Shown piece by piece: positions 1-64,000 of a DNA stretch of 64,000 nt. The position numbers and the translations under genes were made by a program. Numbering within the stretch: the stretch's first letter is position 1; each line of letters opens with the position of its first letter. The notes under the pieces were generated by a model that saw only the letters and a list, made by a program, of their open reading frames with translations, ran no database searches and had not been told where the DNA came from. The DNA is from an uncultured Erysipelotrichaceae bacterium (GTDB taxonomy: Bacteria; Bacillota_I; Bacilli_A; RF39; UBA660): the NCBI GenBank assembly GCA_902761685.1, contig CACWLI010000003.1, positions 48,222 through 112,221 of the forward strand, written 5' to 3'.

Positions 1-251
1 ATTCCAGGAAAACCTGCACCTGTTCCAAAATCACATATATTTTTATTATTAAAATCAAAATATTTTGAAATGAATATAGAATCAAAAAAATGTTTTAAAT
101 AAATATCATTATCTTCAATAATTGAAGTTAAATTAAATTTTTTATTCCATTCTTTTAATGAATTTTTGTATTCTTCTAAGTTTTCAATTGTAATTTTATC
201 AATTTTAATATCATTTTTTTTACAATATAGTATAAATTCTTCTTTATTCAT
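1..251 (-). CDS. rsmG: 16S rRNA (guanine527-N7)-methyltransferase RsmG (GidB), 3' part cut off by window edge
   Basis: Partial gene: 83 N-terminal codons are present and the rest lies left of position 1. I read it by reverse translation from an ATG at 249-251. The segment holds the family's early NLTS motif, a KHFFDS stretch (usually HxxDS), and the SAM-binding glycine loop DFGTGAGFPG at the window edge. RsmG uses SAM to methylate G527 of 16S rRNA. The ATG overlaps the end of mnmG by 8 nt (ATGAATAA), so the two are translationally coupled in the usual mnmE-mnmG-rsmG order. Confidence 0.93.
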   Translation of the reverse strand, partial: MNKEEFILYCKKNDIKIDKITIENLEEYKNSLKEWNKKFNLTSIIEDNDIYLKHFFDSIFISKYFDFNNKNICDFGTGAGFPG

Positions 252-2106
252 TATTATATTCCTTTTTTAAATAAACCAATAACATTGTAATATCTGAAGG
301 ATTTACTCCACTAATTCTGGAAGCTTGACCAATAGTTAATGGTCTAATAATTGATAATTTTTGTCTTGCTTCTGTTGCTATATTTCTCACTTTATCATAA
401 TTAATATCCTTAGGTATTTGTTTTTCTTCTAATTTTAACATTTTATTTACTTCATTATTTGTTTTAATTATATATCCTTCATATTTAATATCTATTTCAA
501 CCATATCAATTATTTCATCATCTTCAATATAATTAACATAATCTAGTAAATTTTTTAATTCAATTTCTGGTCTTTTTACTAAATCTATTAGTTTTGTTTT
601 TCCTTGTAAAGTTGATGATTTTATTTTTTCTAAAAATTTATTATTATTTTCATTTAATTCTAAACTATTATTATTTAAAAACTCTTTTAGTTTATTAATT
701 TTATTTACCTTTTCATTATATATTTCATATTTTTCATCATCTATCAATCCTAATTTTCTTCCATATTTAGTTAATCTTAAAGATGCATTATCATGTCTTA
801 ATAATAATCTAAATTCTGCTCTTGATGTCAATAATCTATATGGTTCTGTTATTCCTTTATTTATTAAATCATCTATTAAAACACCAATATATGCCTCATT
901 TCTCTTTAAAATAAATGGTTCTTTATTATCTATTTTGAGAACTGCATTTATTCCTGCCATTAATCCTTGAGCTGCTGCTTCTTCATATCCACTAGTTCCA
1001 TTTATTTGACCTGCTGAAAATAAATTATCTATTTTTTTACTTTCTAAATTCATTTTTAATTCCGTAGGATCTATTGCATCGTATTCGATTGCATAACCAT
1101 ATTTTGTTATGATACATTCTTTTAAACCATCAATTGTATGAAGTAGTTTTTCTTGAATTTCATGTGGCATTGTAGTAGAAAAACCTCCAACATAATATTC
1201 TATGTCATCACTTCTCTCTGGTTCTAAAAATAATTGATGTCTATCTTTATCACTAAATTTTACTATTTTATCTTCAATAGAAGGACAATATCTAGGTCCA
1301 ACACCTTTTATCATTCCACTATATAATGAACATTTATCCAAATTTTCTCTTATAATTCTATGAGTTTCATTATTTGTATAAGTTAAATAACAAACTCTTT
1401 GTTTTTCAGGATTATATGTTGCTTTATAAAAATTACTGAATGTTAATTTTTCTTTATCTCCTTCTTCTATCTTAACCTCATCAAAATTAATTGATTTTTT
1501 TAAAATTCTTGGAGGAGTTCCAGTTTTAAGTCTTATAATTTTTATTCCATTTTTTTCTAATGATTTACTTAGAAACATAGAATTTTTTTCTCCATGAGGT
1601 CCACCTTTATAACTCTCATGTCCGCACAATATATCTGAATTTAAATATGTACCTGTTGTAAGAATTACAGCTTTTGAATAAATTTTTATTCCACTTTCTG
1701 TAAGTACACCTTCTATTTTATTATTTTTTACTATTATTTCTTTTACAAAATCTTCTTTTAAATCAAGATTATTTTGTTTTTCTAAAGTTTTAAACATTTC
1801 TTTAGGATAATTTACTTTGCATCCTTGAGCTCTTAAAGATCTTACACCTGGGCCTTTTTTTACATTTAACATTTTAATTTGTAAATGTGTTTTATCTGTA
1901 TTATATCCCATCTCACCACCAAGAGCATCTATTTCTCTAACAACAATCCCCTTTGCTGATCCTCCAATTGATGGATTACATGGCATATCTGCTATATTTT
2001 TTAAATTACCAGTAATAAGTAATGTTCTTTTTCCCATTCTTGCACATGAAAGACATGCTTCACAACCAGCATGACCACCACCTACAACAATAACATCATA
2101 ATTCAT
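244..2106 (-). CDS. mnmG: tRNA uridine-5-carboxymethylaminomethyl modification enzyme MnmG (GidA)
   Basis: FAD-dependent partner of MnmE. The MnmE-MnmG complex installs (carboxymethyl)aminomethyl groups at wobble U34 of certain tRNAs. Residues 9-17 carry the dinucleotide-binding GGGHAGCEA motif, and a GTSGYEEAAAQG stretch matches the family's second FAD-contacting region. At 620 aa it has the usual length. I place the start at the ATG at 2104-2106, because this gives the family-typical MNYDVIVVGGG N-terminus and sits about 9 nt after GGAAAG. A longer frame up to 2130 would run into mnmE and adds nothing conserved. It lies 8 nt after the mnmE stop. Confidence 0.96.
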   Translation of the reverse strand: MNYDVIVVGGGHAGCEACLSCARMGKRTLLITGNLKNIADMPCNPSIGGSAKGIVVREIDALGGEMGYNTDKTHLQIKMLNVKKGPGVRSLRAQGCKVNYPKEMFKTLEKQNNLDLKEDFVKEIIVKNNKIEGVLTESGIKIYSKAVILTTGTYLNSDILCGHESYKGGPHGEKNSMFLSKSLEKNGIKIIRLKTGTPPRILKKSINFDEVKIEEGDKEKLTFSNFYKATYNPEKQRVCYLTYTNNETHRIIRENLDKCSLYSGMIKGVGPRYCPSIEDKIVKFSDKDRHQLFLEPERSDDIEYYVGGFSTTMPHEIQEKLLHTIDGLKECIITKYGYAIEYDAIDPTELKMNLESKKIDNLFSAGQINGTSGYEEAAAQGLMAGINAVLKIDNKEPFILKRNEAYIGVLIDDLINKGITEPYRLLTSRAEFRLLLRHDNASLRLTKYGRKLGLIDDEKYEIYNEKVNKINKLKEFLNNNSLELNENNNKFLEKIKSSTLQGKTKLIDLVKRPEIELKNLLDYVNYIEDDEIIDMVEIDIKYEGYIIKTNNEVNKMLKLEEKQIPKDINYDKVRNIATEARQKLSIIRPLTIGQASRISGVNPSDITMLLVYLKKEYNNE

Positions 2107-2114
2107 ATTATCAA

Positions 2115-3464
2115 CTACTTTCCTAAACAAAATTTACTAAATATCTCATCTAATAACTCGTCTTTATATACTTCTCCTGTAATTTCTCCTAATGTTTCCC
2201 ATATTTCTCTTATATTTATTTCAACTAAATCCACAGGAGTTTCATTTTCTAATTCATTTTTTATTTCTTCAATAATATTTAAACATTTCTTTAATAAAGA
2301 TATTTGTCTTGCATTTGATATATATGTGAAATCTGATTTTTCTATATCATCTAAATTAAAAATCTTTGAAATTTTATTTTTTAATAATTCTATATCTTTT
2401 TTATCACTGCTTGAAATATTTATAGATTCATAAATATCTAATTCATTATGTTTATTGTTTCCTAAATCCTTTTTATTATAAACAACTAATACATTTTTAT
2501 TATTTAAACTATCAAATACCTTTTTATCCTCTAATTCAAATATAGTTGATGAATCAATTACAAACAATACCAAATCAGATTCATCAATTTTTTTAATACT
2601 TTTCTCTATACCAATTGATTCAACTATTTCATTAGTATTTCTAATGCCAGCTGTATCATATAAGTTTACTTCTATTCCATTTAATAAAATTGTACCTTCT
2701 ACTATATCTCTTGTAGTTCCCTTAATATTTGTAACTATTGCTTTATCCTCCCCTAACAAAGCATTTAGTATACTACTTTTTCCAACATTTGGTTTTCCAA
2801 CAATAGCTATATTTATACCATTTTTTATTATTAATCCATTTTTACTTAAATCAACTAATTTATTTATTTCTTTTTCAATAATTAATATTTTATCTTTAAT
2901 TAAATTATTTGTAACTACTATAGCATCTTCATATTCTGGATAATCAATATTTACTTCAATATTTGCAATTAATTCTAATAATATTTTTCTTAACTTATTA
3001 ATCTTATTAGATAATTCATGACTAATACCTTTCATGGACATTTTTCTTGCACTTTCTGTTTTTGAATTAATCATATCCGATACTGATTCTGCTTCTATTA
3101 AATCTATTCTTCCATTTAAAAAAGCTCTTTTTAAAAATTCTCCGGGTTCAGCTAATCTACATCCATTTTCAAGTAATAATTCCATAATTCTATTAACAGA
3201 TGTTTTACCACCATGAGTATTAATTTCTACTACATCTTCTCTTGTAAAAGTTTTTGGATTTTTAAAAACAGAAACTAATACTTCATCAATTTTTTCGTTA
3301 TTATCAACTATATATCCATAAGTAATTGTATGTGTTTGTTTATTTAATAAATCTTTATCAAAAATTTTATTTACAATACTAATAGATTTATCTCCACTTA
3401 TTCTAATAATATTTATAGAACTTTCTCCAACTAAAGTTCCAATGGCACAAATTGTATCTTTCAT
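2115..3464 (-). CDS. mnmE: tRNA modification GTPase MnmE (TrmE)
   Basis: GTPase that works with MnmG on U34 of tRNA. The N-terminal tetrahydrofolate-binding domain (about 1-120) is followed by a helical domain. The inserted G domain has G1 GKPNVGKS (223-230), G2 TTRD (251-254) and G3 DTAG (270-273). The C-terminus ends in CLGK, the family's essential C-x-GK tail with the formyl-THF-linked cysteine. Length 449 aa is normal. It is the first gene of a leftward mnmE-mnmG-rsmG operon, with its own promoter at 3488-3516 and an AAGAAAGGGA ribosome site. Confidence 0.97.
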   Translation of the reverse strand: MKDTICAIGTLVGESSINIIRISGDKSISIVNKIFDKDLLNKQTHTITYGYIVDNNEKIDEVLVSVFKNPKTFTREDVVEINTHGGKTSVNRIMELLLENGCRLAEPGEFLKRAFLNGRIDLIEAESVSDMINSKTESARKMSMKGISHELSNKINKLRKILLELIANIEVNIDYPEYEDAIVVTNNLIKDKILIIEKEINKLVDLSKNGLIIKNGINIAIVGKPNVGKSSILNALLGEDKAIVTNIKGTTRDIVEGTILLNGIEVNLYDTAGIRNTNEIVESIGIEKSIKKIDESDLVLFVIDSSTIFELEDKKVFDSLNNKNVLVVYNKKDLGNNKHNELDIYESINISSSDKKDIELLKNKISKIFNLDDIEKSDFTYISNARQISLLKKCLNIIEEIKNELENETPVDLVEINIREIWETLGEITGEVYKDELLDEIFSKFCLGK

Positions 3465-3487
3465 ATTAGTCCCTTTCTTTCCACAAG

Positions 3488-3516
3488 ATTATAACATAAA
3501 ATAAAAATCAAGTAAA
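3488..3516 (-). promoter_or_regulatory. Promoter of mnmE-mnmG-rsmG
   Basis: On the minus strand: -35 TTTACT (3511-3516), 17-bp spacer, -10 TATAAT (3488-3493) preceded by TG one base upstream (extended -10). It lies directly after the jag terminator and about 25 bp before the mnmE start. Confidence 0.75.
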
Positions 3517-3520
3517 TAAA

Positions 3521-3540
3521 AAAGAGTATTGCTACTCTTT
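3521..3540 (-). terminator. Rho-independent terminator after jag
   Basis: Perfect 8-bp inverted repeat (AAAGAGTA / TACTCTTT, 4-nt loop) followed on the minus strand by a T-run. It overlaps the jag stop codon and closes the rpmH-rnpA-yidC-jag unit. Confidence 0.8.
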
Positions 3541-4152
3541 ATTATTCTCACAATATTTTATTACAACGCATCTATTTGGTTCTTCGCCTTCACTTTCTGT
3601 TGAGATATATTTGAATCCCTGTAATGCAGAGTGAACAATTTTTCTAGTATAAGCATCCATTGGATCTAATTTTACGGATGATTTTGATAAAGTTACTTCT
3701 CGAGCAATTTTTTTCACTTTCTTTTCAAGAAAATAAGTTTGTTTTTCTTTATACTTTTCAACATCCACTGAAACATTTACATAAACGTCTATTACATTAT
3801 ATATAGCTTGTCTTAAATATATTTGAATTGAATTTAATATATGTCCTTTTTTTCCAATTAATACTGAATTATTTTGAGAAAAAATTTCATATTTTATTTG
3901 ACCATCTCTGATTTTAGTTTCTATATTACTATTTACACCTAAACCATTTAATAGTTCTTTTAAAAATTCCTTTCCAATATCTGCAATATCACTTAATTTA
4001 ACAACTTCTAGTGTAAATTTTTTTCCACTAAATAAGCCACTTTTTTCCTCATAAGATTTTGTTATTACTTCATTTTCCTTTAAATTTAATTCATCTAAGG
4101 CTTTTTCTAATAATCCATCTATACTTTTTGCTTGAAATTTATACTTCTCCAT
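3532..4152 (-). CDS. jag: RNA-binding protein Jag / KhpB (Jag-N, KH and R3H domains)
   Basis: Three domains are visible. The N-terminal Jag-N domain (about 1-50) has the LFSGKK motif. A type II KH domain follows with the IGKKG loop and adjoining helix (LNSIQIYLRQ). A C-terminal R3H domain has the REVTLSKSS...DAYTRKIVHSAL pattern (R and H three apart in the family consensus). In Bacillota KhpB binds many RNAs as a partner of KhpA and affects cell elongation and division. It sits 4 nt after yidC, as in B. subtilis (spoIIIJ-jag). Length 206 aa is normal. Confidence 0.93.
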   Translation of the reverse strand: MEKYKFQAKSIDGLLEKALDELNLKENEVITKSYEEKSGLFSGKKFTLEVVKLSDIADIGKEFLKELLNGLGVNSNIETKIRDGQIKYEIFSQNNSVLIGKKGHILNSIQIYLRQAIYNVIDVYVNVSVDVEKYKEKQTYFLEKKVKKIAREVTLSKSSVKLDPMDAYTRKIVHSALQGFKYISTESEGEEPNRCVVIKYCENNKE

Positions 4153-4156
4153 TTTA

Positions 4157-5071
4157 CTACTTACCTTTCTTTAATAATAAATTTTGTATTACTGTAAATC
4201 CATTTGATACTATCCAATATAGTGCAATTGATGTTGGCAAACTGAATGAAATAATCATAATAAACACTACCATAAATGTACTCATCATTTTCATTTGTTG
4301 TGCTTGCATATCATTACCTGAAGTATTCATATTTTTAAATGAAAAATATGTTGCACCTAATATTAATAATATCAAAATTATATACCAATAATTACCAGCT
4401 TTAAAACCTTCTAATGGTGTAGTACCTAAATTAAAAACTAAAAAATTATTTTCAAAAAAAGCAGGTACTCTATAAACAGCTTCTAAGAATGCAAAGAATA
4501 TAGGCATTTGTAAAAATGCAAATAAACAACTAGACATAGGATTAATATCATATTTTTTATAAATAAGCATCATTTCCTGACTTTTAGCCATCATTGATTC
4601 TTTATCTTCTTTACCTTCATATTTTTTTTCTAATCTTGTAAGATCTTTTTGAGCTTTTTGCATATTAGTATTCATATTATTTGATTTTTTTGAAATAGGA
4701 TATAAAGCTAATCTCAATAATAAACCAACTATCATGATTGATAAACCGTTATTTTTTACCAGTAATCCTATTTTTACAATAAACCAAGCTAGAGGTTTAA
4801 CAAAAATTGATGTCCATAATCCCTCATAACCACCAGAATTAATTTTTAATTCTTTACAAGAATTTAGTTTATCATAATCAATTGTTAACTTATCCTTATT
4901 AGATTCATAAATTTTAACTAATTCTTTAGATTCAGGCTTACACAATATATTTGACACATATTGTTTTTTTGCATTGTTTTCATCGTCTTTTATTTCAAAT
5001 CTTTTTGTACATCCAGATAACAAGATTATACAAATTAAAACAAGTAATATTTTCTTTATTTTATTATTCAT
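4157..5071 (-). CDS. yidC: Membrane protein insertase YidC/OxaA (SpoIIIJ type), lipoprotein
   Basis: Inserts membrane proteins with or without SecYEG. It starts with a lipoprotein signal peptide ending in the lipobox LSGC (cysteine near residue 21), as in SpoIIIJ. Five hydrophobic segments follow. The second holds the conserved arginine in LLRLALYPIS that lies in the hydrophilic groove, and the loop after it is a charged coiled region (about 135-170). The gene starts 1 nt after the rnpA stop and has an AAGGAG ribosome site inside rnpA. Length 304 aa is typical of the Gram-positive short form. Confidence 0.95.
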   Translation of the reverse strand: MNNKIKKILLVLICIILLSGCTKRFEIKDDENNAKKQYVSNILCKPESKELVKIYESNKDKLTIDYDKLNSCKELKINSGGYEGLWTSIFVKPLAWFIVKIGLLVKNNGLSIMIVGLLLRLALYPISKKSNNMNTNMQKAQKDLTRLEKKYEGKEDKESMMAKSQEMMLIYKKYDINPMSSCLFAFLQMPIFFAFLEAVYRVPAFFENNFLVFNLGTTPLEGFKAGNYWYIILILLILGATYFSFKNMNTSGNDMQAQQMKMMSTFMVVFIMIISFSLPTSIALYWIVSNGFTVIQNLLLKKGK

Positions 5072-5072
5072 A

Positions 5073-5390
5073 TTATTCTCCTTTTAAAACATTTAACAAT
5101 TCAATTTTAATATTTTCATAATTTTTATTCAAAATCGAATTCCTTAATATTATAACATAATCACATGATTTATCTATACTATTTTTCATCAAAATATCTT
5201 TTACTCTTCTTTTAAAAAGATTTCTTATATTAGCTTTACCTAATTTTTTACTAACACTAACACAAAATCTACAATATTTTAAATTATTTTTAGAATAATA
5301 TATTATAAATGACTTACTAACAATTTTATTAGATAAAGATATAATATGTTTAATTTCGTCATTATTTCCAATTATAAATTTTTTATTCAC
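5073..5390 (-). CDS. rnpA: Ribonuclease P protein component
   Basis: Basic protein subunit of RNase P, which matures tRNA 5' ends. The signature is weak but clear: FCVSVSKKLGKANIRNLFKRR, where NIRNLFKRR corresponds to the family RNR motif. I choose the GTG at 5388-5390 as start (105 aa, beginning VNKKF) because an AGGTGAT ribosome site lies just upstream at 5394-5400. A TTG further upstream at 5403 would place that site inside the gene. It is the second gene after rpmH. The family usually has 110-120 aa. Confidence 0.92.
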   Translation of the reverse strand: MNKKFIIGNNDEIKHIISLSNKIVSKSFIIYYSKNNLKYCRFCVSVSKKLGKANIRNLFKRRVKDILMKNSIDKSCDYVIILRNSILNKNYENIKIELLNVLKGE

Positions 5391-5443
5391 TATATCACCT
5401 AACAAAAATATTATAATAAAAAAATTACTTAAATTAAAGTAAT

Positions 5444-5566
5444 TTATTTAGCTAATTCTTTTCTTCCTTTATTTCTTCTTGATTTTAAAACATTTTTTCC
5501 TTTTCTAGACATAAAACCAGAAGTTTTGCTCTTTTTATTATTATTTGGTTGAAATGTTCTTTTCAT
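5444..5566 (-). CDS. rpmH: 50S ribosomal protein L34
   Basis: A 40-codon gene read directly from the minus strand. It starts MKRTFQPNN, continues with [11 protein letters not shown] and ends in [12 protein letters not shown], the L34 pattern. It is four residues shorter than the 44-aa B. subtilis protein in the middle of the chain. A GGAGG ribosome site lies 6-10 bases upstream of the ATG (5564-5566). Strong promoter at 5601-5629. It heads the leftward rpmH-rnpA-yidC-jag operon next to oriC. Confidence 0.96.
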
Positions 5567-5600
5567 TATAATTCCTCCGTTTCTTCATTGACTGGTTTAG

Positions 5601-5629
5601 ATTATATAATATTGAATAAGAAAAGTCAA
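5601..5629 (-). promoter_or_regulatory. Promoter of rpmH operon
   Basis: Minus strand: -35 TTGACT (5624-5629), 17-bp spacer, -10 TATAAT (5601-5606). It is near consensus and lies 35 bp before the rpmH start. Confidence 0.85.
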
Positions 5630-5639
5630 TAAATGACTA

Positions 5640-5886
5640 TTTTATTAAATAATAAGAATATTATGTTAATATGTTAAGTTATTTTTTATATTATGTTAAG
5701 TTATCAACATTATTATAACATATTATGTTAACTTATAAACAAGTTATAAACATTTTTGTTTACATAATATAAAAATATTTTGTTGAAATTGTTGATAACT
5801 CATTTTTTTCCTTTTATTTATAATAAAAAATATATTTACAAATCGTTGATAAATTGTTAATATAAATGTTAATAAATTTTTTTACT
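5640..5886. other. oriC, upstream part: DnaA-box cluster
   Basis: Gene-free, extremely AT-rich stretch between rpmH and dnaA. DnaA-box-like 9-mers: TTATCAACA at 5701-5709, TTATAAACA at 5733-5741 and 5744-5752, and on the minus strand TTATCAACA at 5790-5798 and TTATCAACG at 5844-5852. A 12-mer ATGTTAA(G/C)TTAT recurs at 5671, 5693 and 5725, the last two running into a DnaA box. The position between rpmH and dnaA is the classical bacillar incA/B-type origin half. Boxes deviate by one or two bases from TTATCCACA, as expected in such AT-rich DNA. Confidence 0.85.
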
Positions 5887-5914
5887 TTGACATAAAAAAA
5901 AGTTGAATTATAAT
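5887..5914 (+). promoter_or_regulatory. Promoter of dnaA
   Basis: -35 TTGACA (5887-5892), 16-bp spacer, -10 TATAAT (5909-5914). An AGAAAGGA ribosome site precedes dnaA. The DnaA boxes just upstream suggest autoregulation by DnaA (inference). Confidence 0.82.
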
Positions 5915-5957
5915 TTAATTAGAAACAGATAAAAACTTTTAGAAAGGAACAATTATT

Positions 5958-7343
5958 ATGAGTAATGATGATATTTGGAACAATTTTTTAAAAAAAATTA
6001 AATCTAAAGTCTCATTAATGGCTTACAACTATATATTTAAAGATCTAAAATTATATTCATATGTAAATAGCAAAATAATAATAGTTGTTCCTAATAATGA
6101 GCTTTTACTTCAAAATATTAATAAAAATTATAATCAAATAATTGAAGAAACATTAAATGATATTACTGATGACACATGTGATATTGAATATATTTTTGAA
6201 AAAGATATAGAAACCATAAAGCAGAAAAAAACAGAAATCATTAATGATAATAATGACACACTTGAAAATGATCTTTCTAATTATAAATATAATAGTAATT
6301 TTAATTCAAAATATACATTTGATACATTTGTTGTGGGAGAATCTAATAAATTAGCATATGGAACTGCTTTAGCTGTAGCAAAAAATCCAGGTAAATTATA
6401 TAATCCATATTTTATATACGCTAATAGTGGATTAGGAAAAACTCATTTAATGCACGCAATAGGAAATTATATTGTAACTCACTCGGATAAAAAAGTATTA
6501 TATATAACTGCTGAACAATTCAAAAATGATTATACTTCAATAATTAATACAAAAAATAAATATGAAAATAATATCAGTTATTTGGAAGCATTTAGAGAAA
6601 AATATAGAAATGTAGATGTATTGATGATAGATGATATTCAATTTTTAGAAAGTAAAGAAAAAACACAAACTGAATTTACTAATACATTTAATACATTATA
6701 TGAAAATGATAAACAAATTATAATAGCATCTGATAAATCTATAAATGATATTCAATATTTAGAAGATAGATTAAAAACAAGATTTAGATGGGGATTAACA
6801 GAATCAATAAATCCTCCAGAATTAGAATTAAAGAAAAATATAATAAAAAATAAAATAATGGTTAATAATTTTGATTTTAATATTAGTGAAGAAATAATTG
6901 ATTATATAGCAAATAATTGTGGTAGTGATATAAGAAATATTGAAGGTACTATAACAAGAATAGCTGCTTATAAAACAATATTTAATCTACCAGAAATAAC
7001 TCTTGGTATTGCACAGGATGCTTTAAAAGAATTTGTTGAAAAACCTGTTTATAGAACTAATTCAATTGCTAAAATTATAGATGTAGTTGCAAAATATTAT
7101 GGTTTAGAAAGCTCTATGATAAAAGGAAAAATGAAGAAAAAGAATATTGCCGATGCAAGAGCAATAGCAATGTATTTAAGCAGACATTTAACAGACGAAA
7201 GTCTAGAAAGAATAGGTTTGGAAATAGGAGGTAGAGATCATTCAACTGTTATTTATTCATATGAAAAAATATCTAATGAATTAAAAACAAATTTAAAATT
7301 ACAAGAAGAAATAAAAATATTAAAAGAAAAACTAAATGAATAA
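5958..7343 (+). CDS. dnaA: Chromosomal replication initiator DnaA
   Basis: AAA+ initiator that binds the DnaA boxes on either side and melts oriC. The N-terminal domain I (about 1-80) starts with the usual W-x-x-FL pattern. A poorly conserved linker follows. Domain III carries Walker A NSGLGKTHL (about 155-163) and Walker B VLMIDDIQFL. The C-terminal helix-turn-helix domain IV has GGRDHSTVIYSYEKI, the box-recognition signature. 461 aa is normal. dnaN follows after 146 bp. Confidence 0.99.
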   Translation: MSNDDIWNNFLKKIKSKVSLMAYNYIFKDLKLYSYVNSKIIIVVPNNELLLQNINKNYNQIIEETLNDITDDTCDIEYIFEKDIETIKQKKTEIINDNNDTLENDLSNYKYNSNFNSKYTFDTFVVGESNKLAYGTALAVAKNPGKLYNPYFIYANSGLGKTHLMHAIGNYIVTHSDKKVLYITAEQFKNDYTSIINTKNKYENNISYLEAFREKYRNVDVLMIDDIQFLESKEKTQTEFTNTFNTLYENDKQIIIASDKSINDIQYLEDRLKTRFRWGLTESINPPELELKKNIIKNKIMVNNFDFNISEEIIDYIANNCGSDIRNIEGTITRIAAYKTIFNLPEITLGIAQDALKEFVEKPVYRTNSIAKIIDVVAKYYGLESSMIKGKMKKKNIADARAIAMYLSRHLTDESLERIGLEIGGRDHSTVIYSYEKISNELKTNLKLQEEIKILKEKLNE

Positions 7344-7489
7344 TAATTAACTATTTTTCAACAATCAAAAAAATATAAATTAACATAATTTTTTAACTTA
7401 ATTTCTATGATAGAATTAGTTATCAACATATTAACAACCAATAATAATAATAATAATTATAATTATAATAAAAAAAAGGAGGTAGTATT
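7344..7489 (+). other. oriC, downstream part between dnaA and dnaN (DnaA box plus trinucleotide tract)
   Basis: TTATCAACA at 7420-7428, a weaker TTAACAACC at 7431-7439, then directly a regular TAA/AAT trinucleotide tract at about 7440-7470. This resembles the box-plus-DnaA-trio arrangement of the B. subtilis basal unwinding system. The same stretch has a possible extended -10 (TGATAGAAT, about 7409-7417) for dnaN and the AAAGGAGG ribosome site of dnaN. Confidence 0.6.
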
Positions 7490-8608
7490 ATGAAATTGTT
7501 AATTGAAAAAAATATTTTAATGGAAGGATTAAGTTCAGTAAGTAAAGCTTTATCTACGAGAAATATAATACCTATATTAAATGGTATTAAATTTGATCTA
7601 AATAAAAAAGGATTATATTTAACGGCAACAGATAATGATATTACAATTCAATCATTTATTGATAAAAAAGATATTAAAAATATAGAAGAATTTGGAACAT
7701 CAATTATTTATGGAAAATCATTATTAGATATAATAAGAAGGTTACCTGATAATGAAATTTTAATAGAAAATTTTGAAAATAATGAAGTTTCTTTTAAAAC
7801 AAATAATTCAAATTATAATTTTAATTGTTTTATTACAGAAGATTTTCCAAATATAGAATTAGAAGAAATTAAGAATCCTATAATAATATCAAGTTTAAAA
7901 TTTAAAGAAATAATAAACAAAACATCATTTGCATGTTCATTACAAGAAAGTAGACCTTTATTAACAGGAGTTAACATAAAAATACAAGGAGATTTGTTTG
8001 AATGTACGGCAACAGATTCATATAGACTATCAAAAGTTACACATAATTTAGATAAAGTATATAATGAAAATATAAATATAGTTATTCCTGCAAGAAATAT
8101 AAATGAATTTGTAAAATTAATTGATGAAGATGAAGATATTGAAATACATATATTTAGTAATAAAGTATTATTTAAATATAAAAATTTAATTTTTCAGTCA
8201 TCATTATTAAATGGTAACTATCCAAATACAGACAATTCCATTGCGAAAGAATTTAAATATATTTTAAAGGTAGATTTAAAAGAAATATATAATACATTAG
8301 ATAGAGCTTCATTATTAACACAATCTAAAGATAAAAATATTATTGATGTTGAAATAGATTGTAATGATTTCATTATAAGAGCTTCTAGTGTAGAGATGGG
8401 AAAAGTTGAAGAAAGAATTGTAGTAGAAAATGAAACTAATAATAAACTTAGAATTTCATTTAGTGCGAAATATATGTTAGAAGCATTAAAAATGTTCAAT
8501 AATGAAAAAATATATATTTTATTAAATGGTGAAATTAGCCCTATAATATTAAAAAATACAGATAGTGATGAATTAATTCAATTAATTTTACCTATGAAAA
8601 CATATTAA
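7490..8608 (+). CDS. dnaN: DNA polymerase III beta subunit (sliding clamp)
   Basis: Ring-shaped processivity clamp. The chain shows the three-repeat clamp architecture: N-terminal MKLLIEKNILMEGL...RNIIPILNGI, central RPLLTGV...ATDSYRLSK, and a C-terminal domain ending IILPMKTY-like (LILPMKTY), the conserved clamp terminus that lines the client-binding pocket. 372 aa is typical. Strong AAAGGAGG ribosome site. A terminator lies directly after the gene, so dnaN ends the dnaA-dnaN unit. Confidence 0.98.
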   Translation: MKLLIEKNILMEGLSSVSKALSTRNIIPILNGIKFDLNKKGLYLTATDNDITIQSFIDKKDIKNIEEFGTSIIYGKSLLDIIRRLPDNEILIENFENNEVSFKTNNSNYNFNCFITEDFPNIELEEIKNPIIISSLKFKEIINKTSFACSLQESRPLLTGVNIKIQGDLFECTATDSYRLSKVTHNLDKVYNENINIVIPARNINEFVKLIDEDEDIEIHIFSNKVLFKYKNLIFQSSLLNGNYPNTDNSIAKEFKYILKVDLKEIYNTLDRASLLTQSKDKNIIDVEIDCNDFIIRASSVEMGKVEERIVVENETNNKLRISFSAKYMLEALKMFNNEKIYILLNGEISPIILKNTDSDELIQLILPMKTY

Positions 8609-8630
8609 AAAAACGATTTTTCGTTTTTTT
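8607..8630 (+). terminator. Terminator after dnaN
   Basis: A-rich arm ending ACGA, TTTT loop, TCGT arm and T-run. The A-run and T-run extend the 4-bp core stem to 10 bp. Confidence 0.75.
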
Positions 8631-8728
8631 TTATACATTTTTAATTATATTCGACATATTTCAACAAAATTCGACAAGTGTATTGTGATAATATATCCAA
8701 CATTATTTTGAGAAAGGGGGTTAAATAT

Positions 8729-9193
8729 ATGAATTACGAAATTAATTATGATACAGAATTGATAATTCCTATAGATAATAAAAATTCAAAAGTTATCGAG
8801 TATGATAATGAATATGAAATTAATTCATCTGTATTAAATATAATGGAACATAGTTGTGAATATTTTGGTAGTTCTTTTTCTGGTAGAAAAGAAGGAACTA
8901 AAAAATTATTAGGAATAACTCATAAATCACCTATAATTATTGAAGAAAGTAGAAAAATTATATTTTTTCCAACAACTTCGCCTGATAATTCAGATTGTAT
9001 ATGGATTAATTTAGAAAAAATAGATAAATATTATAAAATTAATCGAGAAAAATCATGTATTGTTTTTAAAAATGGGAAATCATTCGAATTTAATGTATCG
9101 TTTGGATCTTTGTCAAATCAGATATTAAGAGCTACAAGATTAAAATTTGTTTTAGAGGAAAGAATTAATAAAAAAGAAGATAATTATATTTAA
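8729..9193 (+). CDS. comK: ComK family competence transcription factor
   Basis: 154 aa that follow B. subtilis ComK along the whole length. Family-typical blocks are EHSCEYFGSSFSGRKEGT (about 39-56), LGITHKSPI, FFPTTSPDNSDCIWI (about 77-91), VFKNGKSF and the terminal FGSLSNQILRA. ComK binds AT-boxes (AAAAN5TTTT) and activates DNA-uptake genes. I start at the ATG at 8729, which has an AAAGGGGG ribosome site and the MNYEINYDTELI N-terminus close to ComK's MEYEI. It sits alone between the dnaN and recF units with its own terminator. In B. subtilis this interval holds yaaA instead. Two TTCGACA copies (about 8650 and 8668) lie upstream. Confidence 0.9.
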   Translation: MNYEINYDTELIIPIDNKNSKVIEYDNEYEINSSVLNIMEHSCEYFGSSFSGRKEGTKKLLGITHKSPIIIEESRKIIFFPTTSPDNSDCIWINLEKIDKYYKINREKSCIVFKNGKSFEFNVSFGSLSNQILRATRLKFVLEERINKKEDNYI

Positions 9194-9201
9194 ATTATCT
9201 T
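9177..9201 (+). terminator. Terminator overlapping the end of comK
   Basis: Perfect 9-bp stem AAGATAATT / AATTATCTT, 7-nt loop, then T-run. The stop codon (9191-9193) is within the hairpin. Confidence 0.8.
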
Positions 9202-9205
9202 TTTT

Positions 9206-9228
9206 TATACTGTTTATTATGTTATAAT
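9206..9228 (+). promoter_or_regulatory. Promoter of recF
   Basis: -10 TATAAT (9223-9228) with TG one base upstream (extended -10). The -35 region is a T-run. About 70 bp before recF, right after the comK terminator. Confidence 0.6.
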
Positions 9229-9295
9229 ATTAACTGTGTAGAGGAGTACCTAAAAATATTAAAAATTAAATTTAAGGGGGAAAAGAGGTTTAAAA

Positions 9296-10375
9296 ATGAA
9301 TATTACCAAAATTGAACTTATTAATTTTAGAAATTACAAAAAAAAAAGTTTAGATAATTTTTCTAATTTAAATATTTTAATTGGTAAAAATGGAATTGGT
9401 AAAACTTCAATTTTGGAATCTATTTATTTAGGTAGTTTAGCTAAATCTTTTAAAACAAATAATGAATCGTCAATAATAAATAGTAATAATGATTATTTTA
9501 AAGTTAAAATTTATTGCTATGATTATGGTCCAAAAAAAATTTTAGAATATTATTATGATAAAAATGGCAAAAAAACAAAAATAAATGGAAAATTACAAAG
9601 AAAGCTCAGTGATTTTATTTCACAATATAGAATTATATTACTTTCTCCTGATGAATTAAAATTGATTAAATCTTCTCCAAATACTAGAAGAAATTATTTT
9701 AATATTCAGATATCTCAAATACACAAAGAATATATTTATTACTTAAATAATTATAATATTTTGATAAAAAATAAAAATGATTATTTAAAAAAAATTTATT
9801 TGAATAGTAATTTGGATAGCAGATATTTAGATATAATAGATGAAAAAATAGTTGAAGAAGGACTTAAAATATATAATTATAGAAAAAAATATATTGAACT
9901 TATAAATAAATATATTAATGATATTTTTAAAAATTATAAAAAAAATAATAATATACAAATAATGTATATAAGTGATTATGATATAAATGATAAAGAAAAA
10001 TTAATAAAAGAATTAAAAAAAGTAAGAAAAAAAGAAATTAATATTGGTATGACTTCTTTTGGCGTACATAGAGATGATTTTGAATTTATTCATAATGATA
10101 AAGACTCAAAAGATTATAGTTCTCAAGGATATCAAAAATTAATTGTACTAGCAATGAAATTATCTGAAATAGAAATATTTACTAAGGAATATGATATAAA
10201 TCCAATTCTATTATTAGATGATTTGTTTAGTGAATTAGATGAAGAAAATAGAAATAATATTTTTAAATCTTTAAATAAAAACATACAGATATTCATAACA
10301 ACGACAGATTTAAAAAATATTAATAAAAATATAATAAGTAAAGCCAAAATATTTAATTTAGATGAGAGGGTGTGA
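9296..10375 (+). CDS. recF: DNA replication and repair protein RecF
   Basis: SMC-like ATPase that helps load RecA at gaps through RecFOR. The N-terminus [16 protein letters not shown] is characteristic, Walker A is [13 protein letters not shown] (about 30-42), the signature motif SSQGYQKL lies near residue 267, and Walker B is [17 protein letters not shown]. 359 aa is normal. gyrB begins 4 nt after its stop, so recF-gyrB-gyrA form one operon. The GGGG(A)AAAGAGG stretch ahead provides a ribosome site. Confidence 0.96.
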
Positions 10376-10379
10376 AAAA

Positions 10380-12299
10380 ATGAAAGATGATTATGGCGTT
10401 AATGATATACAAGTATTAGAAGGATTAGAAGCGGTAAGAAAAAGACCAGGTATGTACATAGGTACAACAGATGTAAAAGGTTTGCATCATTTAGTTTGGG
10501 AAATAGTAGATAATGCAATTGATGAAGCTTTAGCAGGTTATTGTAATAATATAGAAATAATCGTTAATAAAGATAATTCTATAACTGTTAAAGACAATGG
10601 ACGTGGAATTCCTGTTGGAATTCATCCTAAAACTGGCATTTCTACTGTTGAGACAGTTTATACAGTTTTACATGCAGGAGGAAAATTTGGTGGAGGCGGA
10701 TATAAAGTATCTGGTGGATTACATGGTGTTGGTGCTTCTGTTGTAAATGCATTATCAAAATGGGTAACAGTAACAGTATATAAAGATGGAAAAATATATG
10801 AAACAAAATTTGAAAATGGTGGAAAAACAGTTCAAAAATTAAAAGAAATTGGTCAGTGTGAAAAAAATAGAACTGGTACAACAGTTTCTTTTAAACCAGA
10901 TCCTGATATTTTTGATACAGACATATATGATTATGAAACTTTAAAAACAAGGACAAGAGAACTTGCTTTTTTAAATAAAGGTCTTCAATTAACTTTAAGA
11001 GATGATAGAGATGAAGAAGATACACAAGGTGATAAATTTTTATATGAAGGTGGTATAAGTGAATATGTTAGATTTATTAATCAAGGAAAAACACCATTAC
11101 ATGAAGATATAATTCATTTAACAGGAGAAAAAGATGGAATAGTATTCGAAGTTGCACTTCAATATAACAATGGATATAATGAAAATATTTATTCTTTTGT
11201 TAATAATATTAATACACATGATGGTGGTACTCATGAAGATGGTGTAAAAAGAGCACTAGTTAGAACAATTAATGCTTATGCTAGAAAAAATAACATTCTT
11301 AAAGAAAAAGATGAAAATTTAAGAGAAGATGATGTTAAAGAAGGATTGACAATGATTATTTCTTGCAAGCATCCAAATCCACAATTTGAAGGTCAAACAA
11401 AAGGAAGATTGGGTAATTCAGAAGTTAAAAACCTAGCAGATAGTGTTTTTGCTGAAGGATTTGAACAATTTTTATTAGAAAATCCAGAAGATGCAAGAAT
11501 TATAATTAATAAATCTATTCTTGCTAGAAATGCAAGAATGGCTGCAAAAAAAGCTAGAGAAGCTACAAGAAAAAGTGATTTAGCTACTACAAATTTTTTT
11601 GGAAAATTATCTGATTGTAAAAGTAAGGATCCAACTATATCAGAAATATTTATAGTCGAGGGAGATTCTGCAGGAGGATCAGCAAAAAAAGGAAGAGACT
11701 CTATGACTCAAGCAATTTTACCACTTAGAGGAAAAATTTTGAACGTTGAAAAAGCAAGATTAGATAGAGCTCTTGGAAATGAAGAAATAAAAACTATTAT
11801 TACTGCTTTTGGTACTGGAATAGGTGAATACTTTGATTTATCAAAATTAAGATATGACAAAATAATAATTATGACAGATGCAGATGTTGATGGAGCTCAC
11901 ATTAGAGTATTATTATTAACATTATTTTATAGATTTTTCAAACCAATTGTACAAGCAGGTCATGTATATGCTGCACAACCACCATTATTTAGAATAATGC
12001 ATGGAAAAACAAGAAAATATACTTTAACAGAGCAAGAAAAAGATGAATATTTAATGTCTTTACCTGAAAATGTTAGAAATCGTGCAGAAATTGCTCGTAT
12101 GAAAGGTTTAGGAGAAATGGATGCAGAAGAACTAAATGAAACAACAATGGATATTAATAAGAGAGTTTTAAGAAAAATAACAGTTGATGATTGCATTGCA
12201 GCTGATGCTATATTCGAAAAATTAATGGGTGATGAAGTAGAACCTAGAAGAGAATTTATTGAAGAAAATGCAATAAATGTTAAAAATTTAGATATATAG
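10380..12299 (+). CDS. gyrB: DNA gyrase subunit B
   Basis: ATPase subunit of gyrase, which negatively supercoils DNA with GyrA. It starts at the ATG at 10380 ([32 protein letters not shown] N-terminus). An upstream start inside recF is not supported. GHKL ATPase motifs: DNAIDEA, DNGRGIP, and the lid [36 protein letters not shown] and the DADVDGAHI metal-binding triad. 639 aa is the usual Gram-positive length. AGAGGGTG serves as the ribosome site. Confidence 0.98.
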
Positions 12300-12308
12300 G
12301 AGGTTTAT

Positions 12309-14813
12309 ATGGAAACAGAAGAAATAAAAACAGAAGAAAATATAGATTATAATGGTACATTTCATGAAAGAGATAGTCATCAAGAAAATAATATTGTAGA
12401 TGAAGTAAAAGATTCTTTTCTTGATTATTCAATGAGTGTAATAACATCTCGTGCTATTCCAGATTTAAGAGATGGATTAAAACCAGTACATAGAAGAATT
12501 TTATGGTCTATGTATGAAGAAGGAAATACTCCAGATAAACCACATAGAAAATCAGCAACTACAGTTGGTAATGTTATGGGACATTATCATCCACATGGAG
12601 ATAGTTCTATATATGATGCAATGGTTAGATTAGCACAAGATTTTAATCAAAGATATATGTTAGTTGATGGACATGGGAATTTTGGTAATATAGAAGGTGA
12701 TGGAGCAGCAGCTTATCGTTATACAGAAGCTAGATTAGCAAAAATATCATTAGAATTATTAAGAGATATTAATAAAGATACAGTTGATATGGATGACAAT
12801 TTTGATGTTACAAGAAAAGAACCAAAAGTATTACCATCAAGATTTCCAAACATATTAGTTAATGGATCAATGGGAATAGCAGTAGGAATGGCGACAAATA
12901 TTCCTCCTCACAATTTATCTGAGGTAATAGATGGTTGTGTTGCATATATTGATAATCCCGACATTGATGTAGATGGGTTAATGAATTACATTAAAGGTCC
13001 TGATTTTCCAACAGGTGGAATAATTCTTGGAAATTCAGGAATAAAAAAAGCATATGAAACAGGTCGTGGGTCAATAACAATAAGAAGTAAAGCAGAAATT
13101 GAAGATAATCACGGTCATAATGCTATAGTATTTACAGAAGTACCTTATGGAGTAAATACTATGGAATTAAAAAATAAGGTAGCAGAATTAGTACATAATA
13201 AAATTATAGATGGTATAACAGATTATCATACAGATTTAAAAGATGGAGTTAAGATAACAATTACATTAAAAAAAGATGCAAATCCTCAAGTTGTACTAAA
13301 TAATTTGTATAAGCATACTGCATTTCAAATAAACTATGGAATTATATTTTTAATGTTAGATGGTTTAACACCTAGAACATTGGGATTAAAAGATATAATT
13401 AGTAAATATATAGATCATCAAAAAGAAGTTATTATAAGAAGAACAAAATTTGATTTAATAAAAGATGAAAAAAGAGTTCACATACTTAATGGTTATAAAA
13501 TAGCACAAGATAATATAGATGAAGTTGTTAAAATTATTAGAAACGCTTTGGATGATACAGATGCTAAAGAAAAATTAATGTCAAGATTTGGTTTAGATGA
13601 AATTCAAGCAGATGCTATATTAGAATTAAGGTTAAGAAGATTAACTAGTCTCGAAAGAGATAAAATAGAAGAAGAATTGAATAATCTTTTAAAAGAAATT
13701 GAAGAATTAAAAGCAATTTTAGCTTCAGAACAAAAAGTTCTTGAAATAATTAAAAATGAAATGTTAGATATTAAAAATAAATATGGTGATGAAAGAAAAA
13801 CAACAATTGATATGACAGCAATAGAATATATAGAGGATGAATCTCTAATACCACAAGAAGAAATAATTGTCACTTTAACAGGAAAAAATTATATTAAAAG
13901 AATAAATAAAGATACTTATAAAACTCAGCATAGAGGTGGAGTTGGTATTAAAGGAATGTCAACAACAGATGAAGATACAGTTGAACAATTAATTTCATTA
14001 AATACACATGATAATTTATTATTTTTCTCAAATAAAGGAAAAGTTTATAGAATGAAGGGATATAAAATTCCTGAATATTCTAGAACTGGTAAAGGATTAC
14101 CAATTATTAATTTATTACCTTTAGAAAAAGATGAAAAAATTAATACAATGGTAAAAGTAAGTGAAGAAGATAATAATACAAACGTATGTTTGTTATTTAG
14201 TACTAAAAAAGGTTTAGTTAAAAGAACATTATTATCCGAATTTGAAAATATAAGACAAAGTGGAAAAATATCTATTACATTAAAAGATGATGATGAATTA
14301 ATATCTGTTAAAGTTGTAAATAGTGATAATAGTCAAGTATTAATGTGTTCTTCTAACGGAAGAATGGTTAGATTTAATGCTGATGAAATTAGATTGATGG
14401 GTAGAACTGCATCAGGCGTTAGAGGAATTAATTTAATAGATGATATATGTGTAGGATCTGAAGTTTCTGAAGATGGAAAATTATTATTAGTAGTAACTGA
14501 AAATGGATATGGTAAAAAAACAAAAATTGAAGATTATAGACAAACAAAGAGAGGAAGTAAAGGAGTAAAAACTTTAAACATTTCTGAAAAGAATGGAAAG
14601 ATAATTAGTTTTAAATCAGTAGATAATGAATCAGATTTAATGATAATTACTACTAATGGAATTGTAATCAGATTAGATATTAATTCAATATCTGAAATGG
14701 GAAGAGTTACAAAAGGAGTTAAATTAATAAATTTAAAAGATGAAAATAAAGTTGCATCAATTTCAATAGTTGATAAAGAAAATAATATTGAAGAAGAAGC
14801 TTCACAAAATTAA
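12309..14813 (+). CDS. gyrA: DNA gyrase subunit A
   Basis: DNA cleavage and rejoining subunit. The active-site tyrosine lies in AAAYRYTEARL (Tyr138, the Y of RYTE). The quinolone-determining segment reads GDSSIYDAM, so the serine and aspartate associated with drug sensitivity are both unchanged. The C-terminal pinwheel repeats end in a short acidic tail; a GyrA box-like QHRGGVGIKG (consensus QRRGGKG) is seen near residue 540. An AGGAGG ribosome site lies 9 nt after gyrB. 834 aa is normal. Terminator directly downstream. Confidence 0.98.
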   Translation: METEEIKTEENIDYNGTFHERDSHQENNIVDEVKDSFLDYSMSVITSRAIPDLRDGLKPVHRRILWSMYEEGNTPDKPHRKSATTVGNVMGHYHPHGDSSIYDAMVRLAQDFNQRYMLVDGHGNFGNIEGDGAAAYRYTEARLAKISLELLRDINKDTVDMDDNFDVTRKEPKVLPSRFPNILVNGSMGIAVGMATNIPPHNLSEVIDGCVAYIDNPDIDVDGLMNYIKGPDFPTGGIILGNSGIKKAYETGRGSITIRSKAEIEDNHGHNAIVFTEVPYGVNTMELKNKVAELVHNKIIDGITDYHTDLKDGVKITITLKKDANPQVVLNNLYKHTAFQINYGIIFLMLDGLTPRTLGLKDIISKYIDHQKEVIIRRTKFDLIKDEKRVHILNGYKIAQDNIDEVVKIIRNALDDTDAKEKLMSRFGLDEIQADAILELRLRRLTSLERDKIEEELNNLLKEIEELKAILASEQKVLEIIKNEMLDIKNKYGDERKTTIDMTAIEYIEDESLIPQEEIIVTLTGKNYIKRINKDTYKTQHRGGVGIKGMSTTDEDTVEQLISLNTHDNLLFFSNKGKVYRMKGYKIPEYSRTGKGLPIINLLPLEKDEKINTMVKVSEEDNNTNVCLLFSTKKGLVKRTLLSEFENIRQSGKISITLKDDDELISVKVVNSDNSQVLMCSSNGRMVRFNADEIRLMGRTASGVRGINLIDDICVGSEVSEDGKLLLVVTENGYGKKTKIEDYRQTKRGSKGVKTLNISEKNGKIISFKSVDNESDLMIITTNGIVIRLDINSISEMGRVTKGVKLINLKDENKVASISIVDKENNIEEEASQN

Positions 14814-14860
14814 AAATATTTCCCGGGAAATAAAAAAATATTTCCTGGAAAATATTTTTT
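14812..14860 (+). terminator. Terminator after gyrA
   Basis: A 20-nt inverted repeat (arms 14812-14831 and 14840-14859, two imperfect pairs, one of them G-U) ending in a T-run. The centre of the left arm is the palindrome TTTCCCGGGAAA. Confidence 0.8.
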
Positions 14861-14874
14861 TAAACAAGTAAATA

Positions 14875-14890
14875 TGTTCCACGTGAAACA
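14875..14890. promoter_or_regulatory. parS site 1 (ParB/Spo0J binding)
   Basis: TGTTCCACGTGAAACA is a full match to the 16-bp parS consensus TGTTNCACGTGAAACA. It is a nucleation site for ParB, which loads SMC and segregates origins. Located between gyrA and the SRP RNA, about 9 kb from oriC. Confidence 0.93.
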
Positions 14891-14907
14891 TATAAATAAA
14901 AAAAGAA

Positions 14908-14923
14908 TGTTTCACGTGAAACA
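14908..14923. promoter_or_regulatory. parS site 2 (ParB/Spo0J binding)
   Basis: TGTTTCACGTGAAACA, a perfect palindromic parS, 33 bp centre-to-centre from site 1. Two sites this close on an intergenic spacer are not expected by chance. The parAB genes are not in the window. In B. subtilis they lie just beyond rsmG, which here would be left of position 1. Confidence 0.95.
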
Positions 14924-14945
14924 TATAAAGTAAATACAAAAATAA

Positions 14946-14974
14946 TTGAAAAATAATTAAAAGTATATTATAAT
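14946..14974 (+). promoter_or_regulatory. Promoter of SRP RNA
   Basis: -35 TTGAAA (14946-14951), 17-bp spacer, -10 TATAAT (14969-14974). Transcription would start near 14981, the predicted 5' end of the RNA. Confidence 0.82.
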
Positions 14975-14979
14975 TTATT

Positions 14980-15055
14980 TGTGCAATAAATGAATTAAGA
15001 ACCAGGTCAGAATTGGAAAATAGCAGCCTTAATTAATTTATTTATGTGCACATTT
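14980..15055 (+). ncRNA. ffs: Signal recognition particle RNA (4.5S-like, minimal form)
   Basis: The core is the Ffh-binding domain: ACCAGGTCAG on the 5' side, a GGAA tetraloop, and AGCAGCC on the 3' side, all close to E. coli 4.5S RNA. The flanks pair over a long AU-rich stem closed by TGTGCA / TGTGCACA ends, followed by a T-run. About 76 nt, so the Alu domain found in the ~270-nt B. subtilis scRNA is absent. Ends are estimated from pairing. Neighbours tadA and dnaX match the B. subtilis scr locus. Confidence 0.9.
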
Positions 15056-15070
15056 TTTTATGAGGTATAA

Positions 15071-15466
15071 ATGTATATAGATAAATTAAAAAAACTTAAT
15101 AAAAAAGCAATAATTAATGGAGATATACCAGTATCTTGTTTAATAGTTAAAAATGGAAAAATTATTAGCAAAGGATATAATAAAAAATATAAAACTAACA
15201 ATCCATTAGCACATGCAGAAATAATTGCAATAAAAAAAGCATGTAAAAAACTAAAAACGCCAAATTTAATAGAATGTGAAATGTATGTTACATTAAAACC
15301 TTGTTCAATGTGTCAAGAAATTATAAAAGAATCAAAAATTAAAAAAGTATATTATATACTGGATAAAACAAAAATAGTTAAAAATAAAATAGAATTTAAA
15401 AAATTAGAAATAGATAATAAATATTTTATAGATGAATTAAAAAAATTTTTTTTAAATAAAAGATAG
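15071..15466 (+). CDS. tadA: tRNA-specific adenosine deaminase TadA
   Basis: Converts A34 to inosine in tRNA-Arg(ACG). Cytidine/deoxycytidylate deaminase fold with zinc site HAE (about residues 48-50, catalytic Glu) and PCSMC (about 77-81). 131 aa is shorter than the usual 150-165 and the C-terminal helix is trimmed. Start at the ATG at 15071 after GAGGT. It sits in the SRP RNA-dnaX interval, as yaaJ does in B. subtilis. Other members of the family deaminate free bases, but the locus favours TadA. Confidence 0.88.
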   Translation: MYIDKLKKLNKKAIINGDIPVSCLIVKNGKIISKGYNKKYKTNNPLAHAEIIAIKKACKKLKTPNLIECEMYVTLKPCSMCQEIIKESKIKKVYYILDKTKIVKNKIEFKKLEIDNKYFIDELKKFFLNKR

Positions 15467-15483
15467 AGAATATCATATTAATT

Positions 15484-15492
15484 TGATATAAT
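15484..15492 (+). promoter_or_regulatory. Extended -10 promoter of dnaX
   Basis: TGATATAAT (TG 15484-15485, TATAAT 15487-15492) just before the AGGAGG of dnaX. An inverted repeat (ATATCA...TGATAT) overlaps it. No convincing -35. Confidence 0.5.
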
Positions 15493-15508
15493 ATTTTAGG
15501 AGGTTTTT

Positions 15509-17116
15509 ATGGCATATATATCATTATACAGAAAATATAGACCAAAAAGATTTTTAGATGTTATTGGGCAAGAAATTGTTGTTAAAACATTAATTAATAG
15601 TGTGAAATATAATAAAATTTGTCATGCTTATATTTTTAATGGTCCAAGAGGAACAGGAAAAACAAGTATAGCTAAAATTTTTGCAAAAGCAGTTAATTGT
15701 GAAAATTTTAATAATGATATTTGTGAAAAATGTGATAATTGTATAACAAAAAGTGAAGAATTAATAGATATAATTGAATTAGATGCAGCAAGTAATAACA
15801 GTGTTGATGATATTAGAGACATAGTCAATAATGTTAAATTAATGCCATCAAAACTAAAATATAAAGTATATATAATTGATGAAGTACATATGCTTTCTAC
15901 AAGTGCATTTAATGCATTATTAAAAACTTTAGAAGAACCGCCAAATCATGTTATATTTATTCTTGCTACAACCGAAATTAATAAAATTCCTGCTACAGTA
16001 TTATCTAGATGTCAAAAATTTAATTTTAGCAAAATAAACCCGAATTTAATCTCTAAAAGATTAAAATATATTTTAAAAAAAGAAAAAAAATATATAGATG
16101 ATTCAGTAATTGATTTGATTTCAAATTTAAGTGATGGTGGATTAAGAGATGCAATTAATTTACTTGATCAAATATTATCATTAAATAATGAAAATATTAC
16201 AGTAGATGATGTTTATAATATAATTGGAAGTGTTAGTAATAATGAAGTATTTGAATTAATAGATAATATTTTATTTCCTAATATTAAAAATATGCTGATA
16301 AAAATAAATTATATTTTTGAAAAAAATCTAAATTTAAATATTATAGGTGAAAGAATAGAACAAATTATCAAAGATATAATAATATATAATTCAACAGATA
16401 ATTATTTTTCTGAAGAATATGAATCATATTTAAAAAAATATACAAAAATAGATATTGAATTGTTAATAAAATCTTCTGAAATTCTAATTGAGTTAAATTA
16501 TAATTTAAAAAAAGGATACGATCAAAAAAATATATTTGAAATTTACCTTATAAAAATTATTATGATTTTTAATAAAGAAAATGATTCTAATAATGAATTA
16601 TCAACTGTTAATAATAATGTAATTGAAAATAAAGATACTAAAATAACTAATAATTTACCAGATATAAATGAAAAAAACATATTGATTAATAATGCATTAT
16701 CAATGGCTGATAAAAAATTAAAAAATGATTTTTTAAAAAAATTTAATTTTGAATCATATTTAACAAATAAAAATTATATTAATCTAATAAATTTGTTGGT
16801 AAAATCAAAAGTTGAAGTGGTTTCAGAAAAAAATTTAATCTTTACTTTTAAAGAAAACCATGATGTATTAATATTTGATAGTAATATTGCTGAAATTAGT
16901 AATTTTTTAAAAAATATTTATAAAAAAAAGTACGAAATAGTAGCAATAGATAACAATAAATGGGAAATTATAAAAAATAAATATATTGAAGATATAAAAA
17001 AAGGTATAAAATATGAATATATAGATCAAAAAAAATCATTAAAAATAAAAAATACATCAGAATTAGAAAAAAATGTTGAAAATATTTTTGGTGAAGATAT
17101 AATAAAAGATATTTAG
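15509..17116 (+). CDS. dnaX: DNA polymerase III gamma/tau subunit
   Basis: Clamp-loader ATPase. Near the N-terminus come SLYRKYRPKRFLDVIGQE, Walker A GPRGTGKTS (about 46-54), a zinc knuckle CEKCDNC with an upstream cysteine, DEVHMLS, sensor LATTEINKIP, and the SRC arginine finger (SRCQKFNF). After about residue 360 the tau part is low-complexity and Asn/Lys/Ile-rich, typical of this genome. 535 aa. AGGAGG ribosome site. It heads dnaX-ybaB-recR-bofA-like-holB-ricT. Confidence 0.96.
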   Translation: MAYISLYRKYRPKRFLDVIGQEIVVKTLINSVKYNKICHAYIFNGPRGTGKTSIAKIFAKAVNCENFNNDICEKCDNCITKSEELIDIIELDAASNNSVDDIRDIVNNVKLMPSKLKYKVYIIDEVHMLSTSAFNALLKTLEEPPNHVIFILATTEINKIPATVLSRCQKFNFSKINPNLISKRLKYILKKEKKYIDDSVIDLISNLSDGGLRDAINLLDQILSLNNENITVDDVYNIIGSVSNNEVFELIDNILFPNIKNMLIKINYIFEKNLNLNIIGERIEQIIKDIIIYNSTDNYFSEEYESYLKKYTKIDIELLIKSSEILIELNYNLKKGYDQKNIFEIYLIKIIMIFNKENDSNNELSTVNNNVIENKDTKITNNLPDINEKNILINNALSMADKKLKNDFLKKFNFESYLTNKNYINLINLLVKSKVEVVSEKNLIFTFKENHDVLIFDSNIAEISNFLKNIYKKKYEIVAIDNNKWEIIKNKYIEDIKKGIKYEYIDQKKSLKIKNTSELEKNVENIFGEDIIKDI

Positions 17117-17131
17117 AAAGGAATGATAATT

Positions 17132-17425
17132 ATGAATATACAAGCTATGATGGCACAAGCTAGAAAAATGCAAAAAGATATTGAAAAAACTACAATGGAA
17201 ATTGAAAATTCTACTTATTTTTTTGAAAATGAAAATATATATGTAGAAGCAACTGGAAATAATAAAATCAAGCAAATTAAAATTAAAAACGAGGATATTT
17301 TAGAAGATAAAGAAATATTGGAGGATATTGTTGTTGTTGCGGTTAACGATGTTTTAAATCAAATATTAAAAACAAAAGAATCTAAATTAGGAAAATATAC
17401 TGCAGGATTAGGAGGATTGTTCTAA
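17132..17425 (+). CDS. YbaB/EbfC family nucleoid-associated protein
   Basis: Small dimeric DNA-binding protein, always between dnaX and recR. It shows the family N-terminus NIQAMMAQARKMQKDIEK, the VEATGNNKIKQIKI strand pair and the C-terminal GLGGLF. I take the second ATG (17132), 9 nt behind AAAGGA. The ATG at 17123 would abut the ribosome site. 97 aa. The direct functional role of the family is not well settled. Confidence 0.93.
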   Translation: MNIQAMMAQARKMQKDIEKTTMEIENSTYFFENENIYVEATGNNKIKQIKIKNEDILEDKEILEDIVVVAVNDVLNQILKTKESKLGKYTAGLGGLF

Positions 17426-17428
17426 AAA

Positions 17429-18025
17429 ATGTGTTATCCTGAAAGTTTTAAAAATTTAGTTAGTAATCTAACTATATTACCTGGTGTTGGAGAAAAAACT
17501 GCTGAAAGATTTGTTTATTCATTATATGAAAGAGATAACGATGAAATTGAAAATTTGGCTACTTCTCTAATAAAATTTAAAAAAAATATAAAAAATTGTT
17601 CTATTTGTGGATGTATATCTGATTATGAAATTTGTGAATTTTGTGCTGATAAAAATAGAGATAAATCTACAATTTGTATTGTCGAAGAATCAAAAAATGT
17701 TTTTTTTATAGAAAAAACAAAGAAATATAGTGGTTATTATCATGTTTTAAATGGATTAATCTCTCCTATTGAAGGAAAAAATCCTGAAGACTTAAATATT
17801 TCATCTTTAATTAGTAGATTGGATGAAAATATTAAAGAAATAATAATTGCACTTAATCCATCAATTGAAGGAGAAGTTACTTCTTTATATTTACAAAAAA
17901 TTTTGGATAAGTATAATATAAAGATATCAAGATTATCCTATGGTTTACCAATGGGTACAGATTTAGAATATTTGGATCCAATTATGATTTCTAAAGCATG
18001 GGAAGATAGGAAGATTATTTCATAA
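17429..18025 (+). CDS. recR: Recombination mediator RecR
   Basis: RecFOR pathway protein. The helix-hairpin-helix LPGVGEKTAERF (about 17-28) is followed by a C4 zinc finger with CSICG and CEFCAD, then a TOPRIM domain (CIVEESKNVFFIE), and the C-terminal LPMGTDLEYLD Walker-B-like motif. 198 aa, full length. Only 3 nt separate it from ybaB. Start at the ATG at 17429. Confidence 0.97.
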   Translation: MCYPESFKNLVSNLTILPGVGEKTAERFVYSLYERDNDEIENLATSLIKFKKNIKNCSICGCISDYEICEFCADKNRDKSTICIVEESKNVFFIEKTKKYSGYYHVLNGLISPIEGKNPEDLNISSLISRLDENIKEIIIALNPSIEGEVTSLYLQKILDKYNIKISRLSYGLPMGTDLEYLDPIMISKAWEDRKIIS

Positions 18026-18062
18026 TAATATATATATATCATAATAATTATTAGGTGATTTA

Positions 18063-18236
18063 ATGATATATGTTATTAAAAGATTAGTTTATAGTATATG
18101 CTTAATTTATTCTACAAATATTTTTATTACAGGATTTGGTAAGTATATTCCAATAAATGAATATTCAGTAATAATTATTTATATATATGGCTTCTTAGGA
18201 ATATTAATGATTATTTATTTAAAATACTATATATAG
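18063..18236 (+). CDS. BofA-like small membrane protein (pro-sigma-K processing inhibitor family, short form)
   Basis: A 57-codon gene with an AGGTGAT ribosome site 5 nt upstream, between recR and holB. Two hydrophobic segments (about 8-24 and 36-53) flank YIPINEYS, and the second contains GFLGI. BofA proteins end in an IPIN...GxLGIPG pattern, and B. subtilis bofA sits at the same place after recR (recR-yaaL-bofA). The family normally has about 85 aa, so the N-terminal helix is reduced. In B. subtilis BofA restrains the SpoIVFB protease that activates sigma-K. Assignment rests on a short motif plus synteny. Confidence 0.65.
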   Translation: MIYVIKRLVYSICLIYSTNIFITGFGKYIPINEYSVIIIYIYGFLGILMIIYLKYYI

Positions 18237-18246
18237 GGAGGAAAAT

Positions 18247-19005
18247 TTGAATTCACTTTATGATTATATAAAAAAATTATATGAAAATAAAAAAATTGTT
18301 CAATCTTTTTTGATTGGTAATGTATTATTAAAAGATATTAAAACAGAATTGATTTTGTCTATTAATGAGTTTATATTTAATAATCCAAATTCCAATAAAA
18401 TTAATACCGATACATATATATTAGATACTGAAAATGGAATTATTTCAAAAGATGATATTAACAATTTAATAAATACAATATCAACAACCTCTCAATTTAA
18501 TAATAAAAAGGTATATATTATAAATGAATGTGAAAAGTTAAATGAATATGCATATAATTCAATATTAAAAACCTTAGAAGAACCTGGTGATAATATATAT
18601 GCTTTTTTGATAACTTCTAATCTAAGTATGGTAAAAGAAACTATTTCAAGTAGATGTCAAAAAATATTTATTTCATCTGGTACTGAAAATAATTTTATAG
18701 ATGATGCTATTATAGATATTTCAAATTCAATTATTGATTATATTGAAAATTATGATGAAAATAAGACATTTGATTATAATTGTATAGAAAATAATATTAT
18801 GTTAGTTTCTATATTGAATTATATTATGAAACATTATATGTCTATAATCAATGATAAAGAACAAATATTAAATAATAATGAATATATTTCATATGTTAAT
18901 AAAATATTGAAAATAAATGAAAATATAATTAGAATAAATAATAGAAATTTGAATAAAAACTTAAGTATTGATAGATTTTTAATAGAAATGTGTGGTGTAA
19001 AATGA
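18247..19005 (+). CDS. holB: DNA polymerase III delta' subunit
   Basis: Clamp-loader subunit without ATPase activity. The AAA+ fold is recognisable: SFLIGN in place of Walker A, VYIINECEKLNEYAYNSILKTLEEP, and the SRCQK motif. 252 aa is shorter than the usual 320-330. The start is a TTG at 18247 behind GGGAGG. No in-frame ATG is near. It overlaps ricT by 4 nt (ATGA). The tmk gene that usually precedes holB is absent here. Confidence 0.9.
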   Translation: MNSLYDYIKKLYENKKIVQSFLIGNVLLKDIKTELILSINEFIFNNPNSNKINTDTYILDTENGIISKDDINNLINTISTTSQFNNKKVYIINECEKLNEYAYNSILKTLEEPGDNIYAFLITSNLSMVKETISSRCQKIFISSGTENNFIDDAIIDISNSIIDYIENYDENKTFDYNCIENNIMLVSILNYIMKHYMSIINDKEQILNNNEYISYVNKILKINENIIRINNRNLNKNLSIDRFLIEMCGVK

Positions 19006-19808
19006 AAAAAGTTGCAGTAGAATTTAAAAAAAATGGAAAAAAATATTTATTTTTTGATAATAATCTAAAATTAAATAAAGATGATGCAGTAATTGTTGAT
19101 ACAGAAAGAGGACAACAATTAGCATATGTAACTGATATAATAGAAAAAGAGGATAACATAGAACATAGTAATGTAATTAAGATAGCAAATAAAAATGATA
19201 TTAAACAAAATCAGATAAATGTTAAAGATGCTAAAAAAGCTTTATCTAAAGCAACTGAAATTTCCGAAAAAATGAATTTGGATATGAAATTTATTGATGC
19301 ATATTATACTTTTGATAGAAAGCAATTGGTATTTCAATTTTTAGCTGATAATAGGATAGATTTTAGAGATTTAGCTAAACAATTAGCATCAATATATAAA
19401 ACAAGAATTGAATTAAGACAAATTGGTGTAAGAGATAAGGCAAAGGAAATATCTGGTATTGGTCAGTGTGGGAGAAAACTTTGTTGTTCTACTTTTTTAA
19501 GTGACTTAGATTCAGTTGGTATAGCACAAGTAAAAAATCAAAATTTAGCACTAAATCCTAATAAAATTAATGGATTATGTGGAAGATTATTATGTTGTTT
19601 GAAATATGAAGACGAATTGTACTCAAAATATAGGGAAGATTTACCAGAAGTAGGAGATAAAATTAAAAATGATGGAGTTGAAGGAACTGTAATATCATTA
19701 GATATTCCTCAGAGAAAATATATTTTATTAACTGAAGATAATACTAAAGTTGAAGTAATAGTTCCTTTTAGTAATAAAAATGACAGAAGAAAAAAAAGTA
19801 ATAAATGA
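19002..19808 (+). CDS. ricT: RicT / YaaT, PSP1-domain protein
   Basis: Member of the RicA-RicF-RicT complex, which in B. subtilis carries [4Fe-4S] clusters and promotes RNase Y-dependent mRNA cleavage, biofilm formation, competence and sporulation. PSP1 domain with cysteine motifs GQCGRKLCCSTF and GLCGRLLCCLKYE. 268 aa, normal. Start at the ATG at 19002, which overlaps the holB stop. A 4-codon upstream extension has no support. RicA and RicF genes are not in this window. Confidence 0.92.
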   Translation: MKKVAVEFKKNGKKYLFFDNNLKLNKDDAVIVDTERGQQLAYVTDIIEKEDNIEHSNVIKIANKNDIKQNQINVKDAKKALSKATEISEKMNLDMKFIDAYYTFDRKQLVFQFLADNRIDFRDLAKQLASIYKTRIELRQIGVRDKAKEISGIGQCGRKLCCSTFLSDLDSVGIAQVKNQNLALNPNKINGLCGRLLCCLKYEDELYSKYREDLPEVGDKIKNDGVEGTVISLDIPQRKYILLTEDNTKVEVIVPFSNKNDRRKKSNK

Positions 19809-20511
19809 TCTTGTATATTTTGATAATTTAAAAATTGTTCAAAATAAAGATTATTTTAATTTCAGTTTAGATTCAGTTTTATTACCTAGTTTTGTTAGAA
19901 TAAATAAAAATGTTAAATTTATATTAGATATATGTACTGGAAATGCACCAATTCCAATTATATTGTCTCAAAAAACAAACTCAAAAATAATTGCTGTTGA
20001 AATTCAAAAAGAAGTATATGATTTAGCAAAAGAAAGTATTAAAATAAATAATATTAAAAATATTGATTTATTAAATATGGATGCTAAAAAATTAATAGAG
20101 AAATTTGAAACAGATACTTTTGATATAATAACATGCAATCCACCATATTTTAAGGTAAGTGAATTTTCTAAAAAGAATGATAATGTTATTAAATCTATAG
20201 CTAGACATGAGATATTAATTAATTTGGATGAAATAATGAAAATATCAAAAAAATTATTAAAAAATAATGGTTCAATATATTTAGTTCATAGAACAGAGAG
20301 ATTAATAGAAATAGTCGAAAAAATGAAAAATAATAATATAGAACCAAAAAGATTACAATTCATTTATCCTAAAATAGGAGAAAAATCAAATATAATTCTT
20401 ATAGAAGGGAAAAAAAATGGAAAACCTGGATTACAGGTTCTACCACCACTAATTGTTCATAATTTTGATGGTAGTTATACAGAAGAAGTATTAAAAATAT
20501 TTGGGATGTGA
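19780..20511 (+). CDS. SAM-dependent methyltransferase, YabB/TrmN6 type (tRNA1Val adenine37-N6 family)
   Basis: Class I methyltransferase: SAM loop DICTGNAPIPIIL, acidic strand end AVEIQKE, and the NPPY catalytic motif (CNPPYF, about residues 118-123) of N6-adenine or amino-N methylases. B. subtilis yabB lies at the same place between ricT/yabA and rsmI. The first 29 nt overlap ricT. 243 aa. The substrate, probably A37 of tRNA-Val, is from family knowledge only. Confidence 0.88.
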   Translation: MTEEKKVINDLVYFDNLKIVQNKDYFNFSLDSVLLPSFVRINKNVKFILDICTGNAPIPIILSQKTNSKIIAVEIQKEVYDLAKESIKINNIKNIDLLNMDAKKLIEKFETDTFDIITCNPPYFKVSEFSKKNDNVIKSIARHEILINLDEIMKISKKLLKNNGSIYLVHRTERLIEIVEKMKNNNIEPKRLQFIYPKIGEKSNIILIEGKKNGKPGLQVLPPLIVHNFDGSYTEEVLKIFGM

Positions 20512-20515
20512 TACT

Positions 20516-21355
20516 ATGAATCAAAAAAGTTATGAAAAATGTGAATTTGGAAATCTATACTTAATACCTACACCAATAGGAAATTTAGAAGATATTACTA
20601 TAAGAGCAATTAATATTTTAAAATTAGTTGATGTTGTGTATGCAGAAGATACAAGAGAAGCTTTTAAACTTTTAAATTACTATAATATTTCAAAAAAAAT
20701 TGAATCTTGTCATAAATACTCAGAAATGAAACATAAAGATAAAATAATAAAAATATTGTTATCTGGAAAAAATATTGGATATATGACAGATAGAGGTACA
20801 CCATTAATTAGTGATCCGGGAAATATTATAGTTGAAGAGGCAATTAAAAATAAAATCAATGTTGTTGCATTACCAGGTCCTAACGCATTATTACCGGCGT
20901 TAAACATGTCAGGTTTAAGTAATCAAAGATTCTTATTTTATGGTTTTTTGAATTCTAAAAAAAGTATAGCTAAAAAAGAATTAATTGAATTAAAAAATAT
21001 AAAATACACAATAATATTTTATGAATCTCCTTTTAGAATAAAAGAGACGTTACAGCTAATTTTTGACATTTTTGGTGATAGAAAAGGATCAATTGTTAGA
21101 GAAATATCAAAAATTTATGAAGAAGTAATTAGAGATGATATTTCTAATTTAATAAAAAAATGTGATAATATTAAAGGTGAAATAGTATTGGTAATAGATG
21201 GCAATAAAGAAGAAATAATAAATAATATTGATTATGAAGAAGAAATTAAAGAATTAATAAAAAAAAGTTATAGTAAAAGAGATGCAATTAAAGAAATTGC
21301 TGACAAATATAATTTAAAAAAGAATGAACTTTATAATAAATATAAGGAGATATGA
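20516..21355 (+). CDS. rsmI: 16S rRNA (cytidine1402-2'-O)-methyltransferase RsmI
   Basis: Tetrapyrrole-methylase fold. N-terminus LYLIPTPIGNLEDITIRA, then AEDTR, the GTPLISDPG loop and VALPGPNALLPAL. The motif normally reading DAGTP is DRGTP here. RsmI methylates the ribose of C1402 in the decoding centre. Start at the ATG at 20516; the frame's upstream TTG lies inside the previous gene. It overlaps nothing and is followed 1 nt later by pth. 279 aa. Confidence 0.95.
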   Translation: MNQKSYEKCEFGNLYLIPTPIGNLEDITIRAINILKLVDVVYAEDTREAFKLLNYYNISKKIESCHKYSEMKHKDKIIKILLSGKNIGYMTDRGTPLISDPGNIIVEEAIKNKINVVALPGPNALLPALNMSGLSNQRFLFYGFLNSKKSIAKKELIELKNIKYTIIFYESPFRIKETLQLIFDIFGDRKGSIVREISKIYEEVIRDDISNLIKKCDNIKGEIVLVIDGNKEEIINNIDYEEEIKELIKKSYSKRDAIKEIADKYNLKKNELYNKYKEI

Positions 21356-21356
21356 T

Positions 21357-21923
21357 ATGAAATTAATTGTCGGATTAGGAAATCCAGGTAAGAATTACGA
21401 GAAAACAAGGCATAATTGTGGTTTTATGGCAATAGATTATTATGTTAAACAAAATGGTTTGAACTATAAAAATAAATTTAATGGATTGTATGCCGAACAA
21501 TTAAAAAATAATAAAAAAGTAATACTTTTAAAACCACAAACATTTATGAATCTATCTGGTGAATGCGTATCTAAGTTTGTAAATTTTTACAATATTAGCA
21601 TAGATGATATTTTTATAATATATGATGATATTAATTTTGAAGTAGGAAAATTTAAGATAAAAAGAAATGGCAGCGCAGGAGGTCATAATGGAATTAATAA
21701 TATAATTCAACTACTTAAAACAGATAATATAAAAAGACTTAAAATTGGTATATCCAAAAATAATATTCCTTTAGAGGAGTATGTTTTACAAAAATTTAAA
21801 AATGATGAATTTGAAATAATTAGCAAATTAATGAGTGAAATACCTCAAATTATTGATGATTTTATAGAAAAAGATATAAACTATGTAATGGAAAAATATA
21901 ATGGTTTAAATGATGAAAAATAA
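21357..21923 (+). CDS. pth: Peptidyl-tRNA hydrolase
   Basis: Frees tRNA from stalled peptidyl-tRNAs. MKLIVGLGNPGKNYEKTRHN has the catalytic His20 region (TRHNCGF), followed by KPQTFMNLSG and the HNGINNI motif. Start at the ATG at 21357 behind AAGGAGAT. Upstream codons overlap rsmI and are not conserved. 188 aa, normal. B. subtilis has the same pth-mfd neighbourhood (spoVC-fin-mfd). Here the sigma-factor inhibitor gene fin is missing. Confidence 0.97.
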   Translation: MKLIVGLGNPGKNYEKTRHNCGFMAIDYYVKQNGLNYKNKFNGLYAEQLKNNKKVILLKPQTFMNLSGECVSKFVNFYNISIDDIFIIYDDINFEVGKFKIKRNGSAGGHNGINNIIQLLKTDNIKRLKIGISKNNIPLEEYVLQKFKNDEFEIISKLMSEIPQIIDDFIEKDINYVMEKYNGLNDEK

Positions 21924-24900
21924 ATTGTATTTACAATTATTTGATTTTGATATTAAAAATTATAAAAAAATATCAATAACTAAAAATGAAATATATAATC
22001 AATTATTATTATATATATTTTTTAAATGTAATAAAAATCTTATTGTTGTATTACCAACACTAAACGAAGCAACAGATTTATATAATGAATTAAAGAATTA
22101 TTTAAGTAATGTGTATTTATTTCCTGAGGACGATTTGATAAGTAAAAAAGCAATAGCTGCATCGCCAGAGCTATTATTTATGAGAGTTAATTTATTAAAT
22201 AAAATAAGTAGTAAAGAAAATAAAATTGTATTATTACATCTAAATAGCTATTTGAAAAAACTACCAAATACAGAAAATTATATAAATAGAAAAATTAAAA
22301 TAGCAAAAGGTAATAAAATTGATAGAAATAAACTAATAAATCAATTGATTGATAATGGATATAAAAGAGAAAGTGTTGTTTATAATATTTCTGATTTTGC
22401 AGTAAGAGGTTTTGTAATTGATGTATTTCCAATAGAAGAAGAAAATCCAATTAGAATAGAACTATTTGATGATGAAATAGAAAGTATTAAATATTTCAAT
22501 ATAATTGATCAAAAGTCAATAAAAAACATCGATTCAATAGAAATTGGTTTAATTAAAGATGATTTTGGTGAAAACGATTATTCTATTAGAGATTACATGA
22601 AAAATAGCATAGTAATTTATACTAATTTTAATCAAATAAAAGAGCAAGAAAAGATGCTATTGCCTCAAATCAAATATTTAGAATTAGAGAAAGAAATATT
22701 TTCATTAAATGATTTAATAAAAGATGAAGATATATATTTAGATACTATAAATAATAAAGATTATGATTTAAAAATTGAATCTACATCAATTGAAAAATAT
22801 GAATCAAATAAACAAAAATTTGTTAATGATATTGTTAATAATAATGGTACTTTATATACAATTAATATAAATTTGATAAATGATTTATTAAAAATAAATA
22901 AAAAAATAAAAATAATAAAAGAATCATTAAATAGTGGATTTGTGTATAAAAATAATTATTTTTATTCAGATTCAAATTTGTTTGACACATACAAAAAAAA
23001 TGAATTAGTAAAACAACAATCATATGGAGACAAAATATTGTCAATTGATGGTATTAATATTGGAGATTATGTCGTTCATAGAAAATCAGGAATAGGTATT
23101 TATAAAGGAATAACGACAATAGAAAAAAATGGTTTAAAAAGAGATTACCTTTTAATACAATATAAAGGAAATGACAAGTTATATATGCCTGTAGAAGATA
23201 TTTCCAAATTATATAAATATACAGCCAAGGAAGGAACTATACCGACTATTAACAAATTAAACAGTGTAGAATGGACAAAAACAAAATTAAAAATTAAAGA
23301 AAGAATTAAAAGCATTACTAGTGAATTACTTAAAATATACAAAGAAAGAAATAAAGCCACTGTTATTCCATTTGAGAAGGATGATGAAAGTCAGTTGCTT
23401 TTTGAAAATGAATTCGAATATGAGGAAACAGTTGATCAAATCAAAGCAATTAATGAAATTAAAAATGATTTGGAAAAGCCAAGACCAATGGAAAGATTAT
23501 TATGTGGTGATGTAGGATATGGTAAAACAGAGGTAATATTTAGAGCAATATATAAAACTGTTATGAATGGTAAACAGGTTGCATATCTTTGCCCAACAAC
23601 TCTTTTATCTCACCAACAATATAATAATGCTTTAGAGAGATTTAAAAATTATGGTGTCAATATAGATTTAATTAATAGGCATTTTACTAACAAGCAGGTT
23701 CAAGAAAAAATAAAAAGACTAAAAGAAGGAAAAATTGATGTAATATTTGGAACACATAGATTACTAAGTAAAGATGTACAATATAAAGATTTAGGTTTAT
23801 TAGTAATAGATGAGGAACATAGATTTGGTGTTGAACAAAAAGAAAAAATAAAAGAATTAAAATCAAATGTGCATGTCTTATCAGTTTCAGCAACACCTAT
23901 TCCAAGAAGTTTACAAATGTCTCTAGTAGGTATTAGAGATCTTTCATTAATTGAAAGTGCACCAAAAAATAGGTACCCTGTTCAAACATATGTAATTGAG
24001 TACAATGAAATGCTAATTAGAGAGGTAATATTAAAAGAGATTTCAAGAAAAGGACAATCATTTATTTTATATAATAATATTACTAATATGGAAAATTTGG
24101 TAAATAAATATAAAAAATTAATTCCAGAAGCAAGGATATGTTTTGCCCATGGAAAAATGTCTAAGAATGAAATGAACGACATAATATATGATTTTACTAA
24201 TAAAAAATACGATGTATTAATAAGCACCACAATAATAGAAAATGGCATTGATATTCCAAATGCTAATACAATTATTGTTATTGATAGTGATAAATTTGGA
24301 CTTAGCCAACTTTATCAAATTAGGGGAAGAGTTGGAAGAGGAGAAAGAATTGCTTTTGCATATTTAATGTATAAGAAAGAAAAGGTTTTGAACACAAATG
24401 CTATAAAGAGATTAGATGCAATTAAAGAATTTACTGAGCTTGGTAGTGGATATAAAATATCTATGAGAGATTTAGCTATTAGAGGAGCAGGTGACATTTT
24501 AGGTAAAGAACAAGCTGGATTTATTGATTCAGTTGGTGTGAATATGTATTTAGACTTGATAAATGAAGAAGTAAATGGAGTGGACAATGATAAAGAAGAA
24601 GAAACAGATATAATTCCTATTAATGTTGAAACACATATTGGAGAAGAATATACAGATGAAAGTAATATTTTGATTGAATTACATAAAAAAATAAATGGAA
24701 TAACAAATAAAAAAGAATTAAATGATATATTATCAGAAATAAGAGACAGATTTGGAATGACTAACCACTCACTAGAATTGTATGCCCATGAAAAGTATTT
24801 AGAAAAATTGTTAATAATTACAATGGTTAAAATTACGGAAAACGACAATTTAAAAACAGTACTAAAAATAAAAAAGGAAGTTTATGAGAATATTAGTGTT

Positions 24901-25065
24901 GAAAAACTATTTGTAGAGTCAACAAAAATAACAACAAAATTTAATTTTAATCTTAAAAACAATACAATAATAATAACTCTTTTAAAAGCAACACTTGAAA
25001 AAAACTATATATATTATTTAGAAGAATTATTAGAACTAATTTATTCTTTAAAATTTCACGAATAA
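21910..25065 (+). CDS. mfd: Transcription-repair coupling factor Mfd
   Basis: Removes stalled RNA polymerase and recruits UvrA. The N-terminal UvrB-like module is short (total 1051 aa against about 1150-1180). The RNA-polymerase-interacting Tudor-like domain (DYVVHRKSGIGIYKG, about 382-396) is clear. The translocase has Walker A GDVGYGKTE, DEEHRFGV, SATPIPR, and the second RecA domain with QIRGRVGRG. A C-terminal TRCF domain follows. The start overlaps pth by 14 nt; ATG 21910 or 21913 is possible. Confidence 0.97.
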   Translation: MMKNKLYLQLFDFDIKNYKKISITKNEIYNQLLLYIFFKCNKNLIVVLPTLNEATDLYNELKNYLSNVYLFPEDDLISKKAIAASPELLFMRVNLLNKISSKENKIVLLHLNSYLKKLPNTENYINRKIKIAKGNKIDRNKLINQLIDNGYKRESVVYNISDFAVRGFVIDVFPIEEENPIRIELFDDEIESIKYFNIIDQKSIKNIDSIEIGLIKDDFGENDYSIRDYMKNSIVIYTNFNQIKEQEKMLLPQIKYLELEKEIFSLNDLIKDEDIYLDTINNKDYDLKIESTSIEKYESNKQKFVNDIVNNNGTLYTININLINDLLKINKKIKIIKESLNSGFVYKNNYFYSDSNLFDTYKKNELVKQQSYGDKILSIDGINIGDYVVHRKSGIGIYKGITTIEKNGLKRDYLLIQYKGNDKLYMPVEDISKLYKYTAKEGTIPTINKLNSVEWTKTKLKIKERIKSITSELLKIYKERNKATVIPFEKDDESQLLFENEFEYEETVDQIKAINEIKNDLEKPRPMERLLCGDVGYGKTEVIFRAIYKTVMNGKQVAYLCPTTLLSHQQYNNALERFKNYGVNIDLINRHFTNKQVQEKIKRLKEGKIDVIFGTHRLLSKDVQYKDLGLLVIDEEHRFGVEQKEKIKELKSNVHVLSVSATPIPRSLQMSLVGIRDLSLIESAPKNRYPVQTYVIEYNEMLIREVILKEISRKGQSFILYNNITNMENLVNKYKKLIPEARICFAHGKMSKNEMNDIIYDFTNKKYDVLISTTIIENGIDIPNANTIIVIDSDKFGLSQLYQIRGRVGRGERIAFAYLMYKKEKVLNTNAIKRLDAIKEFTELGSGYKISMRDLAIRGAGDILGKEQAGFIDSVGVNMYLDLINEEVNGVDNDKEEETDIIPINVETHIGEEYTDESNILIELHKKINGITNKKELNDILSEIRDRFGMTNHSLELYAHEKYLEKLLIITMVKITENDNLKTVLKIKKEVYENISVEKLFVESTKITTKFNFNLKNNTIIITLLKATLEKNYIYYLEELLELIYSLKFHE

Positions 25066-25075
25066 AAATATAATT

Positions 25076-25101
25076 AATCACCAAAATATAATTAGGTGAT
25101 T
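25076..25101 (+). promoter_or_regulatory. Hairpin over the spoVT ribosome site
   Basis: AATCACC (25076-25082) pairs perfectly with GGTGATT (25095-25101), which is the ribosome site of spoVT. Loop 12 nt, no T-run. It could mask translation initiation. Confidence 0.45.
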
Positions 25102-25104
25102 TAA

Positions 25105-25611
25105 ATGGCAAATAGTGGAATTATAAGAAAAATTGATGAATTAGGTAGAATTGTTTTACCAAAAGAATTAAGAAAAATGTTAAATATAAATCCTGGTGAT
25201 GATTTTGAAATAACGATTGATGATAGTATTATTAAATTAAAAAGATATTCTAGATTAGAAAATTTTGAAGAAAATATAAATAGTATTATCAATTGTTTTT
25301 CTTTTGTTACAAAATATAGTATATTATTTGTTGTTAGTGATCATTTAATAAATAATAAAGATGATAAAATAACAAATGTTATTAATAGTATAATATTAGA
25401 AAGAAAAATTTATATAAATGATAAAATAGAAAAAAATATTATAAGTAAAAACACAATAATAGAAGGAAAAATGGTATTAGTACCATTGGTTTCAAATAGT
25501 GATCTATTAGGAGCAGTTGTGGTAGTTGCAAAAGATAACATAGATAATATGAAAAAAATAGCTAATATTATTTGTAGTTTGATAAAAAAAACAATTTTAT
25601 TTGAAAAATAA
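25105..25611 (+). CDS. spoVT: SpoVT, AbrB-family stage V sporulation regulator
   Basis: 168 aa. The N-terminal swapped-hairpin AbrB domain (GIIRKIDELGRIVLPKELR, about 5-23) binds DNA. The C-terminal part (about 55-165) has the GAF-like shape of SpoVT, ending in LLGAVVVVAKD, close to SpoVT's GAVVIFSKD. It follows mfd exactly as in B. subtilis. SpoVT modulates forespore sigma-G genes. Ribosome site AGGTGAT lies in a small hairpin. Confidence 0.9.
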   Translation: MANSGIIRKIDELGRIVLPKELRKMLNINPGDDFEITIDDSIIKLKRYSRLENFEENINSIINCFSFVTKYSILFVVSDHLINNKDDKITNVINSIILERKIYINDKIEKNIISKNTIIEGKMVLVPLVSNSDLLGAVVVVAKDNIDNMKKIANIICSLIKKTILFEK

Positions 25612-25641
25612 AAGATATATAATATTCCTAAGAGGTGAAAT

Positions 25642-26382
25642 ATGATAGATTCTCATGCACATGTTTTTAGTGAATATTATGATAATATAGAGTTGTTAAT
25701 AAAAGAATTAAAAGAAAAAGGAATAATTAGGGTATTAAATTGTGCAACATCTATAGAAGAATGTTATGAAGTATTACTTTTATCTAAACAATCAAATAAT
25801 TATTTAATTCCTGCTTTAGGAATTCATCCGGAAAATGTTAATAATTATGATTTGATAAAACTTGAAGAAATTATAAAAAATAATAAAATATATGCAATAG
25901 GAGAAATTGGATTGGATTACTATTGGACTAAAGATAATAAAATGGAACAAAAAAAATTATTCATAGATCAAATAAAACTGGCAAAAAAATATAACCTTCC
26001 AGTAATAGTACATACAAGAGAATCAATTCAAGATTGTTTAGATATATTAAAAGAAAACAAGGTTAAAGGAGTTATTCACTGTTTTTCAGGAAGTTACGAA
26101 ATGGCAAAAGAGTTTATAAAATATGGTTATAAACTTGGAATTGGAGGAGTATTAACATTTAAAAATTCAAAATTACATGAAGTAATAGAAAAAATTAATT
26201 TAAAAGATATATTACTAGAAACAGATAGTCCATTCCTTTCACCAGAACCTTTTAGGGGTAAACAAAATAACCCATCTAATGTTTATTATGTTGCAAAAAA
26301 AATTGCAGAAATAAAAAAAATTAACATAGAAGAAGTAATTAATATTACTACAAAGAATTTTGTTGAACTTTTTGACATTTAA
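25642..26382 (+). CDS. tatD: TatD family metal-dependent DNase
   Basis: TIM-barrel hydrolase. Metal ligands: DSHAH at residues 3-7, GEIGLDYYW with the bridging Glu, VHTRES, HCFSGS and ETDSPFLSP. 246 aa, normal. In B. subtilis (yabD) it stands before yabE, rnmV and ksgA. Here the 3D-domain gene and rsmA follow and the RNase M5 gene rnmV is missing. Role: 3'-5' DNase/RNase or D-aminoacyl-tRNA deacylase-like. The exact substrate is unknown. Confidence 0.93.
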   Translation: MIDSHAHVFSEYYDNIELLIKELKEKGIIRVLNCATSIEECYEVLLLSKQSNNYLIPALGIHPENVNNYDLIKLEEIIKNNKIYAIGEIGLDYYWTKDNKMEQKKLFIDQIKLAKKYNLPVIVHTRESIQDCLDILKENKVKGVIHCFSGSYEMAKEFIKYGYKLGIGGVLTFKNSKLHEVIEKINLKDILLETDSPFLSPEPFRGKQNNPSNVYYVAKKIAEIKKINIEEVINITTKNFVELFDI

Positions 26383-26417
26383 TAGTTCATATTATATAAT
26401 TCATTTAAGGAGTAATG

Positions 26418-26975
26418 ATGAGAAGTTATATAAGAAGTAGAATTATAATGATTATAGAGATAATGATAGTATTATTTATTATTTTTTTCAGTATAAAAAA
26501 AGAAAATAATAATGTATCATCTCTTTCAGTTGCAACAAATAATAGTTTAACTAAATCATTAGATATAAAAGTTATTCAAGAAAATCAAAATGAATTATAT
26601 GCTCAAGGAACATATAATCCTGTATATACATTTGTAGGAGAACTTACAGGATATGCTGGGGATTGCCCTTTATGTTCTGGTTACTTAGCTTGTCCTCCAA
26701 GAACTAACGTTTTAAAAAGTGGAATTTATTTTAATGATTCTACATATGGAAAGGTTAGAATAGTCGCTAGCAGTAAGAATTATCCTTGTGGAACAATACT
26801 TAAATTTAATGTTAAAAAATTATCTGAAGAGCCAATGATTGCTATAGTTTTAGATAGAGGAGTTAGTGGAAACGTAATTGATTTGTTAACTGAATCAGAA
26901 GACTATGCCACAAAGCATGTTGGGAGAGTTAGAAATTTAGAATTTGAAGTTTTGAGAGAAGGATGGAAAAAATGA
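26418..26975 (+). CDS. Membrane-anchored 3D-domain protein (YabE-like, RlpA/double-psi barrel)
   Basis: One N-terminal membrane segment (about 9-26) leads to an extracellular part. The C-terminal 100 residues form a 3D domain: GELTGYAGDC..., YPCGTILKF and IVLDRGVSGNVIDLL, where the aspartates give the domain its name. Such domains belong to resuscitation-promoting or lytic-transglycosylase-like proteins. The G5 and DUF348 domains of full YabE are absent. Four cysteines (CPLCSGYLAC and YPC) are unusual. The second ATG (26418) has the better spacing to AAGGAG. B. subtilis yabE lies at the same place. Confidence 0.85.
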   Translation: MRSYIRSRIIMIIEIMIVLFIIFFSIKKENNNVSSLSVATNNSLTKSLDIKVIQENQNELYAQGTYNPVYTFVGELTGYAGDCPLCSGYLACPPRTNVLKSGIYFNDSTYGKVRIVASSKNYPCGTILKFNVKKLSEEPMIAIVLDRGVSGNVIDLLTESEDYATKHVGRVRNLEFEVLREGWKK

Positions 26976-27757
26976 AATTTGAATATAAGAAATCCTTAGG
27001 GCAAAACTTTTTGATTGATAATAATATAAAGAATAAAATAATTGAATCAATTAATCCAACTGAAAAAGATTTAATAATAGAAATTGGACCAGGAGCTGGT
27101 TCTTTAACTAAAGAATTAGTCAAAAAGAATTGTGATATTATTTGTTTTGAAATAGATAAGAGATTAGAAATAGAATTAGATAAGATAAAATCGAATAATC
27201 TAAAAATTATTTTTGAAGATTTTTTGAAAGTAAACTTAAATGATTATATTGAAAAAAAATATGAAAGATTATTTTTTGTTGGTAATTTACCATACTATAT
27301 TACAACAGCTATTATAAATAAAATAATAAATGAATCAAATCCATATGAGATAACAATAATGATTCAAAAAGAAGTAGCACAAAGATTTATGGCAAAGCCA
27401 AATAGTAAAGCCTATGGATCTTTATCTATTTATTTGCAGTATAATTTTGATATATCTAAAATATGCGATGTTAGTAAAAATTGTTTTGAACCAAAACCAA
27501 ATGTTGATAGTACAGTAATTGTATTAAAGAAGAAAAAGAATAAAAGTAAAGTAATAAATGAAGAACAATTTTATAAATTAATTAAAGATTCATTTAGACA
27601 AAAGAGAAAAAATTTAAGAAACAATTTAAAAGAATATAATTGTGATTTAATAGAAGAGATTTTAAAATCATTTAACAAAGATTTATCAAGAAGAGCTGAA
27701 GAAATTACTATAGAAGAATTTATAGAAATATCAAACAGAATGAGCCATGATTTTTAA
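26972..27757 (+). CDS. rsmA: 16S rRNA (adenine1518/1519-N6)-dimethyltransferase RsmA (KsgA)
   Basis: Dimethylates two adenines in helix 45 of 16S rRNA. KKSLGQNFLID near the start, SAM loop IEIGPGAGSLTKEL, catalytic motif FVGNLPYYITT, and a C-terminal domain with FRQKRKNLRNN. I use the ATG at 26972, which overlaps the previous stop (ATGA) and is well spaced from AGAAGG. The ATG at 26963 sits on the ribosome site. 261 aa; most homologues have 270-290. Confidence 0.96.
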   Translation: MKFEYKKSLGQNFLIDNNIKNKIIESINPTEKDLIIEIGPGAGSLTKELVKKNCDIICFEIDKRLEIELDKIKSNNLKIIFEDFLKVNLNDYIEKKYERLFFVGNLPYYITTAIINKIINESNPYEITIMIQKEVAQRFMAKPNSKAYGSLSIYLQYNFDISKICDVSKNCFEPKPNVDSTVIVLKKKKNKSKVINEEQFYKLIKDSFRQKRKNLRNNLKEYNCDLIEEILKSFNKDLSRRAEEITIEEFIEISNRMSHDF

Positions 27758-27770
27758 TTATGGTTTTTTT
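27745..27770 (+). terminator. Terminator overlapping the rsmA stop
   Basis: 8-bp stem CCATGATT / AATTATGG (one G-U), loop TTT, followed by seven T. The rsmA stop codon is within the hairpin. Confidence 0.75.
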
Positions 27771-27780
27771 ATTATCCAGA

Positions 27781-27809
27781 TTGAAATTTGAAAAAAAATA
27801 ATGTATACT
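27781..27809 (+). promoter_or_regulatory. Promoter of the histidine-kinase operon
   Basis: -35 TTGAAA (27781-27786), 17-bp spacer, -10 TATACT (27804-27809), 34 bp before the first kinase start. Confidence 0.75.
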
Positions 27810-27843
27810 AAATAATAGGATAAAATAAAAAGGAGTGGTAGTG

Positions 27844-29745
27844 ATGCAAGTTAGTTCTTACTTTACCAGCGTTGGCTTTACAATTAGTGCAATTATATTT
27901 ATGTTATTAACCATAATGGTTTATATAAAGAAAAAAAATAGTACTAATTTAAGTGGAAAAATATTTTTAGGTTTATTAATTTTAACATCTATTATTTTGG
28001 CTTTTGAAATGGTTGTTCCTTATACAATGTCAAGAATGAATGATCTAATAACACTAAATAATGTTCTTTGTAGAATATATGTATTATTAATGTATTTATG
28101 GGACTGTTTTATGTTGCTATATATTATGATAATATGTGGTGATAAAGATAATTTTAAAGAAAAATTACCAATAAAATTAATAATAACTGCAATATTAATA
28201 ATATCTTCGTTTATTTTATCATTTGCATTAGATATTGAATTTAATGGTGGTGTATTTGGTCTTCCTTATGTTGTAGGTGGTCCAGTTGTAATTGCACTAC
28301 ATATTCTATCATTTCTTGGATCATTAATAGTTTTACTTTTACTATCAATAAATATTAATAGAATTAGAAATATAAATTTAATACCATTATACATGGTTTT
28401 TATTGCATTTATCGCATCAACACTTGTTCAAATATTTTACAATTATGAAATCAATGAAACAGGACTAATTCATACTTTAGTTATCTTAACACTATTTTAT
28501 ACGGTAGAGAATCAGGATAACACATTATTGTATGAATACAGAAAATCTAAAAAGGAAGCAGAAAAAGCAAATAGAGCTAAAACAGAGTTTTTAATCAATA
28601 TGTCACATGAGATAAGAACTCCTATGAATACAATTTTAGGATTTAGTGAATCATTATTAAAAGAACCTCAATTAACTGAAGAAATAGTTAAGAGGGATTT
28701 AAAAAATATTAGTGCTGCCAGTTCTACACTATTAGATTTAATTAACAATATATTAGATATATCTAAAATCGAATCTGGTGAAGAAGTGCTAAACGAAGCA
28801 AATTATAGTTTAGAAAACTTAATTTTTGAGATTAATAGTTATATACCATCAAAGATAAATAAAGAAGAATTAAAATTTACAATAGATATTAATGAAGATC
28901 TACCAAAAGAGTATTTTGGTGATACTTATAAATTATTTAAGGTATTAACTTATATACTATTAAATGCAATAGAATATACAAATTATGGTGAAGTTAAACT
29001 AACAATTGATGGAACTTTAGTAGAAGATAATAATGTTAATTTCAATATTATTATTTCAAATACAGGACATGCAATGCTTGCTGAAAACTTTGAGAAGAAT
29101 TTTGAAGATTTCGTAAAATTAGAGAATGCATCACAAAATAATGTTGATAGTATAAAACTTGGATTAATAATTGCAAAACAATTAATTAATATTCTAGGAG
29201 GAACAATAGAATTTAAAAATGAAAAAGGAATGGGAACAAGATATATTGTCAATTTAAAGCAAAAAATTGTTAATCCAGAAAAAATTGGAAATATATTTGA
29301 AAGTAAAGAACAACAAATATCTAGTAGTAGAGACTTAGTAGATTGTACAGGTAAAAATGTTTTAATTGTAGATGATGGAGATGTCAATTTAAGAATTGCT
29401 AGTAAATATTTGGAGCAATATAATTTTACAATTAGTACTGCAACAAATGGTAAAGATTGTATTGAAATGGTAAAGAATAATCATTATGATATTGTATTTT
29501 TAGATCATATGATGCCTGATATGGATGGCGTAGCAACTATAAAAGCCTTAATTGCTACTGGTTATAAATTACCACCAATCATAGCATTAACAGCTAATTC
29601 TTATACAGGATTAGAAAATGAGTATATATCTCAAGGTTTCAGTGGTTACTTGCAAAAACCTATAAATTTTAGAGAATTAAATAAGATTATTAATTCAGTA
29701 TTTAGAGATAATGTGGAAAATTTTAATAAGGAAGAGGTGATATAA
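27844..29745 (+). CDS. Hybrid histidine kinase A: 7-TM sensor, intact His box, degenerate ATP site, receiver domain
   Basis: 633 aa. Seven hydrophobic segments in residues 5-225, then a short coil and a dimerisation domain with NMSHEIRTPMN (phosphoacceptor His255). The catalytic domain keeps its N-box (LLNAIEYT, about 370-377). G1 is NTGHAM instead of DTGxGI (Asp lost), and G2 is SIKLGL instead of GTGLGL. A receiver domain follows with acidic pair DD (about 510-511), phosphoacceptor Asp554, Thr and Lys all present. No output domain. Start at the ATG at 27844, 8 nt after GGAG. Kinase B begins 1 nt after the stop. The signal sensed is unknown. Confidence 0.9.
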   Translation: MQVSSYFTSVGFTISAIIFMLLTIMVYIKKKNSTNLSGKIFLGLLILTSIILAFEMVVPYTMSRMNDLITLNNVLCRIYVLLMYLWDCFMLLYIMIICGDKDNFKEKLPIKLIITAILIISSFILSFALDIEFNGGVFGLPYVVGGPVVIALHILSFLGSLIVLLLLSININRIRNINLIPLYMVFIAFIASTLVQIFYNYEINETGLIHTLVILTLFYTVENQDNTLLYEYRKSKKEAEKANRAKTEFLINMSHEIRTPMNTILGFSESLLKEPQLTEEIVKRDLKNISAASSTLLDLINNILDISKIESGEEVLNEANYSLENLIFEINSYIPSKINKEELKFTIDINEDLPKEYFGDTYKLFKVLTYILLNAIEYTNYGEVKLTIDGTLVEDNNVNFNIIISNTGHAMLAENFEKNFEDFVKLENASQNNVDSIKLGLIIAKQLINILGGTIEFKNEKGMGTRYIVNLKQKIVNPEKIGNIFESKEQQISSSRDLVDCTGKNVLIVDDGDVNLRIASKYLEQYNFTISTATNGKDCIEMVKNNHYDIVFLDHMMPDMDGVATIKALIATGYKLPPIIALTANSYTGLENEYISQGFSGYLQKPINFRELNKIINSVFRDNVENFNKEEVI

Positions 29746-29746
29746 T

Positions 29747-31600
29747 ATGACATTTAGTTTATTATTAACTTATTCCAGTATGGCATTCATGTTGTTGCTA
29801 ATAGCAATATATTTAAACAAACAAATTTTTAAAAATACAAGAACAAAACTATATAAATTATTAATTACAATGACTGCTGTATTCACGGCCAGTGAACTAA
29901 TACCTATTTATTCAATTGTTTATTTAAATAATTCAATTATAGAAAAAATATCATGGAGAATTCACTGGATTATTGGTATTGCATGGTTTACTATTTTCTT
30001 CTTTTATTGCTTATCAATGATAAAAAAACTAGAAGGAAAGTCTGCAATAAAAGCATTATTTAGTGATACTTTAGTAAAAATTGCATCTGGAATTATGATT
30101 CTATTTGCAATAGTGTATTTGTTTCTTCCATATTATGGTTTATCTGAAGATGGTGGCATAAATTATCTTCCTGGAAAAACTGCAATGATAATGGTAGGAC
30201 TAACATTTGTTTTATTTGGAATAATATGTTTTTTAACTCTAAAATATAAAGATAATACTACTAAGAATGAAAAACTAGCTATATTTGTAGCAATAGCAAT
30301 TTTAGCTGGAACAGTAATTTTACAATTGTTTATTAAACATGTTTCATTTATTCCACTTGGAATTAGCTTATTCATGTTTAGTTTATATTTCAACTTAGAA
30401 AACCCCGATATTACAATTATAGACGAAATAGCAAATGCACAGGGAGATATTGAAAAATCAAATCAAACAAAAACAGATTTCTTGTCAAATATGACTTATG
30501 AAATAAAAGTTCCAATGAATTTGATTTCAAGTTTATGTGATGAACTAGTAAATATGTCTACATTTGATGAAAAAATAGTAAGAGAAGATATAGAGCAAAT
30601 TCAAGTGTCAGGAAATAATTTATTAGATATAATAAACAACATATTGGATATTAGTAAAATAGAAAGTGGTAAAGATGCTCTACAAGAAAGAGAATATTCT
30701 ATTAATGATTTAATAACAAATGTTTTAAATATTGCAAAATCCAAATTAGGTGCAAAACCAGTAAAATTAGAAATGAATGTTGATCAAAATGTTTCTTCAG
30801 TTTTATATGGTGATTCTGCAAAGTTATATCAATCTTTATTAAATTTAATGGGTAATGCAGTTAAATATACAGAGGTAGGAAAAATTTCATTTAATTTAAC
30901 TAGTACAAAATCATCTGGTATGGAAAAATTACTATTTAAAATTTCAGATACAGGTACTGGAATTAAAGAAGAAGATCAAAATAAGTTATTCTCAAAATTT
31001 ACTCGTCTTGAAAATGCTGTTGAGAATGAAATAGAAGGTAGCGGATTGGGTCTTGTTATAACAAAACAATATATAGAATTAATGGGTGGAAAAGTTTGGT
31101 ACGATACTCAATATAGAGTTGGTTCAAATTTCTATATTGAAGTAACACAAAAAATTATTGATCCAACAACAATTGGTGCTTCAGCAGCAGCTACTAAACC
31201 TAATAATACAGGAGAAAAATTAGATTGTTCAAATTATACAGCATTAATTGTAGATGATAACAATTTAAATATTAAAGTTGCTAAAAGATTACTTGAAAGT
31301 TATAAATTTAAAATAGAAAGTGTTACTGCTGGAAAAGATTGTGTTTACAAAGTTAAAGAAGGAACACATTACGACATTATTTTTATGGATCATATGATGC
31401 CTGAAATGGATGGTATAGAAACATTACATGTATTAAAGAAGCTTGATGGATATCAATTGCCACCAATTGTTGCATTAACTGCAAATGCAATTGCTGGTAT
31501 GAAAGAAATGTATTTAAGTGAAGGATTTGATGATTATTTATCAAAACCTATAAATACAAATGAACTTGATAGAATTGTTAATAAATTCTTTAATAAATAA
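29747..31600 (+). CDS. Hybrid histidine kinase B: 7-TM sensor, His box lost (Tyr), intact ATP site, receiver domain
   Basis: 617 aa with the same layout as kinase A: seven membrane segments (about 5-215), ending in the related LENPDITIIDE turn. The H-box reads NMTYEIKVPMN, with Tyr251 (codon 30497-30499) in place of the phosphoacceptor His. The ATP-binding domain is complete: N-box GNAVKYT (369-375), G1 DTGTGI (401-406), G2 GSGLGL (431-436). The receiver keeps DD, Asp548, Thr and Lys. GAGGTGAT ribosome site within kinase A; the two genes are tightly coupled. It probably phosphorylates kinase A in trans (inference). Confidence 0.9.
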   Translation: MTFSLLLTYSSMAFMLLLIAIYLNKQIFKNTRTKLYKLLITMTAVFTASELIPIYSIVYLNNSIIEKISWRIHWIIGIAWFTIFFFYCLSMIKKLEGKSAIKALFSDTLVKIASGIMILFAIVYLFLPYYGLSEDGGINYLPGKTAMIMVGLTFVLFGIICFLTLKYKDNTTKNEKLAIFVAIAILAGTVILQLFIKHVSFIPLGISLFMFSLYFNLENPDITIIDEIANAQGDIEKSNQTKTDFLSNMTYEIKVPMNLISSLCDELVNMSTFDEKIVREDIEQIQVSGNNLLDIINNILDISKIESGKDALQEREYSINDLITNVLNIAKSKLGAKPVKLEMNVDQNVSSVLYGDSAKLYQSLLNLMGNAVKYTEVGKISFNLTSTKSSGMEKLLFKISDTGTGIKEEDQNKLFSKFTRLENAVENEIEGSGLGLVITKQYIELMGGKVWYDTQYRVGSNFYIEVTQKIIDPTTIGASAAATKPNNTGEKLDCSNYTALIVDDNNLNIKVAKRLLESYKFKIESVTAGKDCVYKVKEGTHYDIIFMDHMMPEMDGIETLHVLKKLDGYQLPPIVALTANAIAGMKEMYLSEGFDDYLSKPINTNELDRIVNKFFNK

Positions 31601-31631
31601 AAAATATATCTAAACAGATATATTTTTTTTT
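31601..31631 (+). terminator. Terminator after the kinase pair
   Basis: 9-bp stem AATATATCT / AGATATATT with AAAC loop and a T-run of about ten. Confidence 0.82.
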
Positions 31632-31660
31632 ATGTTTAATATACTTAATTAAGGAGATTT

Positions 31661-32401
31661 ATGATAAAAATTGGAGATTATGTAACAAGAAAAAAATATA
31701 ATAATGATATTTTATTTAAAGTTATTGATATACAAGAAAATATGTATTATTTGTGTGGAGTTGATCTTAGATTATATGCAGATTCAGATATTAATGATTT
31801 AGTCTTATCATCAATTCGTAAAAAAAAAATAACAATAGAATGTATAAGAAAAATCAATGTTAGTGATTATTATTATATTCCAGGAACAATTCTTCATTTA
31901 GATACAGATAAAGATTACCTAAATCAATGTGAAGAATACTATAAAAATCAAAAAATCAGATATTTTGGTATATTATTGGACATAAAAAAATTTAATAATA
32001 ATATTGAAAATCTTATTAAAAAATACAATCCAAATATTGTAGTTATTACAGGGCATGATGCATATTATAAAAAAAATAATACTTATAAAAATAGTAAGTA
32101 TTTTATAGAGACAGTTAAAACAATAAGAAAATTTAATAAAGATATTATTATTGTATGCGGTGCATGTCAAAGTGATTATATAAACTTAATAAAATCAGGT
32201 TCTACTTTTGCCTCAAGTCCAGCACATATAAATATTAGTGCACTTGATCCTGCTATTATTGCTTCGTACCTAGCTTTAACTGATAAAAATGATGTGATTG
32301 ATTTAGAAGATATTTTATCTAAAACAAAATATGGTAGTGATGGAATTGGAGGAATTAGAACAAAGGGGTGTATGATTAGTGTATATCCTAGAAAGGAATA
32401 A
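31661..32401 (+). CDS. yabG: YabG sporulation-specific protease
   Basis: 246 aa that follow B. subtilis YabG: IGDYVTRKKYNNDILFKV at the N-terminus, PGTILHLDTDKDYL, NIVVITGHDAYYKK, IIIVCGACQSDY, FASSPAHINISALDP and GIGGIRTKG. In Bacillus it is a coat-associated cysteine-type protease made under sigma-K that trims coat proteins before crosslinking. It is followed by veg 2 nt downstream, as in B. subtilis. About 45 aa are missing relative to Bacillus in a poorly conserved linker. Confidence 0.93.
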   Translation: MIKIGDYVTRKKYNNDILFKVIDIQENMYYLCGVDLRLYADSDINDLVLSSIRKKKITIECIRKINVSDYYYIPGTILHLDTDKDYLNQCEEYYKNQKIRYFGILLDIKKFNNNIENLIKKYNPNIVVITGHDAYYKKNNTYKNSKYFIETVKTIRKFNKDIIIVCGACQSDYINLIKSGSTFASSPAHINISALDPAIIASYLALTDKNDVIDLEDILSKTKYGSDGIGGIRTKGCMISVYPRKE

Positions 32402-32403
32402 AA

Positions 32404-32619
32404 ATGAATATAAAAAAAATAAGGGATAAAATATATAAAATGAAAAATAATAAGTTAAAAATAAGAATAAATTTAGGTAGAAATAAATACGAATATTTAG
32501 AAGGATACATTAATGATATTTATCCTAATTTATTTACCATTAATACTAATAAAGGATTAAAATCTTTTTCTTATTCTGATGTTATTATTAAAAATGTTAT
32601 AATATCTAAATTTTCTTAA
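32404..32619 (+). CDS. veg: Veg family protein
   Basis: 71 aa. Resembles Veg: short N-terminal helix, LKIRINLGRNKYEYLEGYINDIYPNLFTI (Veg: [22 protein letters not shown]) and SFSYSDVI. Directly after yabG, as in B. subtilis. Veg influences spore germination and biofilm genes in Bacillus. Its molecular role is unsettled. The ribosome site AAAGGA lies at the end of yabG. Confidence 0.85.
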   Translation: MNIKKIRDKIYKMKNNKLKIRINLGRNKYEYLEGYINDIYPNLFTINTNKGLKSFSYSDVIIKNVIISKFS

Positions 32620-32624
32620 AAATA

Positions 32625-32653
32625 TTGATATTGAAAATAAATTGTATTATAAT
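32625..32653 (+). promoter_or_regulatory. Promoter of spoVG
   Basis: -35 TTGATA (32625-32630), 17-bp spacer, -10 TATAAT (32648-32653). An AAGGAGG ribosome site follows. Confidence 0.78.
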
Positions 32654-32683
32654 TAAATTAGCTAATTTGTTAAGGAGGTACTT

Positions 32684-32968
32684 ATGGAAATTACATCAGT
32701 TAAAATTCGTAAGGTTGAAAGAGAAGGTTCTCGTATGAAAGGAATTGCTTCTGTAGTTGTAGATAATGCTATCGCTATTCATGATATTAGAATTATCGAA
32801 GGTGACAATGGTTTATTTATTGCTATGCCAAGTCGTAAGACACCAGTTGGTGAATATAGAGATATAGCTCATCCAATCAACCAAGAAGTAAGAACTATGT
32901 TTGAAAAAGAAATTTTAGATGCTTATGATAAAGCAGAAGATGTTCAAACTAGTGAAGATAACGAATAA
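32684..32968 (+). CDS. spoVG: SpoVG RNA/DNA-binding regulator
   Basis: 94 aa, nearly canonical: [42 protein letters not shown] and DIAHPINQE. SpoVG is a nucleic-acid-binding regulator of septation, capsule and virulence genes in Bacilli, not only sporulation. Monocistronic, between a strong promoter and a terminator. Its codon usage is richer in CGT/GGT than that of its neighbours, suggesting high expression. Confidence 0.97.
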
Positions 32969-32978
32969 TAAATATAAT

Positions 32979-32999
32979 AAGGCTTTTAAAGCCTTTTTT
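32979..32999 (+). terminator. Terminator after spoVG
   Basis: 7-bp stem AAGGCTT / AAGCCTT, loop TTA, T-run. Confidence 0.85.
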
Positions 33000-33046
33000 A
33001 ATTGTATAAAATTAAATAATAATTCATATAATTAATTGGAGGTTAT

Positions 33047-33337
33047 ATGGATAAAAATAAAGATATACTAGATGTAAGTAATCATATTGTTTCAATAAAC
33101 AATAGAAAAAATATTGTTTTATCAGGAATTAAAAAATTAAATAATTTCGATGAAAGCGAATTTTATGTAGAAAGTGTATTAGGTTCAATAATTATTAAGG
33201 GAGAAAACTTAGAACTAATTAAATTAGATACATTCCAAGGAAATCTTTCTATTAAAGGAAAAATAAATAACATACTTTATTTAGATGATAGCAAGAAAAT
33301 GAAAGCTGATAATCTAGTGGCAAGGTTATTTAAATAA
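33047..33337 (+). CDS. yabP: YabP/YqfC family sporulation protein (YabP)
   Basis: 96 aa matching YabP: RKNIVLSGIKKLNNFDESEFYVESVLGSIIIKGENLEL and LSIKGKI...LYLDD, ending ARLFK. In B. subtilis yabP and yabQ are sigma-E genes needed for cortex and coat. A TTGGAGG ribosome site precedes the ATG, and a CATATAATT motif 12 bp further up resembles a sigma-E -10 (CATAnnnT), although the -35 is not convincing. The stop overlaps the start of yabQ (TAATG). Confidence 0.9.
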   Translation: MDKNKDILDVSNHIVSINNRKNIVLSGIKKLNNFDESEFYVESVLGSIIIKGENLELIKLDTFQGNLSIKGKINNILYLDDSKKMKADNLVARLFK

Positions 33338-33621
33338 TGAATATTCTTACTCAAATAATATCATTCTTATATTCATTTTTATTTGGATTTTTCATTTGTT
33401 TTTTGTTTTTTAAAATAAAAAAATATTTATACAGATATAATAACATTGTTAGTTTTTTTAATACATTTTTATTTATAATTTTATGTTGTTTATTATATTT
33501 TAGAATATTATATTATATTAATTATGGAGTTTTAAATTTATATTTTTTATTATTAATTCTTGTTGGAATAATTAATTACTATATAAATTTACAAAAAAAA
33601 TGTCAAAATAAGAAACTTTAA
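33337..33621 (+). CDS. yabQ: YabQ-like spore cortex membrane protein
   Basis: 94 aa with three hydrophobic segments (about 4-26, 38-57, 64-85). The arrangement and position after yabP match YabQ, which in Bacillus localises to the outer forespore membrane and is needed for cortex formation. Sequence likeness is weak (short-side-chain membrane protein), so the call relies on synteny and topology. The C-terminal half of Bacillus YabQ is missing. Confidence 0.78.
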   Translation: MNILTQIISFLYSFLFGFFICFLFFKIKKYLYRYNNIVSFFNTFLFIILCCLLYFRILYYINYGVLNLYFLLLILVGIINYYINLQKKCQNKKL

Positions 33622-33683
33622 TTGTTTTTTAATTATTATGGAGATAAAATACTATTAAGATGATGGGGTAGAATGTGATAATT

Positions 33684-33974
33684 ATGAAGAAAGTAAGCAG
33701 AAAAACAAAATTTAGAGTGACATTTTTATCATTAGCACTTATAATAGCTAGTGTAGTTTTTGTGTCTTCTACTTTTTCATATGTTACACAGATTTTAAAA
33801 ACAAAAAATGAAATTGATAATTTAAAATTAACATATAATGAAAAATTAAGTGATGAAGAAAAATTAAAGGATGAAATAAATAGATTGCAAGATCCAGAAT
33901 ATATGGCTAAGTATGCAAGAGAAAAATATTTATATTCTAAAAAAGATGAAATCATTATTAAAATAGAAGACTAG
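33684..33974 (+). CDS. divIC: Cell division protein DivIC/FtsB
   Basis: 96 aa bitopic protein. Basic N-terminus, one membrane helix (about 16-35), extracellular leucine-zipper coil (KTKNEIDNLKLTYNEKLSDEEKLKDEINRL) and the conserved end DPEYMAKYAREKYLYSKKDE. Part of the divisome with FtsL and DivIB. I start at the ATG at 33684 because the GTG three codons upstream has no better ribosome site. It follows yabQ as in B. subtilis. Confidence 0.93.
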   Translation: MKKVSRKTKFRVTFLSLALIIASVVFVSSTFSYVTQILKTKNEIDNLKLTYNEKLSDEEKLKDEINRLQDPEYMAKYAREKYLYSKKDEIIIKIED

Positions 33975-33985
33975 AAAGGTCTAAA

Positions 33986-35311
33986 ATGGAAGAAGTATAT
34001 AATTTTATTAGAAATAAAATAGATTTGAACTCTGAGGATACAATTGTTGTTGGAGTATCTGGTGGTCCAGACTCTATGGCTTTGATATATATTTTAAATG
34101 AATTTAAAGAAAAAATAGGATTTAGTTTGATATGTGCTCATGTAAATCATTGTCAAAGGAAACAAAGTGATGAGGAAGAAGAATATGTAAAAAGTTATTG
34201 CAAAGATAATAACATTGTTTTTGAATGTATAAAAATTAAAAATTGGGGTGATGATAACTTCGAGAATGAAGCAAGAAGTGCTAGATATAATTTTTTTGAT
34301 GAGTTAATTGAAAAATATAATGCAAAATATTTAATGACAGCCCATCATGCTGATGATTTAATTGAAACAATATTGATGAGAATTGTTAGGGGTTCTACAC
34401 TAAAAGGTTATAGTGGTTTTAGTAGAATAGTAGAAAAAAATAATTATAAAATAATAAGGCCACTAATAACATTGACTAAAGATGAAATACTTGAATTTAA
34501 TAAGATAAATAATATTAAGTATTATATAGATTCTACAAATAATGAAGATATTCACACTAGAAATAGATATAGACATGTAGTATTACCATTTTTAAAAAAA
34601 GAGAATCCAAATGTACATAAGAAATTTTTAAAATTTAGTGAAACTTTAATTGAAAACAGTTTATATATAGATGAAGAAGCCAATAAAATATTTAATAGAG
34701 TATTTCAAAGTGGAATTTTATATATAGATAAATTTGTTGAATTAAGTCATGTAATTCAAGTTAAAATAATTTATAACATTTTGGAAAAAATATATGGAGA
34801 TGATTTATTAATAATAGGAGATGCACATGTGGATTTAATTTTTGATTTAATCTATTCAAATAAATCTAATAGTATTGTACATTTACCAAATAGTGTTATA
34901 ATAATAAAAGCTTATAACGAATTAAGCTTTAGTTTTGACGAGGACAAATATGATGAATATGAAATAGAAATATCATCCTTAGTTAATTTACCTAATGGTA
35001 AGATTATCGAAGTGGTTAATGATTGTAATGATACTTCAAATAATACAATTAGAATAAATAGTAAAGATGTAAAACTACCATTATATGTGAGAAATAGAAG
35101 AGATGGAGACAAAATGGAGGTAAAGGGACTTAATGGTAGAAAAAAAATAAGTGATATTTTTATTGACATGAAAATTAAAACATCAGAAAGAGATAGTTGG
35201 CCAGTAGTATTAGATTCTGAGGATAATATTGTTTGGTTACCAGGATTAAAAAAATCTAAACTTGATAGAAAAATAGATGAAGAGTGTGATATAATATTAA
35301 GGTATTATTAG
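33986..35311 (+). CDS. tilS: tRNA(Ile)-lysidine synthase TilS
   Basis: Attaches lysine to C34 of tRNA-Ile(CAU). PP-loop [12 protein letters not shown] (about 22-33), the ATP-pyrophosphatase [14 protein letters not shown] motif, the N-terminal domain and a C-terminal substrate-binding tail with [22 protein letters not shown]. 441 aa. In B. subtilis it stands with hprT and ftsH. Here hprT is absent and ftsH follows after 13 nt. It is essential for decoding AUA codons, which are very frequent in this genome. Confidence 0.96.
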
Positions 35312-35324
35312 AAAGGACGGAATT

Positions 35325-37247
35325 ATGAATATCAAAAGAACAAAAAGAAGTATGAATTTTTTACCATATGTTTTATTAGTTATAGTTGTTAGTTTTTCTT
35401 TATTATTTTTAACAACACTTGGCAATAAGGTAAATGAATTAAATTATACTGAATTAACAACACAATTAAATAATGGGAAAGTTGAAGAGATAAGTGTTAC
35501 ACCAAAAAGTGCATCTGGTGTATACATTATTACTGGAAGGTTAAAAGAATATGAAAAGAATGAAACTTTTAGAGTTACAGTTCCATATACAGATACTGTT
35601 ATTTCTTCACTATATGATAGTGCTGAAAAACATAATTTAAAAGTTGAAACAAATACAAATCCAGAAAATAGTACTATTTTGAATGTATTAATAAATGTTG
35701 TTCCATTATTATTAATTGGAATATTATTCTATGTAATGTTAACTAAATTAGGAAATAATGGAAAAGGAACTTTTGATTTTGGTAAAAGTAAGGCAAAACT
35801 TGCTGAAGATGGTGGTAGTAAAACTTTTAAAGACGTTGCCGGTCTAAAAGAAGAAAAAGAAGAAGTTCAAGAATTAATAGATTTCTTAAAGAATCCTAAA
35901 AAATTTACAAAAATGGGTGCAAGAATTCCAAAAGGAGTATTATTAGTTGGTCCTCCAGGAACTGGAAAAACATTACTTGCTAAAGCAGTTGCAGGAGAAG
36001 CAAAAGTTCCATTTTATTACATAAGTGGTTCAGATTTTGTTGAATTATTTGTTGGAGTTGGAGCATCTCGTGTTAGAGATATGTTTAAACAAGCAAAACA
36101 AAGTGCACCTTGCTTAATATTTATTGATGAAATAGATGCTGTTGGTCGTGAAAGAGGAACCGGACTTGGTGGTGGACACGATGAAAGAGAACAAACATTA
36201 AATCAATTATTATCTGAAATGGATGGATTTGGTGAAAATGAAGGTATAATCATTATAGCCGCTACAAATAGACCTGATGTACTAGATCCAGCTTTATTGA
36301 GACCAGGAAGATTTGATAGACAAGTTACTGTTGGCAAACCGGATGTAAAAGAAAGAGAAGAAATTTTAAAAGTTCATGCTAAAAATAAAATATTAGCTTC
36401 TGATGTAAAATTAAAATTTATTGCAGAAAGAACTCCAGGATATAGTGGGGCTGATTTAGAAAATTTATTAAATGAAGCTGCGCTTCTTGCTGTTAGAAGA
36501 AATAAAGAATCAATTGGAATGGAAGAAATTGACGAAGCAAGTGATAGAGTATTAATGGGTCCTGCAAAAACAAGTAGAAAAGTAAGTGATTATGAAAAAA
36601 GAATTGTTGCTTATCATGAGGCAGGTCATGCAGTAAGTGGAATTGTTCTTCCAAATGGCGAAGAAGTACATAAAATTACTATTATTCCACGTGGTATGGC
36701 TGGTGGATATACACAAATGTTACCTAAAGAAGAAAGAACACTTGTATATACTAAAAAAGAGTTAGAAGAACAAATTATTACTTTGTTATCAGGTCGCGCA
36801 AGTGAAGAAACATATATGAATGAAATATCAACAGGTGCTAGTGATGATTTAAAAAGAGCTACAAAAATTGCAAGAAGTATGGTTACTGAATATGGAATGA
36901 GTTCACTTGGTCCTATGCAATTTGAACATAGAAGTGAAAGTGTATTCTTAGGAAGAGATTATAATCAAACGAAGAATTTCTCTGATCAAGTTGCATTATT
37001 AATAGATCAAGAAGTTAAAAAGATAATTGATGATTGCTATAAAGAAGCTAAAAAGATTGTTTCCAAAGAAAAGAAACTTATAGACGTATTAGCTGCTGCT
37101 TTAATTGAAAAAGAAACTATTACTAAAGAAGAAATTGAAGATTTAGTTGAAGCAAATAGTAATTACAAAGTAAAAAGTAAAGAAGAAAAAATAGAAGCTG
37201 AAAAAAAACCAAAAAAACAAAAAACAAATGAAAACAAAGAAGAATAG
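35325..37247 (+). CDS. ftsH: ATP-dependent zinc metalloprotease FtsH
   Basis: Membrane-bound AAA+ protease. Two N-terminal membrane helices (about 13-31 and 125-143) enclose an external domain. Walker A GPPGTGKT near residue 209, [17 protein letters not shown] pore loop, [11 protein letters not shown]alker B, second region of homology with RPGRFDRQ, and the zinc site HEAGH (431-435) with a downstream Asp. 640 aa, ending in a Lys/Glu-rich tail. Terminator right behind it. Confidence 0.98.
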
Positions 37248-37276
37248 AATTACTGGTTTTCAGTAATTCTTTTTTT
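37246..37276 (+). terminator. Terminator after ftsH
   Basis: Perfect 10-bp stem AGAATTACTG / CAGTAATTCT, loop GTTTT, T-run. It begins within the ftsH stop codon. Confidence 0.88.
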
Positions 37277-37287
37277 AGGAGGAAATT

Positions 37288-38181
37288 ATGAATAAAACAC
37301 TATTAATTTTAGCAGCTGGTATGGGAAGCAGATACGGCGGAATGAAGCAAACAGAAAAATTTGGACCAAATGGTGAATTTATAATTGATTATTCAATATA
37401 TGATGCAATTAAAATGGGTTTTAATAAAGTAGTTTTTATTATAAAAAAAGAAAATTACAACTTATTTAGGGAAACAATTGGTTCAAGAATTGAAAATAAT
37501 GTAAAAGTTGAATATGTATTTCAAAATTTTGAAAATGTACCTGATAAGTTTAAAATCCCTGATGAAAGAGTAAAACCATTAGGTACAGCACATGCTGTTT
37601 TATGTGCAAAAAATAAAATTCATGAACCATTTATAATAATTAATGCAGATGATTTTTATGGAAGAGAAGCATTTGAAGTGGCAAGTAAATTTATCGATAC
37701 TAATAGTTCTAATGATATTGGCATAATAGGATATAGTGTTATTAATACATTAACAGAAAATGGTTCAGTTAAAAGAGGAGTTATTAGTGAAAATAATGGT
37801 ATTTTAAATAAAATAGTTGAAAGTAGTATTACAAAAATAGATGACAAAATTGAAGCTATTGCACTTGGTAATAATGAAAAAAGTATAATTGATGATAAAA
37901 CTAAGGTTTCAATGAATATGATTGCTTTAACGCCTAAATTTATCAATTATACTGAAGAAAAATTTGAAGACTTTTTATCTAGTGCTGATTTAAATAAAGA
38001 TGAATATTTAATTCCAGATGTTATTATGTCATATAAAGACGATAAACTAGGACAAGTTAAAGTTATTGATACTAATGCAAAATGGGTAGGTGTAACATAT
38101 AAAGAAGATAAAGATGGTGTACAAGAATATATAAATAAACTAATAGAAAATGGAGTATATAAAGAAGATTTATGGTCATAA
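37288..38181 (+). CDS. Nucleotidyltransferase, sugar-phosphate (RmlA-like) fold
   Basis: 297 aa. N-terminal Rossmann-type NTP-binding loop LAAGMGSRYGGMKQ (about 8-21; family GxGxRxxxxK), INADDFYG with the metal-binding aspartates, and VNMIAL-like strand SMNMIALTP. It resembles the putative nucleotidyltransferases of gut Bacillota and Bacteroidota that are annotated only as NTP transferase. It likely activates a sugar phosphate for cell-surface polymers. The substrate cannot be told from the sequence. Stands alone between two terminators, with an AGGAGG ribosome site. Confidence 0.85.
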   Translation: MNKTLLILAAGMGSRYGGMKQTEKFGPNGEFIIDYSIYDAIKMGFNKVVFIIKKENYNLFRETIGSRIENNVKVEYVFQNFENVPDKFKIPDERVKPLGTAHAVLCAKNKIHEPFIIINADDFYGREAFEVASKFIDTNSSNDIGIIGYSVINTLTENGSVKRGVISENNGILNKIVESSITKIDDKIEAIALGNNEKSIIDDKTKVSMNMIALTPKFINYTEEKFEDFLSSADLNKDEYLIPDVIMSYKDDKLGQVKVIDTNAKWVGVTYKEDKDGVQEYINKLIENGVYKEDLWS

Positions 38182-38200
38182 TTGACTATAAATCTTTTTT
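38166..38200 (+). terminator. Terminator overlapping the nucleotidyltransferase stop
   Basis: 13-bp stem AGATTTATGGTCA / TGACTATAAATCT (one G-U), loop TAAT containing the stop codon, T-run. Confidence 0.85.
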
Positions 38201-38252
38201 AATATATAATACTTCATAATTCATTATTTTTATTAAAAAAATAAGTAATGTA

Positions 38253-38261
38253 TGATATAAT
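38253..38261 (+). promoter_or_regulatory. Extended -10 promoter of tsaB-rimI-tsaD
   Basis: TGATATAAT (TG 38253-38254, TATAAT 38256-38261), about 23 bp before tsaB. The -35 is poor. Confidence 0.55.
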
Positions 38262-38283
38262 GTACAAGGAAAAGAGGTGCAAT

Positions 38284-38838
38284 ATGATATTGTTTATTGA
38301 CACACATGCAGAGTTGATAACCATTGCATTAAAAAATAAAAATGATTTATTTATAAAGACACAAGAAAGTGAATATAGTCACTCAATATATACAATGCCT
38401 ATGATTGTTAGTTTATTTAATGATAATAAATTAAATGTTAGTGACTTGGAAAAAATAATTGTAGTTAATGGACCTGGAAGTTTTACAGGTATTAGAATAG
38501 GTTTATCTATTGCTAAAACTATGGCATATGCATTAAATATTAAAATAAATACTATATCAAGTTTAACTGCATATTTAGTTAGTTGTGAAGAAAATGTTAA
38601 AAGAAAAGCTGTTATAGAAGATAATAAAGGATTTTATATAAGCGCAATGGATGAAAATAATAATATAATTGTAAATGAATATTATAGTGAAGTAGATGAT
38701 TGTAATTATCCACAATTTCCTAAGAAACTAGATATTGAAAAAATAATTAATTATTGTGAAAATGTTGAATGTGTTAATCCTCATTTTGTAAAAGCAAATT
38801 ATGTTAAGAAAATAGAGGTAGAAAAAAATGATAAATAA
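38284..38838 (+). CDS. tsaB: tRNA t6A37 synthesis protein TsaB
   Basis: ASKHA-fold partner of TsaD and TsaE in making N6-threonylcarbamoyl-A37. MILFIDTHAELITIAL, VVNGPGSFTGIRIGLSIAKTMA and a shortened second lobe. I start at the ATG at 38284 with GAGGTG upstream. The 12-codon upstream extension of the frame covers the -10 region. 184 aa against about 230 usually. Overlaps rimI by 11 nt. Confidence 0.92.
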   Translation: MILFIDTHAELITIALKNKNDLFIKTQESEYSHSIYTMPMIVSLFNDNKLNVSDLEKIIVVNGPGSFTGIRIGLSIAKTMAYALNIKINTISSLTAYLVSCEENVKRKAVIEDNKGFYISAMDENNNIIVNEYYSEVDDCNYPQFPKKLDIEKIINYCENVECVNPHFVKANYVKKIEVEKNDK

Positions 38839-39160
38839 AGAGTTTTTAAGTGAAACAGATTCAGTATATAACTATCTGGAAAATGAAAAAATACTTGGTT
38901 ATCTGGAAATTAGGTTAGTAGATGGTGTTTTAGATATAATGAATTTATTTGTAAATGAAGAAAATAGAAGACATGGAATAGCAACAGCTCTAATGAATGA
39001 AGTGATTGATAAAGAAGATTACAATAGAATTATGTTAGAAGTAAATGAAAATAATAATGAAGCTTTAAGATTGTATAGTAAACTTGGATTCAAGGAAATT
39101 AGTTTAAGAGAAAGATATTATGGTGAAGACACTGCCATAATTATGGAGAAGGTGAAGTAA
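38828..39160 (+). CDS. rimI: RimI-like GNAT acetyltransferase
   Basis: 110 aa GNAT fold. Acetyl-CoA loop RRHGIATALM (consensus Q/RxxGxG/A) and the C-terminal NNEALRLYSKLGFKEISLRERYY, the RimI signature (ALxLYxKxGFxxxxxRxxYY). RimI acetylates the N-terminus of ribosomal protein S18. It is about 35 aa shorter than usual at the N-terminus. Between tsaB and tsaD, the standard location. Overlaps tsaD by 1 nt. Confidence 0.9.
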   Translation: MINKEFLSETDSVYNYLENEKILGYLEIRLVDGVLDIMNLFVNEENRRHGIATALMNEVIDKEDYNRIMLEVNENNNEALRLYSKLGFKEISLRERYYGEDTAIIMEKVK

Positions 39161-40161
39161 TGAAAGATGTATATATTTTAGCAGTAGAATCTTCTTGTGA
39201 TGAAACAAGTGTAAGTATTATAAAAAATGGATATGAAGATGTTGCAACTGTAATTAACTCACAAATAGATGTCCATACTAAATATGGTGGAGTTGTACCT
39301 GAAGTTGCAAGTAGATTACATTTAGAAAATATAACAATGGTTATAGATGAATGTTTAGAAAGAGCAAATATGAAATTAGAAGATATGGATGCATTTGCAT
39401 GTACATATGCTCCTGGTTTACTTGGAAGTTTACTTGTTGGAGTAGAAGCTACTAAAGCCTTATCTTTTATATATAATAAACCTTTTATTGCAACAAATCA
39501 TATGATGGGGCATATATATGCTAATATGATTGGCAATAAATTAGAATATCCATTACTATCATTAATAGTTTCTGGTGGCCATACAGATCTTATATTAATG
39601 AAAAGTGAAAATGAGTTTGAGTATCTTGGTCAAACACTTGATGATGCCATTGGAGAAGCATATGATAAAGTAGCAAGAATTCTTGATTTACCATATCCAG
39701 GAGGACCAAATGTTGATAAGTATGCTAAAGAAGGTAAACCAACATATAAAATGCCTCAAATTTTAAATGATGATTCATTTAACTTTAGTTTTAGTGGAAT
39801 TAAAAGCCATGTTAATAATTTGGTACATAATGAACATCAAAGAGGAAAAGAAGTTAACAAGTATGATATAGCATGTTCTTTTCAAACTTGTGTAACTAAT
39901 CATTTAGTTGATAGAGTAAAAAGAGCTTTAATTAAGTACAATTTAAAAACATTTTTAATTAGTGGAGGAGTTGCAGCTAATTCATATATTCGTGAAGAAT
40001 TAAACAAGATGTGTAATGAAATAGGAGTAGAAATGCATATGCCTCCTATAAAATATTGTACTGATAATGCAGCCATGATAGGAGCTGCAGCATATGTTTT
40101 ATACAAGCATAAACAATTTGCACCTTTATCTACAAATGCTCAAAGTCATGCTAAACTATAG
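39160..40161 (+). CDS. tsaD: tRNA N6-adenosine threonylcarbamoyltransferase TsaD
   Basis: Transfers threonylcarbamoyl to A37 of ANN-decoding tRNAs. ILAVESSCDETSVSI at the N-terminus, metal site NHMMGH (113-118, His-x3-His), SGGHTDL, GEAYDKVAR, PGGPNVDK, SGGVAANSYIRE and the C-terminal TDNAAMI. 333 aa, full length. The last gene of the t6A operon. tsaE and tsaC are not in the window. Confidence 0.97.
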   Translation: MKDVYILAVESSCDETSVSIIKNGYEDVATVINSQIDVHTKYGGVVPEVASRLHLENITMVIDECLERANMKLEDMDAFACTYAPGLLGSLLVGVEATKALSFIYNKPFIATNHMMGHIYANMIGNKLEYPLLSLIVSGGHTDLILMKSENEFEYLGQTLDDAIGEAYDKVARILDLPYPGGPNVDKYAKEGKPTYKMPQILNDDSFNFSFSGIKSHVNNLVHNEHQRGKEVNKYDIACSFQTCVTNHLVDRVKRALIKYNLKTFLISGGVAANSYIREELNKMCNEIGVEMHMPPIKYCTDNAAMIGAAAYVLYKHKQFAPLSTNAQSHAKL

Positions 40162-40172
40162 TTTACAAAATA

Positions 40173-40203
40173 AAAAGATATATTGAACAATATATCTTTT
40201 TTT
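40173..40203. terminator. Bidirectional terminator between tsaD and the glycosyltransferase
   Basis: 13-bp perfect stem AAAAGATATATTG / CAATATATCTTTT, loop AA. A- and T-runs on both sides serve both convergent transcripts. Confidence 0.88.
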
Positions 40204-41062
40204 ATAAGTAATTTTCGTCAAAACCTATTTTTTCTCTAATTAAATAACATGTTTTATTATCTTTGTTTTTACAATTACAAATAATACTTGTTAAAAATAA
40301 TATAGTTGTATTAAATAAAAATAAGAACAATAGTATAACGTTATTACTAACAGTAAATATATTTAAAATTGAAATAACTAATAATGCAAATGTAATTGAT
40401 AATAGTAAATAACTAATATATTTTATTATGTTAAGTGGATTGTTAGAATAACTATATAATTTTTTAAAGGAAATATTAGTTATGTTATTTCTACACTCGA
40501 ATTTTAAATAATATGTATTAAAACCTATTAATTCAAAAATATATTTTGAAAATCTGTAATTGTTTGACATTTGAATTACAGCATCTACAACATTTCTTTT
40601 CATAACTCTATAGTATGTTTTGTTAATATCAAAATCTAAATCTAATATTTTATTAATTGAATTATTTTTTATTTTTTCAAATCCTTTTAGTTGTAAATTA
40701 GAATACATACAAACTTGATCATACTGAGAATTATTAATAATAAATTCAGTCATTTTAGATATATGAGAAACATTTGCTTGCAATTCCATATCGTATATAC
40801 AAACTAGTTCATGTTTTGAATTTTTTAAGCCTACATAAATAGAAGTATCTTTTCCATGAGTTTTGGATAAACTAATTATCTTTACGTTTTCTTCATCGTT
40901 TGAATAAATGTTTTTTAAGATTTCTAAACTTTTATCATTTGAGTAATCATCAATAAATATAAATTTATGTTTAATATTTTTTAATTCATCATTTATCTTA
41001 TTATAAATATTTAATATATTTTTTTCTTTATTATATATAGGTATTATTATATCTAATGTCAT
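40202..41062 (-). CDS. Family 2 glycosyltransferase of the DPM1/GtrB type with two C-terminal membrane helices
   Basis: 286 aa from the ATG at 41060-41062. The GT-A domain has TLDIIIPIYNKEKNI at the N-terminus, FIFIDDYSNDKS, and YDMELQA where GtrB-like enzymes usually read DADLQ. TYYRVMKRNVVDAV resembles the family's FRLxxRxVxDxL. Two hydrophobic helices (about 221-242 and 252-274) follow. Such enzymes move a sugar to undecaprenyl phosphate. The sugar is unknown. The longer frame up to 41098 lies within the deaminase gene. An AGGAG lies 13 nt upstream, a long spacing. Confidence 0.8.
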   Translation of the reverse strand: MTLDIIIPIYNKEKNILNIYNKINDELKNIKHKFIFIDDYSNDKSLEILKNIYSNDEENVKIISLSKTHGKDTSIYVGLKNSKHELVCIYDMELQANVSHISKMTEFIINNSQYDQVCMYSNLQLKGFEKIKNNSINKILDLDFDINKTYYRVMKRNVVDAVIQMSNNYRFSKYIFELIGFNTYYLKFECRNNITNISFKKLYSYSNNPLNIIKYISYLLLSITFALLVISILNIFTVSNNVILLFLFLFNTTILFLTSIICNCKNKDNKTCYLIREKIGFDENYL

Positions 41063-41078
41063 TATTTTTAATTCACTC

Positions 41079-41567
41079 CTAATATCCTTTTGTTCCATTT
41101 AAACTATCATCATTTTCAATTAATTCACTAACCATTATTTCTCTATATTTTTCTTTAGAATCTCTAAATACCATTTTTGTTATTCCACTATTAATAATAA
41201 ATCTTTTACACATTGCACATGGCATAGAATTCTTTACATATTCATTTGTTTTTGCATCTACACCAACTTCATACAATGTTGCGCCAATCATATCACTCCT
41301 AGAAGCTGATATAATAGCATTTTGTTCTGCATGGACACTTCTACAAAGTTCATATCTTTCTCCACGTGGAATATTTAACTCTTCCCTTATACAAGTACCA
41401 ATATCAGTACAATTTTTTCTTCCTCTTGGTGCGCCGTTATAACCGGTTGATATTATTTCATCATCTTTTACAATAACTGCTCCCCATTTTCTTCTTAAGC
41501 ATGTAGATCTTTCTAGTGCTGCTTCAGCTATATCTAAATAATAGTTGTTTTTATCAATTCTTTTCAT
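41079..41567 (-). CDS. dCMP deaminase family protein (ComEB-like)
   Basis: 162 aa. The zinc site is formed by SVHAEQNAI (catalytic Glu) and MPCAMCKR, with the dCMP-deaminase features CLRRKWGAVIVKDDEIISTGYNG and GTCIREE before the active site. It supplies dUMP for thymidylate synthesis; in B. subtilis comEB lies in the comE locus but is not needed for DNA uptake. Likely operon with the downstream glycosyltransferase. An extended -10-like TGATAAAAT lies about 25 bp upstream. Confidence 0.92.
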   Translation of the reverse strand: MKRIDKNNYYLDIAEAALERSTCLRRKWGAVIVKDDEIISTGYNGAPRGRKNCTDIGTCIREELNIPRGERYELCRSVHAEQNAIISASRSDMIGATLYEVGVDAKTNEYVKNSMPCAMCKRFIINSGITKMVFRDSKEKYREIMVSELIENDDSLNGTKGY

Positions 41568-41659
41568 TTTACTACCTCTTTTAAATTATTTTATCATAAA
41601 GAAAATAATATTTAAATAATTTTGTCATTTTTTAAATATAATATGAGTATTATTTATTG

Positions 41660-44218
41660 ATGAATAATATTAAAGGATTAAATAAAAAAGAAGTTATAGA
41701 ATCTAGAGATAAATATGGAAGTAATAAATTAACTTTAAAAAAGAAAAATTCATTTTTTAAACTGATATTAGAGTCTTTAAATGACCCAATTATTAAAATA
41801 CTTTTGGTTGCATTAGCAATAAAAATTATTTTTTTATTTCATGACTCAAATGTGTATGAAACATTAGGGATAGCTATTGCCGTTTTTTTAGCTTCATTTA
41901 TTTCGGCTATTTCTGAATACGGAAGTGAAAAAGCTTTCGAAAAGATTTCTGAAGAAAATAGTATTATTAAAACAAAAGTAATAAGAGAAGGAATTAAACA
42001 AGTTATTAACATGGATGAAATCGTAGTAGGAGATATAGTTTTATTAGAAAACGGCGACAAAATTCCAGCAGATGGTATTATTATTGATGGAGAAATTTAT
42101 GTTGATGAAAGTTCATTAACAGGTGAAACAATAGAAAAAATCAAGAAGGTTAATGATGAAGTATATATGGGAAGCATTGTATGTGAGAGAAAAGCAACTA
42201 TAAGAATTACTTTAGTTGGAGATAAAACATACTATGGTAGAATAGCCAGTGATATTCAAGAAAAGAGTACACCAAGTTCATTAAAACTTAAACTGTCAGA
42301 TTTAGCAAAAACCATAAGTAAATTTGGATATATTGGCGCTATATTGGTTTTTCTATCATATATGATAAATGCAGTTATTATTCCAAACAATTTTAATTTA
42401 AATAGTATTTTTAATTTTCAAACATTTTTCCCTCATTTCATTTATGCATTAACATTATGTGTTGCTGTTATTGTTATGGCAGTTCCAGAGGGACTTCCAA
42501 TGATGATTACATTAGTTTTGTCATCAAATATGAAAAGACTACTAAATAAAAATGTTCTTGTTAGAAAATTAGTTGGTATAGAAACATCTGGATCTTTAGA
42601 TATATTATTTACAGATAAAACAGGTACTTTAACAGAAGGAAAACTTAAAGTTATAAATTTTGTTGATGGCGATTTAAATGAATATAAGAGTTATAAATTA
42701 ATAGAAGATTGCAAATTTAATGAGATTGTTTATCAGTCTTTAATTTATAATAATGATTCCTTTTTAATAAATAATAAAAGTGAAGGTGGAAATACTACTG
42801 ATAGAGCAATCATGGAGTTTGTAAAAAGTGATAAAAAGAATAAATATACTATTATCAATAAAATTGATTTTAATAGTAAAATTAAATATTCTGTTGTAAA
42901 AACAAATTATAATAATGGAACTAATTTTTATAAAGGTGCATATGAAATAATATTAGATAAATGTTTATATTACTTCGATAAAAATGGAGATAAAAAGATA
43001 TTAAATAAAGATAAAATTAAGAATTATATCAAAACTAAAACGAGTGAAGGAATGAGAGTTCTAGCATTGTCAATGAGCAAAGATGATATTTATCATGTTT
43101 TAATAGGATTTATTATATTAAAAGATAACATTAGAAAAGAATCATATAGTGCAATTAACAATATACAAAATGCTGGTATACAAGTTGTTATGGTTACAGG
43201 AGATGCTAGAGAAACTGCATTCTCTATTGCAAAAGACTTAAACATAATTACCTCAGAAAATGATCTTATATTAACAAGTGAAGAATTTAATAAATTAACA
43301 GATGATGAAGTTAAATTACTAATGAATAGAATTAAAGTGCTAAGTAGAAGTTTACCAGAAGATAAAAATAGATTAGTAAGATTAGCTATAGAAAATAATT
43401 TAATAACTGGAATGACAGGAGATGGAGTTAATGATGCTCCTGCATTGAAAAAAGCTAGTGTTGGATTTTCAATGGGGAGTGGTACAGAAATTGCTAAAGA
43501 AACAAGTGACATAGTTATACTTGATAATAATATTAATTCTATTTGTACTGCTATTTTATATGGAAGAACGATATATAAAAGTATTAGGAAATTTATTATT
43601 TTTCAGTTAAGTGTTAATTGTTGTGCTGTTTTATTAAGTATAATTGGACCATTTCTTGGTATATTATCTCCAATTACTGTTGTACAAGTTTTATGGGTTA
43701 ACATGGTAATGGATACATTTGCAGGATTAGCATTTTCTTTTGAGCCAGCTCTAAAAGAATATATGAATGGTAAACAAGAAAATGATAATAAAATAATTAA
43801 TAGTTATATGAAAAATCAAATTTTTTTTGATGGTTTCTATTCTATGATCATTTGTATATGGTTTTTAAAATCAAATTTTATTAAATCATTATATAGATAT
43901 GATATTAATGATAAATATTTAATGACAGCTTTTTTTGGCCTATTTATATTTATTGATATATTTTTAGCGTTTAATGCAAGAACTCATAGAATAAATACTT
44001 TTTCCAATCTTCTTAAAAATAAAATCTTCTTATTAATATTTATTTTTATTTCAATTGTACAAATAAACCTAATATATTTTGGGGGAGAAATATTTAGAAC
44101 AACAGGCTTAACAATTTATGAATTTGAAATAATGCTAATAATTGCATTTTCTGTAATTCCTTTTGATATTATAAGAAAGATAATTTTAAAAAGAAAAAGA
44201 GTTAAAATGGGTGTTTAA
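41660..44218 (+). CDS. P-type cation ATPase, Ca2+-transporting (P2B/PMCA-like)
   Basis: 852 aa membrane pump. Cytosolic TGET actuator motif, M4 with VPEGLPM (Ca2+ ligand pattern), phosphorylation site DKTGTLTEG (Asp319), hinge TGDGVNDAPALKKA, and the P2 C-terminal helices (M5-M10) with NCCAVLLSIIG, VLWVNMVMD and FFGLFIFIDIFLAF. The N-domain is short. ATG 41660 (a TTG just before it is also in frame) lies about 11 nt behind the expected transcript start and has no ribosome site. The last codons form half of a bidirectional terminator. Confidence 0.9.
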   Translation: MNNIKGLNKKEVIESRDKYGSNKLTLKKKNSFFKLILESLNDPIIKILLVALAIKIIFLFHDSNVYETLGIAIAVFLASFISAISEYGSEKAFEKISEENSIIKTKVIREGIKQVINMDEIVVGDIVLLENGDKIPADGIIIDGEIYVDESSLTGETIEKIKKVNDEVYMGSIVCERKATIRITLVGDKTYYGRIASDIQEKSTPSSLKLKLSDLAKTISKFGYIGAILVFLSYMINAVIIPNNFNLNSIFNFQTFFPHFIYALTLCVAVIVMAVPEGLPMMITLVLSSNMKRLLNKNVLVRKLVGIETSGSLDILFTDKTGTLTEGKLKVINFVDGDLNEYKSYKLIEDCKFNEIVYQSLIYNNDSFLINNKSEGGNTTDRAIMEFVKSDKKNKYTIINKIDFNSKIKYSVVKTNYNNGTNFYKGAYEIILDKCLYYFDKNGDKKILNKDKIKNYIKTKTSEGMRVLALSMSKDDIYHVLIGFIILKDNIRKESYSAINNIQNAGIQVVMVTGDARETAFSIAKDLNIITSENDLILTSEEFNKLTDDEVKLLMNRIKVLSRSLPEDKNRLVRLAIENNLITGMTGDGVNDAPALKKASVGFSMGSGTEIAKETSDIVILDNNINSICTAILYGRTIYKSIRKFIIFQLSVNCCAVLLSIIGPFLGILSPITVVQVLWVNMVMDTFAGLAFSFEPALKEYMNGKQENDNKIINSYMKNQIFFDGFYSMIICIWFLKSNFIKSLYRYDINDKYLMTAFFGLFIFIDIFLAFNARTHRINTFSNLLKNKIFLLIFIFISIVQINLIYFGGEIFRTTGLTIYEFEIMLIIAFSVIPFDIIRKIILKRKRVKMGV

Positions 44219-44227
44219 CTCTTTTTT
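44194..44227. terminator. Bidirectional terminator inside two convergent gene ends
   Basis: 13-bp stem AAAAAGAGTTAAA / TTTAACTCTTTTT, 7-nt loop. The Ca-ATPase (stop 44216-44218) and the RNB gene (stop 44215-44217) overlap by 4 nt within it. Confidence 0.85.
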
Positions 44228-45945
44228 AATAGTTTTACAGCTCTATTATATTCACTTCTCATTAATGATATTTCTGTGCTTCTTTGATTAAAATAATTAA
44301 TTAATTCTAAATATTCATCATAATCAAAATTAAAATCTATATCATTAAAGTAGAATTTATGTAATAAATATTCGTTATATAAATCAGGATATCTTCTAAG
44401 TGGATCTGTTGAATGCGAATAAATAGCTAAATTTAGTCCATTATGATAAAGAGGAATATATGAATATTTACTTACTAAGTAAATGCTTTTTATTACTTTG
44501 TCAAGTGAATCGTCTGTTTGTATTCCCAATTTATTAATTAAATTATCTAAATATGATTTGCCTTGAGTTCTATATACATAAGGAAAATTATTGTTACAAG
44601 CAATTGTTGCTACAATGTTATTGTATAAAACCATTAATTCACTAATTATTTTATCACTTTTATGAACTACAACATTTTTTTCAATACTATCTTTGTCTTT
44701 CTTGCTCCAATAATCTTTCTTTTTTTTGTTTTTACTTTCTAATATTTTTGAAATATTATATAAACTAATTAAATCCTTTTGTAATTCACTATTTTGTTTT
44801 CTATCTATTATTAAATCACTACTAGAAAATGAAAAACTATCTGAAATCTTTATAGTTTCTTCTTTTAATTTATAATCTATAATTTTACCATTTACATCTA
44901 ATATAACATATAATGAGATTACTGGTTTTACTTCACCTTCATTTAAAGAAAATATATTTTCAGTATTATATGAAAAAATTCTTGAAGTCAAGTTAAAGTT
45001 TTTATAATTATTCCTTGCTTGTATATCTATATTACTATTTGGAATAACAAATTTACCAGGATCTGTAATATGTATTCCAATTATAGTATTAGTTCCATCT
45101 AATTTAATACTTATAGCATCATCTCTAACTCTTGTATTTTCAGAATCAATTGTTAAAAATCTTCCGGTTGTAAAAATTTCTTTAGGTGTATAAAACTGTA
45201 ATTCTTCTAAGTTTTTAACAATTCCATATTTATTTAATATTTCATCTGGATTAAGAGATCTTTTTACACCATGTATAATATAATATATCTCATTTGCAAA
45301 TTCATTTGTTTCTGTACTTATCTCATTCAAATCTTTTATATATTTTTCTTTATCAATACTTGAGCTATAAAAAATTTTTAAAAGAGCTATATAATAATAA
45401 ATAGATGGTTCATTAAATTCAAGTGCAAGTAATGCTTTTTTAAATGTGTAATTAAATAAAACGTTATTTTCTTTGATAATTGCTCCTTTATTAGTATTTA
45501 ACATCTTTTTAATAATATTTATATCTTCTTTTCGATCTATAAGATTTTTTATCAATTTAATTAAGTCATCTACATTAATGTTTTTGTCTAATATTATTTC
45601 ATCAAGTTTATTTGCACAATTTAGAAGAGTATCACTATGGAATTTATTTGAGTATGCTAATATAGATTCTCTTGCTTTTTTAATTCTAATTCTATTAACA
45701 ACAACTTCTTCTTCATTAAAGTCCTCATTATTACAAAGAATATAAATTAAATCTGTAAGCTTAACTATGTATTGAAAAAAATACTCTTTATTTTCAATAT
45801 TACCAATAACGTAATTAAGTTTTTTAAAAGATTTTCTTATGAGTTGCTTATTATTTATAGATAGTTTATCAATTAATTCATTAATAGTTTCTTTATTAAA
45901 GATACCTTTGTCTATAAAATTGTTAAATATATCTACATCATTCAT
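44215..45945 (-). CDS. RNB-domain (RNase II/R-like) protein with atypical active site and N-terminus
   Basis: 576 aa. Residues about 1-250 are helical and match nothing I recognise. The second half is an RNB domain: TIDSENTRVRDDAISI (usual TIDGxDARDFDDA), IGIHITDPGKFV (usual VHIADVSxYV), FPYVYRTQG, and YSHSTDPLRRYPDLYNEYLL (usual YTHFTSPIRRYxDL). Of the four active-site aspartates, the second is valine. There is no N-terminal cold-shock pair and no C-terminal S1 domain, so RNA feeding must differ from RNase R. GGAG ribosome site 5 nt before the ATG. Probably an RNA exonuclease or RNA-binding derivative. Confidence 0.75.
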   Translation of the reverse strand: MNDVDIFNNFIDKGIFNKETINELIDKLSINNKQLIRKSFKKLNYVIGNIENKEYFFQYIVKLTDLIYILCNNEDFNEEEVVVNRIRIKKARESILAYSNKFHSDTLLNCANKLDEIILDKNINVDDLIKLIKNLIDRKEDINIIKKMLNTNKGAIIKENNVLFNYTFKKALLALEFNEPSIYYYIALLKIFYSSSIDKEKYIKDLNEISTETNEFANEIYYIIHGVKRSLNPDEILNKYGIVKNLEELQFYTPKEIFTTGRFLTIDSENTRVRDDAISIKLDGTNTIIGIHITDPGKFVIPNSNIDIQARNNYKNFNLTSRIFSYNTENIFSLNEGEVKPVISLYVILDVNGKIIDYKLKEETIKISDSFSFSSSDLIIDRKQNSELQKDLISLYNISKILESKNKKKKDYWSKKDKDSIEKNVVVHKSDKIISELMVLYNNIVATIACNNNFPYVYRTQGKSYLDNLINKLGIQTDDSLDKVIKSIYLVSKYSYIPLYHNGLNLAIYSHSTDPLRRYPDLYNEYLLHKFYFNDIDFNFDYDEYLELINYFNQRSTEISLMRSEYNRAVKLLKKS

Positions 45946-46030
45946 AGTAACTCCAAACTTATTTATAATATATCACATATCAATTTATAAAAACAAGTAA
46001 ATGTGTTATAATTTATTTAAGGAGTTAGAA

Positions 46031-46462
46031 ATGTTTAAATATAAAAAGATAACAATTTATTCATCAACAATTTTATATATATTTTTTTCAATTATCGAAT
46101 TAATTAAATATTTGAAATGTAATTCTACATTGTATGGAGTTTTTTATTTAATAATCAACTTGTTTATTATTTTTTTATTAGTACCATGCACATATAATTA
46201 TAAGAAGTATTATTCAATTGCAAGAATTAGTAAACTAATTATTATTGTTGCGTTGGGTTTATTTAACAGTTTTATACTGGAACATATATTAATTAATTCA
46301 ATGAGTTATATGGACAGCTCAAAAGAATATATTGATTCAATATTTATATATAAAGATATTCTTAAAGTTATTATATATTTTATTTTAATGTGTTTTACAA
46401 TATTTGAATTTAAAGTTGAAAAGGTTATTAATAAGAATATTAGCAAGAAAGAACTTGACTAA
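46031..46462 (+). CDS. Hypothetical membrane protein, four transmembrane segments
   Basis: Not recognised. 143 aa with hydrophobic stretches at about 10-25, 34-55, 68-87 and 112-132, a basic N-terminus and a charged, Lys-rich C-terminus, so both ends are probably cytosolic. The ATG at 46031 has AAGGAG 6 nt upstream. The ten codons before it cover an extended -10 (TGTTATAAT). No conserved motif was seen. It lies alone between the divergent RNB gene and the tandem promoters of the next operon. Confidence 0.6.
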   Translation: MFKYKKITIYSSTILYIFFSIIELIKYLKCNSTLYGVFYLIINLFIIFLLVPCTYNYKKYYSIARISKLIIIVALGLFNSFILEHILINSMSYMDSSKEYIDSIFIYKDILKVIIYFILMCFTIFEFKVEKVINKNISKKELD

Positions 46463-46482
46463 TATTTTTTTTGTGGTATAAT
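46455..46482 (+). promoter_or_regulatory. Upstream tandem promoter of the surface-protein operon
   Basis: -35 TTGACT (46455-46460), 16-bp spacer, -10 TATAAT (46477-46482). It overlaps the stop of the preceding gene. The 13-mer TTTGTGGTATAAT is shared with the second promoter. Confidence 0.7.
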
Positions 46483-46528
46483 ATAAGCCAATAAGTCAGG
46501 GTTTAGATTATCCAGAAATAGATAAAAC

Positions 46529-46557
46529 TTGACAAAATAGTAAATTTGTGGTATAAT
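46529..46557 (+). promoter_or_regulatory. Main promoter of the surface-protein operon
   Basis: -35 TTGACA (46529-46534), 17-bp spacer, -10 TATAAT (46552-46557). Consensus in both hexamers. AAGGGGG ribosome site follows. Confidence 0.88.
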
Positions 46558-46587
46558 CTATACACAATTTATTAAGGGGGAAAAATT

Positions 46588-48012
46588 ATGAATAATGAAT
46601 ATGAAAGATTTGTAAAATCTTGTGAAAGACTTGATGAAAAATTACATGATAAATATTTTGAAATGGATGGAAAAGGTGCTAGCGATGAAGAGCTAAATGC
46701 TCTAGTTGATGAAATGTATGTTTTACGTGATATTTTAAAAGAAGGAAAAAGTGATGTAGTAACAGCTGATATTAAACTTAAAAAATTTGCTAGACAATTA
46801 AGTAAAAAATATGAATTAGTTTTAGAAGCTGATGAAAATGAGCTTAAGGCTGTACCTATTGGACTTGCTGAAGAAAATAAACCAGAAGAAAAACCAGAAA
46901 AAGAATCTGAAGAAAAAAGTAATACTGGTGCTGTAGTTGCTGGTGTACTTGCTGCAAGTGTTGCAACTGGTGCATTAGGATATGCAATTGGAACAAGCAT
47001 AAAGAATGATAAATGTAAATCAGAAGAAGCAACTGTTGAAACTGAAGAAACAGAAGTTAGAACTGTTACTGAAGAACAAACAGAAGAAGTAACTGATGAA
47101 TACTTCAATTTAGATAGTACTATTGAACCAGAAAAAACTGTTGAAGAAACTGTTACATTAGTTCTTGGTGAATATGGAACTTTCTTAGATGCAACAAACG
47201 ATGAACAAGTAGAAGCAAGAGCGCAATATATTATAGATAATTATTATGCTCCATTTATGAATAAATTAAGTGATTATGAAAGAAGCTTTATTACTGTTGA
47301 AAATATTTCAAATGTTATTAGAGTTATGGCTGGTGAATTACCACTTGATTCAAACGGAAATAAAATAATGGATGCTAATGTTGTTGATAATTATGGACAA
47401 TTATTTACATATTTAGTTGGTGATTTAGGATCATCTCCACAATTAGAAGGAATTTATTATGATGTTCCTGCTTATATGTTTACAGTTGATGGAACTGAAT
47501 TACAAGCATTTGTTAAGAGATATGATGAAGATTTTGCTAAGATGACTCAAGGATTTAATACTGCTGCTTATCAAAGATATAATGAAGAAAATATTGACGG
47601 TGGAGTAATGGTAAGAGAAGCAATTGCTTCATTAGGAACTAAATATTGGAATGAATGGTGCTTACAAGGAATGTATGGAGATACAAATCCATTTAATTTC
47701 TCAGCTAAAGATAGATTATTTGCTTTCTTAGCTTGTTATGCAAGATATGGACAATGGGCATTCGAATATAATATGAATGCTATGCAACCTGTATGTATAC
47801 CTGCTTGTGTAAATTATAGTACTAAAGAAATGGAAGATTTAAATGTAAATGTTATTTTCTGGGGTTATACTACTGGAGAATGGGATACAATTATTGCAAA
47901 AGCTGCAGGAATTGAAACTCAACCAGAACCAGATTCAGTTGCATTTACTCAAGATTTAATGGATGAATTAACTTGGAAATATAACAATTTAAATACTATG
48001 AAATTAAATTAA
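46588..48012 (+). CDS. Hypothetical single-pass membrane protein with large extracytoplasmic domain
   Basis: Not recognised. 474 aa: residues 1-110 are charged and helical, rich in Glu/Lys, and probably cytosolic. About 113-135 form one membrane helix of small residues (AVVAGVLAASVATGALGYAIGT). About 140-185 are an acidic Thr/Glu/Val linker. The remaining 290 residues are a soluble, aromatic-rich domain. No sorting signal or catalytic motif was seen. Codon use is less A/T-extreme than around it and it has tandem consensus promoters, so it is probably abundant. The pseudopilin-like gene follows 21 nt later. Confidence 0.7.
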   Translation: MNNEYERFVKSCERLDEKLHDKYFEMDGKGASDEELNALVDEMYVLRDILKEGKSDVVTADIKLKKFARQLSKKYELVLEADENELKAVPIGLAEENKPEEKPEKESEEKSNTGAVVAGVLAASVATGALGYAIGTSIKNDKCKSEEATVETEETEVRTVTEEQTEEVTDEYFNLDSTIEPEKTVEETVTLVLGEYGTFLDATNDEQVEARAQYIIDNYYAPFMNKLSDYERSFITVENISNVIRVMAGELPLDSNGNKIMDANVVDNYGQLFTYLVGDLGSSPQLEGIYYDVPAYMFTVDGTELQAFVKRYDEDFAKMTQGFNTAAYQRYNEENIDGGVMVREAIASLGTKYWNEWCLQGMYGDTNPFNFSAKDRLFAFLACYARYGQWAFEYNMNAMQPVCIPACVNYSTKEMEDLNVNVIFWGYTTGEWDTIIAKAAGIETQPEPDSVAFTQDLMDELTWKYNNLNTMKLN

Positions 48013-48033
48013 AATTTTTAGGGGGTTTTGATT

Positions 48034-49620
48034 ATGTATAGTAATAAGAAGAGTGGATTTAGTATTCTAGATCTACTAGTAAAAATTATCTTTGCTGCAT
48101 TATTTATATTCATATTAGTTTGGTTATTCCAAAAGAAAATACCTAATATTAATATGACTCCATTCTACAGTAATGTGTTTAGAGAAAATATTAAATATAT
48201 GCAAGATGCAGGTGAAGCATATTTCACTGATGAAAAAATGCCAACTGAAGTTGGAGATACAATAAAATTATCATTACAAGAAATGGAAGAAAAAAATCTT
48301 ATAATTCCATTTGTTGATAAGGATGGTAATACTTGTGATAAGAAAGAATCTTATGTAAGTGTTACAAAATTAGATGAAGGATATGAATTAAAAACTAACT
48401 TAGTTTGTCCTAAAGAGTCTAATTATATTGTTAAAACATTAGGATGTCATACTTATTGTAAAGATAAAGAATGTTCTAAAAAGTGTTCAATTCAAAAATT
48501 AACAGAATATCAATATAAGAAATTAGTTAAAACTACTAAAACAGTTTATAGTTGTAATAGTGGTTATAAATTAGATGGTAAATATTGTATTAAATCTGTT
48601 GTTAAAGATACTAAAGATGCAATTAAGACAGGTGGAACTACTACAATTACTAAACCAGCAACACCAGTTACTGGAGATAGCAAATTAGAAGAATTAAAAG
48701 TTGTAACTACAGATAAGAAAACTCAATTAACAACTTCAGTAAATACAAATAAAAAACCACTTACTGTAGTTAAAACAGTAACTCCTGCAGTTACAAGAGT
48801 TGATAAAGTTCCATATGATTGTTCTACAACAGAAACAGTTAAAGTACCATATGCTTGTACTAAAACTAGAACAGTTACAAAACAACAATGTTCTACAACA
48901 TATCAAACAAGATATTATAGTTGTAATTGTTCATCTAAATTTGTAGGTGGAAGGCTTCAAACTTCATGTAATACATGTTCTGAAAGTGTACCAGTACAAT
49001 CTTGTAAGGATGTTACAACTTCTGAACCATATACTGATACATGTTATAGAGAAGAAACAAAAACAAATCCTAAAACATGTTATAAAGATAAAACTGTTAT
49101 AGTTACTCCTGAAAAAACAACTTATAGTTGTCCAAGTGGAACAGATGAAAAAGAAGGAAGCGGAGCTAACTTAAAATGTTATAAACTTGAAAAAACATAT
49201 AGTTGTCCAAGTGGAACAACTATAAAAGAAGGAAGCGGAGCTAACTTAAAATGTTATAAAGTTGAAAAAGTTTATAGTTGTCCAAGTGGAACAGATGTAA
49301 AAGAAGGAAGCGGAGCAAGCTTAAAATGTTATAGAATTATATCTGGAACAGTTACTTATAAGTGTGAAACAGGATATACTTTAAAAGGTAAAACATGTTA
49401 TAAGACAGTTCCTGGTCAAGATACATATAAATGTGAAAATTCTAATTATAAATTAGAAGGAACAAAATGTATCTTATATGGTGAAGAAAAAGTTGATGCT
49501 AAATCAACTAAGAAAACAACTTCATCTTATACATATAAATGGAGTAAACAAACTTCATTAAGTGGATATACAAGAACTGGAAAAACAAGAACTGTTGATG
49601 GTGAAGAGATTTGTGAATAA
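48034..49620 (+). CDS. Pseudopilin-like, cysteine-rich surface protein with tandem repeats
   Basis: 528 aa. The N-terminus, KKSGFSILDLLVKIIFAAL (about 5-23), looks like a type IV pilin/pseudopilin start: a short basic leader, Gly, then a hydrophobic helix with an acidic residue (Asp) at position +5, where pilins have Glu. About 150 residues of globular domain follow, then a Thr/Lys-rich linker and a Cys-rich part. In all there are 29 cysteines, many in xSCPSGT and KCYK pairs. Three 25-residue repeats are seen (49123-49335). The ATG at 48034 follows GGGGG. Same operon as the preceding gene. Function unknown, presumably cell-surface. Confidence 0.75.
   Translation: MYSNKKSGFSILDLLVKIIFAALFIFILVWLFQKKIPNINMTPFYSNVFRENIKYMQDAGEAYFTDEKMPTEVGDTIKLSLQEMEEKNLIIPFVDKDGNTCDKKESYVSVTKLDEGYELKTNLVCPKESNYIVKTLGCHTYCKDKECSKKCSIQKLTEYQYKKLVKTTKTVYSCNSGYKLDGKYCIKSVVKDTKDAIKTGGTTTITKPATPVTGDSKLEELKVVTTDKKTQLTTSVNTNKKPLTVVKTVTPAVTRVDKVPYDCSTTETVKVPYACTKTRTVTKQQCSTTYQTRYYSCNCSSKFVGGRLQTSCNTCSESVPVQSCKDVTTSEPYTDTCYREETKTNPKTCYKDKTVIVTPEKTTYSCPSGTDEKEGSGANLKCYKLEKTYSCPSGTTIKEGSGANLKCYKVEKVYSCPSGTDVKEGSGASLKCYRIISGTVTYKCETGYTLKGKTCYKTVPGQDTYKCENSNYKLEGTKCILYGEEKVDAKSTKKTTSSYTYKWSKQTSLSGYTRTGKTRTVDGEEICE
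49123..49335 (+). repeat. Three tandem 75-bp coding repeats
   Basis: Units at 49123-49197, 49198-49272 and 49273-49335 (the last is partial, 63 bp). Each encodes YSCPSGT...KEGSGANLKCYK-type modules with two cysteines. Nucleotide identity is very high, with differences limited to a few codons, pointing to recent duplication. Confidence 0.9.
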
Positions 49621-49635
49621 CAAATCTCTTTTTTT
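49605..49635 (+). terminator. Terminator overlapping the pseudopilin-like gene end
   Basis: 10-bp perfect stem AGAGATTTGT / ACAAATCTCT, loop GAATA, T-run. Confidence 0.88.
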
Positions 49636-49682
49636 ATTGTAATTAAAAATAAAATAATGTAAAATTTTATTAGAGGTGCATT

Positions 49683-50216
49683 ATGAAAAAGAAAAATATT
49701 GTTTTTCCTTGGTGGATAATCGGTTTAATTTGTCCTATAGTTGGCATTGTACTTTTTATACTTTGGAAAAATAAAAGAAGAAAAGATGCAAATAATATAA
49801 TTATTGGATCTATAATAGGTTTATTTGTTTATTTGTTTTTAGTAATAATATTAGGCTCTAATGGTATTTCTATTGAAAATAAAACAGTAGACTCTTGGTA
49901 TAATGATATTACATCTGGTAAACAAACTGTAACAGTAATAGGTTCATCAACCTGTTCGCATTGTCAAGAGTATAAACCAGTAATAAAAGCATTAGCCAAA
50001 AAATATAAGTTTAATTTATATTTTTTTGAATCAGATACACTTAGTAGCGAAGATTCAGATAAATTATTTAATTCATTTGAATTAAAAGATTATAATGGAT
50101 ATGTACCATATACATTCATTTTTGAAAATAATGAATATGTTAATGGAATAGTTGGGTTTGCTGATAGATCAGCAACAATAGAATATTTTAAAGAATATGG
50201 TGTAATAAAAAACTAG
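49683..50216 (+). CDS. Membrane-anchored thioredoxin-like protein
   Basis: 177 aa. Two membrane helices (about 8-27 and 39-59) precede an extracytoplasmic thioredoxin fold: VTVIGSSTCSHCQEYKPVIKAL with CSHC redox pair (about 91-94), YFFESD strand and YVPYTFIFENNEYVNGIVGF with the cis-proline loop (VPYT). Such proteins make, break or isomerise disulfides outside the membrane. It follows the 29-cysteine protein, so that protein is a plausible client (inference). Own GAGGTG ribosome site and terminator. Confidence 0.83.
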   Translation: MKKKNIVFPWWIIGLICPIVGIVLFILWKNKRRKDANNIIIGSIIGLFVYLFLVIILGSNGISIENKTVDSWYNDITSGKQTVTVIGSSTCSHCQEYKPVIKALAKKYKFNLYFFESDTLSSEDSDKLFNSFELKDYNGYVPYTFIFENNEYVNGIVGFADRSATIEYFKEYGVIKN

Positions 50217-50231
50217 TTAACTAGTTTTTTT
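50207..50231 (+). terminator. Terminator after the thioredoxin-like gene
   Basis: 10-bp stem AAAAAACTAG / CTAGTTTTTT, loop TTAA. The stop codon is inside. Confidence 0.82.
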
Positions 50232-50267
50232 ATTTTTGATATAGTATAATTTAATTAGGTGAAAAAA

Positions 50268-51368
50268 ATGAAAAAAGCACTAATTTATTCAATATTAGGA
50301 ATTATGCTAATAATTTTTATTAAGTATTATAATTCAAATTATAATGTGAATTATAAATTAGATAATTATAGTATAAAAACAGTATATAAAGATAATAGAA
50401 TTTATTACGAAATAAATGATGGATATAATTATTATAATTTTGATTTATATACTAGTAGAGGAATGTCTAAAAAATTGATATATAAAATAAATGTAATTGA
50501 GGGAGATAATTTTAATTGTATATATCCTTTAATTAAAGATATTAATACATATCCACTCTGTTATTTAGATGGTGTTTTTACAGACTATAACTTAATAGAC
50601 TCTGAATTATTAGATAGTTATAAAAAACAAAATATAGATGTATCAAAACCAGAAAAAGATTTTGTTTATTATAATAATTTAAAAAGTGATGAATATGTAG
50701 CATTATGGAACTATAAAGGTTATAACATAATGAATGGTAAATCATACAAGAATATAGAATTATTTAAAAAAGATAAATATGATAACAGTCTAGCATATTT
50801 ATTAAACGACAATATTTATATGGCTAATAATGATGAAGATCATGAATATACTAGTTTAATTAAATTGAATATTACTAATAATAGTTATGATAAAATTGAT
50901 ATTGGCTATAATATTGATTTTGATTCATATTTTGTTGGAAGTGTAAAAAATAATATATATATTTTTGATAACAAATATTCTATACTATATGAGTTTAACA
51001 CTAAGAAAAAAGAAACAAAAATAATTGGAAACAATGAAAAAGGCTTTGTTAAATATTCAAATGGAAAATTTGTTCCTTGTAGTAAAACGGAATACAAAAT
51101 TGATAAAATTAAATATGATAAACAAAATTCTTTATATGAATACAAAAAAGATAATGGATTTTATAAATCTATTATAGATAATAAAAAAATAACACAAAAA
51201 TTATTTGATAAAGATATTACAAAATTAAAAGAATATAATAATGAAATTTTCTATTCTTTTGAAGATAGTATGTATCATTATGAGCCAGAAACTGGTAGTA
51301 AAAAGATATTTTACTATTATGAATTATCTTTTAATAGTAATAATATGATATTTATATATAAAAAATAA
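50268..51368 (+). CDS. Hypothetical membrane-anchored extracytoplasmic protein
   Basis: Not recognised. 366 aa. N-terminal signal anchor (about 4-18), then a long soluble part rich in Tyr, Asn, Asp and Lys with recurrent short strands of the type NNIYIFDN or GYNIMNG, suggesting a beta-propeller-like or all-beta fold. No cysteine pair pattern and no catalytic motif. The ATG at 50268 sits 7 nt after AGGTG; the GTG at 50259 is part of the ribosome site. A -10-like TATAAT lies at about 50245. Confidence 0.65.
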   Translation: MKKALIYSILGIMLIIFIKYYNSNYNVNYKLDNYSIKTVYKDNRIYYEINDGYNYYNFDLYTSRGMSKKLIYKINVIEGDNFNCIYPLIKDINTYPLCYLDGVFTDYNLIDSELLDSYKKQNIDVSKPEKDFVYYNNLKSDEYVALWNYKGYNIMNGKSYKNIELFKKDKYDNSLAYLLNDNIYMANNDEDHEYTSLIKLNITNNSYDKIDIGYNIDFDSYFVGSVKNNIYIFDNKYSILYEFNTKKKETKIIGNNEKGFVKYSNGKFVPCSKTEYKIDKIKYDKQNSLYEYKKDNGFYKSIIDNKKITQKLFDKDITKLKEYNNEIFYSFEDSMYHYEPETGSKKIFYYYELSFNSNNMIFIYKK

Positions 51369-51409
51369 CATCATTATATTATTTACATATAATATTTTAG
51401 GTGATTAAA

Positions 51410-51733
51410 ATGGTAAATGATAATAGTTTTATAAATCCTTTTTATACTTCATATGAGATAAAAAAAGGAGATAGTTTATATAAGATTTCTAAACTATTTA
51501 ATGTTAATACTAAACTACTTGCTGAGTTAAATGGATTAGATATAGATGATTATATTTATCCAGGTCAAACAATATTAGTTCCAAAGAAAGATGTTAGTTA
51601 CTATATTACAAAAGAAGGAGATACATTAAATAGTTTGAAAGATATTTTTGATGTTAATGTAAAAGACATAATAAATCAAAATAAAACAATATATTTGTTA
51701 GCAGGTCAGATGATTTTTTTTAAAAGAGACTAG
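51410..51733 (+). CDS. Small protein with two LysM domains
   Basis: 107 aa, almost entirely two LysM modules. The first (about 14-58) reads YEIKKGDSLYKISKLFNV...YPGQTILVP. The second (about 62-105) reads YYITKEGDTLNSLKDIFDV...AGQMIFF. No signal peptide or membrane helix is visible, so it could act inside the mother cell at the spore surface, as SafA-type LysM proteins do, or leave the cell by another route (inference). ATG at 51410 after AGGTGAT. A terminator follows. Confidence 0.82.
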   Translation: MVNDNSFINPFYTSYEIKKGDSLYKISKLFNVNTKLLAELNGLDIDDYIYPGQTILVPKKDVSYYITKEGDTLNSLKDIFDVNVKDIINQNKTIYLLAGQMIFFKRD

Positions 51734-51750
51734 TACTAGTCTTTTTTTTT
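51727..51750 (+). terminator. Terminator after the LysM gene
   Basis: 7-bp stem AGACTAG / CTAGTCT, loop TA, T-run of nine. The stop codon lies in the stem. Confidence 0.82.
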
Positions 51751-51789
51751 ATTACATGATATAATTAAATATAATAGGAGTTGGTTAGG

Positions 51790-53364
51790 TTGATTATAAG
51801 AAAACCTTATGCATTTTTGATAAAGCATTTTAGACTGGTGCATGGAATTCTTTTTGGCTTGCTAATTTATTTAATAGGAAGCTCTTTTGGTGTATATAAT
51901 TTCTTTAGTCAATATGCCCAACTTGGTTTTTTTTATGATCAAGCTAATTTAAGTTCACATTATGTTAGTTTTATGATGTTTATAGCAAGTATACTAGCAA
52001 CAATATTTGCATTCATAATATACTATATATTATCTATAAAACAAAAAGATAATAAAATATATTTATGGATATTCCTATTTTATATAGTTTTGTTTATTTA
52101 TTTAATATATATGAAAGGAATATTTACTAGTTTAGAAACAAAATCACTTAAAGTTGAAAGTGTACGTGTAATAAGAGATATTTCGTTTATATTATTAGTT
52201 CCACAAGTTATTTTTATCTTCATTACTTTATCTAGAACTTTGGGATTTAATTTAAAACAATTTGAATTTAAAAAAGATCTTGAGGAAATGGAAATTGATA
52301 GTTCTGATGCAGAAGAAGTAGAATTAAATTTTGGTAATAATGGTTATAAAGTAAAAAGATTCTTTAGAAAACTCTTAAGACTTAGTAAGTATTTTGTACT
52401 TGAAAATAAAATGTTTGTTATTGGAACAGCATCTGTGATTGTTTTAGGTATTTCAATTAGTTTTTATAATAAAATAGATATATATAGTGTAAGCTATAAT
52501 GAAACACAAAATATTGTTATAGCTGGAGTTCAGTATAATGTTAATGAAAGTTATATAACAACATCTGACATGAACAATGTAATAATAAATGAAGGAAAAA
52601 TATATATATTAGTTAATATAAAAATAAGTAATATAACAAATGGAGAAGTTACTTTTGATAGAGATTCATTTAAACTACTTGTAGATAATGAATTAGTATT
52701 ACCTACATTTAGTTTATCTAATAAATTTAATGATATTGGTGATCCATTTAAACCTACTGAAATTAAAGGCGGAGTTGATAAAAATTATATTGTTATTTAT
52801 GAATTAAATGAGGATAAATTAAAAAATGAATACATATTTAAAATAAAAGGTTTAAATGAATATAAAGATGTTATTATTAGACCAACTAATTTAAACAATA
52901 GTATAGATGAAGGAACATTTAGTTTACCTAGTAAAATAGAATTAAACAAATCAATGCTTAAGAATTCAACACTTGTTATTAGTTCATATGAGATAGCAGA
53001 CAAATTTAAAGAAAAATTTAAAGTAACTGTTGGTAATAAAGAAGAGGAATTTATATATTCAATTTTACCTCAAAATAGAAATGGTAAAATAAGTTTAATA
53101 AAAATAAAAAGTAATATTAATATTGATAAAGACGTATATATTAATAAACATATAAATATACCTGCTGATTTTTTTGATTATTATGGAATTATCAGATATA
53201 GATATATGGGAAATTATAAAACTGTTAAACTGGAAAAAGTAAATGTTGATTATGAAAAAGATAATTATGCTTATTTAGAAATTCCTAGTGAGGTAGAACA
53301 AGCCAATAAAATTGATTTAATTATACTAATTAGAGGCGTAAAATACACAATTAACTTGAAATGA
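51790..53364 (+). CDS. Hypothetical multi-pass membrane protein with DUF4352-like extracytoplasmic domain
   Basis: 524 aa. Membrane segments at about 16-34, 59-83, 90-106, 128-148 and, after a charged cytosolic loop, 208-226. The rest (about 235-520) is extracytoplasmic and beta-rich. A part reading EGKIYILVNIKISNITNGEVTFDRDSFKLLVD resembles the DUF4352 immunoglobulin-like pattern. No catalytic motif. Two TTG codons are candidate starts. The one at 51790 has AGGAG nine bases upstream, the one at 51781 abuts it. Extended -10 TGATATAAT upstream. Confidence 0.68.
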   Translation: MIIRKPYAFLIKHFRLVHGILFGLLIYLIGSSFGVYNFFSQYAQLGFFYDQANLSSHYVSFMMFIASILATIFAFIIYYILSIKQKDNKIYLWIFLFYIVLFIYLIYMKGIFTSLETKSLKVESVRVIRDISFILLVPQVIFIFITLSRTLGFNLKQFEFKKDLEEMEIDSSDAEEVELNFGNNGYKVKRFFRKLLRLSKYFVLENKMFVIGTASVIVLGISISFYNKIDIYSVSYNETQNIVIAGVQYNVNESYITTSDMNNVIINEGKIYILVNIKISNITNGEVTFDRDSFKLLVDNELVLPTFSLSNKFNDIGDPFKPTEIKGGVDKNYIVIYELNEDKLKNEYIFKIKGLNEYKDVIIRPTNLNNSIDEGTFSLPSKIELNKSMLKNSTLVISSYEIADKFKEKFKVTVGNKEEEFIYSILPQNRNGKISLIKIKSNINIDKDVYINKHINIPADFFDYYGIIRYRYMGNYKTVKLEKVNVDYEKDNYAYLEIPSEVEQANKIDLIILIRGVKYTINLK

Positions 53365-53384
53365 CATATATAATTTGTTATAAT
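53356..53384 (+). promoter_or_regulatory. Promoter of tRNA-Cys
   Basis: -35 TTGAAA (53356-53361), 17-bp spacer, -10 TATAAT (53379-53384). The -35 overlaps the end of the preceding gene. Confidence 0.8.
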
Positions 53385-53397
53385 TATATATGTGAGT

Positions 53398-53471
53398 GGA
53401 ACCATAGCCAAGTGGTAAGGCCCCGGTCTGCAACACCGTCATCGCCGGTTCGAATCCGGCTGGTTCCTCCA
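53398..53471 (+). tRNA. trnC: tRNA-Cys (anticodon GCA)
   Basis: 74 nt. Acceptor GGAACCA pairs with TGGTTCC. Anticodon loop CTGCAAC gives GCA. T-arm is GCCGG-TTCGAAT-CCGGC. Discriminator is T, as in Cys tRNAs, and CCA is encoded. The outermost anticodon-stem pair is a C-U mismatch. The serving terminator lies at 53482-53504. Confidence 0.95.
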
Positions 53472-53481
53472 TATATAAATT

Positions 53482-53504
53482 AAGAGTATTGTACTCTTTT
53501 TTTT
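53482..53504 (+). terminator. Terminator after tRNA-Cys
   Basis: 7-bp stem AAGAGTA / TACTCTT, loop TTG, T-run. Confidence 0.82.
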
Positions 53505-53534
53505 ATGGTAAAATATATTTAGTAGGTGATATAT

Positions 53535-54998
53535 ATGAATTTATCTAAATCTAAATATTGCTCTGGAATACAATGTAGTAAAATATTATGGCTTGATAAA
53601 TATAAAAGGGAATATAGAGAAGATATTAATAACGAAAGTGTATTTGAAAATGGTACAAATGTTGGGGAAATAGCAAAAAGCTTATTTGGAGAGTATATTG
53701 ATATAAAATTTAATGAAAATCTAAACAAAATGATTGAAGATACTAATAAAGCACTTGAAAATAATAAGTGTGTAATTACAGAAGCATCATTCGTATTTGA
53801 TAATAATTTTTGCAGTGTTGATATTTTGGTAAAAAATGGAGAAGAATTAGAAATATATGAAGTAAAAAGTTCAACACATGTATCAGATGTATATATGGAA
53901 GACATATCATATCAATATCATATTCTTAAGAGTTTAAATTTAAATGTTAAAAAAGCTTCGTTGGTATATATTAATTCTAATTATGTTAGACATGGTGATT
54001 TAGAATTAGATAAGTTGTTTATTATAGAGGATTTAACAGATTATGTTACTAAGAATGAAGTAAATGTTATAAATAATATTTTGTCAATAAATGAGTATAT
54101 GACTCAAAAAGATGAACCTTTTAAAGATATTGATATGTATTGCTTTCAACCATATTTATGTCCTTATTTTAAGTACTGTGGAAAAAAATTAGGTGAAATG
54201 AATGTATTTAATATTAGGGGTATGCAAATCGGAACTAAAATTAAATTATATAAAAAAGGCATTTATAAATATGAGGATTTAATAAATGAAAAATTAAATG
54301 AGAAATATAGTGAACAAATAGACTTTGAGATAAACAATAAGAAAGATAAAATCAATATTAAAAATATTAAAAATTTTTTAAGTACATTATATTATCCTTT
54401 ATACTTTCTTGATTTTGAGACTTTTCAACAATCTATCCCTAAGTATGATAATATAAGTCCATATGAACAAATACCATTTCAGTATTCTTTACATTATATT
54501 GAAAGTGAGAATAGTGAATTAAAGCATACTGAGTATTTAGCTGAGCCTGATATTGATCCTAGATATAGTTTAGCATGTAGTCTTGTAAATGATATTCCAA
54601 AGGATGTATGTGTTTTAGCATATAATATGAAATTTGAAAAGATGGTTATAAAGAAATTGGCTAAATTGTATCCTGATTTAAGAGAGCATTTATTAAATAT
54701 ATATGATAATATTCATGATTTAATGATTCCTTTTGTAAATAGAGACTATTATACGAAAGATATGCATGGTTCATATTCGATTAAATATGTTTTACCTGCA
54801 TTGTTTCCTAATGATCCATCACTTGATTATCATAATTTAGAAATGGTTCATAATGGTTCTGAAGCAAGTAATACATATGCTAATCTTGGAAAATATAGTT
54901 TAGAAGAACAAGAAAAAATAAGAAAGAATATGTTAAAATATTGTGAATTGGATACATATGCAATGGTAAAAATATGGCAAAAAATAAAACAACTTTAA
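53535..54998 (+). CDS. DUF2779-type protein: Cas4-like Fe-S nuclease fused to a DEDD exonuclease-like domain
   Basis: 487 aa. N-terminal half: two cysteines (KYCSGIQCSKILW), a PD-(D/E)XK core (FCSVDILV and EIYEVKSST), and a closing cysteine set CFQPYLCPYFKYC, the layout of Cas4/AddB-type [4Fe-4S] nucleases. C-terminal half (about 285-487): YFLDFETF with the DxE pair, LAYNMKFEKMVI and KYCELDTYAMVKIW, matching an RNase H-fold DEDD 3'-5' exonuclease. The second Asp of the DEDD set is Asn-like (YNMKFE). ATG at 53535 behind AGGTGAT. Probably DNA or RNA processing. The biological role is unknown. Confidence 0.78.
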   Translation: MNLSKSKYCSGIQCSKILWLDKYKREYREDINNESVFENGTNVGEIAKSLFGEYIDIKFNENLNKMIEDTNKALENNKCVITEASFVFDNNFCSVDILVKNGEELEIYEVKSSTHVSDVYMEDISYQYHILKSLNLNVKKASLVYINSNYVRHGDLELDKLFIIEDLTDYVTKNEVNVINNILSINEYMTQKDEPFKDIDMYCFQPYLCPYFKYCGKKLGEMNVFNIRGMQIGTKIKLYKKGIYKYEDLINEKLNEKYSEQIDFEINNKKDKINIKNIKNFLSTLYYPLYFLDFETFQQSIPKYDNISPYEQIPFQYSLHYIESENSELKHTEYLAEPDIDPRYSLACSLVNDIPKDVCVLAYNMKFEKMVIKKLAKLYPDLREHLLNIYDNIHDLMIPFVNRDYYTKDMHGSYSIKYVLPALFPNDPSLDYHNLEMVHNGSEASNTYANLGKYSLEEQEKIRKNMLKYCELDTYAMVKIWQKIKQL

Positions 54999-55007
54999 GT
55001 TGTTTTT
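54986..55007. terminator. Bidirectional terminator between the nuclease and the lipoprotein
   Basis: 9-bp stem AAAACAACT / AGTTGTTTT, loop TTA. It serves both convergent genes and overlaps the nuclease stop. Confidence 0.82.
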
Positions 55008-55467
55008 ATTTATAACCTAATTCTTTTGCGAAGGAATTTATTTCTGTTTTATAATTATCTTTTCCTTCGATATATAGTAATGTATTATCAACTCTTATAA
55101 GATAATAATAGTTATCATTTGTATCAATAATATATTTATTAAAATTATTTAAATTAACTTTGGTTTCACTATAAATTACGCTGTTTTTTTGAGTTTCTAA
55201 AACAGCTTTTTCATTATCGAATGAATCAATTGCAACTTGTAAATCATTAAATATATAAAAAAATGATTTAAATTTGTTATTTTCTGAAATAGTCAAGTTA
55301 GAAATATATCTATTATTATCTAATTCTTTTTGTGCATCTTCTCTAATATTTAGATTATAATGTTTAGATACATCAATATATTTATTTGTATCTACAGCAA
55401 CTAATTCATTACATGAACATAGAAACATTATTAAAATAATAATTATGAAATTTTTTATATACTTCAT
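55006..55467 (-). CDS. Hypothetical lipoprotein
   Basis: Not recognised. 153 aa. Signal peptide with lipobox LCSC (lipid-anchored Cys about 19). The mature part is acidic and rich in Asn, Ile and Tyr. The region TNKYIDVSKHYNLN and a C-terminal LLYIEGKDNYKTEINSFAKELGY have no known motif. Ribosome site GTAGGTG. Presumably anchored on the outside of the cell membrane. Confidence 0.7.
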   Translation of the reverse strand: MKYIKNFIIIILIMFLCSCNELVAVDTNKYIDVSKHYNLNIREDAQKELDNNRYISNLTISENNKFKSFFYIFNDLQVAIDSFDNEKAVLETQKNSVIYSETKVNLNNFNKYIIDTNDNYYYLIRVDNTLLYIEGKDNYKTEINSFAKELGYK

Positions 55468-55542
55468 AAAACACCTACTTTATATTAATATTATTACATA
55501 TATTTTAAAAAAAAGAAACTAATTTTATTAGTTCTAATTATA

Positions 55543-55551
55543 TGATATAAT
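55543..55551 (+). promoter_or_regulatory. Extended -10 promoter of queH
   Basis: TGATATAAT (TATAAT 55546-55551). Expected transcript start is 55558-55559, at the GTG/ATG codons of queH, so there is almost no leader. Confidence 0.55.
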
Positions 55552-55561
55552 ATATAGCGTG

Positions 55562-56179
55562 ATGAATATGAAAGATTCAAATTATAAATTATGTATTGAA
55601 GAATTGAAAAAAATTGACAAACCTAAAAAATTATTATTACATAGTTGTTGTGCACCATGTAGTAGCCAAGTCATAACTTTTTTAACTTCTTATTTTGATA
55701 TTACAATATTGTATTATAATCCTAATATTTCTCCAATAGAAGAATATAATAAAAGAAAAGATGAACAAATAAGATTAATAAAATCTATTGATAAAGTAAA
55801 TAAAATAGATATTATAGATTGTGATTATGATAATGATATTTATGAAGAAAAGATTAAAGGATTTGAGAATTGTCCTGAAAGGGGAGATAGGTGTACAATT
55901 TGTTTTAATTTAAGGCTTGATAAAACTGCTAAAATGGCAAAAGAATTAGATTATGACTATTTTTGTAGTACATTAACAGTTAGTCCTTATAAAAATAGTA
56001 ATTTAATAAATGAAATTGGAAGAAATAAAGAAAAAAAATATGGAGTTAAATGGTTACCTTCAGATTTTAAGAAGGAAGATGGTTATAAAAAATCTATTGA
56101 GTTGTCAAAAAAATACAATTTATATAGACAAGATTATTGTGGGTGTAAGTATTCGGTAAGAGAAAAAAAATATGATTAA
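55562..56179 (+). CDS. queH: Epoxyqueuosine reductase QueH
   Basis: Last step of queuosine synthesis in tRNA: reduces epoxyqueuosine, replacing QueG. All cysteine motifs of QueH (DUF208) are present: LLLHSCCAPCSS (about 25-36), CPERGDRCTICFNLRL, FCSTLTVSPYK and the C-terminal DYCGCKYS. These bind an iron-sulfur cluster and a second metal. 205 aa, normal. Start uncertain among GTG 55559, ATG 55562 and ATG 55568, with no ribosome site. The other queuosine genes are not in the window, so queuine may be salvaged. Confidence 0.92.
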   Translation: MNMKDSNYKLCIEELKKIDKPKKLLLHSCCAPCSSQVITFLTSYFDITILYYNPNISPIEEYNKRKDEQIRLIKSIDKVNKIDIIDCDYDNDIYEEKIKGFENCPERGDRCTICFNLRLDKTAKMAKELDYDYFCSTLTVSPYKNSNLINEIGRNKEKKYGVKWLPSDFKKEDGYKKSIELSKKYNLYRQDYCGCKYSVREKKYD

Positions 56180-56204
56180 AAAAGTGTTATTTCTAACACT
56201 TTTT
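56179..56204. terminator. Bidirectional terminator between queH and the cation-efflux gene
   Basis: 11-bp stem AAAAAGTGTTA / TAACACTTTTT, loop TTTC. The end of the CDF gene lies in it. Confidence 0.85.
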
Positions 56205-57074
56205 ATTTGTACATTTTTCATTTAAGTATTCTATTTCTAATGTAATATGATTAATATTAAATTTATATAGCTCTTTTTTGATATCATTTTTTAATCTAAT
56301 AATATCTTCTCTTGAAATATCCTCTTTAAGTAAAATATGCGCAGTCATGTAGTTATTAACACCATCAAGAGTCCAAATATGTATATGATGTATATTATTT
56401 ACATTAGCAAATTTTTCGTTGATTGTAGTTTTTATTTTGTTAATATCAATATTTTTAGGTACCTTTTCCATAAAAATATCAAATATTTCTTTAATATATT
56501 TATAAACGTGATATAGAATATAAAATGCTATTAAAATTGATAATATTGGATCAATTATCATTAAGTTAAATAATTTAATACACACGCTTCCAATTAATAC
56601 AGCAATCCATCCCATAACATCCTCTAGCATATGTAGGTTAATTGCTTTTTCATTATGTTTATCTGCATGAGATGTTCTATATGCTGCATATCCATTTATA
56701 AGAACACCAAATATCGCAAATATTATCATAGCATCGTAGTTTATATCTTCTGGATTTATTAATCTTGGAATTGCATGATATATTACAACAATTGATCCTG
56801 TTAATAGGATAATAGATGTTATTAGAGCTCCTAATAAGGAGTATCTTAGATAACCATAAGTATATTCTTCATTAGAACTTTTATTACTTTTCTTTTCTAA
56901 ATAATATGATACACCAATTGAAATAGAATCACCAAAGTCATGTATTGAATCTGATAAAATTGATATACTATTTGTAAGAAAACCGCCAATTAATTCTAAA
57001 ATTGAAAACAATAAATTTAGCAAAAATGCAACTTTTATATTTTTATATGATTCGTCGTGAGTATGTTCTCTCAT
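56193..57074 (-). CDS. Cation diffusion facilitator (CzcD/ZitB-like zinc exporter)
   Basis: 293 aa. Six membrane helices. A histidine-bearing N-terminus (REHTHDESY). Metal site of TM2 SDSIHDFGDS (HxxxD; the family has DxxHxxxD) and of TM5 HMLEDVMGW (HxxxD). C-terminal cytosolic ferredoxin-like domain with HHIHIWTLDG and TAHILLKED, typical of CDF. Proton-coupled export of Zn2+ or a related metal. I start at the ATG at 57072-57074 because GGAGG lies 5 nt before it. The upstream ATG overlaps this ribosome site. Confidence 0.92.
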   Translation of the reverse strand: MREHTHDESYKNIKVAFLLNLLFSILELIGGFLTNSISILSDSIHDFGDSISIGVSYYLEKKSNKSSNEEYTYGYLRYSLLGALITSIILLTGSIVVIYHAIPRLINPEDINYDAMIIFAIFGVLINGYAAYRTSHADKHNEKAINLHMLEDVMGWIAVLIGSVCIKLFNLMIIDPILSILIAFYILYHVYKYIKEIFDIFMEKVPKNIDINKIKTTINEKFANVNNIHHIHIWTLDGVNNYMTAHILLKEDISREDIIRLKNDIKKELYKFNINHITLEIEYLNEKCTNKKC

Positions 57075-57090
57075 AATTTCCTCCATACTT

Positions 57091-57096
57091 ATTATA
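57091..57096 (-). promoter_or_regulatory. -10 of the cation-efflux gene
   Basis: Minus strand TGTTATAAT (TATAAT 57091-57096). The expected start falls immediately before the ribosome site, so the leader is very short. No clear -35. Confidence 0.5.
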
Positions 57097-57106
57097 ACAT
57101 AAAATG

Positions 57107-57135
57107 TTGAATAAAAATTATTCTTTTAGTATAAT
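57107..57135 (+). promoter_or_regulatory. Promoter of the small membrane protein-LTA synthase operon
   Basis: -35 TTGAAT (57107-57112), 17-bp spacer, -10 TATAAT (57130-57135). Confidence 0.75.
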
Positions 57136-57151
57136 AAATTTGGTGATAGAA

Positions 57152-57289
57152 ATGGATTACTTTTCTAGATATTTGATGGATGCAAGTACTAGTTATAGCA
57201 TGGAAGTAAGTATATTAATAATTATTGGTATATTATTGATTTTGGCTATAATTATTTTAACTATTATAAAAAAAATGAAAGACAAGTAA
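57152..57289 (+). CDS. Small single-pass membrane protein (45 aa)
   Basis: Not recognised. MDYFSRYLMDASTSYS then one long membrane helix (about 18-38) and KKMKDK. The ATG at 57152 is preceded by GGTGATAG. Upstream codons of the frame cover the promoter. Its stop is 1 nt before the LTA-synthase-like gene, so the two are coupled, and a helper role for that enzyme is possible (inference). Confidence 0.6.
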   Translation: MDYFSRYLMDASTSYSMEVSILIIIGILLILAIIILTIIKKMKDK

Positions 57290-57290
57290 A

Positions 57291-59180
57291 ATGAAAAAAA
57301 ATAATAGTATATTATATTGGGGTTTTTGGATATTTTATTTAGAAATTATATATAAGATATTTATTCTTAAAGATATATTTTCATTTAGTACTTTATATGT
57401 GCTTATTTTTAGTATGCTTGTTGTTTTTTGTTTATCATTATTAACAAGTATTTTTAATAAAAAAATTAATAAAGTAATTAGTATTATTTTGTTAGTTGCA
57501 ATTTGTATATTATATTTAGCACAAATTGTATATTATAACTTTTATTATTCTATCTTTTCTGTATTTAGTTTAAGTGCTGGTGGAACAGGTCAAGTATTTG
57601 AATTTTGGACGATGATATTGGCTGTTATAATTAGGATTTGGTATATTTTTCTTTTAGTAATTATTCCTCTTATCTTGACTTTTGTATTTAGTATGAAATT
57701 TATTAATTTTGATAAAATTAATTTAAAGATATTATTAAATAAATTAGTTTTAATAATTATATCTTTATTTCTTATTTCTGCTAGTATAATTTTTGATAAG
57801 GACTATTATTCTTTAAAAAGATTATTATATGAAACACATGCGCCAGTATTAACTATTAATAAAACAGGTTTATTTACAATGGAGGTTATTGATTTAACTA
57901 GATTTTTATTTGGATTTGAGGAAAAACCTTTTGTTAAGAACGAAGATAAAACATTATATAATAAAGAAGATTATAATATGATGAATATAAATTTTAAAGA
58001 AGAATATCCTGAAATGAATAAATACTTTATGAGTGTTAAACCAACAAATAAAAATGAATACACAGGTATTTTTAATAATAAGAATATAATTTTTATTAAT
58101 ACAGAATCATTCGATAAAATAGTAATTGACGAAAAGCTAACTCCAACTTTGTATAAAATTACTAATGATGGTTTTGTTTTTAATAATTATTATCAACCAC
58201 TTTATCCAATTTCAACTTTTGATGGAGAATATATGAACTTGTTTAGTTTAATCCCAAAAGAAGGTACATGGAGTTTAAGTGATGCTAGTAAAAGAAATAT
58301 GCCTTTTACTTTTGGTAATTTTTTTAAGAATAAAGGTTACAATACATATGCTTTTCATAATTATGTATATAATTTCTATGAAAGACAAGAAACACATCCT
58401 AATATTGGATTTAAATATGAAGCGTGTGGAAATGGTTTAGAAAATAAAATGGATTGTAATAATTGGCCAAATAGTGACTTAGAAATGATAAATTCAACCT
58501 TTGATGAATACTCTAATGATACACCATTTGCAGTATATTATATGACTGTTAGTGGACATTTGAATTATAATTTTAGAGAAAACTATATATCGAGAAAGAA
58601 CAAAAATTTTGTAGATAGTTTAAATTATAGTGAAAGGGTAAAAGCATATTTGGCTACTGGTATTGAAGTTAATAGGGCATTGGAGTCATTAATAAAAAAG
58701 CTTGAAGATAAGAATATTTTAGAAGATACTGTTATTATATTAACGCCAGATCATTTTCCATATGGATTAACATCAAATGAATTAAATGAAGTTGATAGTA
58801 ATGATAGAAATGATAAGTTTGAGTTATATCACACATCATTAATTATTTATAATCCAACTATTAAACATGTGGAGATAGATACTTTATGTAGTGGAATTGA
58901 TATTCTTCCTACAATATATAATTTATATGGATTTGAATTTGATTCAAGACTATTAATGGGAAGAGATATTTTTAGTGATGAAGAACACATTGTAATTTTA
59001 TCTGATAGGAGTTGGATTACAAGTAAAGGTACTTATAATAGTATTACTGGAGAATTTAAATCAAAAGGTGAAGTAATAGATGATAATTACATCAATAGAA
59101 TAAATGATATTATTAATGAAAGAATTAGTATGTCTAATTTAATAATAAATTATGATTATTATAGTGAGTTAGGATTTTAA
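57291..59180 (+). CDS. LTA-synthase family protein (membrane sulfatase-fold phosphoglycerol transferase)
   Basis: 629 aa. Five N-terminal membrane helices (to about residue 170), then an extracellular alkaline-phosphatase-like domain: NIIFINTESFD (metal-binding Glu), YPISTFDGEYMNLFSL with the nucleophilic Thr, YMTVSGHLNY, and ILTPDHFPYG with Asp and His metal ligands. Makes polyglycerol-phosphate or transfers phosphoglycerol to surface glycans. Whether it is the main LtaS cannot be told. The end is 1 nt from the glycosylase gene. Confidence 0.88.
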   Translation: MKKNNSILYWGFWIFYLEIIYKIFILKDIFSFSTLYVLIFSMLVVFCLSLLTSIFNKKINKVISIILLVAICILYLAQIVYYNFYYSIFSVFSLSAGGTGQVFEFWTMILAVIIRIWYIFLLVIIPLILTFVFSMKFINFDKINLKILLNKLVLIIISLFLISASIIFDKDYYSLKRLLYETHAPVLTINKTGLFTMEVIDLTRFLFGFEEKPFVKNEDKTLYNKEDYNMMNINFKEEYPEMNKYFMSVKPTNKNEYTGIFNNKNIIFINTESFDKIVIDEKLTPTLYKITNDGFVFNNYYQPLYPISTFDGEYMNLFSLIPKEGTWSLSDASKRNMPFTFGNFFKNKGYNTYAFHNYVYNFYERQETHPNIGFKYEACGNGLENKMDCNNWPNSDLEMINSTFDEYSNDTPFAVYYMTVSGHLNYNFRENYISRKNKNFVDSLNYSERVKAYLATGIEVNRALESLIKKLEDKNILEDTVIILTPDHFPYGLTSNELNEVDSNDRNDKFELYHTSLIIYNPTIKHVEIDTLCSGIDILPTIYNLYGFEFDSRLLMGRDIFSDEEHIVILSDRSWITSKGTYNSITGEFKSKGEVIDDNYINRINDIINERISMSNLIINYDYYSELGF

Positions 59181-59181
59181 T

Positions 59182-60000
59182 ATGAAAATAGAAGTAAAAA
59201 ATTTGAATATAGAGAGTATTTTATTTAGTGGAGCATGCTTTAGAGCAATTAAAGAAGATGATGGAAGCATTACTAATATTATTAAAGATAGAGTAATTAA
59301 TATTAAACAAGATGGTAATACTCTATATATTAAGTCATCAAATAATAATAATTTAAAAGAAATAATACTTGAATATTTTGATTTAAATAGAGATTATGAT
59401 TCTATTAATGAACAACTTATTAACAATAATATCAATTTAAAAAAAATGATTGATAAATGTAAAGATTATAAAATATTAAATCAAGATCCATTTGAGATGT
59501 GTATAAGTTATATAATAAGTCAAAATAATAACGTTAAAAGAATTAGTAAAAGTATAGATGAAATATGTAAAAAATATGGTGATAAGGTTTTATTTAATGA
59601 AAAGGAATATTATTTATTCCCAACTTATCAACAATTAAAAGATTTAACAGAAGAAGATTTCAGAAAATTTGGAGTTGGATTTAGAGATAGATATTTAGTT
59701 GATTTTTTAAAAAAATATGAATCTATGAAAGATATTAATAAACTAAATACTGAAGAAGCATTAAAAGAATTGATGAATGTTAAGGGAATTGGTTTAAAAG
59801 TTGCATCTTGTATTTTACTATTTGGATATAAAAGATTAGATGTTTTTCCAATAGATACATGGGTTAAACATTATATGGTAGAAAATTATAAAATAAGAGA
59901 TGATATTAAAAGTATTGAACAATTTGCTAAAGATAATTTTAAAGAATATTCAGGATTAGTAATACAATATATGTTTCATTCACAAAGAAATATGGATTAG
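59182..60000 (+). CDS. 8-oxoguanine DNA glycosylase, OGG1 type (HhH-GPD)
   Basis: 272 aa. N-terminal TBP-like half with FSGACFRAIKEDDGS, then an HhH-GPD domain: CISYIISQNNNVKRI, FGVGFRDRYLVDFL, the hairpin LMNVKGIGLKVASCILLF with the catalytic Lys in GLKVAS, and VFPIDTWVKHYM with the catalytic Asp. This matches bacterial OGG1-like glycosylase/lyases of clostridia and Bacilli, which excise 8-oxoG. AlkA-type alkylpurine specificity is less likely because of the Lys. Confidence 0.88.
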   Translation: MKIEVKNLNIESILFSGACFRAIKEDDGSITNIIKDRVINIKQDGNTLYIKSSNNNNLKEIILEYFDLNRDYDSINEQLINNNINLKKMIDKCKDYKILNQDPFEMCISYIISQNNNVKRISKSIDEICKKYGDKVLFNEKEYYLFPTYQQLKDLTEEDFRKFGVGFRDRYLVDFLKKYESMKDINKLNTEEALKELMNVKGIGLKVASCILLFGYKRLDVFPIDTWVKHYMVENYKIRDDIKSIEQFAKDNFKEYSGLVIQYMFHSQRNMD

Positions 60001-60020
60001 TTTGTATAAGGGGGATTTGT

Positions 60021-60893
60021 ATGTTAAATAATAGTAGTAAAAACATTTTAAATTTTTATTTCGAAGCAAACAAAAATAAAGAACTTGAAATAGATGAACA
60101 TCTAGATAGAAACTATAGTGTAGCTGAGAGAACAATAATGCTATGTTTAAATGAATTGTTAATTGATGAAGAATGTGATGATAAAATAAGATATTTATTT
60201 TTGTCAAGTTTAGGTGGTAGTCTATCTTATTTAACAAAAAAAGAAGAATATAAGTCATTCTTAAATAGTTATATCTTTATTCCTAACAATATTAAAAATA
60301 AAGAAACATATAATAACTATTTATCTTTAAGAAAAAAAATTAGGCAAGGTCATATTTATTGGGGAGCAAGTGGAAAAAGATTAGAAAGTATATTAGAACA
60401 TATATATGGATGTATAGCCTTAATTATAGGTATTGAGTCTGAGTTTGGTTATAAACTAGATTATGATAAAATAATAAAAATGTTATTATTACATGAAACT
60501 GAAGAAATAATAATAGGTGATTTAACAGAGTGGGATATTAGTAAAGAAGAAAAAGAAGTAATTGGAAAAAATGCAGTAAAAAAATTATTAAATCAAAGAA
60601 AGAAATTAATTGATTTAATAGATGAATTCAATGCTAAATCAACTATAGAGAGTAAATATGCAAATTTGTGTGATAAATTGGAATATGATATGCAAGTAAA
60701 AGTATATGAATTAGAGGGAAGATATGATTTTAATAACTATCCTAATAATGTCGTAACTCAAAGTGATAGAGTAAAAACAATAATTGATGCCGGAGCAAAG
60801 AGTGTTTTTGATGTTCATTATGAATATGATAAATCAAGATATAGTGATGTTCCATGTATGAAAATGATTTTAGAAGAAACAAAAAAATTATAA
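60021..60893 (+). CDS. HD-superfamily hydrolase (HDDC2/YfbR-like) with His-Glu in place of His-Asp
   Basis: 290 aa. The central part follows HDDC2/YfbR 5'-deoxynucleotidases: ILEHIYGCIALI (first His), then LLHETEEIIIGDLTEWD (family: LxHDxxExxxGDI), and KLEYDMQVKVYE (family: KxDxxEMxxQAxEYE). The metal-binding HD pair is HE here and the following E-GD motif is intact. About 110 extra N-terminal residues of unknown role. Possibly still a nucleotidase; reduced activity is conceivable. GGGGG ribosome site, 20 nt after the glycosylase. Confidence 0.75.
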   Translation: MLNNSSKNILNFYFEANKNKELEIDEHLDRNYSVAERTIMLCLNELLIDEECDDKIRYLFLSSLGGSLSYLTKKEEYKSFLNSYIFIPNNIKNKETYNNYLSLRKKIRQGHIYWGASGKRLESILEHIYGCIALIIGIESEFGYKLDYDKIIKMLLLHETEEIIIGDLTEWDISKEEKEVIGKNAVKKLLNQRKKLIDLIDEFNAKSTIESKYANLCDKLEYDMQVKVYELEGRYDFNNYPNNVVTQSDRVKTIIDAGAKSVFDVHYEYDKSRYSDVPCMKMILEETKKL

Positions 60894-60899
60894 AAAATA

Positions 60900-60928
60900 T
60901 TGCAATTAATAACTAGTTATGTTATTCT
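60900..60928 (+). promoter_or_regulatory. Promoter of the uracil permease-upp operon
   Basis: -35 TTGCAA (60900-60905), 17-bp spacer, -10 TATTCT (60923-60928) with TG at 60920-60921. It would start transcription near 60935, just before the ribosome site of the leader peptide. Confidence 0.6.
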
Positions 60929-60949
60929 TTTAAAAGAGGAAAAAAAGGT

Positions 60950-61033
60950 ATGAAGGAATTAATAAGTAAAAATTATTTATTTATTGGTAGTGATTCATTT
61001 ACTACTATTGTTGTTAATTCTTTTATATTTTAG
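60950..61033 (+). CDS. Leader peptide of the uracil permease-upp operon (27 aa)
   Basis: Short frame MKELISKNYLFIGSDSF... of 27 codons with a GAGG ribosome site 9 nt upstream. The DNA is strongly U-rich in its second half. Its TAG stop (61031-61033) touches the first base of the terminator stem (61034). This is the geometry of the E. coli pyrL-pyrBI attenuator. No similarity of the peptide itself to known proteins was seen. Confidence 0.65.
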   Translation: MKELISKNYLFIGSDSFTTIVVNSFIF

Positions 61034-61063
61034 TCTCATCATTTATTGATGAGATTTTTTTTT
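61034..61063 (+). terminator. Attenuator upstream of the uracil permease
   Basis: 8-bp perfect stem TCTCATCA / TGATGAGA, loop TTTAT, nine T. It lies 30 bp before the permease start and inside the transcript, so read-through must be regulated. Confidence 0.8.
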
Positions 61064-61092
61064 GCTTAAATTTATTGTTTTAAGGAGGAAAT

Positions 61093-62373
61093 ATGAAAAA
61101 AAACAGTAAAATGTTACTTGATGTTAATGACAAACCGCCGGTATTAAAATGGATTTTGCTTTCATTGCAACATGTATTTGCTATGTTTGGTGCAACTATT
61201 TTAGTACCTATACTTGTTAATGGAACTGCAGGAAGTGAAGTATTATCAATACCAGTAGCACTTGTCTCATCTGGTATAGGTACATTAATCTATATTATAT
61301 GTACTAAAGGAAAAAGTCCTGTTTATTTAGGAAGTTCATTTGCATTTATAACACCAATGATAACTGGATTTGCTCTTGCTGGAAAATCTGGAGTATTTAC
61401 TGGAATTATGGGGGTTGGTTTAGTTTATGTAATAGTTGCCTTGATAATTAAACTTGCAGGAAAAGAATGGCTAAATAAGTTATTACCGCCAATTATTGTT
61501 GGACCAATGATTATGATTATTGGCTTATCACTTGCTCCAACTGCAGTATCAGAAATAGGTTTAAATGAAGCAAGTATTCCATGGAAAAATTTAGTTGTTG
61601 CTCTTGTTGCTTTTTTAACAACTGCTATACTTGCTGTTAGAGGAAAAGGCTTTTTTAAAGTTATACCATTTTTAATGGGAATGGTTGCTGGATATATTGC
61701 TTCTATAATTCTTGGTATAGTTGATTACACATCAATAACAAATGCTAAAGTATTAAGTGTACCGGAATTTTATATTCCGTTTGTTCATTATAAACTAAAT
61801 TTTGCAGCACTATTAACTATTGTACCAATTGCACTTGTAACTATGGCTGAACACATTGGAGATCATAAAGTATTAGGTTCTATTATTGACAAAGATTTAA
61901 TAAATGATCCTGGTTTGGATAGAACATTAATGGGAGATGGTCTTGCAACATTTGCCGCTGGATTTATAGGAGGTCCTGCTAATACAACTTATGGTGAAAA
62001 CACATCAGTAGTAGGAATGACTAAAGTAGCTTCTGTATGGGTAACTGGACTTGCAGCAGTAATAGCAATTATATTTGGATTTTTAGGACAATTAACAGCA
62101 ATCATATCATCAATTCCATCTGCTGTATTAGGTGGAGTAGCAATTTTACTATATGGATTTATTTCAGTAAATGGACTTAAAATATTAATTCAAAACCAAG
62201 TAAATTTTGGAAATACTAAAAATGTTATAGTTGCATCTTCTATGTTAGTTTTAGGATTAGGAGGAGCAGCAATTTCAATTGTTACTAAGAATACTTCCGT
62301 ATCAATCTCAGGAATGAGTTTAGCTGCAATAATAGGTATATTATTAAATTTATTAATACCGGAGGAAAAATAA
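61093..62373 (+). CDS. pyrP: Uracil permease (NCS2/UraA family)
   Basis: 426 aa, about 14 membrane segments. DVNDKPPVLKWILLSLQHVFAMFGATILVPIL at the N-terminus is the usual NCS2 entry, with the QH of TM1. AEHIGDHKVLGSI has the substrate-binding Glu of TM8, and GGPANTTYGENTS that of TM10. Proton-driven uracil uptake. TAAGGAGG ribosome site. upp follows directly. Preceded by the leader-peptide attenuator. Confidence 0.95.
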   Translation: MKKNSKMLLDVNDKPPVLKWILLSLQHVFAMFGATILVPILVNGTAGSEVLSIPVALVSSGIGTLIYIICTKGKSPVYLGSSFAFITPMITGFALAGKSGVFTGIMGVGLVYVIVALIIKLAGKEWLNKLLPPIIVGPMIMIIGLSLAPTAVSEIGLNEASIPWKNLVVALVAFLTTAILAVRGKGFFKVIPFLMGMVAGYIASIILGIVDYTSITNAKVLSVPEFYIPFVHYKLNFAALLTIVPIALVTMAEHIGDHKVLGSIIDKDLINDPGLDRTLMGDGLATFAAGFIGGPANTTYGENTSVVGMTKVASVWVTGLAAVIAIIFGFLGQLTAIISSIPSAVLGGVAILLYGFISVNGLKILIQNQVNFGNTKNVIVASSMLVLGLGGAAISIVTKNTSVSISGMSLAAIIGILLNLLIPEEK

Positions 62374-63000
62374 ATGAAAGAAATTGTATTAGATCATCCG
62401 TTGATTACTCATAAATTGTCATTATTAAGAGATAAAAATACAGGAACAAAAGAATTTAGAGAATTAGTAAGTGAAATATCTATATTATTATGTTATGAAG
62501 CAACTAAGGATGCAAAATTATCAAATACTATAATTGAAACTCCACTTGAAAAATATAAAACTAAATGTTTAAATGAAGATAACTATGCATTTGTGCCAAT
62601 ATTAAGAGCTGGTATGAGCATGGTAGAGGGAATAATAAAAGTAATTCCAAATGCAAAGATTGGTCATATTGGTTTATATAGAAATGAAGAAACGCTAGAA
62701 CCTGTAGAGTACTATTATAAAATGCCAGAAAACATAAAAAAAAGGGAAGTATTAATTTTAGATCCTATGTTAGCAACTGGTGGAAGTGCCATAGCTACAA
62801 TTAATAGATTAAAAAAAGATGGTGTTAAAAAAATAAAATTTTTATGTGTAATTGCTTCTCCAATAGGCATAAAGAATGTTCAAAAAGAACATCCTGATGT
62901 TCAAATATATTGTGCTTCAGTTGATAGAAAACTAAATGATATTGGTTATATTTTACCTGGTTTAGGTGATGCAGGAGATAGAGTTTATGGAACAAAATAA
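62374..63000 (+). CDS. upp: Uracil phosphoribosyltransferase
   Basis: Converts uracil and PRPP to UMP. 208 aa. [31 protein letters not shown]-terminus, [10 protein letters not shown], the PRPP-binding loop [11 protein letters not shown] (130-140) and the C-terminal uracil-binding [17 protein letters not shown]. It begins right after the permease stop with a GGAGG site inside the permease gene. Together they form a uracil salvage operon. Confidence 0.98.
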
Positions 63001-63025
63001 TACTATTTTAAATAGTATTATTTTT
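62996..63025 (+). terminator. Terminator overlapping the upp stop
   Basis: 12-bp stem AATAATACTATT / AATAGTATTATT, loop TTA, five T. It contains the stop codon. Confidence 0.82.
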
Positions 63026-63035
63026 ATGTTATAAT
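63007..63035 (+). promoter_or_regulatory. Promoter of the PAP2 gene (leaderless start)
   Basis: Extended -10 TGTTATAAT (TG 63027-63028, TATAAT 63030-63035), weak -35 TTTAAA 17 bp upstream. Six bases after the -10 comes the ATG at 63042, the expected transcription start. Confidence 0.65.
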
Positions 63036-63041
63036 TTATAT

Positions 63042-63671
63042 ATGATTAAAAAAATTATAAAAGAAAATTATATATATTTAATAGTTATAACATTTCTTAT
63101 AATATTTTTATCATGTATATTTAGGTCTTCATTACACGATAAAATTATTATTTTTGATTATAAAGTTATAAAATTTATAAAGAAAATGGTTGACGTTAGA
63201 TTAACTTACTTTTTTAGAATCATGACATATTTTGGCGATTTTCACATACCAATTGTTATTATTGCGTGTATATTTTTATTTATTAAAAACAAATGGTATT
63301 TTTATACACAATCTATATGTTATATGTTTGCAGGATTGATTGCATTTTTAACTAAATATTTTGCTGGAAGAGCAAGGCCGATAGAAGCACTTATCAAAAT
63401 ACCTTCAAGTTATAGTTTTCCAAGTGGACATACTTTAACATCAATTATTTTTTACATAATACTTAGTTATTTATTAATCAATTTTTATAAAATAAAAAAT
63501 AAAAGATTAGTATATTCTATTAGTACATTTTTAATAGTGATTGTAGGCTTTTCTAGAATATATTTAGGAGTACATTATTTTTCTGATGTTATTGGTGGTA
63601 TAATTCTTGGTATTCCTTGTTTAATGATGCTTTTAAATATTATAGAAAAAAATTTTAAACATAAACTTTAA
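63042..63671 (+). CDS. PAP2-family membrane phosphatase (undecaprenyl-diphosphatase/PgpB-like)
   Basis: 209 aa, six membrane helices. The three phosphatase motifs are present: KYFAGRARP (K-x6-RP), SYSFPSGHTL (PSGH) and SRIYLGVHYFSDVIGG (SR-x5-H-x3-D). Members recycle undecaprenyl diphosphate or dephosphorylate phosphatidylglycerol phosphate; a choice is not possible from sequence. The start codon coincides with the predicted +1, so the mRNA is probably leaderless. Confidence 0.88.
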   Translation: MIKKIIKENYIYLIVITFLIIFLSCIFRSSLHDKIIIFDYKVIKFIKKMVDVRLTYFFRIMTYFGDFHIPIVIIACIFLFIKNKWYFYTQSICYMFAGLIAFLTKYFAGRARPIEALIKIPSSYSFPSGHTLTSIIFYIILSYLLINFYKIKNKRLVYSISTFLIVIVGFSRIYLGVHYFSDVIGGIILGIPCLMMLLNIIEKNFKHKL

Positions 63672-63686
63672 AGATTAAAAAAATTT

Positions 63687-63717
63687 AAGTGGATTTTTAA
63701 TAAAATCTACTTTTTTT
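63687..63717 (+). terminator. Terminator after the PAP2 gene
   Basis: 11-bp stem AAGTGGATTTT / AAAATCTACTT (one G-U), loop TAAT, T-run. Confidence 0.82.
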
Positions 63718-63718
63718 A

Positions 63719-63746
63719 TTGAATTATTAATAAATTATGTTAAAAT
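63719..63746 (+). promoter_or_regulatory. Promoter of tRNA-Gly
   Basis: -35 TTGAAT (63719-63724), 16-bp spacer, -10 TAAAAT (63741-63746) with TG before it. Confidence 0.68.
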
Positions 63747-63758
63747 ATTATTACTGAT

Positions 63759-63833
63759 GCAGGTATAGTTCAACGGTTAGAATGTGGCCTTGCCAAGGCT
63801 AAGATGCCGGTTCGATTCCGGTTACTTGCTCCA
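63759..63833 (+). tRNA. trnG: tRNA-Gly (anticodon GCC)
   Basis: 75 nt. Acceptor GCAGGTA pairs with TACTTGC (one G-U). Anticodon loop TTGCCAA gives GCC. T-arm is GCCGG-TTCGATT-CCGGT and CCA is encoded. Confidence 0.94.
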
Positions 63834-63870
63834 TTTGTAAAAATCGTCGCACCAAGCGATGTTGAGATAA

Positions 63871-63899
63871 AGCTTAATTCGAAAGAATTAAGTTTTTTT
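63871..63899 (+). terminator. Terminator after tRNA-Gly
   Basis: 8-bp stem CTTAATTC / GAATTAAG closed by a GAAA tetraloop, followed by seven T. The 37 bases between the tRNA and this hairpin show nothing else. Confidence 0.87.
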
Positions 63900-63924
63900 G
63901 TTGTTTAAGAAAGGTTGTGATGAT

Positions 63925-64000
63925 ATGTTAAATATTATTAAAGAAAAACTTGATTTAAGCCCTGATTTAAAGAAAAAGATTGATTGGGCTAAGAATTATA
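63925..64000 (+). CDS. Unidentified protein, N-terminus only
   Basis: Open from the ATG at 63925 to the window edge (25 codons, MLNIIKEKLDLSPDLKKKI...). AAGAAAGG 9-16 bases upstream provides a ribosome site, and the frame has no stop. Too short to assign. Confidence 0.6.
   Translation, partial: MLNIIKEKLDLSPDLKKKIDWAKNY

Follow-up and report, generated by a model that had tools for sequence, protein, structure and literature searches.

The window, i.e. the whole 64-kb stretch of DNA analysed, holds two adjacent histidine kinase genes on the forward strand, kinase A (27844..29745, ATG at 27844, 633 aa) and kinase B (29747..31600, ATG at 29747, 617 aa); all features given below lie on the same strand. 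The stop codon of A ends at 29745, and the measured gap of 1 nt agrees with the spacing described in an earlier note on this DNA. The two proteins are 33% identical across almost their full length, and are therefore tandem paralogues. Each carries HisKA, HATPase_c and Response_reg domains on one polypeptide, as in a hybrid histidine kinase, with all Pfam matches above cut-off (A: HisKA 62.6 bits, HATPase_c 46 bits; B: HATPase_c 80.6 bits, HisKA 40.5 bits). Among stop-to-stop frames of at least 60 aa, no kinase of this family other than A and B was found in the window. The best NCBIfam match of B was BarA, with a score far under the cut-off of the model, and the ArcB and EvgS models also matched A and B proteins.

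Kinase A is organized as a membrane sensor, a DHp domain, a degenerate CA domain and a receiver (REC). Its H-box MSHEIRT (SHEIRTP, 28600..28620) contains His255 (28606-28608) and an intact phosphatase-type HExxT motif, while DxGxG is lost from the G1 box (NTGHAM, 29059..29076) and GxGxG from the G2 box (SIKLGL, 29149..29166). Kinase B has the same domain order with a complete CA domain: its altered H-box MTYEIKV (TYEIKVP, 30491..30511) holds Tyr251 (30497-30499) in place of His, and the G1 (DTGTGI, 30947..30964) and G2 (GSGLGL, 31037..31054) boxes are intact. The receiver domains of A (29353..29694) and B (31232..31582) both match Pfam and retain the Asp-Asp/Asp/Lys set, i.e. they are complete. 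The sequence confirmed the motif states that the earlier note had given. By hydropathy in a 19-residue window, the N-terminus of A contained six clear hydrophobic segments and that of B five to six, which makes the seven segments proposed earlier plausible but does not confirm them.

The upstream neighbour is ksgA/rsmA (26963..27757, TIGR00755 match), and a gene judged similar by resemblance lies 5′ of A in five other genomes (G773, G785, G778, G787 and G789), of which G773 also matches the window in the gene order of A and a Tyr-type B. Downstream follows a yabG-like gene (31661..32401), with a TIGR02855 score of 222.6 bits under the cut-off of 270.4. A promoter-like site, TTGAAA-17-TATACT (27781..27809), is located 5′ of A. 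Such sites are no commoner in the window than by chance (45, against a mean of 37.0 and sd of 7.2 in shuffles), so the single shared promoter proposed earlier is backed by the 1-nt gap and not by the site. A supposed fused A-B protein, a 1709-aa frame of G330, was rejected, being A and a 1086-aa B in the same frame, separated by a stop codon.

Conservation of the complementary motifs

Homologues were taken as the best 120 of at least 2419 matches for A and the best 120 of at least 1909 for B, with E-values up to 1e-60. In these A homologues His was present in 120/120 and DxGxG in 0/120. The degenerate G1 box of A was conserved in its own right: N, G, H and M were invariant across 18 aligned rows, and the pattern N-x-G-H-x-M fitted the 14 commonest variants, which make up 119 of the 120 best-scoring homologue rows. 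The best 120 B homologues all kept the Asp and glycines of the ATP site (D, G, G of G1 and G, G, G of G2), and His was found in 33; the remainder carried Tyr (73), Thr (5), Ser (4), Val (3) or Phe (2). On 26 contigs presumed from identical length to be common to both lists, two of which (lengths 13559 and 9912) were verified to carry the pair, 29 A/B row combinations were obtained, in which A always had His and lacked DxGxG, and B had lost His in 25.

Six pairs of related genomes gave dN/dS values of 0.006–0.22 across the DHp, CA and REC domains of A and B, as simple Nei-Gojobori counts with synonymous sites near saturation. Both A and B are under purifying selection, and the losses persist under it. 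Because the altered motifs recur in 120/120 A homologues and dN/dS is low, they are not sequencing noise, and a frameshift or sequencing artefact was ruled out. Catalytic residues are absent from each protein, as would be expected of decaying remnants, but a pseudogene pair is contradicted by full-length frames, low dN/dS and the conservation of catalytic residues in the wide family, which leaves decay hardly credible.

Adjacent gene pairs and the order of losses

Adjacent pairs were collected from GTDB genomes (26) and the window, 27 in all, with the genome of L002 as entry into the family. A contig scan with the A alignment, with both patterns in the receiver domain, gave at least 80 loci, mostly other hybrid kinases at 26–37% identity. 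The set of 27 excludes the second pair of G783a, which a contig end cuts, G261 and G367, where A and B are on the ends of separate contigs, two kinases of G783c that lie side by side and are both intact, and an intact kinase before the second pair of G330. The gene neighbouring A was B in 27/27 pairs. Both proteins were intact in 3 pairs; in 13, A had lost the ATP site and B was intact; in 10, including the window, A had lost the ATP site and B the His; and in 1, A had lost both His and ATP site beside an intact B. At least one His and at least one ATP site were retained in 27/27 pairs.

Among the homologues and pairs examined, ATP-site loss was confined to A and seen in no B, which supports the interpretation in the earlier note. 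The reciprocal part held less widely: B kept His in 17/27 pairs, and strict complementarity is not universal. The earlier note had named as contrary evidence B orthologues with His, or A orthologues with DxGxG, in most relatives, and half of this was found, given the 17/27 pairs and 33/120 homologues in which B keeps His. The His-keeping B proteins fall outside the His-less clade on the tree, and mostly only A has losses there; two-way dependence would be confined to the clade of the window.

The first tree was built from A, B and 94 of the 240 homologues, after dropping rows of <550 aa or ≥80% identical to a kept row, with 11 of 33 examined loci as outgroup. A and B branched alike. The outgroup did not fall on one side of a branch, and long branches were flagged for G778c, G778d, the second locus of G330, G783b, G783c and G778e. 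In trees calculated without the motif columns, the ATP-site loss in A and the His loss in B had one origin each. These trees suggest that an intact kinase was duplicated, that A then lost its ATP site once, and that B lost His once in the clade of the window. Every stage is extant within one bacterial family, i.e. pairs with both proteins intact, pairs with the A loss only and pairs with complementary losses, and unduplicated intact relatives occur in the taxonomic order to which it belongs. The motif states, their conservation and the adjacency of the genes are established here, as is this sequence of losses as read from a quick tree. Since the tree holds one loss event each, recurrence in the same partner reflects descent and not many independent repeats, and the weight of the case lies in conservation after the losses.

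Over the 69 rows of the A clade (22.5 substitutions/site), His changed once, in a protein with an intact partner, the Thr of HExxT did not change, and the N-box Asn was present in 68/69 rows. Over the 51 rows of the B clade without His (14.1 substitutions/site), the seven ATP-site residues did not change, while the His site changed five times (Tyr 40, Val 4, Ser 4, Thr 2, Phe 1) and the HExxT Thr site twelve times. The A/B ratio of CA distances was 1.69 in the three both-intact genomes, 1.79 in eight genomes in which only A had lost its site, and 1.12 in 24 genomes or contigs with both losses; for DHp the ratios were 1.49, 0.95 and 0.90, and only DHp moved as predicted, the both-intact control being three genomes only. 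As the CA ratio was already 1.69 and 1.79 in the controls, the CA domain of A is constrained and not simply decaying. Domain-level divergence lends the model set out below no support; the argument rests on the counts made for individual residues.

The conserved N-x-G-H-x-M pattern and N-box Asn would also fit a reading in which A binds ATP with its NTGHAM site and autophosphorylates, A and B being two separate receptors. Given that A has lost both DxGxG and GxGxG, that the A proteins of G780 and of the second pair in each of G773, G785 and G783 retain the His although their G1 and G2 motifs are wholly gone, and that a His-less B would still be without an acceptor of its own, this is very improbable.

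A putative heteromeric kinase and its signal exit

On the basis of these motif states, A is the predicted phospho-acceptor subunit and B the predicted ATP-using subunit of one heteromeric hybrid histidine kinase. The CA domain of B would bind ATP and phosphorylate His255 of A in trans inside an A:B dimer, with A:A and B:B homodimers incapable of autophosphorylation. From His255 the phosphoryl group would pass to a receiver, then to an Hpt protein and on to a response regulator. Of the two receivers, that of B is the more constrained, being better conserved than the receiver of A in a comparison of 24 genomes or contigs from the clade that includes the window. With its intact HExxT, A could also be the subunit that dephosphorylates. 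After duplication, loss of the ATP site would have made A dependent on B, and the His of B, by then redundant, could have been lost in the window's clade. Phosphorylation from B to A in a heterodimer predicts that the ATP-site loss stays with A, that the losses persist and that no pair lacks a His or an ATP site. We infer the heterodimer, the direction of phosphotransfer and the exit route from sequence, and give this explanation as a whole a probability of roughly 0.7.

The trans mode has precedent in BarA, where one mutant altered in the G2 box and another altered at the His complement each other in trans (PMC4734776). The same source describes ArcB and EvgS, whose models also match A and B, as autophosphorylating in cis, so a trans mode should not be taken for granted. 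The second pair of G773 represents other intact kinases of the family, and relatives in the clade of the window carry such kinases; these could phosphorylate A, which counts against the A:B model.

With such a kinase charging A from elsewhere, B could be a pseudokinase similar to DivL of Caulobacter, steering A allosterically or binding a phosphorylated receiver. In DivL, Tyr replaces the His and all kinase boxes are present, yet kinase activity is lacking (PMC4211667), and the intact boxes of B, retained in 120/120 of its best homologues, do not by themselves prove that B is active. Several observations make this reading unlikely: B is the gene adjoining A in 27/27 pairs, its seven ATP-site residues are unchanged over 14.1 substitutions/site, and Tyr is not fixed at its His position, with five changes in 51 rows, whereas the Tyr of DivL is presented as conserved with one Ala exception (PMC4211667). 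The same source counts CckA, with which DivL works, among the hybrid histidine kinases, whereas A, without an ATP site, would need an outside kinase.

The separate phosphotransfer protein guessed at earlier gained support, as Hpt and REC-HD-GYP genes lie beside the locus of the pair in ten related genomes, and together form a probable ancestral exit route. Hpt matches were found in 19/19 genomes searched, 17 of them above cut-off. Within the genus set of the window, 0/8 genomes had the REC-HD-GYP gene, and it was absent from G330 as well, a point against the model. In the window, stop-to-stop frames of at least 60 aa gave no REC-HD-GYP match (E-value up to 1e-3) and no Hpt match (E-value up to 1).

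The ubiquity of Hpt matches, the unchanged HExxT Thr in the 69 A rows and the description of RetS as siphoning phosphate off its partner kinase (PMC12189002) would also suit A being charged backwards from a receiver or Hpt and acting as a phosphatase or sink, with no kinase step from B to A. Such charging gives no use for the strictly kept ATP site of B once its His is lost, and we regard it as improbable.

Relation to known systems

Neither protein holds His and complete ATP boxes together, as a hybrid kinase does; the ATP site and the acceptor His are on two proteins, as in a split kinase at the level of sequence. In Rhodobacter sphaeroides, CheA3 and CheA4 likewise divide ATP use and the acceptor His between two proteins that form one kinase, as reported in PMC3591291 and PMC6829392. 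That chemotaxis kinase is split by domain into a protein with His domain and phosphatase and a kinase protein, whereas HisKA and HATPase_c match in both A and B, each keeps sensor, DHp, CA and REC, and the division is by active-site residue loss only. The pair A/B would be a reciprocal-decay form of the known split histidine kinase, the reciprocal decay being what is new.

In the intermolecular complementation of EnvZ kinase mutants from 1991, as cited in PMC4734776, and in BarA, one protein lacks His and the other the G2 box, and the mixture is active in trans. Those were engineered mutants of a single gene, whereas in A/B the division arose naturally and has been maintained in evolution. In DivL, Tyr stands at the His position with the remaining kinase boxes kept, as in B, but DivL is described as sensing DivK~P without kinase activity, and the site in B varies among orthologues next to a neighbour without an ATP site. 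RetS/GacS and ChrS/HrrS are likewise heteromers of related histidine kinases (PMC12189002, PMC9491836). RetS acts as a restraint on GacS, ChrS turned into a pseudokinase only during laboratory evolution (PMC9491836), and for neither is reciprocal loss fixed in a lineage; for truncated ChrS, PMC9491836 gives no significant heterodimerisation. A Ramlibacter bacteriophytochrome heterodimer was hypothesised but not favoured by its authors (PMC6848086). No report of a natural reciprocal pair of this kind was found in the open-access papers searched.

We consider it rather likely that the pair is a natural obligate heteromeric kinase that arose by reciprocal active-site loss in duplicated full-length hybrid kinases, with the stages side by side. 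If so, it would be a natural counterpart of the classic complementation experiment with histidine kinase mutants, and a well-resolved case of the change from self-sufficient homodimer to obligate heteromer after duplication, with intermediate sequences in hand. As each subunit has a membrane sensor of its own, the pair could need two signals jointly, one acting through the ATP-using subunit and the other through the acceptor. For annotation, a protein that looks like a dead kinase may be one half of a functional kinase.

Kinase pair and its homologues

The two genes, kinase A (27844-29745, 633 aa) and kinase B (29747-31600, 617 aa), are located head to tail with an intergenic gap of 1 nt, and flanked by ksgA and a gene for a yabG-like spore peptidase. 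HisKA, HATPase_c and Response_reg domains (Pfam) are present in both proteins, which share 33% identity across nearly their full length and are on this basis tandem paralogues. Kinase A retains the H-box SHEIRTP (His255), with NTGHAM replacing DxGxG (G1) and SIKLGL replacing GxGxGL (G2); kinase B carries TYEIKVP, with Tyr251 at the His site, and intact DTGTGI and GSGLGL boxes. Domains and motifs were thus as first described, but the seven transmembrane helices of each sensor were not confirmed, the hydrophobic N-termini preceding the kinase domains having six clear segments in A and five to six in B. The membrane sensor (residues 1 to about 230) had no Pfam family match in either protein, and in both it has diverged more than any other part within the window's clade, i.e. 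the lineage where A lacks the ATP site and B the His.

According to the earlier note, the ATPase domain of B phosphorylates the His of A in an obligate heterodimer, which raised the question whether the losses always fall on the same partners. Among the best 120 of 2419 homologues of A, His was present in 120 and DxGxG in none, the positions reading N-G-A (113) or N-G-T (7). D-G-G and G-G-G were both complete in the best 120 of 1909 homologues of B, where the His site was occupied by Y (73), H (33), T (5), S (4), V (3) or F (2). The division therefore held for the ATP site, but not for His, retained in 33/120 B proteins. Matching of A and B rows via contigs of identical size gave 29 combinations over 26 sizes; A always had His and lacked DxGxG, and B had lost His in 25/29. 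Contigs of two of these sizes (13559 and 9912) were later confirmed to carry an A/B pair. The named homologues (P0012, P0052, P0143, P0210, L001, L002) derive from metagenome assemblies of "Bacilli bacterium".

Adjacent pairs and probable order of losses

When GTDB genomes were searched with a profile of A and the regions fetched, 26 adjacent A/B pairs were obtained, 27 including the window, with G261 and G367, where A and B lie at the ends of different contigs, left out of the count. Both kinases were intact in 3/27 pairs (G023, G148, G130). A lacked the ATP site beside an intact B in 13/27 (G243, G253, G339, G192, G397, G412, G308, two in G330, the second pairs of G773, G785 and G783, and G780), and beside a B without His in 10/27 (G773, G785, G787, G789, G790, G783, three in G778, and the window). 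The remaining pair, the fourth of G778, had A without His and ATP site and an intact B. A usable His and a usable ATP site were available in every pair, and lacking in 0/27.

In the order sample (385 genomes, up to three candidates scored per genome), 15 genomes scored within the profile cut-off of 1e-143: 11 with adjacent pairs, two with pairs split over contigs, and two (G321, G364) with a single intact kinase at that threshold. In the genus of G773, a family kinase was found in 17/18 genomes at 1e-80 and an A/B pair, on reading the regions, in 8/18. Genome size in the samples of the related family and genus is about 0.7-1.7 Mb. G778 carries four A/B-type pairs (L197-L200); the A-like member of the fourth (L200:70-3746) has its His replaced by Arg and does not match HATPase_c. 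In G783 (L204:6836-13547), the order is A-B-A plus a fourth frame truncated at the end of the contig, seemingly a tandem duplication of the whole pair. G330 has three family kinases in a row (L160:3599-10922), i.e. an intact one, one of A type (NSGHLM) and one of B type (1086 aa), the last with REC and, at the end, a weak match to Hpt.

Trees of 138 and then 175 rows, with H-, G1- and G2-box columns removed, each placed the A proteins without ATP site in one clade and the B proteins without His in another; both are quick builds with flagged long branches, and the outgroup did not fall cleanly on one side of a branch. In the drawn tree, both-intact pairs stand at the base of the A and B sides, the His-less clade is nested within B, and G321 and G364 each contribute a single intact kinase that branches near the base. 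The simplest history would be duplication, followed by ATP-site loss in A and then His loss in B in the window's lineage.

Over 22.5 substitutions per site in the A clade (69 rows), the HExxT Thr was invariant and His changed a single time, to Arg, in a pair with an intact B. Over 14.1 substitutions per site in the clade of His-less B proteins (51 rows), the N-box Asn and the three G1 and three G2 residues were unchanged, while at least five changes fell on the His position and 12 on that of the HExxT Thr. The dN/dS ratio was low in the His-bearing (DHp), ATP-site (CA) and receiver (REC) domains of A and B alike. The A/B ratio of CA distances was 1.12 in the window's clade versus 1.69 in both-intact controls; the CA domain of A is thus still under constraint and probably plays a structural or regulatory part, and this domain-level test gives the model no support. 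Mean REC distance was 0.169 in B versus 0.320 in A in the window's clade, and 0.214 versus 0.293 in both-intact pairs. This stronger conservation of B over A suggests, without proving it, that the B receiver is the main next station for the phosphoryl group.

Candidate exit route of the signal

Exit partners were searched in 19 genomes. REC-HD-GYP matched in ten (G243, G253, G339, G192, G397, G412, G308, G023, G148, G130), in each at the A/B locus, the G412 copy spanning two contigs of which one is that of the pair. An Hpt match, just under the family cut-off in G253 and G130, adjoins it in all ten, and the ancestral path was likely A/B to Hpt to REC-HD-GYP. Among the 19 genomes, REC-HD-GYP was not found in G330 or in any of the eight of the window's genus set, while Hpt matched in all 19 (17 over the cut-off), including standalone proteins (119-127 aa) encoded apart from the pair in five genus genomes (G773, G785, G778, G783, G780). 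Neither match was found within the 64-kb window. With Hpt in 19/19 genomes, locus-linked in ten and absent from the window, the earlier suggestion that the signal leaves through an outside phosphotransfer protein is reasonable.

L150:8756-10369 and 12 similar genes encode REC-HD-GYP-type response regulators. The stretch that we take to be the HD motif reads YD(I/V)G in 11/13, and the G-Y-P region is kept in 10/13; these proteins are perhaps degenerate phosphodiesterases. In L232, L233 and L236 (G773, G785, G780), the standalone Hpt gene is divergent from a 672-676-aa gene, which Pfam classes as an AAA+ ATPase in L232 and L236, and a similar Hpt adjoins a 430-aa AAA+ gene in L234 (G778). In L211, L214 and similar loci, the genus shows an alternative layout of the same relay components, with an intact family hybrid kinase placed before a separately encoded Hpt-REC protein (317 and 259 aa).

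Proposed phosphorylation in trans and known systems

Histidine kinases act as dimers. Most likely, A and B would dimerize with each other, His255 of A being phosphorylated by B. BarA proteins mutated in His or in the G2 box are reported to complement each other in trans, and the same study found the cis mode for ArcB and EvgS (PMC4734776); A as acceptor without ATP site and B with ATP site but no acceptor look like the natural counterpart of the BarA experiment. The best NCBIfam match of B was BarA (262.6 of 890 bits, far under the model cut-off), and since the ArcB model also matches, sequence does not settle the mode. Against the model stand the few independent losses, the 13/27 pairs with loss in A only, and the coexistence of other intact family kinases in some genomes. 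DivL, a Tyr-bearing relative with its boxes kept, reportedly has no kinase activity (PMC4211667), and counts against it as well, because retained boxes are compatible with such inactivity; the Tyr of DivL is, however, reported as conserved (PMC4211667), unlike the residue at the His site of B.

"Split kinases" have been described for CheA3/CheA4 (PMC3591291), which are separated along domain lines, whereas A and B each still match both domains. According to the same source, as many as 1.7% of histidine kinases could be both split and bifunctional, the count being of HisKA proteins that lack a HATPase domain (PMC3591291), a criterion which A/B-like pairs would escape, since both proteins match both domains. 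As no report of a natural reciprocal kinase pair was found in the open-access literature searched, we take the A/B pair as a probable split kinase of a previously unreported form.
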